Part shown: positions 1-40,179 of the stretch, piece after piece
How the letters are laid out: every line of letters begins with the position of its first letter
Numbering within the stretch: the stretch's first letter is position 1
Origin: Lentisphaerota bacterium
Lineage (GTDB): Bacteria > Verrucomicrobiota > Lentisphaeria > Victivallales > Victivallaceae
Reading direction: 5' to 3'
Length of the DNA: 40,179 nt
Assembly: GCA_015061615.1 (NCBI GenBank)
Contig: SUWE01000022.1
Coordinates: forward strand, 1 to 40,179
Program-made: the position numbers and the translations under genes
The notes under the pieces: generated by a model
Told to the model about the DNA's origin: nothing
The model's database searches: none
What the model saw: the letters and a program-made list of their open reading frames with translations, nothing else

Positions 1-4
1 TACT

Positions 5-138
5 TTTTACTTGAAATCTGCCATTGCTCAAACATCAGTTTTGAGCAATGGATTTTTTTGCCTGCCAATCCTTCCAAGTGAATTTATTTTACGCTGAAAA
101 GAGACCGCCGCAAAACATCAGGTTTTGCGCTCAGCCCC
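5..138. repeat. Left copy of a ~135-bp inverted repeat
   Basis: Positions 5-94 are the exact reverse complement of 39959-40048, 90 bp without a mismatch. The similarity continues with some divergence and a one-base indel to position 138 (partner 39914). The copy holds a 12-bp-stem hairpin at 21-51 and the remains of a second palindrome around 105-138 built on GGGGCTGAGCGCAAAAC. The 3' end of lnt, including its stop codon, lies inside the repeat. The identity is seen directly; that this is a dispersed genomic element is an inference. Confidence 0.9.
21..59 (+). terminator. Rho-independent terminator (plus strand) within the repeat
   Basis: CCATTGCTCAAA (21-32) pairs with TTTGAGCAATGG (40-51) around a 7-base loop and is followed by A and a run of seven T (53-59). 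It would stop rightward transcription entering from outside the window before it runs antisense into lnt. The same hairpin recurs in opposite orientation at 39994-40032. Confidence 0.75.
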
Positions 139-1766
139 TGAACTTTGGCAGGGCTGCTTTTTTTCTGCCATTTTTGCGGAAAAAGCCAGATCGTTTCAGC
201 AAGTAAAAGCGCCGCAAGAAGCAGGATGAGCCAGTTTTCATACCGGACGGCGACAGTGATTTCCGGAGTGCGTTCAAGGGTGACACTGACGACTCCCGCC
301 GCCGCTTCGCGCAAAAGTTCCGGACGGGGAGCGGCAGTGCCGACATACTGAGTGAACACCCCCGTTGACGTCACCACTCCGGAGCCGCCGTTATTGCCGC
401 ATCGCACCATCGGCAAACCGGTTTCAACACAGCGCATGACGGCATTGGCGAGGTGCTGTTCCGGTTCACTGCTTTCCGGATACCAGACATCATTGGAAAG
501 CGCCGCAAGCACATTTGCCTTATTGCGGGCAAACGCGTTGGCAACATAGGAAAAGACCCCTTCATAACATACGGCAGTACCGGAAAAAACTCCCTCTTTG
601 ATCTTCAGCGGCATCAGGGATTTTCCCGGAGCAAGATCTCTGCCCATATCAAACGCCCTGACCCACGATTCCGGCAGCCAGCTGCGGAAGGGAACATATT
701 CGCCGTAAGGCACCCGGTGGTATTTGTCATACTTCGCCGCGACTGCTCCCCCCGGATAAATCAGCAGTGCGCTGTTGGTGGAAAGCCCTTCCGGAGTATA
801 ATCCAATGCTCCCATAAGCAGCGGTGTCCGGAAACGGGCGATAACCTTGCGGAACTCCGCCGCCAGCAGATGTTCGGCACGATAGGGGATCGGCACGGCA
901 CACTCCGGCCAGAGGACGGTATCAACTTTTCCCTCAAAAGGGAGTGAGGCTCTGGCGTAGACGATTATGGAGTTCACAACGTCACTGTGAGTCGGACGGC
1001 GCTGCTGGGGAAGATCCCCCTGTATCAATGCGCACTTCCACTCCACCGGGTCGCGGTAAACAGCCGGAGTATTTACGCGCCAGATACCGTAAACAAGCGA
1101 TATTGCCGGATATATCAGCAGCAATGCCGCAGTGAGAAATCTTTTCTTCCGGAAAAAGATAAGGGCAAAGAGCGCTCCGGAAAACAGTGTGATAAGCAAA
1201 GTCACACCGTATCTGCCGGTAAAACGGGCAATTTGCATAAGTTCCGGGAGCTTCCAGCAGGTGACGCTGAGATCGTTCCAGACAAAAAGATAGTAACGTG
1301 TCCACTCAAGAAGCGTGAAAAGCGCTCCGGCACTTAACAGATAAAGGAGCTGTTTTGTCAGGGGATACTCAAGAAAAAACGGCGAAGTTATATCCTGACG
1401 CCGGAGCAGTTTTCCGGCAAAAAATCCGGCACAGAATGTAAAAACCGCCGGCCATACCGAAATCACCGGAGCAAGCATGTACGGCACTGCCGGATGTATC
1501 TCGCGGAGAAAGTTGAAGGCAAAAACCGACCACCCCACCCCCCAGAGCCAGCCGCAGAAAATACGCATTTTCCATGATGAAAAATATACCGGCACATAAA
1601 AGAGCGGCAAAAGGGCGAAAAATACGGCAAAACTCCAGTTCAACGGCGGCAGGGCGGCGGCATAAAGCATTCCCCCGGCAAGGGAGCAGAAGGCAGCTGC
1701 CGCCTTGAATTTTTTCCGGCGCAAAAAGAGCAGCTCCGGAGCGTCGGCGAATCCGTCAGGTGTCAT
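84..1766 (-). CDS. lnt: Apolipoprotein N-acyltransferase
   Basis: Inner-membrane enzyme that adds the third acyl chain to the N-terminal cysteine of lipoproteins. The 560-aa protein has several hydrophobic segments in its first ~230 residues, then a nitrilase-type domain (~243-500) with the expected triad: Glu288 in WPE, Lys348 in YDKYHRVPYGEYVPF and Cys400 in AVCYEG. A last membrane segment follows at ~508-527. The start overlaps the murA stop in an ATGA, with a GGAGGA ribosome site inside the murA end, so the two are probably translationally coupled. The protein is somewhat longer than E. coli Lnt (512 aa). Its last ~18 residues, QGLSAKPDVLRRSLFSVK, are encoded by the inverted repeat at the window edge, so the natural C-terminus seems to have been replaced. 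Confidence 0.95.
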   Translation of the reverse strand: MTPDGFADAPELLFLRRKKFKAAAAFCSLAGGMLYAAALPPLNWSFAVFFALLPLFYVPVYFSSWKMRIFCGWLWGVGWSVFAFNFLREIHPAVPYMLAPVISVWPAVFTFCAGFFAGKLLRRQDITSPFFLEYPLTKQLLYLLSAGALFTLLEWTRYYLFVWNDLSVTCWKLPELMQIARFTGRYGVTLLITLFSGALFALIFFRKKRFLTAALLLIYPAISLVYGIWRVNTPAVYRDPVEWKCALIQGDLPQQRRPTHSDVVNSIIVYARASLPFEGKVDTVLWPECAVPIPYRAEHLLAAEFRKVIARFRTPLLMGALDYTPEGLSTNSALLIYPGGAVAAKYDKYHRVPYGEYVPFRSWLPESWVRAFDMGRDLAPGKSLMPLKIKEGVFSGTAVCYEGVFSYVANAFARNKANVLAALSNDVWYPESSEPEQHLANAVMRCVETGLPMVRCGNNGGSGVVTSTGVFTQYVGTAAPRPELLREAAAGVVSVTLERTPEITVAVRYENWLILLLAALLLAETIWLFPQKWQKKSSPAKVQGLSAKPDVLRRSLFSVK

Positions 1767-3040
1767 GCTTCCTCCACTTCCGCACCGAGTGCGCGGAGTT
1801 TTCCGGCAAGATCTTCATAACCGCGATAGATCACGTCAGCGCGGCCGATGCGGCTGACTCCCTGAGCGGCAAATGCGGCGATGACCATCGCCATTCCGGC
1901 GCGGATATCGGGACTGGAAAGCGATTCACCGTAAAGCTGAGTTCTTCCGGTGATTATCACGCGGTGCGGGTCACAGACGATCGCATTTGCCCCCATTCCG
2001 ATAAGACGGTCGACAAAGTAGATGCGGCTTTCAAACATCTTTTCAAAGAACATTACCGTTCCGCGGCTCTGAGTGGCGGCGACGATAGTACAGCTCATCA
2101 TATCCGTAGGATACTGCGGCCAGGTGCCGTCGGATATCTGCGGAGTGAATCCGCCGAAATCCGCTTCAATAACCGGATCCTGATTGCCCGCCATAACGAT
2201 CTGATCCGGATTCAGGGTCATCTGCCAGCCCAGCCGTTCAAAGACACGGCGGAGCATCCAGTGGTGGCGCGGCGGAGTTCCGTTGATGGTGATGGGAGTC
2301 CCGGTCGCGGCGGCAAGGGCAAGGAAACTGCCCGCTTCGATATGGTCACCGGAAACATGACAGGTGCATCCGGAAAGTTTTTCCACACCTTCGATGGTGA
2401 CGGTGTTGCTTCCGGCGCCGGAAATTTTTGCGCCCATGGCGTTGAGCATTGCGGCAAGGTCGCACACATGCGGTTCACAGGCGGCATTGTACAGTGTGGT
2501 GGTTCCTTTGGCAGTTGCGGCGGCAATAAGTATCTGTTCGGTTGCCGTAACACTTGCTTCATCGAGGAAAAGTTCCCTGCCGCTCAAGCCGCCGACAGCG
2601 GCAAAGTTGTAGGAGTTCCATCCCGGAGCCATCACTGCGCCGAGTTTGGTCAAGCCGTAAAAGTGACCGTCGAGCCGCCGCCTGCCGATAACATCGCCGC
2701 CGGGAGGAAAGAGTTCAGCCCTGCCGCAGCGGGCAAGCAGAGGTGCGGTAAAGAGGATACTGGTGCGGTTGCGCGAACAGAGTTCTCTGGAAATGACGTG
2801 AGTTTTGACATCTTTACAGCAAAAACGCAAAGTATTTTTTTCAAAGGTGTATTCCGCGCCCAGTGAAGCGGCTATATCGAGCATGGTGTGGACGTCGAGG
2901 ATATCCGGAACATTGGTCAATACCGATTCTTCATCAGTAAGCATCAATGCCGCGATCATGGGCAATACTGCATTTTTGTTGCCTGAAACTGTTATTTCCC
3001 CGCCCCGGATCGTGCCGCCTTTTACGATAAGTGTACTCAT
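1763..3040 (-). CDS. murA: UDP-N-acetylglucosamine 1-carboxyvinyltransferase (MurA), Asp variant
   Basis: First committed step of peptidoglycan synthesis: transfers enolpyruvyl from PEP to UDP-GlcNAc in the cytoplasm. I chose the ATG at 3040 (MSTLIVKGG, 425 aa); AAAGGAGG lies just upstream, and the ATG at 3043 is an alternative. Lys22 and Asn23 sit in SGNKNA as in the E. coli enzyme. The C-terminal DIRAGMAMV and YRGYEDLAGKLRALGA motifs are also typical. The active-site loop reads PPGGDVIGRR, so the usual catalytic Cys115 is Asp116 here (codon 2693-2695). The same substitution is known in Chlamydia and Mycobacterium MurA, which are active and insensitive to fosfomycin. First gene of a murA-lnt pair. 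Confidence 0.96.
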   Translation of the reverse strand: MSTLIVKGGTIRGGEITVSGNKNAVLPMIAALMLTDEESVLTNVPDILDVHTMLDIAASLGAEYTFEKNTLRFCCKDVKTHVISRELCSRNRTSILFTAPLLARCGRAELFPPGGDVIGRRRLDGHFYGLTKLGAVMAPGWNSYNFAAVGGLSGRELFLDEASVTATEQILIAAATAKGTTTLYNAACEPHVCDLAAMLNAMGAKISGAGSNTVTIEGVEKLSGCTCHVSGDHIEAGSFLALAAATGTPITINGTPPRHHWMLRRVFERLGWQMTLNPDQIVMAGNQDPVIEADFGGFTPQISDGTWPQYPTDMMSCTIVAATQSRGTVMFFEKMFESRIYFVDRLIGMGANAIVCDPHRVIITGRTQLYGESLSSPDIRAGMAMVIAAFAAQGVSRIGRADVIYRGYEDLAGKLRALGAEVEEA

Positions 3041-3079
3041 CATTCCTCCTTTGAAATCACCTTGTATGTTACAAAGCAT

Positions 3080-3108
3080 ACATTACCATTAAAAATTGTT
3101 TTTTTCAA
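3080..3108 (-). promoter_or_regulatory. Predicted promoter of murA-lnt
   Basis: On the minus strand TTGAAA (3108-3103), a 17-bp spacer and TAATGT (3085-3080) lie about 40 bases ahead of the murA start. The leader then contains a small dyad TGTATG/CATACA at 3063-3082, which could be a hairpin or a protein site; no function can be assigned. Confidence 0.6.
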
Positions 3109-3117
3109 GTAAAAATC

Positions 3118-3146
3118 TTGCTTTTTTTCACTTTGGAGTATATATT
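3118..3146 (+). promoter_or_regulatory. Predicted promoter of ttcA, abutting the start codon
   Basis: TTGCTT (3118-3123), a 17-bp spacer and TATATT (3141-3146). The -10 box ends only five bases before the ATG at 3152, so a transcript from this promoter would have almost no leader. Confidence 0.5.
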
Positions 3147-3151
3147 TGTGC

Positions 3152-3904
3152 ATGACAGAAAATCGTGAGTTCAAAAAATTGTGCCGCACAGCCGGCGAAT
3201 GCTGTGTCAAATACCGCCTGATCGACGACGGCGACCGTCTGCTGGTCGGTCTTTCCGGCGGCAAGGACAGCTTTATGCTCATGCACCTGCTGGAGCATTT
3301 ATCACAGTGCGCTCCGGTAAAATTCACCTTTGAAGCGGCGACATTCGACCCCGGTTTTGAAAATTTCAATGTGGAAAAAATTTCGGAATACTGCCGTATT
3401 TGCAACTGGAAACACCATGTCGTGAAGATGAATATTCCTGAAATCATCGCGGAAAAGTCGATGGAAGATGCCCCGTGTGTCCTCTGTTCCCGCTTGAGAC
3501 GGGGCAAACTTTACGGTCTGGCGCGGGAGCTGTCTTGCAACAAACTTGCGCTCGGTCAGCATCTTGATGATGTGATAACCAGTTTTATGATGAGTTTGTG
3601 CCGCGGTCAGGGGATAACTTCAATGGCGCCGAAGGTCATACCGCAGAATCCGGAACACCCGGTGATAATCCGTCCCCTGGCGCTGGTTCCGGAAAAACTT
3701 ATCATCAGCTGTGCAGACACGATGGATTTTCCGGAAAAAACCGGCTCCTGCCGTTATGAAAATACGGTAAAAAACGGTGACCGGGCAGCGTTTGCGGAAC
3801 TTATCGGAAATCTGTCGGACAAAATTCCCCATCTGCGGGAAAATATCGCCCATTCACTCACCAGAGTGGAAGCAAAGCACCTGCTTATTCCGCCGGAATC
3901 ATAA
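3152..3904 (+). CDS. ttcA: tRNA 2-thiocytidine(32) synthetase TtcA
   Basis: PP-loop ATPase of the TtcA/TilS group, which thiolates cytidine 32 in tRNA using an iron-sulfur cluster. The 250-aa protein has the SGGKDS P-loop near residue 34 and the PCVLCSRLRRGKLY CxxC signature near residue 110, typical of TtcA, plus a later cysteine (TGSC) that could be the third cluster ligand. A TTG at 3146 would add two residues, but it lies within the -10 box of the best promoter, so the ATG at 3152 is preferred. GGAG at 3135-3138 is 13 bases upstream of it, far for a ribosome site. Its 3' end overlaps the convergent HAD gene by 20 bases. Confidence 0.93.
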   Translation: MTENREFKKLCRTAGECCVKYRLIDDGDRLLVGLSGGKDSFMLMHLLEHLSQCAPVKFTFEAATFDPGFENFNVEKISEYCRICNWKHHVVKMNIPEIIAEKSMEDAPCVLCSRLRRGKLYGLARELSCNKLALGQHLDDVITSFMMSLCRGQGITSMAPKVIPQNPEHPVIIRPLALVPEKLIISCADTMDFPEKTGSCRYENTVKNGDRAAFAELIGNLSDKIPHLRENIAHSLTRVEAKHLLIPPES

Positions 3905-4874
3905 ATTTTGCAAGCTCATCCATATCGTACTTTGAAACGATCAGATGAGTTCCCAGAGCTTTGTGTATTTCGCGCGCCCGCAGTGAGTTTTCATCAAGGC
4001 GGCTCATTGCAAGTGCGCCCATGGCAGCAGCGGCGGCGATCTCACTGCGCCCGTCACCGACGATAAGAAGCTGTGAAGGTTCGATACCTTCTTTGCGGCA
4101 GATATCCAGCATTATCTTTTCTTTGGGGAGCTTTTCGCGCCATGTGGAACCGGCAAGTCGGGTGACGATGCCGTCTTCCGCCGGAGTCAATCCCAATGCG
4201 GCGATCTCCTCAGCCATAGTTCCCTGCGGCATACCGTCAGAAGCGTACTCCACCACAGCTCCGGTGACAAAGTAATTTTTCACCCCGTGGTCATGCAGAA
4301 ATTTCAGGAACTCCACACTCCCCGGAACCCGCCATTTGTCAGGATTTATTTTGGCATCGGCAAGGTTGCGGTCGCGTCCCATTGCCAGAAGCAGAAGTTC
4401 ATACGCCTTGAAAAGAATTGAAGCATCTTCGGCAAGTTTTCTGCGGAATGCAGGGGATTCACCGTAATTTTCAAACTCCTCATCACCGCCCCAGATAGCG
4501 GAAACGACAGCGGAGTTTGTTTCCGGCGAAGAACCTTCAAGCGGATAAAGTCCGTTTTCTCCGGCGCGGCGGAGCGCCCACTCCATTTGAGTAAGCGCGG
4601 ACAATCCGGCAGATTCAATGGCAAAGCGGTTGCCTTCGGGAAAATCCTCAGGAGAAAACCGGGCGATAACGGCAGCTTTTTCAGCGGCGGAGTTTCCTTC
4701 CGCCATACCGTATCGCGCGGTAAATCCGGTGACAAGCGTCATAACCGGGACCCATTCGCGTATCAGCGAGTGGGTCCCGTCGATATCGTGAAAAGCGTGA
4801 GTTATCCTGCGGAGTGAAAAAGATGAACACTTTTCGACGCCCGCAGGGATTTTTCCGGGGTCAATATCCAGCAT
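3885..4874 (-). CDS. HAD-family hydrolase (phosphatase-like)
   Basis: 329-aa cytoplasmic HAD-superfamily protein. Motif I is HDIDGT near residue 30, motif II the Thr in YFVTGAV near 205, motif III the Lys in LPKEKIM, and motif IV VGDGRSE near 275. A largely helical stretch between motifs I and II would be the cap domain. It starts inside the end of the GH130 gene (14-base overlap) and closes the seven-gene operon. Its place next to a GH130 phosphorylase suggests it dephosphorylates a sugar phosphate made by that enzyme, but the substrate cannot be read from the sequence. No terminator is visible; the 3' end runs 20 bases into ttcA. Confidence 0.85.
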   Translation of the reverse strand: MLDIDPGKIPAGVEKCSSFSLRRITHAFHDIDGTHSLIREWVPVMTLVTGFTARYGMAEGNSAAEKAAVIARFSPEDFPEGNRFAIESAGLSALTQMEWALRRAGENGLYPLEGSSPETNSAVVSAIWGGDEEFENYGESPAFRRKLAEDASILFKAYELLLLAMGRDRNLADAKINPDKWRVPGSVEFLKFLHDHGVKNYFVTGAVVEYASDGMPQGTMAEEIAALGLTPAEDGIVTRLAGSTWREKLPKEKIMLDICRKEGIEPSQLLIVGDGRSEIAAAAAMGALAMSRLDENSLRAREIHKALGTHLIVSKYDMDELAKFMIPAE

Positions 4875-5952
4875 TGTTCACCCAGTCCTGATAGCGGAAG
4901 GGGATAGTCGCCGTTTCCGCCAGACGTGCTGCAGGAGTCATAACGCTCCACAATTCGGTCAGCGTGGTGGTGGCAAGACAGGTATTGGTATCTCCCGCGC
5001 CGTAGTAGATACGCAGAGTTTCACCGTCTTCTTCAATGACTGCACCGCAGGGGAAAACCGTATCCTGAACCCAGAAATCTTTATCTTTACCGGTCTCGTA
5101 ATCCATTTCAGAACAAAGAAGCGGCTCTTTGGTTATGGCGATAAGTCTGGTCGGGTCTTCAAGATCAAAAAGCGCGGCTCCGGACATATAGCGTTTTGTC
5201 CAGCCTCTGCCTTCGGATTCTTCCGGAGCGGCAGGGAGACCGTCGACCGCGTGGAAGATGAGCAGCCACCCTTTATCCGTCTTTACCGGCGGCGCTCCGG
5301 CACCGATCTTGATGCTGGCAAAGGGAACATCTTCACACCCCAGAAGCAGCTCCTGATCGCCCCAGTAACGCAGATCGGGTGAAAACGCATACCAGATATG
5401 GAACGGGTCACCCCACTGATTTGAAGGCCGCTCCATGCGCATATACATTCCGTTGATTTTTTCAGGATAAAGCACCATGTTGCGCTGCTGGGGGATACCG
5501 ATCCAGACGGCATCGAAATCGACACCTTTGCCGCGCCATTTGGCGATTCCGGGGCGCTCAGAGTGCTGATTTTCAAAACAGAAGGTGATATAAAGCTCCC
5601 CTTCAAGCACCGTCAGACGGGTGTCGCACACCCACGGAAGGATGCCGCCTTTGTAGTGGACACGGATAAACTCCGGCTCAATATCAAAGTTGATACCGTC
5701 ATCGCTCCAGCCCAGTCCGGTGTGGATGGATGCAAAGTTGCTTTCACCCGGTGCCGGATCAGGGTCGGCACAGTCCACACGCGGGGCGATGCAGTATCTG
5801 CCGTTGAAAAATGTGACTCCGGCATTGTAAACAAGGTCAACGTCGTAAGGGACATCTTTTGCTGTAAACAGCGGATTGCCTTCGTAACGGCGGATTATCG
5901 GACTTGTCGTGTGCGGTCCGGTATATTTTGCTCTGCGGAACGGATTGGTCAT
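4861..5952 (-). CDS. GH130 family beta-mannoside phosphorylase-like protein
   Basis: 363 aa without a signal peptide, so probably cytoplasmic. The five-bladed propeller signatures of GH130 are present: NPLFTAKDVPY and YNAGVTFFNGRYCIAPRVD near the N-terminus, GLGWSDDGINF, RMERPSNQWGDPFHIWY, GAGAPPVKTDKGWLLIFHA, and VFPCGAVIEEDGETLRIYYGAGDT. Known members phosphorolyse or hydrolyse beta-mannosides such as mannosyl-glucose, mannobiose or mannosyl-GlcNAc, giving mannose 1-phosphate in the phosphorylase case. Which linkage is used here cannot be told. The start has GAGGA nine bases upstream. The gene follows the 381-aa secreted-protein gene by 17 bases and overlaps the HAD gene. Confidence 0.9.
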   Translation of the reverse strand: MTNPFRRAKYTGPHTTSPIIRRYEGNPLFTAKDVPYDVDLVYNAGVTFFNGRYCIAPRVDCADPDPAPGESNFASIHTGLGWSDDGINFDIEPEFIRVHYKGGILPWVCDTRLTVLEGELYITFCFENQHSERPGIAKWRGKGVDFDAVWIGIPQQRNMVLYPEKINGMYMRMERPSNQWGDPFHIWYAFSPDLRYWGDQELLLGCEDVPFASIKIGAGAPPVKTDKGWLLIFHAVDGLPAAPEESEGRGWTKRYMSGAALFDLEDPTRLIAITKEPLLCSEMDYETGKDKDFWVQDTVFPCGAVIEEDGETLRIYYGAGDTNTCLATTTLTELWSVMTPAARLAETATIPFRYQDWVNNAGY

Positions 5953-5969
5953 AATTGTGTATTCCTCTG

Positions 5970-7115
5970 TTATTTTATCTGAATGACAGGTTCAGGGAAA
6001 CTGAACTCACCTTTGCCTGAAATTTCACCTGAAACGCGGTATCTGCCCGCCGGAACTCCGGAAAGCGACCAGCTCACATTGCGCTGTTTGCCGGGGATAA
6101 GGGCAGGAAGTTTGACGGTTTTTTCAAACTTTTTACCATCTTCCGAAGTCAGCACCAGACGGATATCCCCGGCTTCACATGCCGATGAGGGGGCAAGCAC
6201 CACACCGAGTATCCACGGCTTTGTACTGCGGGTGACGTAACAGCGCATGGCGATATCGCCGCAAATTTCCTTCAAATCAGTAAATTCAGGGAAGACCGCC
6301 GCATCAAAGGAGTATTCGCGCACGTCGCCTTTGGACATCTTCTGCGGCGGAAGTATAAACGCCATCCACCAGTACCAGCGGCTGTTGTAACCGCTGCTGA
6401 GGGTGTAGAATTTGCCCTCTTTACCGAATGAATCAGGGTCAACGATCAAGACAAACGAAAGTTTTTCCGGCGGTATTGCCACGGCAAGAAAGTTATCCGA
6501 CGGAGTCACCATCCGCTGCTGCCAGCGCACCAGGGTATCATATTTGCCGTCTTTATCCTTCAAACGGACAAGCGGAATGAAAAGATTTCTTCTTTTGGGC
6601 AGCGGGTCGCCGCCGTTGAGAAAGAAATCCCAGCGGGGAGCAACGCTTGTATTATCTTTTCCGGTCCACTCAAGGCGCGAAGTAACACTGATTTTCGTAC
6701 CGTTTTCAGCCATAACGATTTTGCGGGTAAGGTTCACCGGTTCACCGCCGTAATTTTTTGCACTGAATATCACGGTGCGTTCATCGGGCTGTTCCACGCT
6801 CATTTTGTTTTCACGCGGACGCATATCGCGGTGGGTGAAGGAGTCACAGCTGCCGAACTCATTGCCGCGGAGATTTTTCAGAAGTGTTCCGTGATCGGTC
6901 TTGACCATGTGACGGGGAAAGAGTATGGAGTAATTCCCCGGAACATAGGTTATCCGGTCGATCCTGCCCATTGATTCAGGGAGCAGTTCCACGCTCAAAA
7001 ACTGATTTTTCAGCGTAATTTTTTTGTATTCAACACTTTTCACTTCCGGCTTCTGAACTCCGGCGGCAAGCAGCAGCGCAGAAAATACCGGTAACAGGAT
7101 AAGAGTTCTTTTCAT
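5970..7115 (-). CDS. Secreted protein of unknown function, paralog of 9888-11000
   Basis: 381 aa. The first ~19 residues (MKRTLILLPVFSALLLAAG) form a signal peptide. The body starts with YKKITLKNQFLSVELLPESMGRIDRI, which matches YRKVTLENRFFTLEFLPDSLGRLDQI in the 370-aa protein of the same operon, so the two arose by duplication. The beta-rich pattern recalls the N-terminal part of galactose-mutarotase-like sandwiches, with a C-terminal beta domain after ~290, but I do not recognise a named family. Its ATG overlaps the stop of the 918-aa gene (ATGA) with AAGGAGGT inside that gene's end, so translation is probably coupled. A role in binding or presenting a polysaccharide is inferred from context only. 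Confidence 0.85.
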   Translation of the reverse strand: MKRTLILLPVFSALLLAAGVQKPEVKSVEYKKITLKNQFLSVELLPESMGRIDRITYVPGNYSILFPRHMVKTDHGTLLKNLRGNEFGSCDSFTHRDMRPRENKMSVEQPDERTVIFSAKNYGGEPVNLTRKIVMAENGTKISVTSRLEWTGKDNTSVAPRWDFFLNGGDPLPKRRNLFIPLVRLKDKDGKYDTLVRWQQRMVTPSDNFLAVAIPPEKLSFVLIVDPDSFGKEGKFYTLSSGYNSRWYWWMAFILPPQKMSKGDVREYSFDAAVFPEFTDLKEICGDIAMRCYVTRSTKPWILGVVLAPSSACEAGDIRLVLTSEDGKKFEKTVKLPALIPGKQRNVSWSLSGVPAGRYRVSGEISGKGEFSFPEPVIQIK

Positions 7116-9868
7116 TTTGTTTTACCTCCTTGATTTTCAAAACAGCGGACAAAGGGAAGATACTCCTCTGTCAAATCAAAATAATTCAGCATTTCAGGGT
7201 TGAGACAATCCCATGCACGGGGCTTGAAGGGGAAAATGTACTCAAAACGGCTGTCGATAACATAACTGAATGAACGCACAAGTTTATCCGCAGTTGCCGC
7301 ATCAGGGGCAGAAATCTGCCACGCATTATCCTTCAGGGAAACCTGCGCTTTATCCGCCGGTCTGCCGACAGTGACCACGAATGCCGCTTTGCCGGAAAAA
7401 CTGCCTTTGACGGTTCTGATATCCGCTCCGGGAACAGCTTTTTTCTCAGCAAGGAACTTGAATAATTTTTCAAGCCGCTCCGCCTGACGGAGTTCGGAAG
7501 CGTTGGCATCCTGCGGCACAACGATTTCCATAACGATTTTTCCGCTGCTGTCAGCAAAGGGGAACTTCATCAAATCAGCTTTGCTGAAAGTGAAGTTTTC
7601 CGACTTGTACTCCATAACGATCTCCGCATCCGGCAGAACGGTCAATTTTTCCGGAGTGACCGCTTTGCCGTCAAGGGTCACTTTATCAAGGGCAAATCCT
7701 TCGATCCTGCGGGGGTGGAGTGCTGTTGCAAACTCTTTATTGCCCTCAAACTTCAAGCTGAAGGTTATTTTATTGATATCTTTGCAGGATGTGACCTTCA
7801 CCCGGACACCTTCTGCCGGAACACTGCTCAAACCGCAGACACTTTCATAAAGCACCGGCAGACGGGACAGAAGATCGGCATCAAAGGCGGTGACTCTGCC
7901 TTTGACACGGTTGACAGTTTCGGCATTGTCGCGCATTTTCCGTACCCAGAGATAGTTGTCACTGCCGAGGATATCATTGCCGGTTTCCGCCTTGCACTTA
8001 TCGGTCGTCTCATAGGGATTGCCCATAAAGATAACGCTGTTTTCACCTCTGCCGTAACGGGCGGAGTAGAAAAGTTTTTCACTGTCAACTTTCAATGGGA
8101 CCTGCGCCTGCCAGCCGATCTTGCGGAGTTCCAGCAGTTCGGGCATGATGTACTGTTCAAGTCCGAAACCGTTGGCGGTATTGTAAGTTCCGGTAAGTCC
8201 GTATTGAAAGTAGTTGAATATCAGATGCAGAGAAAGTTTTTCCAGTTCACTTTTGAACTCATCTTTGCTCATATTCCGCCAATCCGGCAGATAGTTGTAA
8301 AGGAATCTGCTGTAACCGTAACCGCGGGTCTGCATCGGTATCATACCCGCATTGTAGCGGACGACCGGCATGACACTGCGGAAGTTGTCTTCAAAAATTC
8401 CGTATTCAAGCATCGTGGTATCGCCTTTGCCGGTGATGCCGTTGAGCCAGACGAAAGTTCCGGGCAGCTCCTCATGGATGAAATCGGTCATTTTGATGAT
8501 CGCCACGGTCTGGTCGATAAACACCCCTTTTTCATCCCACGCCCTGCCGGGCATATCGGGATTTTTTGAAGCCGGTCCGCGGTAGTACGCTCCCGGAGTA
8601 ACACAGTCAAGGGCAAATCCGGGCATACCGAGGTCGGCATGGATTTTTCCGGTATCCTCTCTGAATTTTTTACCGAAACTTGTCCCGTATGAAAACACCC
8701 GCACATGCTGGTCCCACGGAGTACACCACGGTGAAAGATATTTTGCGACCTTATCCGTATCATCGACTATTGAATCCGGATAACGGGAAACAGCAAGCTG
8801 ATTTTCGCACCATACTCCGGCGGCGCTGTTGTAAAAGGCATAACCGAAATCTTTCGCGTATTTACGGAAAACTTTTTTGCGCTGAGCATGGAATTTTTCG
8901 TGGGATAAATTGCGGTAATCGAAAACTTCCCCGGCGATTTTTGTGTTGTAATACCATTTGAAAGGTGTGTGCGGCTTGTACTCCCACAAATCCGCTTCGC
9001 CGTAGATATCCCCGGCGCGCTTGAATGGGACGAATGCCCAGGTCAAACTGGCGTGATAGCGGCGCTCAAGTTCATAATCCGGAATATTGTTCCAGCTTTC
9101 AAGATACTGTTCAGTTCCCCAGATATAGGGATTGTCAGGGGAAACGACCGGGGCAAAGAGTTCCGGGAAGGCATCGAACATGCGCTGTACCATCGCTTCT
9201 TCTTTACCGTATCTGGTGGCAGTGACGCCGGCAAGCATTTTGAATGAAACAGTTCTGCCGGGGGCGACCGCATGGCGCTGATTGAAGGTGAAACGGTAAC
9301 GGTTCTGACCGGATTTTTCAAGTATCGCGGCGTGGTAGCTGATAAGTTCATGCGGCGGTTCTCCGGCGAAAAGAGTATATTTTTCACCGATGAGCGCGGC
9401 GGCGGGAAAAACCTGTGTCACACCCGCAAGTTTCTGATTGGGGCGGCCTTTCAACCCCTCTCTGCGTATCGGCAGAGTTTTGACTTGAAGTGTTTCATAA
9501 CCGTTGAAGAAGAAATATTTTTTTGATGCCGGAAGAGAAAATGACAACTCCGGCTGCAAGAAGAGTTCCTTATTGCTCCTGTTGACGATCTCAGCATCAA
9601 AAAGCAGGATACCGCCTTTCATCTGCGGTTTGAAAGTAAGGATATATCCGTTTGCCGAAAGGATAAGTTTGCCGCCGTTGATTTTTCCGGCAAGACGGTC
9701 ATATTTTTTGCTTTTGCCGTTATATACCCGCACTTCCCCGGCATAAGAAGCACCGTCGGCACTCAGCCGGATATGGGGGGCGGATGGTTTGAGTTCCCAC
9801 TTGAACTCCGCGCCGTCGGCAAGCAGTGAAAACAGCGCAAGAACGGTGAACAGTAAAATGTTTTTCAT
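7112..9868 (-). CDS. Large secreted glycoside-hydrolase-like protein, family not recognised
   Basis: 918 aa with a signal peptide (MKNILLFTVLALFSLLADG). An N-terminal beta-sandwich (~20-230) is followed by a region rich in Trp, Tyr and Asp with the look of a TIM-barrel hydrolase (~240-610), for example GMPGFALDCVTPGAYYRGP, DFIHEELPGTFVWLNG and MLEYGIFEDNFR, then C-terminal beta domains. The layout recalls clan GH-D (alpha-galactosidase-like) enzymes, but I cannot name a family or assign catalytic acids. AGGAG precedes the start by seven bases. It is flanked by the two paralogous secreted proteins, 19 bases after one and overlapping the other by four, suggesting the three act on the same extracytoplasmic glycan. 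Confidence 0.85.
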   Translation of the reverse strand: MKNILLFTVLALFSLLADGAEFKWELKPSAPHIRLSADGASYAGEVRVYNGKSKKYDRLAGKINGGKLILSANGYILTFKPQMKGGILLFDAEIVNRSNKELFLQPELSFSLPASKKYFFFNGYETLQVKTLPIRREGLKGRPNQKLAGVTQVFPAAALIGEKYTLFAGEPPHELISYHAAILEKSGQNRYRFTFNQRHAVAPGRTVSFKMLAGVTATRYGKEEAMVQRMFDAFPELFAPVVSPDNPYIWGTEQYLESWNNIPDYELERRYHASLTWAFVPFKRAGDIYGEADLWEYKPHTPFKWYYNTKIAGEVFDYRNLSHEKFHAQRKKVFRKYAKDFGYAFYNSAAGVWCENQLAVSRYPDSIVDDTDKVAKYLSPWCTPWDQHVRVFSYGTSFGKKFREDTGKIHADLGMPGFALDCVTPGAYYRGPASKNPDMPGRAWDEKGVFIDQTVAIIKMTDFIHEELPGTFVWLNGITGKGDTTMLEYGIFEDNFRSVMPVVRYNAGMIPMQTRGYGYSRFLYNYLPDWRNMSKDEFKSELEKLSLHLIFNYFQYGLTGTYNTANGFGLEQYIMPELLELRKIGWQAQVPLKVDSEKLFYSARYGRGENSVIFMGNPYETTDKCKAETGNDILGSDNYLWVRKMRDNAETVNRVKGRVTAFDADLLSRLPVLYESVCGLSSVPAEGVRVKVTSCKDINKITFSLKFEGNKEFATALHPRRIEGFALDKVTLDGKAVTPEKLTVLPDAEIVMEYKSENFTFSKADLMKFPFADSSGKIVMEIVVPQDANASELRQAERLEKLFKFLAEKKAVPGADIRTVKGSFSGKAAFVVTVGRPADKAQVSLKDNAWQISAPDAATADKLVRSFSYVIDSRFEYIFPFKPRAWDCLNPEMLNYFDLTEEYLPFVRCFENQGGKTK

Positions 9869-9887
9869 CTTTTTACTCCTGTGTTAA

Positions 9888-11000
9888 TCATATCAAAAGA
9901 TCAAAAGTGCTTCCATCCGGCAGAGAGCCGGTTATTTTACTGATTTTTCCGCATTGCATATCAAAGGCAAATCCGTATTTTCTGCCTGCAAAAAGTTCTG
10001 TCGTACTGATTTCTGCGGATTTTTCCGCACCGTCACCTTTGACGGATATCGTGATCCTGCCTGCGGGAACTCTGCGGGCGGGGGAAAGAGTCAATATCAA
10101 TCTGCCGTTGACACTTCCGGCATCAACAGCAGTTGTTCCGGCAATATCTTTTATATCGGTTATTCCGTAAAAAACGGCGAAGATACAGCTGAATTTACGC
10201 TTTGCCTGAGGAGCAAGAAGCGATTTGTTCAGCACCGCTTCCATTGAGCGGTAAGAGAGAGTGCCTTCCTTTCCATGCCATGTATAAAATGCACCGTCGG
10301 GAAAAAACTCCTCCGGCGGAACGATTATTGCCAATGCGCACTTTTCCGCCGGATAAACCGTTGCGACCCAGTTGCGCGCCGGAGCATACAATCCCGATGG
10401 ACCATCGGTAATCAAATCGCGTTCAACAAACTTCGTATTGCCGAGCGTATGGCTCTTTGCTCCTCCTTTTGCGGGGATGAGCAGTCGGGTGCTGTCTGCA
10501 TCAGCAGGAGAAAACGCGTACCACGGAGCGAGGAAAAAATCCTTTTTCCGGTCGCGGTTGAAAACCTCTGCTTCGCAGAAAAAAAGTGTCTCATTCGGAG
10601 CAAGTGTAACTTTGCGTTTGACATCCACTGCCAGACCGCCGTACCACTTGTTTTCAAAAATGATACTGCGGGCATCCGGACGGCTGACACGGCTTTTGCC
10701 GTCACGGGATGCAACATAATTTTTCCAGAAATTTTCCCCGCAGCCGAAAGAGTTGTTGCGGTAAAATCCGTAAAGCGGATCGACACTTACTCTGGTAAGC
10801 GTGCGGGGGAGCAGCAGGCATTTGTCCGAAGGTTTCAACCGTATCTGATCAAGTCTGCCCAGAGAATCAGGGAGAAACTCCAGAGTGAAAAAACGGTTTT
10901 CCAGAGTCACCTTCCGGTAGGAAAGCTCAACTTCGGCAACTGCGGCGGAAAGCACCGCCGCAGCTGTCAGCAGCAGAAAAAGAGTGAACTTTTTCATCAT
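9888..11000 (-). CDS. Secreted protein of unknown function, paralog of 5970-7115
   Basis: 370 aa with a signal peptide (MMKKFTLFLLLTAAAVLSAAVA). It shares with the 381-aa protein the opening VTLENRFFTLEFLPDSLGRLD, the GxxNSFGCGENF/GNEFGSCDSF region, and a central SxRLLIPA/xNLFIPL segment, then diverges. Family unknown; a mutarotase-like beta fold is possible. The gene sits between the prepilin-like gene (31-base gap) and the 918-aa gene (19-base gap). The start could be the first or second ATG; GAGG lies eight bases before the first. Confidence 0.83.
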   Translation of the reverse strand: MMKKFTLFLLLTAAAVLSAAVAEVELSYRKVTLENRFFTLEFLPDSLGRLDQIRLKPSDKCLLLPRTLTRVSVDPLYGFYRNNSFGCGENFWKNYVASRDGKSRVSRPDARSIIFENKWYGGLAVDVKRKVTLAPNETLFFCEAEVFNRDRKKDFFLAPWYAFSPADADSTRLLIPAKGGAKSHTLGNTKFVERDLITDGPSGLYAPARNWVATVYPAEKCALAIIVPPEEFFPDGAFYTWHGKEGTLSYRSMEAVLNKSLLAPQAKRKFSCIFAVFYGITDIKDIAGTTAVDAGSVNGRLILTLSPARRVPAGRITISVKGDGAEKSAEISTTELFAGRKYGFAFDMQCGKISKITGSLPDGSTFDLLI

Positions 11001-11031
11001 GACAAATGCCTCATGCTGAATTTGTCAGCAA

Positions 11032-11832
11032 TCAGTTGATGCAGGAGCCGGACTCATTGCCGCCGGTTCCGTGGCAGGGACGCATATCCCATTTGCCGGA
11101 TTCGACTTTGTCATCGTATTCAGCGGCGATACCGCACGGATTGCGGACCTGAGTGGTGTTTTTGAACTCCGCATGACCGTCAAGCAGAACGACGTTGATT
11201 CCGGAGTTGTGACGGAACTCGATTCCGGGGTTGGAACCGACACCGGCAAGTCCGGCAAGCTGCGGATAGGTGTACCACAAATGCACCGAATCACCGAAAC
11301 TGGTGGAAGACATCCCCATATCAACACGGTTCTGCGAGGGCATGGAATCCATGAAACACGCCATGCGGCTGGGGTTTTTGAAGTTGCCTTTGGTCGCGGC
11401 AAGAGTGATCTGATTATCGTAGTAACCCCAGATATTTACAAGAATACCGTAGTTGAGATTGCTGGAGTTGAACTCCCAGTTGGGTGAAGATGCACAGCGG
11501 GTGACATCTTTCGCCAGAATGCCGTCTTTTTCAAACTGCTCAAACCATCTGGTATTGTGGGGGGCGTATGCGCTGTAATAGCCTTTGTAATAGCCGCCGG
11601 GGCAGTATTCATCGTTGGCATCCTGATAAAATTTCCACGACTGACCGAGCTGTTTCAAGTTGGACATACAGCTGGCACTGCGGCCGCGTTCACGGGCACT
11701 GTTCAAGGCAGGGAGCAATATCGCCGCCAGAATGGCGATGATCGCAATGACAACGAGCAGTTCAATAAGAGTAAAGCTCTGCTTTACTCCGCCACGGCGG
11801 AGCGTCAATTGGTTGGAAACGGTGTTTTTCAT
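11032..11832 (-). CDS. Prepilin-like H-X9-DG protein (GH127 operon)
   Basis: 266 aa. A type IV prepilin/pseudopilin N-terminus follows a 19-residue leader: [16 protein letters not shown], then [13 protein letters not shown], with Glu at +5. The residue before Phe+1 is Ser, not the usual Gly. The C-terminal part has [12 protein letters not shown], the H-X9-DG motif of prepilin-processing-associated proteins common in Planctomycetes and Lentisphaerae. The ATG at 11832 was chosen because AGGAGG lies seven bases upstream; an in-frame upstream extension of 18 residues has no ribosome site. Third after the promoter-proximal regulator region, directly downstream of GH127. Probably exported and assembled, or held, by a type II secretion-like machine; partner and substrate unknown. 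Confidence 0.9.
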
Positions 11833-11886
11833 AGTCGGGACCTCCTTTTTTTCTGGATTTCTGGGGAACACTTGAAATTGCCACAC

Positions 11887-13725
11887 TTATAAATAACGGT
11901 TCCAGACACACATATTGGTCTTTCCCCGGTTCTGCCACAGAGCATAGGGTACGGCACAGAAGACGGTTTCCTCATATTCAGGAAATCCGGTGTAGTAAAG
12001 TCCGGTATCAGGCATCTTTTCCCGGTAAGCGGTGCCGCGGATGGCGACCGTGCCTTCCGGCAGACCCTCAACAGTACCCAGTTCAAAATCCTGCTCACTT
12101 TCAATCAGCAGTTCGCGGACGGGGAACTGCTGGTCGATTTCTTCCAGAGCATAAACGATCGGACCGCGTTTCAGCGCCGCTTTGCCCAGATTGCAGGTGA
12201 TTTTGCTGTGGGCAAGCATCACTTCGACCGGCATATCCAGTACCATTTCAACTTTGTCGCCCGCCTTCCACTGCCGTTTGATAAGTGCGGAATCACATTT
12301 TTCACCGTTGACTTTGATGCTGTGATTGCGGCACCATGACGGAATACGCAGTTTCAAAGTGAACTCCGCATCGCTGTTGATGATTATGCCGATATTGCCG
12401 TCATAAGGATAATTTCCGGTGATTTCGATTTTCACACTCTGATTTCCGACTTTCAGCTCAGCCTTGTTCGCCGCCGGAATGTTCACATGCAGTTCATCAG
12501 CGGACATGGAATAGATAAATGTTCCCAGCTGGGGCAGGAAACGCGAAAAACTTGTCGGACAGCACGGACAGCTGAACCACGGCTGTCTTTCCGGCGCGCC
12601 GTAGTTGTAAAAGCTGCTGTTCTCATCAACTTCCAGATAATTTGAGTAAAAATAGGTGTTTCCGGCAAGACTCACACCGGAAAGCACACCGTTGTAAAGC
12701 GCAGTTTCAAGCACATCGAGATATTCCGTTTTGCCGGTGAGGTTGAAAAGCCGGCGCGACAGCTGCACCAATCCCATTGCGGCACAGCTTTCAGCATACA
12801 TCAATGCGCCGTTGGACAGATCGTAAGCCTTGGTAAAGGCTTCGTAGTGGAAAGTCGAACCGATACCGCCGGTAATGTACATTCTTTCATTGACGATGCT
12901 GGCGAAGATTTTTTCGCAATGGGCAAGCAGTTCGGTATCACCGGTTTCATAAGCGGTATCCGCCATTCCGGAGTAGAGATATACCGCACGCACGGCGTGT
13001 CCCTGAGCTGTCTGCTGTTCACGCACCGGTTTATCCGCCTGACGGATGCCGCGCATGACTTCGTACTGCCACTCGTCGGTCGGGAACACATTGGGTTCAG
13101 TTCCGCGATCGTTGATAAAGTAGCTTGCAAGTTTCAGATAACGCTCATTACCGGTTGCACGGTAGAGCTTTATCAATGCAAGTTCGATTTCCTCATGACC
13201 GGGCCAGCCGCGGCGTTTGCCCTCATCCAGACCGAAAACGCTGTCGATATAATCGGCATAACGGCACATTGCCTTGAAAAGTTTGTCTCCGCCGGGCAGA
13301 TCTTTTCCGGCGACTGCCGCTTCGATCAGGTGTCCGGCGCAGTAAAGTTCGTGGATACGGTTCAGATATTTCCAGCGGTCCTGCGGAGCGGCACCGGAAA
13401 TATAGGAGTTGAGATACCCATCCGGCTGCTGACAACCGACGATCTTATCGACCCAGGTTTCAAATGTTTTCTGAAGTTCGTCATTTTTTTCAAGTTTCAG
13501 CGCGTAAGCGATACCTTCGAGGATTTTAGCGGTGTCGGAGTCATAAAAATATTCACGCAGACCTTTGTATCCTTCAAGGTCAAAAGCATTGATTCTGCCG
13601 CTTTCCTCAGCTTTTCTGATGGCGGAAGGGATGGTGGAAGTAAGCGCGGTTTTCCGGCGCGGAGCAAGTATACCGTCATTCAGACGGACATCGGCAATGC
13701 CGGGGGCTTCAAGTTTTTTCATCAT
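11887..13725 (-). CDS. GH127 beta-L-arabinofuranosidase family protein
   Basis: 612 aa, no signal peptide, so probably cytoplasmic. It has the alpha/alpha-barrel layout of GH127 and its zinc-site residues as described for HypBA1: a Glu in GGIGSTFHYEAF (~295), Glu312 and Cys314 in YAESCAAMG, and the Cys pair at 388-389 in FSCPCCPTSFSR. These match the Glu/Cys cluster in which one Cys is the nucleophile. A C-terminal beta domain follows after ~410. Known members release beta-L-arabinofuranose from short oligosaccharides, though related sequences have other specificities. First gene of the minus-strand operon, divergent from the AraC gene; AAGGA lies eight bases before the first of two adjacent ATGs. 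Confidence 0.92.
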   Translation of the reverse strand: MMKKLEAPGIADVRLNDGILAPRRKTALTSTIPSAIRKAEESGRINAFDLEGYKGLREYFYDSDTAKILEGIAYALKLEKNDELQKTFETWVDKIVGCQQPDGYLNSYISGAAPQDRWKYLNRIHELYCAGHLIEAAVAGKDLPGGDKLFKAMCRYADYIDSVFGLDEGKRRGWPGHEEIELALIKLYRATGNERYLKLASYFINDRGTEPNVFPTDEWQYEVMRGIRQADKPVREQQTAQGHAVRAVYLYSGMADTAYETGDTELLAHCEKIFASIVNERMYITGGIGSTFHYEAFTKAYDLSNGALMYAESCAAMGLVQLSRRLFNLTGKTEYLDVLETALYNGVLSGVSLAGNTYFYSNYLEVDENSSFYNYGAPERQPWFSCPCCPTSFSRFLPQLGTFIYSMSADELHVNIPAANKAELKVGNQSVKIEITGNYPYDGNIGIIINSDAEFTLKLRIPSWCRNHSIKVNGEKCDSALIKRQWKAGDKVEMVLDMPVEVMLAHSKITCNLGKAALKRGPIVYALEEIDQQFPVRELLIESEQDFELGTVEGLPEGTVAIRGTAYREKMPDTGLYYTGFPEYEETVFCAVPYALWQNRGKTNMCVWNRYL

Positions 13726-13776
13726 ATCGTATCATTCCTTTTCTGTTAAGGAGAACTTTTGAAATTGCCTGATTTT

Positions 13777-13805
13777 AATATACCACTGCAATTTTTGCTT
13801 GTAAA
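13777..13805 (-). promoter_or_regulatory. Predicted promoter of the GH127 operon
   Basis: On the minus strand TTTACA (13805-13800), a 17-bp spacer and TATATT (13782-13777). Its -35 box overlaps the -35 box of the divergent AraC-gene promoter almost completely, so only one polymerase could bind at a time. Confidence 0.7.
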
Positions 13806-13827
13806 TAGTGCTTTGCGGGATTATATT
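13799..13827 (+). promoter_or_regulatory. Predicted promoter of the AraC-type regulator gene
   Basis: TTGTAA (13799-13804), 17-bp spacer, TATATT (13822-13827), 24 bases ahead of the start codon. AAGGAG in the leader is the ribosome site. Shares five of six -35 bases with the divergent GH127 promoter. Confidence 0.7.
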
Positions 13828-13850
13828 ACACAATAAGGAGACAAATTACC

Positions 13851-14681
13851 ATGTCAAGAGAAATTTTACATGCCGGGAAATTCATTTCCCGCGGCAAGGG
13901 CAGACACATCACACGGGTTATGGAAAGTCATGAACTTATTGCAGTTCTGTCCGGAGAACTCAATATGTTTGAGGAGGAACGCTACTTCCGTATCCGCAGC
14001 GGTGAATATCTCATTTTGCAGCGGGGCAGAAAGCACGGGGGATTGACAAATTACTCAGCAAACCTCTCATTTTTCTGGATACATTTTCTCGATGATGATA
14101 TCGTTGCCGAAGTGCCGCAAAGCGGAAAACTTTCGGAACACTCCCCCTTGCCCTCTTATGCTCAAATGTATCTGCTGGAGCAGTCACGCACCGAACCTGA
14201 CAGAGAAAGTCTGGCTCTGCTTTTTGAACTTATGCTCAGAGAGATCCGCCGTTCTTCGGCGATCGCATCGGAAACATTCACCACTCCGCTTGCCGATGCC
14301 GCAAGAAGATATCTGCTTGTGCATTACACCGAACCCGTATCATTGCACAGTATCAGCAGTGAACTGCACTGCAACCCGAAGTATCTCGGACAGATCTATC
14401 ACCGTATCTACGGGGAAACATTGATAACAACTCTGAACCGCCTGCGTATTGAACGGGCATATCAGCTGCTTATCATGGGGGAGTTGTCCGTAAAGGAAAC
14501 GGCACAGAACTGCGGCTTCAACGATATGGCATATTTCCGGCGGCAGTTCATCAAATACTGCAACATGACCCCGCGGGAATTTATCTATCAGAAACGCGCC
14601 GGATTCCTGAACACCGACAGCGGCGCCAGAATCAATATCGGCAATCCGGCATCTTCCCGCAACGAACTTGGCAAAGAATAA
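13851..14681 (+). CDS. AraC-family transcriptional regulator
   Basis: 276 aa. An N-terminal cupin-like sensor half (~1-140) includes HELIAVLSGELNMFEE and IRSGEYLILQRGRKH. The C-terminal double helix-turn-helix (~165-260) has VSLHSISSELHCNPKYLGQIYHR (first helix pair) and LSVKETAQNCGFNDMAYFRRQF...TPREF (the classic second motif). It is divergent from the GH127 operon across an intergenic region with interlocked promoters, so it probably controls that operon in response to a sugar product; the ligand is unknown. The last ~20 residues after the HTH are likely unstructured. AAGGAG lies ten bases before the ATG. Confidence 0.93.
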   Translation: MSREILHAGKFISRGKGRHITRVMESHELIAVLSGELNMFEEERYFRIRSGEYLILQRGRKHGGLTNYSANLSFFWIHFLDDDIVAEVPQSGKLSEHSPLPSYAQMYLLEQSRTEPDRESLALLFELMLREIRRSSAIASETFTTPLADAARRYLLVHYTEPVSLHSISSELHCNPKYLGQIYHRIYGETLITTLNRLRIERAYQLLIMGELSVKETAQNCGFNDMAYFRRQFIKYCNMTPREFIYQKRAGFLNTDSGARINIGNPASSRNELGKE

Positions 14682-14691
14682 ATTTCCCCTG

Positions 14692-14727
14692 CAAAAAAAA
14701 ACGGAGCTGAGTTTTGCGCTCAGCCCC
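14692..14727 (-). terminator. Terminator of the 1644-aa gene and its operon
   Basis: On the minus strand GGGGCTGAG (14727-14719) pairs with CTCAGCTCC (14711-14703) around CGCAAAA, followed by a G and a run of nine T. The 5' arm and loop read GGGGCTGAGCGCAAAAC, the same 17-mer as in the palindrome at 39914-39952 and in the lnt end. Confidence 0.85.
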
Positions 14728-14743
14728 GCAGATAAGTCGGGTT

Positions 14744-17700
14744 TTACTCAAGTACCATTGTGTACTGGTCGCCTGAGTAATATTTTGCTCCGAGGGCGGA
14801 GTTGACCATTTTTCCGTCATTCAGACGGTTGTGCATCATATTGAAATGCAGTTTTGTTCCTGATGCTTTGGTGACGCCGATCTCTTTGAGCGGAACGATG
14901 AACATCGCCTGCCAATGGGCGGGATTTTTCACATCCAGCTCATGTTTTGAGGGGAAGATAATATTCTTCTTCGCCTTGTGTTTCAGTGCGGAGTCACCGG
15001 TGTAACGTTCTTTGTAGGTGTTGCCTTTGGCATCGACCACGGTATGAAAGAACATACCGGGGTCGTTGTTGAATGCGACAAGAGCTTCCACACTGTCACC
15101 GAAGAAGGGCAAGCCGTTGTCTCCGGTGCGGCAGTCAAAGATTTTGTCCGCTTTTTCCACGATATCGTAGTAGAAATAGAGATTTTTACCGTCGTGTGCG
15201 ACTTTTGCCGTCATCGGGAACTTCGGTTTTGCCACCCGGTCAAGCAGATCGTGAGCCACCCCGGCGGCGGGAATATTCTTCCACTCTGCCCAAGTCGGCT
15301 TTTTGGCAACTTTCGGAGCTTTGACAGTGACTTTCGCCTCTTTTTTAGTAAGAGAAAGCACATCTTCAGCTTTTTCTCCGGCGGGCAGAGCATCGGCAGT
15401 ATCAAGTATTTGGAAACTGATATTCTTGTTCGCACTGCAATGGGTCATAACTGCGGAAATCAGCAGGCGGTTATCCCAGTTTGCCGGAGCGCCGATATTC
15501 CAGAGATCGAGCCAGACGGTGACCTCTTTAATTGTCTGACTGCGTGCCATATCGTTGAACATCCAGTAATACTGCGGCAGGCGTTTTGCACCGTAATTGA
15601 AAAGAACGGTTTTATTTTCCACATTGAATTTTCCGTAAGCACCAGCGGCACGGATGGTGTAGCCCTCTTTGGTTCCGAAGTCGAGGAAAAGTCCGATGTA
15701 GTGAGCAGGGTTGTCGTGACGCGGTGAGTGTCTGCCCGATGAGCTGGAACCGTATTTGTTATTCACCCAGAGGTTGCTTGCCATTTTGATTTTGAGATAA
15801 CGTTTAACGTTATTCAGTTCCAATGCTCCGGCAGTTTTATTCCAGTAAGTCGCCATCTGATTGCGGGTCTTAACATCCACAGAAAGTGTCTGCGGATCAA
15901 CTTTCGCATCGGAACAGTTTTCCGTTCCGATCGAGATGACTTTGGAAACTTTCATTCCCTTGACATCCACATCACATGCCTTTTCAACCGGAAGTTCTTT
16001 CTGACTCTGCATGACCTCCTGAAGTTCGGTCTTTCTTGCCAGAGCGCGGACAGTGGACTTCGCTGTCGCCGCCGGATTTCCGGGGAGTCCGGCGGTGATG
16101 ACATAGCGGGCATCAAGAGTGGTGGTCGGCAGTTTGATACTGATATTGTTTTTGCCGCTGACAACTTTGATGTTTTTACTGTAAACGGTGTTTTCTCCGT
16201 CGGAAATGGAAAGCGCGACCTCTTTGCCGTCATAGCTTTCAGGAACAGTCAGTACCGCACGCATATTGTAACCGAAACGGCGCACTTTCAGTTCCAAAGT
16301 TCCGGAAAGTTTTTCCGCATCGGCAAAGGCGGCTTTGACTTCGCTCTTTCCGGCGGCGGGAATTTTCACCACGGCAAGCATCACACCGTTGTCACGGAAA
16401 TAGTTCCATTTTGCCGCTTCTCCGTTGACGGTGATATTTGCCGGAACTTTGCCTTCAGGGATGATGACTGCGATTTCGGAGTTTTTCTCCTCGGAATCGA
16501 CCGTAAGTTTGTCATAATCACCTGTGACGGTGAATCCGGGCATACCGGAAATACGGTGATAGGTCGGGTGACCGCGGTAGCTCCACACAAAGGCGGGAAC
16601 CTGGGTAAGGGTGTAAAGTACGGCGATATTTGAGGGCAGTTCCAGTTCAGCGGAAATCCTGCCGTTGACGATCTTCACTTCTCCCATATACACAGGAACA
16701 GTGACGCGGTCGCTTATCCAGTTGTTTTTCTCATACGCTTCACGGATGGCGGGTTCACCGAATCCGCACTCGTAATCATTGGCGTTTTTCACCCGCACCG
16801 CATAGGTGTAAACAGGTTTGGCAGGGTCGAAACCGAAAGGAGCGGCATTGAAACTGATAAGCTCTTTTTTGGTCTCTTTGGCATGATTTTTGAGGAAGAT
16901 GAATGCACTTTTTTCCTGCTTCATCGGGAACGATTCAAGCGTAGTATCAGCATCAAAACGCCAGTTCGGTTTGATTCCCGCTTCGACCAGTTCCAGCTGG
17001 CGCACCTGATGACGGGCGGAAATATAACCGACATCGCCGACTCTTTTGCCGCGGCTGTGGAGTGAGGGAAGAAGACCGGTACCGATCATATAATCTTCCA
17101 ATGGACCATTGGTCGTACCGATCCAGTAAATGTAGATCGGGTAATGGAGTTTATTGCGGTGCTGGAAAAGTTTGAATTTATACATATTGATCGCACCGTT
17201 TCTCCAGTTTGAAACGATGTCGCTGAATGATTCAAGAAAGCCGAAGTCACCCTGCGGATTGTAGGGAACGTTGAAGAATACGGCACGTTCCGGGTTGTCT
17301 TTCATCATCCGTCTGCGGATCTCATCGTGCATGAAAAGAGATCCTGTCATTTCATCTCTTTTCATATTTTCCCAATCTTCGGCAAAAGCACCGACAGTAC
17401 CGCCGTCGAGATAGAAAACATCCAGATCAAGTCCATTCATCTGTTTGCAGATGGTATCGACCGCATCTTTGCGGGATGCTTCATGGCTGAATTTACGCAG
17501 GAAGTTCAGTACGATTTCCGCACCGGGGAAGTAGTTTGCCGCCGAACCTTCACGGGTCTTGGAAATAAACCAGTCAGGATGTTTGGCAAAGATATTGGAG
17601 TTGGCGCCTGCTGACCAGAGCCAGTTGTAAACGCCGAGTTTCAGAGTCGGGTTGATTTTACGCAGATTCTGATAGCGTTCACGCAGGGCTTTGGCGGTAC

Positions 17701-19678
17701 TTTCCATACCCCATGCAAATCCCTGCTCAAAACCTTTGCCAACATTGCCTTCACCGTAGTAAAAGTCGCCCCAGGTGCCGTTCAGACCGCCGAGCATGGC
17801 GACGACGACCGGGTCGTATTCATAGAGTTTTGCCATATTCTCTGCGGCACGCTCGTGGGCGCCGAGCCAGTAGCCTTCCCAGCCGCCGAGAGTTCCGGCA
17901 AGTTTTACATCTCTGAGCCATGAAGCACGCGGCTGACGGTTGATAAAGTTGGCATATTCCGCACGTTTGAAGAATTTGGCATAAGCATCGAGCAGAGTTC
18001 CGTCACTCATCATCCAGAGTGAGGATATTGTCTCATTTTTCTTATCGCCCAGATTGACCGTTGCAAAGCAGAGGCGCAGACCGTTGGCAAGGAAATATTG
18101 CGTGGCGCGGTCGCCTTCGGGATTGGTTCCCAGCGGCATGAAGATACCGTTCCAGGTGGTCAGAGTTTCAAAGAGAGTCTTTTTGCCGTTTGCCGCTTCA
18201 AAAGAGAGAGTAGCGGCACCGTCAATAATCTTTTCTCCGACAACTTCGCTGGCGGCAAGGCGTTCCAGACGGTGATGACCGCCCCATGATTCATAATAAC
18301 CGTCGCGGCGGAAATCTTTATTGAAGACAGTTTGAGTGGAAAGGCGCAGAAATGCCTTTTCTTTCACCTTGCTGTCATCGACGGTGACGGTGGTGAGGAT
18401 TCCGCTGTTGTCAATGGCTACTTCGTAATTCAAGACCACACCGGGGAGCTTCGGGTTGACGGCACGGTATTTCACTTTGCCGTCAGAGAAAGTGAAGTTG
18501 CTGATTTTGTCGCTGTACGCATCAGCCACGATATCTTTTTTGCGATATGAAAGGACATAGGTCATGAACTTTTTGAGAGCGATAAGTTCGCCTTTGAAGC
18601 GGATATCGGAAAGTATACCGTTGTCTTTGCAGATTTTGAAGGAGTATTCGCCGTTTTTGAGTGTCACATAGTTTTTACCGTTATCTTTCGGCAGCGCTCT
18701 GCCCTCATCGTAAGCGCGTTCACTGAATTTGGCAAGCTCTTTGCTGTCGGGGATATATCCGGTAAACTCCGCTTCCGCTATACGGATGGGGAAATCCTGA
18801 CGGGTACGGATGGGGGAAAGTTTGATATAGCGGGCGGCAAAGGGCATTTTGAAAGTGTAAAGTTGCCGTTTGCCGACCATTTTCATATCGCTGATACTGC
18901 CGGCGGGGAAATATTTTTTGCCGTCGATACTCGCTGAAATATTGGCACTGCGGAAGTTCTGACCGGCTTCTTTGCCTGAAGCGGTAAGTTTAAGTTCGGT
19001 AATCACATGGATAGTGCCGAGATCAAAATCAAAAACCGGTTCCACATTGCCGTAACCGCGGAAATGGATATCAAAATCGGTTTTGCCGTCGGTCAGTGCC
19101 TGGGCGGTATCCGGACCGTCGGTGGGAACAGCGTTGATTTTGTAACTGCGCACTGTGATCTTGCGGGGGGAGTTATCCGCAAATTTCGGCAGGAAACGGA
19201 TGTTGGAAATTTCCAGAGATTTTTTCGGGTCATCCAGATTCTGATAGGGATAGACTCTGAACCCTCTCATTTCGGTAAAGCCGAGTTTTTCAGAGGCTTT
19301 CCAGATACGGGTGTCGAAAGGAATTTCGACTTTCTGCCACTCTTTGCCGTTACCGCCTGAAAAATCGGTGTAGATCGCACCGCCCGGGGTGTTGATGTAG
19401 AAGCAGACCGCAGGATTGCCCGGATAGAATTTCTGACGGAACTCAAAAGCGATTCCCCGGTAATCGGAAAGTTTCACCGGTTTGTCAGGTATCCCGTGGA
19501 TTCCCTGCCACTGAGCTTTTTCCACAGGAGTACAGCGGTAGTATGTACGGTTGCCCACGGTGATTTTTTCCACTTTCGGCGGCAGAGTTTTGCCGCCTGA
19601 ACCCTTGAATGTAAAATTGATCTCTTCTGCACCAAGCACAAGGGCGAGCATGGCGGCAAAAATTGATAAATATTTCAT
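14744..19678 (-). CDS. Giant secreted multidomain glycoside-hydrolase-like protein
   Basis: 1644 aa from the ATG at 19678 (MKYLSIFAAMLALVLG, signal peptide); an upstream ATG at 19693 would add five residues, but AAAGG sits just before the chosen start. Domains by eye, numbered from the upstream ATG: ~25-168, a jelly-roll module homologous to the whole 165-aa protein encoded next door; ~175-312, a discoidin (F5/8 C)-like carbohydrate-binding domain; ~340-580, a beta-sandwich; ~590-880, a TIM-barrel-like region with GLDLDVFYLDGG, whose Asp residues could be catalytic; several beta domains; ~1490-1649, a CBM9/DOMON-like module. The architecture suggests a cell-surface or periplasmic enzyme on a complex glycan, but no family is identified. 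Last gene of the LacI operon. Confidence 0.88.
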   Translation of the reverse strand: MKYLSIFAAMLALVLGAEEINFTFKGSGGKTLPPKVEKITVGNRTYYRCTPVEKAQWQGIHGIPDKPVKLSDYRGIAFEFRQKFYPGNPAVCFYINTPGGAIYTDFSGGNGKEWQKVEIPFDTRIWKASEKLGFTEMRGFRVYPYQNLDDPKKSLEISNIRFLPKFADNSPRKITVRSYKINAVPTDGPDTAQALTDGKTDFDIHFRGYGNVEPVFDFDLGTIHVITELKLTASGKEAGQNFRSANISASIDGKKYFPAGSISDMKMVGKRQLYTFKMPFAARYIKLSPIRTRQDFPIRIAEAEFTGYIPDSKELAKFSERAYDEGRALPKDNGKNYVTLKNGEYSFKICKDNGILSDIRFKGELIALKKFMTYVLSYRKKDIVADAYSDKISNFTFSDGKVKYRAVNPKLPGVVLNYEVAIDNSGILTTVTVDDSKVKEKAFLRLSTQTVFNKDFRRDGYYESWGGHHRLERLAASEVVGEKIIDGAATLSFEAANGKKTLFETLTTWNGIFMPLGTNPEGDRATQYFLANGLRLCFATVNLGDKKNETISSLWMMSDGTLLDAYAKFFKRAEYANFINRQPRASWLRDVKLAGTLGGWEGYWLGAHERAAENMAKLYEYDPVVVAMLGGLNGTWGDFYYGEGNVGKGFEQGFAWGMESTAKALRERYQNLRKINPTLKLGVYNWLWSAGANSNIFAKHPDWFISKTREGSAANYFPGAEIVLNFLRKFSHEASRKDAVDTICKQMNGLDLDVFYLDGGTVGAFAEDWENMKRDEMTGSLFMHDEIRRRMMKDNPERAVFFNVPYNPQGDFGFLESFSDIVSNWRNGAINMYKFKLFQHRNKLHYPIYIYWIGTTNGPLEDYMIGTGLLPSLHSRGKRVGDVGYISARHQVRQLELVEAGIKPNWRFDADTTLESFPMKQEKSAFIFLKNHAKETKKELISFNAAPFGFDPAKPVYTYAVRVKNANDYECGFGEPAIREAYEKNNWISDRVTVPVYMGEVKIVNGRISAELELPSNIAVLYTLTQVPAFVWSYRGHPTYHRISGMPGFTVTGDYDKLTVDSEEKNSEIAVIIPEGKVPANITVNGEAAKWNYFRDNGVMLAVVKIPAAGKSEVKAAFADAEKLSGTLELKVRRFGYNMRAVLTVPESYDGKEVALSISDGENTVYSKNIKVVSGKNNISIKLPTTTLDARYVITAGLPGNPAATAKSTVRALARKTELQEVMQSQKELPVEKACDVDVKGMKVSKVISIGTENCSDAKVDPQTLSVDVKTRNQMATYWNKTAGALELNNVKRYLKIKMASNLWVNNKYGSSSSGRHSPRHDNPAHYIGLFLDFGTKEGYTIRAAGAYGKFNVENKTVLFNYGAKRLPQYYWMFNDMARSQTIKEVTVWLDLWNIGAPANWDNRLLISAVMTHCSANKNISFQILDTADALPAGEKAEDVLSLTKKEAKVTVKAPKVAKKPTWAEWKNIPAAGVAHDLLDRVAKPKFPMTAKVAHDGKNLYFYYDIVEKADKIFDCRTGDNGLPFFGDSVEALVAFNNDPGMFFHTVVDAKGNTYKERYTGDSALKHKAKKNIIFPSKHELDVKNPAHWQAMFIVPLKEIGVTKASGTKLHFNMMHNRLNDGKMVNSALGAKYYSGDQYTMVLE

Positions 19679-19724
19679 TGTTTTACCTTTCATTTTTCAG
19701 AAAAAAAGGCACAACGACCCTGAA

Positions 19725-19753
19725 CTGCGGGAAAAATTCCGACTTTCCCGCAG
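19725..19753. other. Intergenic hairpin between the 165-aa and 1644-aa genes
   Basis: CTGCGGGAAA (19725-19734) pairs with TTTCCCGCAG (19744-19753). There is no T-run on the minus strand where the operon is transcribed, so it is more likely an mRNA-stabilising or processing hairpin separating a short 5' gene from the giant one than a terminator. Confidence 0.5.
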
Positions 19754-19779
19754 CTTTTTCTGCTTGAAAATCCTGTTTC

Positions 19780-20277
19780 TTACTCTTTTTCGATCAGCTC
19801 GAAGTTGGCGATCTCCATATATTTTGAGGGATCGTTCAGTGACTGGAAGGGGTAGATCACCACGCGGGTGAGTGTTCCTTCAAAGGATTTTGCCCCCTGC
19901 CATTTTTTGACATCAAAGGGAATTTCGATGTGCTGCCAGTCTTTGCCGTTGCCAGCATTGAAAGTGGTATAATAATTGCCGTTTGAAGTGTGGAAATAGA
20001 TGACGGTCGCGCAATTTCCGGGATAGCACTTCTGTTTGATGTCAAAAGATACACCTTTGAATTTATTCAGGTCAACTTTGACGGAAGACGTTCCGATCAT
20101 GCCCTGCCACGGACCTTTGGCAGTCGGAGTACAGCGGTATGAGACCCAGTCTTCATCTTTGATCTCTTCAACTTTGGGGGCGGCGATCTTTTCAGCTTTG
20201 CCTTTCCAGTTGAATTTGATTTCATCGGCAGTGAGAGTCAATGCCGCCATTGCGATAAGGAACAATACTTTTTTCAT
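19780..20277 (-). CDS. Small secreted protein equal to the N-terminal module of the 1644-aa protein
   Basis: 165 aa with a signal peptide (MKKVLFLIAMAALTLTA). The mature part aligns end to end with residues ~22-168 of the downstream giant protein: EIKFNWKGKAEK/EINFTFKGSGGK, YRCTPTAKGPWQGMIG/YRCTPVEKAQWQGIHG, KCYPGNCATVIYFHT/KFYPGNPAVCFYINT, GNGKDWQHIEIPFD/GNGKEWQKVEIPFD. It looks like a CBM-type jelly roll. It is probably a free glycan-binding module made from the same duplication; the sugar it binds is not known. AAAGG precedes the start. Sits between the prepilin-like gene (40-base gap) and the giant gene. Confidence 0.87.
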   Translation of the reverse strand: MKKVLFLIAMAALTLTADEIKFNWKGKAEKIAAPKVEEIKDEDWVSYRCTPTAKGPWQGMIGTSSVKVDLNKFKGVSFDIKQKCYPGNCATVIYFHTSNGNYYTTFNAGNGKDWQHIEIPFDVKKWQGAKSFEGTLTRVVIYPFQSLNDPSKYMEIANFELIEKE

Positions 20278-20317
20278 TTTTCTGATACCTTTCTATTCAG
20301 GGTTAAGTTAAATTTTA

Positions 20318-20959
20318 TTACAACTCTTCATAACGGTTGCCGTATTTATCCTTGAGAGTCTGATAACCGAATGCTTTTGCAGTAGCTTCTTTAGGTACTT
20401 CGGTTTCCTTTGCGGCAGCATCCACGTGCATATCACCGAAACAGGCATTCATTTTGCGGGAGTGGCGGAAAGAGATCGTTCCGGTGCTCAGAGTGTCAAC
20501 AGCACATCCGTCTGTTTCAGTTTGTTTGCTGTCGCCGTAAAGGATGGTTCTGCCTGCATTCCAGAGATTTTTGCTGGAATGCGGTTTGGTGACAGAATAA
20601 CTGTTGTAATAGCCGAATGCCGCATAAGTACGGTAATGCGACCACACTGACGCAGGATCAAAAGTTGCATATTCAGTTGACGGACAATAGAATGAATTCA
20701 TATTCAGCCCTGCATCTGCTTTGAGCAATCCCATGATCCAGCGGTGATCATTGCTGTAAATGGGAGAAGGGAATACCTCATAATTATCTTCATACATGGT
20801 CGCCATCAAGCCGATTTGCTTGAGGTTGTTGATACAGCTTGCACTTCTGCCGCGCTCACGGGCGCTGTTGAGTGCCGGGAGCAGGATAGCTGCCAGAATC
20901 GCAATAATTGCGATAACGACCAGCAGTTCGATCAGGGTGAAATTTTTTGTTTTTTTCAT
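20318..20959 (-). CDS. Prepilin-like protein (LacI/GH2 operon)
   Basis: 213 aa with a very short six-residue leader (MKKTKN) before [16 protein letters not shown] and [13 protein letters not shown]. The residue before Phe+1 is Asn rather than Gly. The tail has [12 protein letters not shown], an H-X9-D motif with Met in place of the final Gly. A cysteine-bearing segment [12 protein letters not shown] lies near residue 80. AAAGGAGG is placed seven bases before the ATG. Twenty bases after the beta-mannosidase gene and 40 before the 165-aa gene. As with its two relatives in this window, export and assembly by a type II secretion-like system is the family-based expectation; its particular role is unknown. 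Confidence 0.9.
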
Positions 20960-20979
20960 TTGGGAACCTCCTTTTTTGA

Positions 20980-23433
20980 TCAGTTTTTAATGGAAACTTT
21001 TTGATTGAGGGAACTTATTTTTAATTCCGCACCGTCTGCCTTGCCGCAGAATTCCACGATACGGGTCTCTCCGGGAGCAAGGGTGAGGAAGTTATCTTTG
21101 AAAAGCACCGCTTTATCAGGCAGAGACGGGAAACTCAACTGAATATTGAATGCCACACTGCTGCCTGTATTTTTGACAATGACACTGTTTCCGGAAACTT
21201 CAGCGGAAACTTCACATGCCGGAACTTCAAAGAATTTTTTGAAATCAGGCGCACCGTAAATGCGGACTCCGGCGTATTTGCCGTCAAGGGTCAGGAACAC
21301 GGCGGTCAAACCTTCGGGAACAGATTCATTGATTTTGTCAAGCAGAAAAGTTCCCGCTTCCCATGAGCCCTCTGTTTCCTTTGTGAAAAGAGTTCTGCCG
21401 TCGGCACTTACCGCCTTGAGTGCGGCTTTTCCGGTAAATCCGCGGTCACTGGTGATATACCATTCGGCGGCAAGTTTCCCGTCTTTGACTGCCCATGACT
21501 CATCTTTCAGCGAAAGCAGTACCGGAGCATTCGCCTCTTTAAGGGTATAAAAACTCATTTTCGGCAGACCGTAGTAGTCGATGACGTTCCATGAAGCAGT
21601 CGGCCACGGTTCGTTGTACTGCCAGAAAATACATCCGCTGGCTTTGGGAGCAAGTCTGCGGTAGTGCTGCATGATGTAACCGATGGTATCTGCCTGACTG
21701 AAAAGTGAGGCGGCGCAGAACTGTTCCATATTTTCCACATCAAAAAATTCATTCACCGGACGGTACAGACTGTTCAACCCCTCTTTGTTGAAGAAGTGGT
21801 AATCCATCGACGGTCCTGACATTGCTTCAAGCTCCTTTTCCGGAATAAAGCGTTTTACTGATTCATAGACCGGAGTACCGTTGCAGCCGAGTTCACTGGC
21901 GAACTGACGGAAGTGGGTATTCCACTCACCGTGACTGCGGTAGTGCCACGGGCCGTGGTGTCTTTCCCCCGGACGGGAAAGGTCGGGGGATGTGGTGTGA
22001 TAGGGCAATCCCGGAGCAAGTTCGGCAACCAGTTCGCCATACTGTTTAAGCATGGGACTGTCGGGAATTTCACCGTAATAAAGCAGTTCATTGCCGCCGC
22101 AGAAAAGCGTTATGGAAACGTGATTGCGCAGATTTTTGATGATGGCAGTACCCTCTCTGCGGGTCCGGGCGAGGAACTCTGCAGATTTATCATACTGACT
22201 GCATGCGTGCAGGAACTCCTGCCACACCATGATACCGGCACGGTCGCACGCTTCGTAGAAAGCATCTTTTTCAATGACACCGCCGCCCCAGATGCGGAAA
22301 AGGTTGATTCCCGCCGTTTTTGCCGCCTGCACAAGGTGCTGATAACCTTCGGCAGTCGCCTGTGAGAAATCCAGTTCCGCAGGAACATAGTTAACTCCGC
22401 GCGCGAAGACCGGCTTGCCGTTGATATTGAAGGTGAGGTTGCGGGCATTTTCCGGTGAATCCGGATTGCGGGTCATCTTCACCGTCTTGAATCCGGCGAC
22501 TTTGCTTTCAGTGCAGTCGCCAAGAGTAAGGGTGAGTTTGTAAAGATTCTGTTCACCTTCGCCGTTGGGATACCACAATTTCAAATCTTCCGGCAGCGGG
22601 AGTTCAAAGGAAAATTTGTTATTTCCCGCTTCCAGAGCAACTTTTTTCTCAAAGGATACACTTTTGCCTGTAAAGTTTTCCGGTTCAAGGGTGACAGAGA
22701 GGTTTTCTTCGCAATCAAAACGGTTTTCAACTTCCATTTCCAGAACCGCTTTTCTGCCGTCGAATTTGAGGAAACTGTCGGAAATGCGGCACTTTTCGTA
22801 GCTGATGAGTGTCACTGAATCAACAATGCCCATCGGCTGATAGCGGCGCGACCAGTCCCAGCCGAAACCGATCTGGGTGCGGCGGAATTGGGCAAAATCC
22901 GCCGGACGGTCGGAAAGGTGGTTGGGCAGACCGTCCGGAGCAGGCGCAAAGAGTACGGAAATGACGTTTTCACCGTCGGATTTCACATTTTCGGTGATAT
23001 CGAAGGTCAATCCGTAAGAGGCACATGAGTGTTCGGTGATATATTCACCGTTGACGAAGAATACCGCTTTGTAGTCCACGCGGGCGAAGTTCAGCAGAAT
23101 ACGGCGGTTTTTCCAGTTTTCCGGAAGTGTGAAAAATTTGCGGAATGCCCACGAATAATTTTCCGAAAAGCGCGAAAACTCAAGATTCCGTCCGAAAAAC
23201 GGGTCAAACTCCGCCTGACCGTTCTCTTTGAGAAAGGTGCGGTCACTGCCGGGAACCGTTCCCTGCATCACCCACGGGAGTTTTTTTCCGGTGATGAAAC
23301 CGGAACTTGCCGCGCTTTCTCTGCCCATCTGATGCAAAGTCCGCGGGATACGGGTTTTGGCATGTTCATCGAGTGAAAGGAAGTAGTCCCCTTCCCAAAT
23401 GCCGTTCAAAAGAATTTTTTCCATAGTCATCAT
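20980..23433 (-). CDS. GH2 beta-mannosidase-like glycoside hydrolase
   Basis: 817 aa, no signal peptide, so probably cytoplasmic. The GH2 order is visible: N-terminal sugar-binding jelly roll (~1-210, with WDWSRRYQP), an Ig-like domain (~215-320), and a TIM barrel (~330-640). Glu449 in FCGGNE is the expected acid/base and Glu514 in FASELG the expected nucleophile. NLFRIWGGG and FWQYNEPWP are typical of beta-mannosidases rather than beta-galactosidases. It would release mannose from beta-1,4-mannooligosaccharides. Stop of the LacI gene and start overlap as TAATG; two further in-frame ATGs follow (23430, 23424), and AAGGA favours the second. With GH130 in the neighbouring operon this points to beta-mannan-type substrates. 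Confidence 0.92.
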
Positions 23434-24407
23434 TATCCTTGATTCAATAATGCCACGCTGTCTCTTTTCAGCAGTTCCGGCATCAATACCACATCTTCAG
23501 CCGAACCATCGGCAATTTTTTTCAGCAATACTCTTGCAGCGGATTCCCCCTGCACAAAATCCGGCTGGCGGACTGTTGTCAAGGCAGGGCGCACCAGACT
23601 GCCGAACTCCTCACCGTCGGCACCGATAACGGAGATATCTTCCGGAACACGCAGATTTCTATCCTGCGCCGCGCCCATGAGTTCAATGGCAGCAATGTCG
23701 GAGTAAGCGACAAAGGCGGTGATTTTATCGTCAAGTGACAATCCCCAATCAAGAAATTCACTGCCGGTACGGAAATCCGGCGGAGCAAAAAAGAGTTCCG
23801 CTTTACCATTTGCCACCGCCTTTTCTGCGCCGAGCTGTTTATTTCTGTCCGCGCCGCACTGGACGGCGATTTTTCTGTGTCCGTTGGCGGTCAGGTATTT
23901 CACCGCAAGAAAATTGAGTTTCACCCCATCGACATAAACTGACGGGATATCAGGATACGGACTTTTGAATCCGAGCGCCGTCACCGGGTGGTGTTTATTG
24001 AGTTCAAGCACTTCGTCAAACGCGTCATAATATACTCCGAGCAGGATAACTCCGTCGATCTGACGCCCGGCAAGCTGACGGCACTTTTCGCAGAACTCCT
24101 GACGGTTGCGGTAACGGCAAAAGAGCATACTGTAACTTTCCTGATTGAACTCATTTTCCAGACCGGAAAGAATGTTGAAGGCAAATGAACCGTTGATTTC
24201 GGGGAAAAGCACCGCCACCGTGTAGGTTATCCCTTTGCGCAGAGCCTTGCCCGCGACATTGGGAACATAGTTGAGTTCGCGCGCCGCCGCAAGAATACGC
24301 TCCTGCGTCTGCGCACTGACTTTGTGCAGTCCGGTCTTGTTCAATACATAACTTACGGTACTGACTCCGACCCCTGCACGGGCGGCGATATCACTCAATC
24401 TTGCCAT
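23433..24407 (-). CDS. LacI-family transcriptional regulator
   Basis: 324 aa. The N-terminal HTH and hinge are canonical: LSDIAARAGVGVSTVSYVLNKT at ~4-25 and NYVPNVAGKALRKG at ~46-59. A periplasmic-binding-protein-like sensor domain follows to the end (VAVLFPEINGSFAFNILSGLENEF, DGVILLGVYYDAF, DISVIGADGEEFGSLVRPALTTVRQP). It is the first gene of the operon carrying GH2, the prepilin-like protein and the secreted hydrolase. A perfect 14-bp palindrome lies 20 bases upstream of its start, between promoter and gene, so autorepression together with control of the whole operon is likely. The inducer is probably a mannose-containing oligosaccharide, by context only. Confidence 0.94.
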   Translation of the reverse strand: MARLSDIAARAGVGVSTVSYVLNKTGLHKVSAQTQERILAAARELNYVPNVAGKALRKGITYTVAVLFPEINGSFAFNILSGLENEFNQESYSMLFCRYRNRQEFCEKCRQLAGRQIDGVILLGVYYDAFDEVLELNKHHPVTALGFKSPYPDIPSVYVDGVKLNFLAVKYLTANGHRKIAVQCGADRNKQLGAEKAVANGKAELFFAPPDFRTGSEFLDWGLSLDDKITAFVAYSDIAAIELMGAAQDRNLRVPEDISVIGADGEEFGSLVRPALTTVRQPDFVQGESAARVLLKKIADGSAEDVVLMPELLKRDSVALLNQG

Positions 24408-24426
24408 GTGTTACCCTGATTAATTG

Positions 24427-24440
24427 GTGAAACGTTTCAC
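24427..24440. promoter_or_regulatory. LacI-type operator
   Basis: GTGAAACGTTTCAC is a perfect palindrome with the central CG typical of LacI-family sites. It lies downstream of the predicted -10 box, where bound repressor would block elongation or initiation of the operon. Confidence 0.85.
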
Positions 24441-24454
24441 TAAATCCTAACTAT

Positions 24455-24483
24455 AATGTAACACACAAATTTTTCTTTTTCAA
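24455..24483 (-). promoter_or_regulatory. Predicted promoter of the LacI/GH2 operon
   Basis: On the minus strand TTGAAA (24483-24478), a 17-bp spacer and TACATT (24460-24455). The -35 box directly abuts the end of the inverted-repeat element that starts at 24484. Confidence 0.6.
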
Positions 24484-24682
24484 GAGCCAATTTCAAAAAT
24501 AATTCAAAAAGAGATTAAAAAATCAGCGTTGATGAGATCAAAGCGGTAGTTTGATCCGCCGTCGCCATTCGAGCTATGGCGAGACAAGGCGTGGCTATTG
24601 AATAAATAACCACCGGAAACGCCCCGCTTTAAGATCGCAGCGATGAATTTTAAGAATTTTTGAGGACTTTTGAAATTGGCTC
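24484..24682. repeat. 199-bp imperfect inverted-repeat element with internal hairpins
   Basis: The ends are a perfect 15-bp inverted repeat (24484-24498 and 24668-24682), and weaker complementarity continues inward to AAAGCGG (24540-24546) against CCGCTTT (24624-24630). Inside lie two further hairpins: TCGCCAT/ATGGCGA (24562-24568, 24576-24582) and TGGCTATT/AATAACCA (24592-24599, 24605-24612). It contains no gene and no clear flanking target duplication. It could be a MITE-like element or a structured RNA. The rest of the 444-base gap between the LacI and YbjN genes (24683-24851) is AT-rich, with a possible TATATT -10 box at 24806-24811 but only a weak -35. Confidence 0.7.
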
Positions 24683-24851
24683 GATAAAAATATCCCTATC
24701 TTTTCCGCCGGTGACTGCTCATTATTTGATGAGCTTACGTCATGAAAACAGATAATTTTTCAAAAAAAATTGTTTTTTGTCATTTCCGCATAAAATATTT
24801 CTCTTTATATTACGTCTAAAGGTTGTAGAAATTTTCAACTGAGGTGATAAA

Positions 24852-25397
24852 ATGAACTTACTGCACTTTCTGGGTTCCCTCTGGAACCGCATCTCCGGCA
24901 GAGTACCGGAGAATAAGACTGATGATGAAGTACAATTCCGAAAAATGGCAAACCGCAACCGGCGCATGATGCGGCGCGCTCTGGATGCAAGCGGACTGAA
25001 ATATGATTTTGATAAAGATAATGAGTGTTTTGTGGTCGGTTTCCAGTCCGATGATGCCGGAAATGTATCCTTCCTGCTGTTGATACACTCCGGAATAAAC
25101 TCCTACCGTGCCGAAGCGATCGGCAGCAGGGTGGAAGATCTCAAACTTAAAGATGCAATTCTTTTCTGCAACAAGTGGAACAGCGAAAATCCCTTCCCCA
25201 GAGCTTATGTTGCCCCCGGCACAAATCATATTTCCGGCGACATGTTTCTGACTCTCGGTCTCGGTGCCGATAATGAGTATGTTCAGAAATTCATACTGCG
25301 CCACTTTCTTACGGAAAATTGCAGTTTCTTCAACGCCGCCGGACAATACGATTTTATAAAAAGCTCTGCGGCTCCCGCCTCTGCATCCGCTGAATGA
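24852..25397 (+). CDS. YbjN-domain protein
   Basis: 181 aa, soluble, no signal peptide. The central part has the YbjN family pattern: NECFVVGFQSDDAGNVSFLLLIHSG, LFCNKWNSENPFPRAYV and ISGDMFLTLGLGADNEYVQKFI, resembling the type III secretion chaperone-like fold. The family is of uncertain function; E. coli YbjN affects motility and stress phenotypes. The N-terminal ~30 residues are charged and the C-terminal tail is Ala/Ser-rich. GAGGTGA lies just before the ATG. It stands alone between the inverted-repeat element and the next promoter, and nothing in its neighbourhood explains its role. Confidence 0.85.
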   Translation: MNLLHFLGSLWNRISGRVPENKTDDEVQFRKMANRNRRMMRRALDASGLKYDFDKDNECFVVGFQSDDAGNVSFLLLIHSGINSYRAEAIGSRVEDLKLKDAILFCNKWNSENPFPRAYVAPGTNHISGDMFLTLGLGADNEYVQKFILRHFLTENCSFFNAAGQYDFIKSSAAPASASAE

Positions 25398-25405
25398 AGT
25401 GATTC

Positions 25406-25438
25406 CCGCAGGTTCATGATCAACTCATTTGCCTGCGG
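25406..25438 (+). other. Hairpin after the YbjN gene
   Basis: CCGCAGG (25406-25412) pairs with CCTGCGG (25432-25438) nine bases after the stop codon. Its loop is long (19 bases) and there is no T-run, so it is a weak candidate for a terminator or 3'-end stabiliser. Confidence 0.35.
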
Positions 25439-25508
25439 TCTTGGCACCCTTGACCAAACAAACTGCAGCTGAATGACGGTAACTGAGCATAATTCAGTAA
25501 AAAAAGAT

Positions 25509-25537
25509 TTGCAAACCGCCATTTACTGATGTATATT
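25509..25537 (+). promoter_or_regulatory. Predicted promoter of the 705-aa hydrolase/GT2/acyltransferase operon
   Basis: TTGCAA (25509-25514), 17-bp spacer, TATATT (25532-25537). A small dyad CTGAAT/ATTCAG (25469-25474, 25492-25497) sits just upstream and could be a regulator site. Confidence 0.65.
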
Positions 25538-25574
25538 ACCGAAAATACAAATTTTTTCAAAGAAAGGGTGTATA

Positions 25575-27692
25575 ATGTTAAAAAAAGAGTGTAATTACGA
25601 GTTCCGTCAGCGTATTGATATCGTGCATCATAAAAATATGTGCGACTCCAGGGTTCCGCAGGCGGCTGATGAGATCCTTATCGACAAATCGTGGTGCATC
25701 ACCTGCCCGGCGGAAAGCTGTGCGGCGGTGGTGGAAACTGCCAAAGACCTTCAGGATTATTTCCAGACTTCAATGGATTTGATGCTCCATGTGGAATACA
25801 ACAGAAGCAAGGGTATCGTCCTCAATCTTGACAAAGAGTCAAAACTTGCCAAAGGCTCCTTTGAACTGGATGTGACCGGAGACACCGTCACCATCACCGC
25901 ATCAAGTTCCGGCGGCATCCGCCGCGGCGGAGTTTACCTTGAAGATCTGCTAAATCTCCGCGGAGCGCCGATGCTCAAGAAGGGCAAAACCGTGCGGGAA
26001 AAATTGATCACTCCCCGTATCGTCCACTCCGGCTGGGGAATCGAACTTTTCCCGGATTCCCACCTCAATGCGACTATGCACGCCGGATTCGATGCCATCG
26101 CCGTATTCTGCAAGGGTCCCAACCAGACCAATGTCGGCGTGCTGGACTTCAACGATCTGATCGTCAGAGCCGAAAAGTACGATATCGAAGTTTATCTTTA
26201 CGCTTATCTGCCGAGCTTCAAGCATCCTGATGATGACGATGCGGTGGAGTATTTCGACAACGTTTACACCAAACTGCTGATGAAGTACCCGAAAGCCGCC
26301 GGTGTGATGCTGGTCGGTGAAAGCGTTTACTTCCCTTCCAAAGACCCGGTCTGTTCCGGCAAAGGCTGGCTTGATTCAGTTGTTGACGGCATTCCCGATG
26401 TGCGTCCGCCGGCAGGTTACTGGCCGACTTACGATTATCCGGCGTTCCTTGCGCGCATCCGTGATGCCATCCGCAAGGCGATTCCCGATGCAAAGATCAT
26501 CTTCAACACTTACAACTGGGGCTGGACTGAGCTTGACGTGCGCGAAAACTTCCTGAAAAACCTTCCGGAAGGGATCACCATTCAGGTCACATACGATATC
26601 TTTTCCAAAGTGATGCTTTACGGTCAGATGCGCCGCGTGATGGACTACTCCATCGTCGCCGCGAAACCGGGATTCTACTTCTCAAGCGAGTGCGAAGCCG
26701 CCGCGAAGTACGATATTCCGCTGATGGCAACAAGCAACACTGCCGGAGCAACGTGGGATATCGGTGTGATTCCGTATGTTCCGGTTCCGCAGCGCTGGAT
26801 AACCCGTTTCAAAGAGCTTGACCGTTTCCGCAGAGAGTGCAATCTCGACTCCTTCTACGACTGTCACCACTACGGCTGGCATGCGTCGGTCATCACCGAT
26901 CTGGGCAAGGCGTATTTCAACTCACCCCAGTGCGATCTGGATGAGATGCTGAAAGTTTTCGCTGAACGCAGAGCCGGTGACGGTGCAGCATATCTGCTCG
27001 AAGCGTGGCAGAAGTGGAGCGATGCGTTTGAATATCTGCCGGCAACAAACGAGAACCAGTACGGTCCGTTGCGGGTAGGTGCGGCGTATCCGCTGATTTT
27101 CCAGCCGAATATCACCCGCACGATGGGACAGAAAGAGATCGACTTCCCCGCCGATCCCAAAGCGCACTTCGGCGGCAGGATCGTCAAAACCCTCTATCAG
27201 CCGTATGAAAATATCAACCAGCTCCCCGGAGCATTGCGTTATCCCAACGAGATCAAGGGTCTGAAAGAGATGCTCAAACTGTGGGATGAGGGTATCGCCC
27301 TCTATGAAAAAGCTCTTGCCGCCGCACCGGAACACCGCAAAGAGGCGCTGGAACGTGAGCTGAATCTGGGTAAATTCATCCGCTGTTCCATCCAGAGCTG
27401 CTGCAATACTACCACATGGTACTGCCTCAACCGCGATATCCAGCATATCACCAGCGCCGAAGAAGGGCTCAAACAGCTTGATGCCATCGAAGCTCTGGCA
27501 AATGAGGAGATCGAAAACGCCAAAGAGGCGATGCAGTATGTCGCCGTCGACTCCCGCCTCGGCTGGGAACCGAGCATGGAGTATGTCGGTGACCAGTGGC
27601 ACCTTGACTGGAAGATCCGTCAGGTCAAAAGCGCATTGCTGGAAATTGCCGATTACCGCAAGATACTCAGCCTGACCGGCAATGAGAACTGA
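25575..27692 (+). CDS. Putative intracellular glycoside hydrolase with hexosaminidase-like N-terminal domain
   Basis: 705 aa, no signal peptide. Residues ~35-140 (AAVVETAKDLQDYFQ, GIVLNLD, GSFELDVTGDTVTITASSSGGIRRGGVYLEDLL) match the pattern of the zincin-like accessory domain found ahead of the barrel in GH20, GH67 and GH84 enzymes. The next ~350 residues look like a TIM barrel, with SGWGIELFPDSHLN, VMLVGESVYFPSKDP, KIIFNTYNWGWTELDVREN and DSFYDCHHYGWHAS. A helical C-terminal region follows. Glu and Asp candidates exist, but I cannot assign catalysis or family. It has its own promoter; AAAGG precedes the ATG. The glycosyltransferase gene follows after 14 bases, an unusual partner for a hydrolase. 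Confidence 0.82.
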   Translation: MLKKECNYEFRQRIDIVHHKNMCDSRVPQAADEILIDKSWCITCPAESCAAVVETAKDLQDYFQTSMDLMLHVEYNRSKGIVLNLDKESKLAKGSFELDVTGDTVTITASSSGGIRRGGVYLEDLLNLRGAPMLKKGKTVREKLITPRIVHSGWGIELFPDSHLNATMHAGFDAIAVFCKGPNQTNVGVLDFNDLIVRAEKYDIEVYLYAYLPSFKHPDDDDAVEYFDNVYTKLLMKYPKAAGVMLVGESVYFPSKDPVCSGKGWLDSVVDGIPDVRPPAGYWPTYDYPAFLARIRDAIRKAIPDAKIIFNTYNWGWTELDVRENFLKNLPEGITIQVTYDIFSKVMLYGQMRRVMDYSIVAAKPGFYFSSECEAAAKYDIPLMATSNTAGATWDIGVIPYVPVPQRWITRFKELDRFRRECNLDSFYDCHHYGWHASVITDLGKAYFNSPQCDLDEMLKVFAERRAGDGAAYLLEAWQKWSDAFEYLPATNENQYGPLRVGAAYPLIFQPNITRTMGQKEIDFPADPKAHFGGRIVKTLYQPYENINQLPGALRYPNEIKGLKEMLKLWDEGIALYEKALAAAPEHRKEALERELNLGKFIRCSIQSCCNTTTWYCLNRDIQHITSAEEGLKQLDAIEALANEEIENAKEAMQYVAVDSRLGWEPSMEYVGDQWHLDWKIRQVKSALLEIADYRKILSLTGNEN

Positions 27693-27706
27693 AAAGGACA
27701 GAGAAG

Positions 27707-28588
27707 ATGAAAGAATTTCCGCTTGTCACCATCGGCGTTTCCGCCTTCAACCGCAAAGAACTTCTGCGCAGCTGTCTTGAGTCACTGCTGAAGCAGAGTT
27801 ACAAAAACATTGAAATCATCGTTGTCGATGACGGTTCAAGTGACGGAACCGCTGAGATGATGAGCGCGGAATTTCCGCAGATCAAATATATTTATCAGGA
27901 AAATTCCGGCGATGCGGCGGCAAAAAATCATGCCGCCCGTGCCGGAAAGGGCGACTATATCGTTTTCAACGATTCCGATGACCTCTTTTTCCCCGATGCA
28001 GTGGAAAAACTGGTCAATGCCCTGCCGGATAAGCCCGATGCGTGCAGTTACGGGACTTATCAGACGATAGATGCCGAAGGCAATGATGTTCCGACCAAAG
28101 GGAAGGTCGATGTTTATCCTTCCGGAAAAATAACCGGGGAACTCATCCGCCACATTCTGGTCAACAACTGCGGAACGCTTATTCCCCGTCAGCTCTTTCT
28201 GGATAAAGGCGGATTCAACACGGCGCTGAAGGTATCTTACGATTACGATTTCTTCCTGCGGCTTTCACTGGAAAGTGAATTTTATGCCGTTCAAAAGCCG
28301 GTGTTCAAGCGGCGGCGGCACGACAGCAACATGTCATCTGCAAGTTATGAAAAACTTTCAGTGACCGCATCGGTGGTGACAAACTTTGTCAACGACTATC
28401 CGGAATTGAACTCCGTTTTCGGGGATATCATCGTTGACAGAGTTGCCGACTTCCACAACAAGCTCCGCCGCGCGGCGCTTGCCGAAGGTCTGGGAGAAAA
28501 AGCGGTTTATCATGCTCAGGAAGCCCAGCGGCTGGCACCTTCGGTGAAAAACGCTCTGCGCCTTGCCGAAGCCAAACTGAAAAAATAA
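27707..28588 (+). CDS. Glycosyltransferase family 2 protein
   Basis: 293 aa, cytoplasmic with no membrane segment. The GT-A fold signatures are clear: VTIGVSAFNRKELL at the N-terminus, IEIIVVDDGSSDGTAEMM at ~36-52 (nucleotide-sugar site), and FNDSDDLFFPDAVEKL at ~88-103 carrying the DxD metal-binding motif. The acceptor-side part includes GGFNTALKVSYDYDFFLRLSLE. Members transfer a sugar from a nucleotide donor to a glycan or lipid acceptor; donor and acceptor are unknown here. Ten bases separate it from the acyltransferase, so both may decorate the same cell-surface saccharide. GGACAGAG-type purine-rich sequence precedes the start. Confidence 0.92.
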   Translation: MKEFPLVTIGVSAFNRKELLRSCLESLLKQSYKNIEIIVVDDGSSDGTAEMMSAEFPQIKYIYQENSGDAAAKNHAARAGKGDYIVFNDSDDLFFPDAVEKLVNALPDKPDACSYGTYQTIDAEGNDVPTKGKVDVYPSGKITGELIRHILVNNCGTLIPRQLFLDKGGFNTALKVSYDYDFFLRLSLESEFYAVQKPVFKRRRHDSNMSSASYEKLSVTASVVTNFVNDYPELNSVFGDIIVDRVADFHNKLRRAALAEGLGEKAVYHAQEAQRLAPSVKNALRLAEAKLKK

Positions 28589-28598
28589 GGGATATCCG

Positions 28599-29261
28599 AT
28601 GAAAATTGGCGAATTGTTCAAAGTTTCATGGCTGAAAACAATTTACTTCAATTACCGTAAACTGCCGTTCAGTCAGGCGTGCAAACTGCCGGTACTGCTC
28701 TATAAAAGGACGCATCTGCGCTCGATAAAGGGTAAAATCATCATCAACTCCAAAGCGAAGTTCGGTCTGGTCAAAATCGGCAGAGAAGATGTCGTTGCGT
28801 GCATGGGCGGCAATACCAGTCTGCTCATTGACGGAACATTGCAGTTCAACGGCAAAGCCACCATCGGCTGCGGTTCGTCGCTGCATATCAGCAAAACCGG
28901 CAGAATGGAACTTGGCGACCGTTTCAGAGTGACGGGAAATGCGGCATTTCTCTGCGAAAAAGAGATGGTCTTCGGCTATTATGCCGGAATCGCGTGGAAC
29001 ACCTTTTTCATGGATAGCGACCGTCACGCAATAATGGATGAAAATGGCAATGTCATAAATGCGCCTGCTCCGATAAAAGTCGGCGATCATGTCTGGATAG
29101 GTTTCAACGTCACCATGCTCAAAGGAACGGTGATCCCCGATGAATGTATCGTTGCCGCAGGAGCGCTTTTGAGCAAGGCTTTTGAGGAAAAAAATTGCAT
29201 CATCGGCGGTTCAGGCGCATCTCAAAAGGTCATCAAGCGGAATATCAGCTGGCAGGAATAA
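28599..29261 (+). CDS. Hexapeptide-repeat (LbetaH) acyltransferase
   Basis: 220 aa. The left-handed beta-helix pattern runs through the middle and C-terminal half: ATIGCGSSLHISKTGRMELGD, then IKVGDHVWIGFNVTMLKGTVIPDECIVAAGALLSKAF near residues 155-195, typical of WcaF/maltose O-acetyltransferase-type enzymes. The N-terminal ~60 residues are basic and lack the usual family signature. It probably O-acetylates a sugar made by the adjacent GT2 enzyme, on exopolysaccharide or another surface glycan. Last gene of this short operon; no convincing terminator follows, and a new promoter begins 36 bases downstream. Confidence 0.88.
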   Translation: MKIGELFKVSWLKTIYFNYRKLPFSQACKLPVLLYKRTHLRSIKGKIIINSKAKFGLVKIGREDVVACMGGNTSLLIDGTLQFNGKATIGCGSSLHISKTGRMELGDRFRVTGNAAFLCEKEMVFGYYAGIAWNTFFMDSDRHAIMDENGNVINAPAPIKVGDHVWIGFNVTMLKGTVIPDECIVAAGALLSKAFEEKNCIIGGSGASQKVIKRNISWQE

Positions 29262-29296
29262 GCAGAATTTTTGCCCAATTTTTCTGAAAAACGCTC

Positions 29297-29325
29297 TTGA
29301 AAAATCAAAAAACAGCGTTTATATT
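29297..29325 (+). promoter_or_regulatory. Predicted promoter of the aroF-pheA attenuator operon
   Basis: TTGAAA (29297-29302), 17-bp spacer, TATATT (29320-29325). A dyad AAACGCT (29289-29295) / AGCGTTT (29314-29320) brackets the -35 box and spacer and would suit an aromatic-amino-acid repressor, though no regulator is identified. Transcription would start near 29332, leaving a leader of about 470 bases before aroF. Confidence 0.7.
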
Positions 29326-29375
29326 AGGTGAAACGGGCAGTAAAACCGCCGTTATGACGGTGTCCGCTGATTTGC

Positions 29376-29558
29376 CGCGGGATTGACCGTGATGCGCCAC
29401 TGCCGGGTGGGACAGAATTTGGTCTGTTTGCATCCAGTGGATGCAGCGTGAGTCAAGGTCGTGTTTTGCGACGAGCATGGTGCAGGAGTGTACGACTGTA
29501 CTCGACTGTACCAGCGCAGGAGCAAGGCGCGAGATTGACCGCGATGCGCCACTGCCGG
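29376..29558 (+). repeat. Pair of 31-bp direct repeats in the aroF leader
   Basis: Positions 29376-29406 and 29528-29558 agree in 29 of 31 bases and share the core GATGCGCCACTGCCGG. They are 152 bp apart, centre to centre. Between them lie a short hairpin (GCATCCAGTGGATGC) and a tandem CGACTGTAC pair. This 183-base block has no gene in it and makes the leader unusually long for an attenuator; it may be an inserted element. Confidence 0.75.
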
Positions 29559-29593
29559 TAAGATTGAAAAACAAAAAATTTATTGATTAAAAA

Positions 29594-29695
29594 ATGAAGA
29601 AGATTATCAACAGCGCACGATTTTACTTTAGCAGCTGCTTCGCCTTCTACTATTTTAGAAAGCGGGGCGGAGTGCCTGTTGCCGCAATAATGTAA
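29594..29695 (+). CDS. Phe/Tyr-rich attenuator leader peptide
   Basis: A 33-codon frame beginning MKKIINSARFYFSSCFAF and continuing YYFRKRGGVPVAAIM. Residues 10-21 hold five Phe and three Tyr in twelve codons, a density expected of a control region sensing charged tRNA-Phe and tRNA-Tyr. It ends in TAA at 29693-29695, 34 bases ahead of a strong terminator hairpin that precedes aroF-pheA, the genes for aromatic and phenylalanine synthesis. The antiterminator 5' strand (GCGGGG, 29662-29667) lies inside the frame just after the control codons, where a translating ribosome would cover it. No strong ribosome site is seen before the ATG, only an A/T-rich stretch. The peptide itself is probably without further function. 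Confidence 0.85.
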   Translation: MKKIINSARFYFSSCFAFYYFRKRGGVPVAAIM

Positions 29696-29735
29696 TATTA
29701 CGACAATCGTAAACAAGGTCATTCTGATACCCCGC
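29662..29735 (+). promoter_or_regulatory. Antiterminator arm of the aroF-pheA attenuator
   Basis: GCGGGG (29662-29667) can pair with CCCCGC (29730-29735), the 5' arm of the terminator. Further pairing of CCTGTT (29675-29680) with AACAAGG (29712-29718, one bulge) and an apical hairpin TTACGA/TCGTAA (29698-29712) support the fold. A ribosome stalled at the Phe/Tyr codons leaves this strand free and prevents termination. Confidence 0.7.
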
Positions 29736-29761
29736 AGTGAAAAGTCACAGCGGGGTTTTTT
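29730..29761 (+). terminator. Attenuator terminator ahead of aroF
   Basis: CCCCGC-A-GTGA (29730-29740) pairs with TCAC-A-GCGGGG (29745-29755) around a 4-base loop with one A/A mismatch, followed by six T (29756-29761). It lies 45 bases before the aroF start, so it can only act as a regulated terminator in the leader. Confidence 0.88.
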
Positions 29762-29805
29762 ATTAACAGAGGTAATTGCAAATTTCAACATAAGGAAAAG
29801 AAAAA

Positions 29806-30822
29806 ATGATAGTCATTCTCAAGGAAAATCCGGAAAAACATCAACTTGACAATCTGCTTTCATGGATCGAAAGACAGGGCGTGACCGCCCACATATCCCA
29901 CGGTATCCACCAGACAGTCATGGGACTTGTCGGCGATACAGCAAAAATCGACATTGATCTGCTCTGCCAGATGGAGATCGTGGAAACGGTCAAACGTGTT
30001 CAGGAACCGTTCAAAAATGCCAACCGTAAATTCCATCCGCTGGATACGGTCATCAAAGTGAACGATGCCGTTATCGGCGGCGGCGGAATGACGGTCATAG
30101 CCGGACCCTGTTCGGTGGAAAGTGAAGAACAGATCATCACCGTTGCCCGCAGTGTCAAAGCCTCCGGAGCGACACTTCTGCGCGGCGGCGCCTTCAAGCC
30201 CCGCACCTCCCCCTACGCCTTCCAGGGATTGCGCGAAGAAGGAATCAAACTGCTGCTTGAGGCAAAAAAAGATACCGGACTGCCCATCGTTACCGAAATC
30301 ATGGATTTGTCACAACTTGATCTTTTCGATGAGGTCGATGTCATTCAGGTCGGTGCGCGCAACATGCAGAACTTCGAGCTGCTCAAACAGCTCGGTCACC
30401 TCAACAAGCCGATTTTGCTCAAACGCGGTCTGGCGAACACCTATCAGGAACTGCTTATGAGTGCGGAATACATTATGGCATTCGGCAATGAAAATGTCAT
30501 TCTCTGTGAACGCGGCGTGCGCACCTTTGAAAATTACACCCGCAATACACTGGATATATCCGCGATACCGTCACTGAAAACGCTTTCACACCTGCCGATA
30601 GTGATCGATCCGAGTCATGCTGCGGGAATCGCCCGTTTTGTTTCCCCGCTGTCACTGGCGGCAGTCGCCGCCGGAGCCGACGGATTGATAATCGAAGTCC
30701 ACAACGACCCCACCCACGCCCTGTGTGACGGTATGCAGAGTCTGACCATGCCGGAATTTGATAAACTCATGAAAAAAATCAATATAATCAAAGAAGCTGA
30801 AATGAGTGTAAAGGAACTGTAA
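29806..30822 (+). CDS. aroF: 3-deoxy-7-phosphoheptulonate (DAHP) synthase, type I-beta with N-terminal regulatory domain
   Basis: First step of the shikimate pathway: condenses PEP and erythrose 4-phosphate in the cytoplasm. The 338-aa protein has a ~70-residue ferredoxin-like N-terminal domain (MIVILKENPEKHQLDNLLSWIERQG) as in Thermotoga-type enzymes, where it mediates feedback inhibition by Tyr or Phe. The catalytic barrel follows with AGPCSVESEEQI, KPRTSPYAFQG, LLKRG and VIDPSHAAG, which hold substrate- and metal-binding residues. TAAGGAAAAG precedes the start. pheA follows two bases after the stop. Expression is probably set by the upstream Phe/Tyr attenuator, and activity by the N-terminal domain. 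Confidence 0.96.
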   Translation: MIVILKENPEKHQLDNLLSWIERQGVTAHISHGIHQTVMGLVGDTAKIDIDLLCQMEIVETVKRVQEPFKNANRKFHPLDTVIKVNDAVIGGGGMTVIAGPCSVESEEQIITVARSVKASGATLLRGGAFKPRTSPYAFQGLREEGIKLLLEAKKDTGLPIVTEIMDLSQLDLFDEVDVIQVGARNMQNFELLKQLGHLNKPILLKRGLANTYQELLMSAEYIMAFGNENVILCERGVRTFENYTRNTLDISAIPSLKTLSHLPIVIDPSHAAGIARFVSPLSLAAVAAGADGLIIEVHNDPTHALCDGMQSLTMPEFDKLMKKINIIKEAEMSVKEL

Positions 30823-30824
30823 AA

Positions 30825-31964
30825 ATGAATCTCAACGATGCCAGAAACGAAATCGACCGTATCGACCGCGAAATCCTTCCGCTGTTCGCCCGCCGCATGG
30901 AACTCGGCGGCATCATCGGTCAGCTCAAGGAAGCGGCAGGGCTCCCGGTGGAAAACAGTGAACGGGAACGGGAAATTCTGCTGAAAATCACCCGCGAATC
31001 AGGCAATGAACTGGGCAGTTCCGCAAGAATACTCTTTTCCACCCTCTTTGAATTGAGCAAATCCTACCAGCGCCGTCTGCACACTAAAGACGGGGAATTT
31101 GAGCAGAAAATCACCAAATCCCTTGCGGAAACTCCGGCACTTTTCCCTGCGACCGCCCGCGTCGCCTGCTGCGGAGTTCCCGGCGCTTACGCCCAGCTTG
31201 CCGCCGACAAACTTTTCCAACTTGCGGATATAACCTACTTCAATGACTTCAATGCGGTCTTTCAGGCTGTGGAAAAAAATCTCTGTGAATACGGTGTTCT
31301 GCCGATAGAAAACTCCACTTCCGGCACGATTGATCAGGTTTACGATCTTATGCTGGGTCACAAGTTCCATATCGTCCGCAGCTGCCGTCTGAAGGTGCGT
31401 CACTGTCTGCTGCTGCCCGCCGGAGCGAAACTTTCCGATATCACCGAAGTGATTTCACACGAACAGGGGTTGAAACAGTGCGCAAACTACATAAAAACCC
31501 TCGGCAAAGTGAAACTCACCACTGCGGCAAGCACGGCGGTTGCCGCAAAAACCGTCAGTGAATCCGGCAGAAAAGATATAGCCGCGATCGCGGCGAAAGA
31601 GTGTGCGGGTATCTACGGACTTCAGATCGGAGCGGAAAATATTCAGGATAAAGACTCCAATTACACCCGGTTCATCTGCATTTCACAGAATCCGGAGATC
31701 TATCCGGGGTCAAACAAAATCAGCATCATGGGTCTGCTCCCGCACAAACCCGGCGCCCTGTACAGCCTGCTTGCCCGCTTCGCGGTTCTGGGTGTGAACC
31801 TGAGCAAACTTGAAAGCCGTCCGAAACGCGACGGAGATTTCGAGTACATGTTCTACTTCGACTTTGAAGCGTCTATGGCTGACCCCGAACTGCGGACTCT
31901 GATCGCCGAACTGGTTTCAGAAGAAAACAGATTTACTTTTCTGGGTAATTACAGTGAAATTTAA
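30825..31964 (+). CDS. pheA: Bifunctional chorismate mutase/prephenate dehydratase
   Basis: 379-aa P-protein converting chorismate to prephenate and then phenylpyruvate. An AroQ-type chorismate mutase domain occupies ~1-90 (ARNEIDRIDREILPLFARRMEL), the dehydratase domain ~115-285 (GVPGAYAQLAADKLF, LPIENSTSGTIDQVYDL, KDSNYTRFICIS with the catalytic TRF), and an ACT domain ~295-379 with KPGALYSLLARFAVLGVNLSKLESRP, the Phe-binding ESRP motif. Phe feedback inhibition is therefore expected. AAGGA within the end of aroF serves as ribosome site, and only two bases separate the genes. A terminator follows, so the unit is leader-aroF-pheA. Confidence 0.96.
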   Translation: MNLNDARNEIDRIDREILPLFARRMELGGIIGQLKEAAGLPVENSEREREILLKITRESGNELGSSARILFSTLFELSKSYQRRLHTKDGEFEQKITKSLAETPALFPATARVACCGVPGAYAQLAADKLFQLADITYFNDFNAVFQAVEKNLCEYGVLPIENSTSGTIDQVYDLMLGHKFHIVRSCRLKVRHCLLLPAGAKLSDITEVISHEQGLKQCANYIKTLGKVKLTTAASTAVAAKTVSESGRKDIAAIAAKECAGIYGLQIGAENIQDKDSNYTRFICISQNPEIYPGSNKISIMGLLPHKPGALYSLLARFAVLGVNLSKLESRPKRDGDFEYMFYFDFEASMADPELRTLIAELVSEENRFTFLGNYSEI

Positions 31965-31978
31965 GCACATTGCCCACT

Positions 31979-32014
31979 ATCCCGCCCCGGTTTCCCCGAT
32001 GGCGGGATCTTTTG
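31979..32014 (+). terminator. Terminator after pheA
   Basis: ATCCCGCC (31979-31986) pairs perfectly with GGCGGGAT (32001-32008) around a 14-base loop and is followed by CTTTTG. Confidence 0.8.
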
Positions 32015-32047
32015 TATTCAGCACCGGATCTTATTGCTTGACTTCTC

Positions 32048-32076
32048 TTGATTTTTAACAGTTTTTGTGCTATTTT
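32048..32076 (+). promoter_or_regulatory. Predicted promoter of the sodium:solute symporter gene
   Basis: TTGATT (32048-32053), 17-bp spacer, TATTTT (32071-32076), 39 bases ahead of the start codon. Confidence 0.55.
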
Positions 32077-32115
32077 AATCAAATCACACAAGCAAATAAT
32101 AAAACGGGAGGGAAA

Positions 32116-34413
32116 ATGAGTTGGTTTGATTGGCTTATAACTTCAGTTCCGCTGGCTGCGGTGATGTGGCTGGGATTTTACTCGACAAAGTATATCCGCG
32201 GCGTGTCGGACTTCATGGTGGCAGGCAGAGTGTGCCGCCGCTATGTGATTTCCACAGCGAACATGGCAAACTCGCTGGCGCTGGTCTCACTGGTGGCGTA
32301 TGTGGAGTCGCACTACCGTACCGGATTTGCGATGACTTTCTGGAACTCGCTGATACTGCCGCTGACGATCATGGTGGCACTGAGCGGATGGTGCTTATAC
32401 CGTTTCCGTGAAACGCGCGCGATGAGTCTGGGACAATTCCTTGAAATGCGTTACAACCGCAGTCTGCGCATCTTTGCCTGTTTCCTCCGTTCCATTGCGG
32501 AAATCATGGCGAATATCATCATGCCCGCCATTGCCGCAAGATTCTTTATCTACTATCTCGGCTTGCCGCAGCACCTGAATATTTTCGGCTGGCAGTGTCC
32601 GACCTTCCTTCTTGTTGTGGCAATAACTCTCATCCTCGCCATCACCCTTATCTGTCTGGGCGGAACGCTTTCCATTGTCGTGACCGATACTTTGCAGGGA
32701 ATAATCTTCTTCCCGGTGGTGCTGATATTCATTATTTTCGTGCTGTATAAATTTTCGTGGACAACTGAGATCATGCCGGTGATGGCTGACCGTGTCGCCG
32801 GAGAAAGTTTCATCAATCCGTTCGATGTTCAGAATCTGCGCGACTTCAATCTCTTTCAGCTGATAACGATCATTATGGCGACGCTCCTTCATACCGCAAG
32901 CGGATTCACCGGCGGCAGCAACGCCGCCGCCAGCGCGCATGAAGCGAAAATGGGGTCGATCCTCGGTTCATGGCGCGGAGCATTTTCCACGGTCTGTTAT
33001 GTGGTTTTCGCAGTGGCGATCATCACGGTGATGAATCATATCAACTTTGCCAAAGATGCAAAAATCATCCGCGATTCGATTTCAAGTGAGATCGCCGAAG
33101 AGTTGATAAGCACTCCGGAAGAAAGAAAAGAGTTCAATCAGAAAATCAGCAGTATCCCTGAAATCAGACACAAAATCGGCGTGGATAAGCCGCTTTCACA
33201 GGACTCCAACCCCGATCAGGTCTACTTCGATGAAGCGGGCAGACACTTCGGCAAAGACGGCGAAGGCAATTACAAAACCCAGCAGTATAAAACGATCTTC
33301 CGCCAGCTGATGCTTCCGGCGACGATGCGCTATCTGCTGCCGCCGGGATTGATCGGACTGTTTTGCATGATGATCGTGCTTTTCATCCTTTCGTCGGATG
33401 ACAGCCGGATCTACTCTGCAAGCAGTACACTGGTGCAGGATTGTGTGGTTCCCTTCTACAAAAATGAAAATCTTTCACCTGAAAAACATATTTTCTATAT
33501 CCGTTTCATTTCGATTCTGGTCGGTGTGGTATTCCTGCTGGGCAGTTACTTTATGGCTCAGCTGGACTATATCAGTTTGTTCGTTTCCATTATGTACGGC
33601 ATGTGGCTCGGCGGATGCGGACCGATGATCATCTTCGGTTTTTACAGCCGTTTCGGCACGACCGCCGGAGCGTGGAGCAGTCTGCTCTGCGGAATGGGTA
33701 TAAATATGTCCGGTATCCTCATCCAGCGCAACTGGGCAAAACACATCTACCCCTTCCTTGAAGAACACGGTCTTGTGGATGCCGTCGGCAATTTCCTGCA
33801 CACCGTTTCCTCCCCCTTCAATCCGATCGTGGTGTGGGAAATGAATCCGCTCAAGTGCCCTGTCAACTCATACGAATTTTACTTTATTGCGATGATCGTT
33901 TCGATCGTGGTCTATCTGGCCGTTTCATGGCTGACCTGTAAAGAGCCGTTCAACCTTGACCGGATGCTTCACCGCGGCAAATATGCCATCGAGGGTGAAA
34001 GCAAACCGGCGGTGTTCAAGTGGAGCGTGAAAAATGTCTTTGCCAGACTCATCGGAATCACTCCCGAATACAGCAAAGGCGATAAAGTGATCGCATGGAG
34101 CGTATTTTCCTACTCCATAATCTACCAGTTCTTCATCTCGGTCGTGGTGGTGCTGGTGTGGAATATTTTCTACAAATGGCCTGTCCGGTGGTGGGGATAT
34201 TACTTCCTGATAACCTTCCTCATCATTCCTGCGATCTGTGCGGCGATCACGACGGTCTGGTTCGGCATCTGCGGAACACGCGATATGTTCCGGCTCTTCA
34301 AGGACCTTGAAAACAGAGTCGATGACCCGCTGGATAACGGCATGGTCGACGGCCACGTTTCACTTGCCGACAAAGCGAAAATGGAAGCTCTCGACAAAGA
34401 GAAAACTGAATAA
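32116..34413 (+). CDS. Sodium:solute symporter (SSS) family transporter
   Basis: Multi-pass inner-membrane protein of 765 aa. The ATG at 32116 is preferred because GGGAGGG stands just before it; an in-frame frame upstream adds 17 residues without a ribosome site. SSS features: FYSTKYIRGVSDFMVAGR near the N-terminus, ISTANMANSLALVSLVAYVE, and SGFTGGSNAAASAHEAK. About 13-15 hydrophobic segments alternate with a long charged loop at ~315-400, and three further helices extend the C-terminal half, making it longer than most SSS members (~500-600 aa). It would import a sugar or organic anion with Na+. It has its own promoter and terminator; the substrate cannot be told, though a carbohydrate fits the surroundings. 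Confidence 0.9.
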   Translation: MSWFDWLITSVPLAAVMWLGFYSTKYIRGVSDFMVAGRVCRRYVISTANMANSLALVSLVAYVESHYRTGFAMTFWNSLILPLTIMVALSGWCLYRFRETRAMSLGQFLEMRYNRSLRIFACFLRSIAEIMANIIMPAIAARFFIYYLGLPQHLNIFGWQCPTFLLVVAITLILAITLICLGGTLSIVVTDTLQGIIFFPVVLIFIIFVLYKFSWTTEIMPVMADRVAGESFINPFDVQNLRDFNLFQLITIIMATLLHTASGFTGGSNAAASAHEAKMGSILGSWRGAFSTVCYVVFAVAIITVMNHINFAKDAKIIRDSISSEIAEELISTPEERKEFNQKISSIPEIRHKIGVDKPLSQDSNPDQVYFDEAGRHFGKDGEGNYKTQQYKTIFRQLMLPATMRYLLPPGLIGLFCMMIVLFILSSDDSRIYSASSTLVQDCVVPFYKNENLSPEKHIFYIRFISILVGVVFLLGSYFMAQLDYISLFVSIMYGMWLGGCGPMIIFGFYSRFGTTAGAWSSLLCGMGINMSGILIQRNWAKHIYPFLEEHGLVDAVGNFLHTVSSPFNPIVVWEMNPLKCPVNSYEFYFIAMIVSIVVYLAVSWLTCKEPFNLDRMLHRGKYAIEGESKPAVFKWSVKNVFARLIGITPEYSKGDKVIAWSVFSYSIIYQFFISVVVVLVWNIFYKWPVRWWGYYFLITFLIIPAICAAITTVWFGICGTRDMFRLFKDLENRVDDPLDNGMVDGHVSLADKAKMEALDKEKTE

Positions 34414-34423
34414 AGTTTCCTGT

Positions 34424-34452
34424 CCCTGCCTGAACACGGCGGGGATTTTTTT
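34424..34452 (+). terminator. Terminator after the symporter gene
   Basis: CCCTGCC (34424-34430) pairs with GGCGGGG (34438-34444, one T-G wobble) around a 7-base loop, followed by A and seven T. Confidence 0.8.
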
Positions 34453-34459
34453 ACCTCCC

Positions 34460-34500
34460 GCTGATACCAGTTGAGTATTTACAATATAATTGGTATCAGC
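34460..34500. promoter_or_regulatory. Candidate operator: 10-bp arms 31 bp apart
   Basis: GCTGATACCA (34460-34469) and TGGTATCAGC (34491-34500) form a perfect inverted repeat with a 21-bp A/T-rich spacer. Arm centres are 31 bp apart, about three helical turns. It lies 22 bp upstream of the -35 box of the GntR/LacI-type regulator gene and has no T-run of its own, so a regulator site is more likely than a terminator. Confidence 0.65.
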
Positions 34501-34522
34501 TGGTGAAAAAAAATATTTGCTT

Positions 34523-34551
34523 TTGAAGAGTGTTTTAACTATATTTATACA
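34523..34551 (+). promoter_or_regulatory. Predicted promoter of the GntR/prepilin/hydrolase cassette
   Basis: TTGAAG (34523-34528), 17-bp spacer, TATACA (34546-34551), 24 bases ahead of the start codon. Confidence 0.65.
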
Positions 34552-34575
34552 GCACAACAAAGAAAAGGGAATAAA

Positions 34576-35646
34576 ATGCTGTTGAAATTGGATCCGCAAG
34601 TCTGTTCATCACGCCGTCTGCTGAGTTCGGCGCTGCGTGCGTATGCGGTGCATTTGCCGCCGGGGACTCCCTTTCCCAGTGAAAGCACGCTGCGCCGTGA
34701 GTTCGGCATTTCGCGGATGACTCTGAACCGGGCGCTGAATGATCTGGTCGCTGAGGGGATCCTTTACAACCGGCGCGGAGCGGGACGTTTTGCGGCGGAA
34801 AAAGATATCTGCCGGGTCTATTTTGTGCTGCCGTTTCTGGAAAAACGCAGAGATGATCTGTCGAACGGTTCCATTGTAAAAGATATTTTTGATGAACTTC
34901 AAATTCTGGCGCAAGAGAAGAATATCTCCCTGACGCCGCTGGTGGCATCGTTGACCAACCGCAGAGATGAACTTGATCTGGAAGTTTTCAGATTGCTGCC
35001 CGACGGTGCAAATGTGATTCTTCCCGGCTACTGGTACAGCGGTCTTTTTGATTTGTTACAGGCGAAAAAGTGTAAAATCGTTTTCATTTCCATGTCGGCA
35101 AGTTTCGGTTTTCTTTACGAAAAACAGGTTTCCGGCTGGTTCCGGCTGGAGTATGATTTGAGCGCCGCAGTGGAACTGGCAATGGAGCAGTTGCGGCTGT
35201 GCAATGTGAAACGCGCGGTTCTGATAGATGATGACGATCACTGTTTGAGTCCCTATCAGATCGGTTTGAAGCGGGCATTGAAAGATGATTTCATGCCGGA
35301 ACTGATAATTTACGGCAGCAAGGAAAACAGTTTCGGTGAAAACACATTGCGCTGTATGCTCAAAGCGCGTGACCGCTATCCGTTTGAAGGAATCATTGCG
35401 GCATCACCGCAAATCGCGCAGAAAGTACAGAAGATTCTGAAAAATCTTGAGCTGAAAATGCCGCTGGTCATGCTGAGAAAAGTGGCGGGGCAGGATGATG
35501 TCAGTTTCATAACCTACCCCAATAAACAGGTTGCCGGTCTGGCATTGAGCCAGTTGACAGCCCCAAAGTATGTTTCAGGAATAAAATTTGTAAAACCGTT
35601 GTTCAATGAAGCGGAGTCAACCCGCAATTTTTTGATAAAACCCTAA
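34576..35646 (+). CDS. GntR-type winged-helix regulator with LacI-like sensor domain
   Basis: 356 aa. The N-terminal winged helix (~12-75) reads LLSSALRAYAVHLPPGTPFPSESTLRREFGISRMTLNRAL, with PSE...GISRMT typical of GntR HTH domains. The remainder has the pattern of a periplasmic-binding-protein/LacI sensor (VYFVLPFLEKRR, VILPGYWYSGLFDLL, RAVLIDDDDHCLSPYQIGLKRAL, FEGIIAASPQIAQ), as in AraR-type regulators. It starts the cassette with the prepilin-like and 1130-aa genes and probably controls it through the dyad at 34460-34500. AAGGGA is the ribosome site. Ligand unknown, presumably a sugar. Confidence 0.9.
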   Translation: MLLKLDPQVCSSRRLLSSALRAYAVHLPPGTPFPSESTLRREFGISRMTLNRALNDLVAEGILYNRRGAGRFAAEKDICRVYFVLPFLEKRRDDLSNGSIVKDIFDELQILAQEKNISLTPLVASLTNRRDELDLEVFRLLPDGANVILPGYWYSGLFDLLQAKKCKIVFISMSASFGFLYEKQVSGWFRLEYDLSAAVELAMEQLRLCNVKRAVLIDDDDHCLSPYQIGLKRALKDDFMPELIIYGSKENSFGENTLRCMLKARDRYPFEGIIAASPQIAQKVQKILKNLELKMPLVMLRKVAGQDDVSFITYPNKQVAGLALSQLTAPKYVSGIKFVKPLFNEAESTRNFLIKP

Positions 35647-35661
35647 CGAAAGGAGAAAACA

Positions 35662-36468
35662 ATGAAAAAACAATTTACTTCAGAAGGCAGTTATTTCTGT
35701 CAGGTATCTGACAGAAAGCCCATGGGCTTCACCCTGATCGAGCTGCTGGTCGTTATTGCCATCATCGCCATTCTGGCATCGATACTGTTGCCTGCACTCA
35801 ACAGTGCCCGTGAACGCGGACGTACCGCGGACTGTCTGTCACACTACAAAACCGTATCCACGTACAACCTTATGTATCTGGGTGAAAACAACGACATGCA
35901 ACCGAATAACGGCAAAGCCCCGTCAGGTTTTGCGGTAACCTGGGTCGACCGTCTTCTGGTTCCCAACAACTCCGGTATGGAAGTTGTGCGCTGTCCCTCA
36001 TTCATCACCGATAAAGTCGGCGCTCAAGGCTGTTATGTCAGTGCTGGAACATTGAAAACCTACTGGGAAACAGGTATTTCAGGTTACGGTTCAGCGATCA
36101 CCAGCTATTCCCAGATGGCGCGCAACTGCTTTCTTGAAGATACTACATACAGCGGTAAAACCGGCGGAAAAATTTCCCGTATCAAAAATCCGTCAAAAGT
36201 TCTCTGCTTTGCCGACAGCTACCGTCCCACCGGTTCACGCAGTGACGGATACTTTTCGCTCTATCACAGTTATCTTGACAGCAACAGCGCTCAGGGACAG
36301 ATCGACGCCCGTCATGCCGGTTCGGTCGTCTGCGCCTTTGTTGACGGTCACGCGGAAACTGTCAAAACAAATGCCGGAGCCGACCGTACCACCTACACTT
36401 CAAGCAACAATCCGTACTCCGCATTCAACAGTAACGGCTTGAACTGTATCAGTACCGTAAATCAATAA
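35662..36468 (+). CDS. Prepilin-like H-X9-DG protein (GntR cassette)
   Basis: 268 aa. [16 protein letters not shown] and [13 protein letters not shown] follow a 22-residue leader ending in MG, so here the residue before Phe+1 is the canonical Gly. An alternative start at Met21 (MGFTLIELL) is possible, but AAAGGAG sits before the first ATG. The tail has [12 protein letters not shown] (H-X9-DG) and ends in a Ser/Asn/Thr-rich stretch. A cysteine segment [11 protein letters not shown] lies near residue 110. Fifteen bases after the regulator and 18 before the 1130-aa gene. Same family-level expectation as its two relatives here: export through a type II secretion/type IV pilus-like apparatus. Confidence 0.9.
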
Positions 36469-36486
36469 CACCAAACAGATTTTACC

Positions 36487-39400
36487 ATGAAAAATTTAAG
36501 AAATGTTTTACTGAGCTGCCTCGCAGCGGCATCAGTTCTCCCGTTGTCTGCCGATGACTCGGCTTATTACTCCGAACGCAGCAACATTCTCGGTTTTCAG
36601 GATTTCAAAAGCACCCTGCCCAATAAGACTCTGCCGACTGTCAAAGAGCAGATGCAGCACTACCGCATGGCATCGTACTCTGTTCCGCACAAATTGAGTG
36701 CGGCGGCAGCGGCGAAACAGGCAAAATGGTTCAAAGAAGCCGGATTCAACATGATCCTTGCCGAAAGCTGCCGTATGCTGGTGATGGATCTGCTGCCGGC
36801 ATCCGAAAGGACGGCGAAACTCCGCAGTCTGGACGACACGATCAAAGACAGCAAAATGATCTTTGACGCCTTGAAAAAAGAGGGCATCAAAACGATGCAC
36901 CATGTCACCTGTACCCAGGTTCCGATGAAAATGCTCCAGCTGCACCCGGAGTGGGCGGCAGTCTACATGACCTCCGGCAAAACAAAAATGAACTGGTACG
37001 GAACCGGAAACACCTGCATCAACAATGACGATTTCTGGAAGGTGTGGTTTTCCCGTCTGACCCGTCTGCTCAAAGAATCCCCGGCAGATGCGGTGATGAT
37101 CGACGAGATCCAGTTTTTCGGTCCTGACCTCTGCGGATGCAAATTCTGCCGGAAAAAGTTCAGGAAAGATACCGGTTACAGCCTGCCGGAAAACGGCAAA
37201 TTCAACGCATGGATCGGTCAGAATCCCGCCGCATTCCGCCGTTGGAGAAACTGGAGAATAGAAAAGGTCATCGAAAGACAGCAGGAGTGCCGCAAACTGC
37301 TCAAAAGTTTGAACACCGAAGCGGTATTTTCCGCCTATTTGTGCAATATCCTCACGGTTTACACCCGCCACGCCTTCGGCTGTGATATCAGCAATCTTCC
37401 GCAGTATGCCGACTCCATCGGTCTGGAAAGTATGCCTGCGGATCTGCGTTATCCGGAGTATTATCCGCAGGTTCTGCTTGAGCTGAAACTGCTCCGGGGC
37501 GTTTCAGAGAAAAAAGGCAACGCCCCGTGGGTGCTGTTCTATGCGTGGGACAGCTTCAGCGATATCGTTTCCACCCTGACCGCATTTGCCACCGGAACGC
37601 GCCAGTGGTGGTATCTGTTAGGCAAAAGCGAACATATCTGGCGCCCGATGCTCCAGTGGGAAATGGAACATGAATCTCTGCTTGCCCCCGCTGAAAATGC
37701 CGGAAATATAGCCGTTTACTTTTCCTCACTGACCCGCGGTCACAACCCGATGAACAGTACGGAGTGGGAACTCGGATTTTCCGGTTTGTGCAACGCGCTG
37801 AGCGATGAACAGATACCCTACCGCGTGGTGGTCGATGAAGAGTTCAAAGACGGTCTCGCCCTGCGTAAAAAAGCGGATACGCTGGTGGCGATGAATAATG
37901 CAGTGTGGTCGGAAAAATCTCTGGCGGAACTGGAAAAATTCATCCGCAACGGCGGAACGCTCATCACTTCCGGCAACTTTTCCATGGCTGATGACAACTA
38001 TAAGAAGCTCACCGACTTTGCCGCCGCGAAGCTGCTCGGATTCAATTACGATGGTGAAATCAAATCCGCTTCCGTCATGGAAGTTCCGCAGAAAAATCCT
38101 GTCACCGGGGAGTTCACCGGAAAAATCGCTTACGACAAGCGGATAATCAAATTGAAAAATATCGCGTCCGACGTAAAAGTCTACGGTTCATTCATCGACA
38201 AAGAGGGGAAATCATATCCCGGTATCCTCGTGCGCGAAGTCGGCAAAGGCAGGATCGTTTACTTTGCCGGCTCCCCTGAAAGATGCAGTTTCTTCTACTT
38301 CTACAACACCAATAAAGTCGTTCCCGGTCAAGTGTGGAAAGATTTCCGCAATCCGCAGTGGAGCAGTCTGCTGGCAAAGATCGTCAGAGCTTACAATGAC
38401 AAGGTCGTTTTTGAAGCGAAAAACTTCCCCAAAGGAGTCATTATCGAAGCGCTGAAACATAAAAACGGTGAAACCTCCGGAACGATGCTGACTCTGGTGA
38501 ACTTCCAGTCGAACCGGGTCAAAGCGGGATTCCAGCCGCAGTTGAGAGCTTACGACTTCCCGTCGGTTTATCAGAACCGTCCGGATAAAAGTGCGCCGAT
38601 GACACTGGATATTTACGCTCCCGGAACGAAAAAAGTCTATTTGTTCAGTGTCGATTTCGATGATGTTGTGGAGTGGAACTTCGTTAAAAACGGCGACCGT
38701 GTCACCGTTGAAATACCCGAACTTGCCCGCCATCTGGTGGTCTATTGCAGCAGCGGCAGTGACAAAGCGTTTGCAATCAAAGGCAGAAAGATCGTCAAAA
38801 CTCTGCCCGCAGTCAAGCCGCTTCTCAGAGAAGAACTGCCGGCGATCGCCGCGCCGCGCAATCCTGAATCAGTTACCATATTCTCTGACAACGCGGCATT
38901 TTCCGGCGGAGTTCCCCGCACGGAGTGGGTGTTGAATCAGCCGATACGCACCATCTACGGTGACCGCAGCGGCAAAACTGAAATGAGCGTGACCTTCAAA
39001 ATCGACAAAGCGATGGTCAGACCGATACTTGAAATGGGTGCGACCTGCGACGATATCCGCAACAGCCGCGCCAAAATCAAAATCGAGTTCAACGGTAAAA
39101 CGATTTTCGCAGGCAAAGCTCCCTATCCCGATTTCCGCTGGGCGGTAAATGAGTTCCCGCTGGGCGTGGAAAAACTGGAACCGGGCACTTACACCGTAAA
39201 AATCACCAATACGGATAAAGGTCCTTACGGCAATGTTCCGTGGCTGGGTGTGGCGTACTGCCGCCTCAAACCTTCCGGCAAAACGCTCGATGTGAAATTC
39301 GACAAAGCTGAAAATATCCCGGTTCGCGGAAAATTTGCCAAAGTGAACGGCAAATATGAAAACGGCGGATTCCGTTTCGGTTCAGACAAAACCGGTATTC

Positions 39401-39879
39401 AGATGTCTGCGCACATGATAACCGGCGAAGAAGGCGCTGTCGCGCTCAGCTTCAAAATAAACAAACCTGCGGAAGATGTGAAATTCAGTCTGCCGGTACT
39501 CCATCTGCGTCCGGCAAGTCTGGCATCGCTTTACGTCTCGGTTTCCGGCAAAAAAGCGCCTGAAATAGCAATCGGATTTTTCAATCCCTCCTCGAAAAAG
39601 GGTAAAGTGTTACCGGTCAAACAGGGCTTGGAGTTCGATAAAGAGTATCACGTTGCCGCTATCTGGAAAGATGGAAAATTCCGCGCCTACCTTGACGGGA
39701 AACTCCTCGGCGAAGGGGATATCCCGCTTGCAAAGGTGAAATTCAACGACCTCTTCATCGGTCCGTTCAAAGACAAGTATATCCACTCCTTCAACAAGTG
39801 GAGCGACAGCTGTCTGCTTACCGGATTGCGGGTCTGGAACATGGTTCCGGAAATTTCTGAGATCTTTCCGGAAAAGTGA
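36487..39879 (+). CDS. Secreted GH42/GH-A-like hydrolase with trimerisation-like and lectin-like domains
   Basis: 1130 aa with a signal peptide (MKNLRNVLLSCLAAASVLPLSA). Residues ~45-400 look like a (beta/alpha)8 barrel: AKWFKEAGFNMILAESCRM, PADAVMIDEIQFFGP with candidate acid Glu207, then a cysteine cluster (Cys216, Cys218, Cys221) in CGCKFCRKKFRKDTG, and DSIGLESMPAD. Residues ~410-650 resemble the beta-galactosidase trimerisation (GATase-like) domain: NIAVYFSS, EQIPYRVVVDE, LEKFIRNGGTLITSG, VGKGRIVYFAGS. Two beta domains follow, and the last ~180 residues resemble a LamG/concanavalin-type lectin fold (YHVAAIWKDGKFRAYLDGKLLGEG). Probably cleaves or binds an extracellular glycan; exact family not assigned. 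Last gene of the cassette, ended by a strong terminator. Confidence 0.87.
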   Translation: MKNLRNVLLSCLAAASVLPLSADDSAYYSERSNILGFQDFKSTLPNKTLPTVKEQMQHYRMASYSVPHKLSAAAAAKQAKWFKEAGFNMILAESCRMLVMDLLPASERTAKLRSLDDTIKDSKMIFDALKKEGIKTMHHVTCTQVPMKMLQLHPEWAAVYMTSGKTKMNWYGTGNTCINNDDFWKVWFSRLTRLLKESPADAVMIDEIQFFGPDLCGCKFCRKKFRKDTGYSLPENGKFNAWIGQNPAAFRRWRNWRIEKVIERQQECRKLLKSLNTEAVFSAYLCNILTVYTRHAFGCDISNLPQYADSIGLESMPADLRYPEYYPQVLLELKLLRGVSEKKGNAPWVLFYAWDSFSDIVSTLTAFATGTRQWWYLLGKSEHIWRPMLQWEMEHESLLAPAENAGNIAVYFSSLTRGHNPMNSTEWELGFSGLCNALSDEQIPYRVVVDEEFKDGLALRKKADTLVAMNNAVWSEKSLAELEKFIRNGGTLITSGNFSMADDNYKKLTDFAAAKLLGFNYDGEIKSASVMEVPQKNPVTGEFTGKIAYDKRIIKLKNIASDVKVYGSFIDKEGKSYPGILVREVGKGRIVYFAGSPERCSFFYFYNTNKVVPGQVWKDFRNPQWSSLLAKIVRAYNDKVVFEAKNFPKGVIIEALKHKNGETSGTMLTLVNFQSNRVKAGFQPQLRAYDFPSVYQNRPDKSAPMTLDIYAPGTKKVYLFSVDFDDVVEWNFVKNGDRVTVEIPELARHLVVYCSSGSDKAFAIKGRKIVKTLPAVKPLLREELPAIAAPRNPESVTIFSDNAAFSGGVPRTEWVLNQPIRTIYGDRSGKTEMSVTFKIDKAMVRPILEMGATCDDIRNSRAKIKIEFNGKTIFAGKAPYPDFRWAVNEFPLGVEKLEPGTYTVKITNTDKGPYGNVPWLGVAYCRLKPSGKTLDVKFDKAENIPVRGKFAKVNGKYENGGFRFGSDKTGIQMSAHMITGEEGAVALSFKINKPAEDVKFSLPVLHLRPASLASLYVSVSGKKAPEIAIGFFNPSSKKGKVLPVKQGLEFDKEYHVAAIWKDGKFRAYLDGKLLGEGDIPLAKVKFNDLFIGPFKDKYIHSFNKWSDSCLLTGLRVWNMVPEISEIFPEK

Positions 39880-39913
39880 TCCGTCATAAGCACGGTAAAC
39901 AAAATCATCACTG

Positions 39914-39956
39914 GGGGCTGAGCGCAAAACTTGATGTTTTGCGCTCAGCCCCTTTT
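39914..39956 (+). terminator. Terminator after the 1130-aa gene, within the repeat
   Basis: GGGGCTGAGCGCAAAAC (39914-39930) and GTTTTGCGCTCAGCCCC (39936-39952) form a perfect 17-bp stem with a 5-base loop, followed by TTTT. Confidence 0.85.
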
Positions 39957-39993
39957 CTGCGTAAAATAAATTCACTTGGAAGGATTGGCAGGC

Positions 39994-40032
39994 AAAAAAA
40001 TCCATTGCTCAAAACTGATGTTTGAGCAATGG
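39994..40032 (-). terminator. Rho-independent terminator (minus strand) within the repeat
   Basis: CCATTGCTCAAA (40002-40013) pairs with TTTGAGCAATGG (40021-40032); on the minus strand it is followed by A and seven T (40000-39994). It would stop leftward transcription from beyond the window. With the plus-strand terminator at 39914-39956 it makes the repeat a two-way insulator. Confidence 0.75.
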
Positions 40033-40048
40033 CAGATTTCAAGTAAAA

Positions 40049-40179
40049 GAAAAGCAGTCCGCAGTAAGAGTTGCGGCGAGCGTTGCACGCCGCCGCGATC
40101 CGTCTTCGCACAAGGCTTCGCCGGGACAAGGGGGTCTGGGGAATTTCTTCCCCAGAGTGGCACTCGTGGAGCAAATTTC
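40049..40179. other. Gene-free tail with hairpins
   Basis: I see no gene in this tail, which with 39880-40048 makes a 300-base gene-free stretch. It is G/C-rich and holds a perfect hairpin CTGGGGAA/TTCCCCAG (40136-40143, 40148-40155) and further short palindromes. Its style differs from the coding DNA and suggests another dispersed sequence. Confidence 0.5.

Follow-up and report, generated by a model that had tools for sequence, protein, structure and literature searches.

The window (the whole stretch of DNA that was analysed, 40,179 nt of a Lentisphaerota contig) carries adjacent genes for 3-deoxy-7-phosphoheptulonate (DAHP) synthase and chorismate mutase/prephenate dehydratase, and the locus raises the question of what lies ahead of this pair and how it might govern their transcription. 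The nearest upstream gene on the same strand ends at 29261, about 470 nt ahead of a hairpin that precedes the pair. An initial annotation had placed a leader peptide and transcription attenuator at 29594–29761; these coordinates are right, and all the parts that it listed were found in their places:

29594–29695, + strand: leader peptide frame of 33 codons, MKKIINSARFYFSSCFAFYYFRKRGGVPVAAIM (translation of the letters)
29621–29656, + strand: control codons 10–21, FYFSSCFAFYYF (Phe kept at codons 10, 12, 16, 18 and 21)
29607–29650, + strand: segment 1 (duplex calculation; helix 1:2 covaries when its pairing is defined from the sequences of relatives)
29655–29681, + strand: segment 2, within the frame (duplex calculation; synonymous-codon shuffles)
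29715–29736, + strand: segment 3, antiterminator partner and terminator 5' arm (duplex calculation; covariation)
29729–29761, + strand: intrinsic terminator, stem 29729–29756 and T run 29756–29761 (sequence and duplex calculation)
29806–30822, + strand: aroF, DAHP synthase (NF006421, 484 bits, cut-off 335)
30825–31964, + strand: pheA, chorismate mutase/prephenate dehydratase (NF008865, 212 bits)

Judged from its sequence, the region very probably controls the aroF-pheA operon by ribosome-mediated transcription attenuation, a reading to which we assign a probability of roughly 0.9. The pheA gene starts 2 nt past the aroF stop codon, and readthrough of the terminator would presumably extend into it; its score lies just below the NF008865 cut-off of 219, and the chorismate mutase part is present. 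In 18 leader-bearing loci of the window's order, pheA likewise adjoins aroF.

The frame begins with ATG at 29594 and ends with TAA at 29693–29695, and its codons 10–21 contain five Phe and three Tyr, in agreement with the 33 codons and the density originally described. No clear ribosome-binding site was found ahead of the window's leader ATG; AGGA- or GAGG-like sites were seen in the leaders of several relatives. The terminator hairpin starts 33 nt past the leader stop codon, with CCCCGC (29730–29735) and GCGGGG (29750–29755) as its arms and six T at 29756–29761, and is followed by aroF and pheA, so that the described order of stop codon, GC-rich hairpin, T run and genes holds. A simple terminator scanner missed this hairpin, probably because of a 1×1 A/A mismatch in the stem, and listed two other sites, against 1.5 expected. 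A terminator lies between leader and first gene in the window and in 29 leaders of its order and kin, and in a wider set of 92 leaders, a crude finder with a threshold of −8 kcal/mol detected a terminator in 66.

The alternative pairing of CCCCGC with an in-frame GCGGGG, also proposed by the initial annotation together with supporting helices, was found and is conserved in relatives. In this antiterminator, GCGGGG (29662–29667) pairs with CCCCGC (29730–29735) and CGGAGTG (29668–29674) with CATTCTG (29720–29726), the two helices being split by a 3-nt bulge (ATA). As CCCCGC is common to the antiterminator and the terminator 5' arm, the two folds are mutually exclusive. Segment 2 has a second potential partner: it can pair with segment 3 via 29662–29677, or with segment 1 via 29656–29681. 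The latter pairing, helix 1:2, consists of two helices around the first control codons. In the outer one, CAACAG (29608–29613) and GCAC (29615–29618) pair with GTGC and CTGTTG; in the inner one, CTGCTTCGC (29635–29643) and TTCTA (29645–29649) pair with TAGAA and GCGGGGCGG. The isolated duplex energies in the window are −29.0 kcal/mol for 1:2, −25.5 kcal/mol for 2:3 and −17.9 kcal/mol for the terminator hairpin. The fold of 29580–29770 reaches −54.6 kcal/mol, compared to a mean of −39.3 kcal/mol for shuffled sequences (z = −3.84), and none of 200 shuffles was as good.

Related loci were collected from two sources. A search for AroF in 100 related genomes gave a match at E 0.001 in all of them, many of these being weak, at about 30% identity; from a collection of 84,980 species, the best 80 of 593 relatives were taken. 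The resulting 150 aroF units were reduced to 145 by removing identical upstream ends, and to 141 by removing four with <300 nt upstream. A leader was counted when a frame with at least 7 Phe or Tyr (F/Y) in 12 codons lay within 300 nt upstream of aroF, a threshold that misses some good leaders (L014, L133). Such a frame was present in 70 of the 120 aroF homologues of ≥60% identity and in 0 of 21 homologues of <60% identity; dinucleotide shuffles contained one in 8 of 2400 cases, and other stretches of the same loci in 6 of 7382. The upstream regions of relatives thus retain the F/Y codon clusters and, as described below, covarying stems. Neither of the two comparative outcomes that the initial annotation took as refuting it, a lack of conservation of the frame or of the stems, was observed.

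The sample was ranked by likeness to the window's AroF and includes many metagenome bins, so that the following counts are no census; records with strain names in it are Angelakisella massiliensis (L083), Aminicella lysinilytica (L092) and Yanshouia hominis (L062). Among units of ≥60% identity, the frame was found in 49 of 65 Bacillota loci, 17 of 38 in the window's family and 2 of 9 in family f4; it was also found in 2 of 2 named Lentisphaerota and 1 of 2 Planctomycetota, and in none of 3 Spirochaetota, 1 Actinomycetota and 1 Bacteroidota. The arrangement is therefore common in Bacillota and recurs across the window's order, and it is not unique to this locus; aroF leaders of this kind are also in print, for Corynebacterium glutamicum and, as a candidate, for Acholeplasma. 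A covariance model of the leader core, run with strict filters at which weak matches are lost, gave 19 sites in 17 of the 100 related genomes, 13 of them the model's own sequences. Every one of the 19 immediately precedes an aroF match, and no site was found at any other gene.

Some close aroF copies have no such F/Y frame. Within the window's clade, seven paralogues are without a leader (L016, L030, L122, L123, the second copy of L128, L129 and L130), and the leader is absent from the g41-type rows of f4. In L128 (genome G015), two aroF copies at 1988 and 7188 are about 5 kb apart; one has the leader and pheA, and the other has no leader.

The leaders themselves were compared in two alignments: A2, comprising the 13 closest leaders, which have an RKRGG-like core, and A1, comprising 26 of the 29 leaders. 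Counting runs that are common by descent repeatedly, gap runs had a length that is a multiple of three in 33 of 35 cases within the frame and 7 of 70 past the stop in A2, and in 80 of 82 versus 29 of 131 in A1. The start codon is ATG in 13 of 13 A2 leaders. From these in-frame indels and the F/Y density, we infer that the leader frame is translated, as it presumably would be in vivo.

The reading of Tyr, which had been claimed alongside Phe, is less secure. In A2, Phe is found at codons 10, 16 and 18 in 12 of 13 leaders each (with Tyr in the remaining one at codon 10), is kept at codon 12, and is found at codon 21 in 11 of 13 (Tyr in two). Codons 10 and 12 are in the loop of helix 1:2, and their conservation is therefore not explained by pairing. 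Tyr, on the other hand, occurs at codon 11 in 8 of 13 leaders; codon 19 is present in 12 rows and is Tyr in 4 of them, and no leader but the window's has a codon 20. Codons 11 and 19 often specify Ser, Asp, Cys, Phe or Gln instead. It is thus conceivable, at somewhat below even odds, that Phe alone is sensed, with the Tyr codons serving as neutral fillers that preserve the structure or reflecting near-cognate drift. The conserved Phe and variable Tyr in the 13-leader core agree with this, as does the C. glutamicum aroR leader, which contains Phe-Tyr-Phe and for which the accessible text of PMC11802643 reports a response to Phe and no effect of Tyr supply. Against it, Tyr is strongly enriched over the 92 candidate leaders, a few of which are spurious (435 F, 301 Y and 4 W), and is as frequent as Phe in L021, L029 and L032; in addition, the Tyr share hardly differs between leaders of aroF-pheA and aroF-tyrA loci (means of 0.37 and 0.45), a comparison confounded by lineage. 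Phe is the safer reading of this codon pattern, and sensing of Tyr as well is possible.

We also considered whether the sensed amino acid is tied to the downstream gene, and rejected this, as no consistent link was seen. The mean Tyr shares were 0.37 for aroF-pheA (19 loci), 0.45 for aroF-tyrA (52) and 0.34 for loci with no downstream match (21). In genome G008, Tyr is more frequent in the leader of the tyrA-type copy (L127) than in that of the pheA copy (L013), and in G003 the order is reversed (L018 versus L131).

No chorismate-binding enzyme (PF00425, which we take to be the TrpE/PabB type) was found in the window's genome, which is 84.65% complete. Among the partial genomes of the genus, 27 of 34, and 11 of the 14 best ones, were without a PF00425 match, while TyrA (PF02153) was found in 34 of 34. 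Such an apparent absence of a TrpE-type enzyme from most genomes of the genus would suit a DAHP synthase that is adjusted to Phe and Tyr alone, but it is not the general reason, as shown by the Bacillota leaders. In another contig of the window's genome (L198, contig C49 of G000), positions 1989–4512 hold an 841-residue frame with a TyrA domain, and comparable long frames were seen in further genomes of the genus; the part before TyrA is presumably a 3-dehydroquinate synthase, and the preceding frame presumably an EPSP synthase.

Base-pair changes were counted on A2 only, because the divergent leaders in A1 are one base out of register in segment 2. For helix 1:2, 94.3% of the cells were paired and six pairs showed changes at both positions; 0 of 500 shuffles were as high on any of five measures, and slid controls reached at most 55.1%. 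For helix 2:3, 92.3% of the cells were paired and four pairs had changed on both sides, which 1 of 500 shuffles equalled, while 48 of 500 were as high in the number of pair types; slid controls reached at most 62.1%. The kinship of the rows remains in all these counts. The three strands can also be seen to change together: L017 has CTTTGC, GCAGGG and CCCTGC where others have CTTCGC, GCGGGG and CCCCGC, L026 and L031 have GGGGTTTGC with GCAAACTCC, and L119 and L131 have GGGGCTTGC with GCAAGCTCC.

An alignment-free comparison of each leader's own partner strands with those of other leaders is clearer than the covariation shuffles. For 12 divergent leaders, the energy with their own partners was −26.7 versus −21.0 kcal/mol for 2:3 and −24.7 versus −17.8 kcal/mol for 1:2, with 0 of 20,000 permutations as good in either case, and the advantage also holds for both helices over 28 leaders. 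When the codons were shuffled with the peptide kept, the pairing of the window was reached in 0 of 300 shuffles for 2:3 and 3 of 300 for 1:2. Over 27 leaders, no more than 15 of 300 shuffles were as good in 16 leaders for 2:3 and in 24 for 1:2; the exceptions were L012, L036 and L056 for 1:2, and L038, L056 and L021 were the weakest for 2:3. The windows for these 1:2 and 2:3 tests were set on the real optimum, which somewhat favours the real sequence. L125, which has a different layout, was left out of both the own-partner and codon-shuffle tests, and L037 of the codon shuffles. Taken together, the comparisons indicate selection on the leader frame and on both helices.

One leader in a Victivallales bin (L056, positions 2759–2950) is Tyr-rich, YWRYLYTYSYRFYF, and is a very plain three-strand case in which segments 1 and 3 are both GCGATACC, opposite GGTATCGC in the frame. 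The automatic duplex calculation picked another 2:3 pairing in this leader.

Outside Victivallales, the antiterminator was evaluated in the same way, leaving out L132. With segment 3 restricted to the terminator 5' arm, the own-partner advantage was weak (−12.8 versus −11.5 kcal/mol; 4 of 10,000 permutations; n = 41). With the loop and 14 nt upstream included it was clearer (−19.6 versus −15.9 kcal/mol; 0 of 10,000; n = 40), although this is not an independent test, because the longer window was picked after viewing the pairing of those leaders; a leader's own partner was among the top tenth in only 14 of 40. In eight Oscillospiraceae-type leaders, the sequences differ and the logic is kept: an in-frame CGGTTTGGCTG can pair back with GCCGAATACCG and forward with the terminator's CAGCCGAACCG.

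These comparisons bear on the proposal that the frame encodes a real small protein, perhaps with a membrane or regulatory role, and that the terminator merely tunes read-through. Conservation of the frame and its in-frame evolution are what a protein would show, but the 33-residue product matched no NCBIfam family, and L133 and the L029-like leaders change residues and keep the helix, so that the sequence follows the needs of RNA pairing. Furthermore, the peptide varies between groups while the three-way pairing persists. We consider a small protein of this kind very improbable.

Alternatively, a T-box, a riboswitch or a protein-bound leader might operate the terminator, with the F/Y frame incidental. 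T-boxes often control such genes in Firmicutes. Nevertheless, the whole window gave no Rfam match at the gathering score, RF00230 (presumably the T-box) included, and only chance-level hits were obtained for 29400–29850 at permissive settings. There was no match in 39 further loci either (20 leader-bearing and 19 others). As a positive control, E. coli pheL scored 132.3 bits against RF01859 (Phe_leader; gathering score 55). The window was below the gathering score for RF01859 and reached 14.7 bits against RF00513 (Trp_leader; cut-off 41). A T-box or riboswitch would also leave the F/Y density and the conservation of the frame unexplained, and this mode of control is comparably improbable, even though the available portion of PMC2965389 states in general form that T-boxes control genes of this kind. 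Least credible of all, with next to no weight left, is a chance AT-rich frame in front of an ordinary terminator of an upstream transcript: F/Y codons are AT-rich, and the rate at which the fold scanner picks up chance sites is similar, but this is contradicted by the F/Y-density, pairing, covariation and gap-run controls and by the about 470 nt that separate the hairpin from the upstream gene.

The preferred reading, a ribosome-mediated attenuator, has several known counterparts. E. coli pheL-pheA (RF01859) also has a Phe-rich leader, a terminator and an antiterminator before a chorismate mutase/prephenate dehydratase gene, but in the window the operon starts with aroF, and segment 2 is part of the leader frame instead of lying beyond the stop. 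E. coli trpL (RF00513) shares the three-way segment exchange and shows the same equilibrium behaviour in the model described below; its control codons are Trp. The C. glutamicum aroR-aroF attenuator (Neshat et al. 2014, as described in the accessible text of PMC11802643 and PMC4046766) has a Phe-Tyr-Phe leader before a DAHP synthase gene, and stalling raises transcription under Phe limitation. The likeness to the window is one of mechanism only, as the window is from another phylum, has eight F/Y in 12 codons and has pheA in the operon. The Acholeplasma element uORFC-13-1, compared by its description in the available part of PMC8632094, is a short Phe frame (at least one Phe) with a terminator, located exclusively upstream of aroF, with 24 representatives from Acholeplasma and environmental sequences, and attenuation was proposed for it. 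In the portion of PMC2965389 (2010) at hand, no such leader is said to have been shown outside Proteobacteria and Actinobacteria before that paper's own His leader of bacilli.

Nothing was found in the literature on leader peptide attenuation under Lentisphaer- names, and, judged by titles and with subscription papers aside, none dealt with attenuation of aroF in either Clostridia or Lentisphaerota. Together with the lack of an Rfam match and the aroF leaders known from C. glutamicum and, as a candidate, Acholeplasma, this suggests that the kind is known and the family apparently unlisted. The leader probably represents a genuine, hitherto unlisted relative of the classic trp and phe attenuators.

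A quick tree of 140 AroF proteins, with SH-aLRT as its sole support measure, places 120 rows in a single group (99) in which Bacillota are interspersed with the window's family and f4; 20 AroF of the order's other families are apart from it. Within this group, 37 rows of f1 and f4, including the window, form one clade (96), with further f1 rows elsewhere. This mixing, in a biased sample, suggests transfer of aroF between phyla. We are inclined to favour, with some reserve, a large unlisted class of aroF attenuators in gut Bacillota and Lentisphaerota-type bacteria that is carried with aroF between phyla. In this class the decision, made by the protector helix and the antiterminator strand, would be taken inside the frame before the stop, the residues would be set jointly by control codons and RNA pairing, and the sequence would be re-invented while the three-strand logic is kept. 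With these leaders, phyla that have few documented examples gain a group of ribosome-mediated attenuators that is well supported and apparently unlisted. The leaders suggest how entry into the shikimate pathway is set in many gut anaerobes. With its extensive three-strand covariation, the family also opens the balance between coding and structure to study.

The attenuator is predicted to operate as follows. RNA polymerase would make the leader, and a ribosome would start on the 33-codon frame. When charged tRNA-Phe, and perhaps tRNA-Tyr, is short, the ribosome would wait on codons 10 to about 19 and cover segment 1, leaving segment 2 (29662–29677) free for the nascent segment 3. The 2:3 pairing would take up the terminator 5' arm, and the polymerase would continue into aroF-pheA. 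With Phe in good supply, the ribosome would pass segment 2 and proceed to the stop. Helix 1:2 would then re-form behind it, or the ribosome would keep segment 2 occupied; either way segment 3 would be left for segment 4, and transcription would end near 29761.

We evaluated this scheme with folding models, leaving out L125 and L037. In snapshots in which the terminator 3' arm is not yet made, the 2:3 core of the window had a probability of 1.00 with the ribosomal A site from F10 to F18, 0.83 at Y19, 0.06 at Y20, and 0.00 from there to about V29. With the ribosome in mid-cluster, the core exceeded 0.5 in 27 of 27 leaders; the number was 22 with the ribosome at the first F/Y, 8 at the last F/Y, 10 at the stop codon and 16 without a ribosome. 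The placing of the control codons therefore fits stalling. For the window without a ribosome, the 2:3 core remained at 0.96, and with a ribosome on the stop it was 0.99 if the RNA behind may pair and 0.00 if it may not. By a looser measure without a ribosome, the window gave 0.79, versus 0.04 for pheL and 0.30 for trpL.

In the full transcript at equilibrium, the terminator of the window had a probability of 0.97 at every ribosome position. Of the E. coli yardsticks, trpL behaves likewise, its terminator staying at 0.94–0.96, while that of pheL switches from 0.97 to 0.07–0.10. A simple equilibrium competition thus does not describe the window's own leader, which does not switch in the model, and this counts against a purely thermodynamic switch. 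Since the terminator wins at equilibrium, switching, if any, would depend on the order of transcription events, i.e., it would be kinetic. The OFF state predicted for the window's leader is likewise unexplained by equilibrium. The core of segment 2 is about 25–26 nt before the stop, and a ribosome at the stop therefore probably does not cover it; the OFF signal is likely to be the re-forming of helix 1:2 behind the ribosome. Pairing and covariation were found for this protector helix, and its win over 2:3 in the window is unsupported by the equilibrium model.

Upstream of the leader, three further features were located:

29297–29325, + strand: candidate sigma-70-type promoter, TTGAAA, 17 nt, TATATT (10 of 12 consensus positions)
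29535–29564, + strand: second promoter-like site, weak, TTGACC, 18 nt, TAAGAT (9 of 12 matches)
29421–29565, no strand assigned: dispersed repeat copy, outside the switch (same-genome matches)

The first site is 268 nt ahead of the leader ATG, and chance alone would yield 1.6 sites like it over the 1.2 kb that was scanned; the second, 29 nt ahead of the ATG, lies at the repeat's end. In relatives, a promoter-like site with 9–11 of 12 matches is found 19–51 nt ahead of the leader ATG in 26 of 28 cases. The repeat sits between the first site and the leader. It has 28 matches of varying length in the window's genome, itself counted, and the best other copies are 85–92% identical over about 120–180 nt; it seems to have been inserted (29340–29570) into the 5' end of the attenuator. 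At its two ends, the inserted stretch has a 31-nt direct repeat, 94% identical, at 29376–29406 and 29528–29558, which gives the impression that the end of the dispersed repeat is present in two flanking copies.
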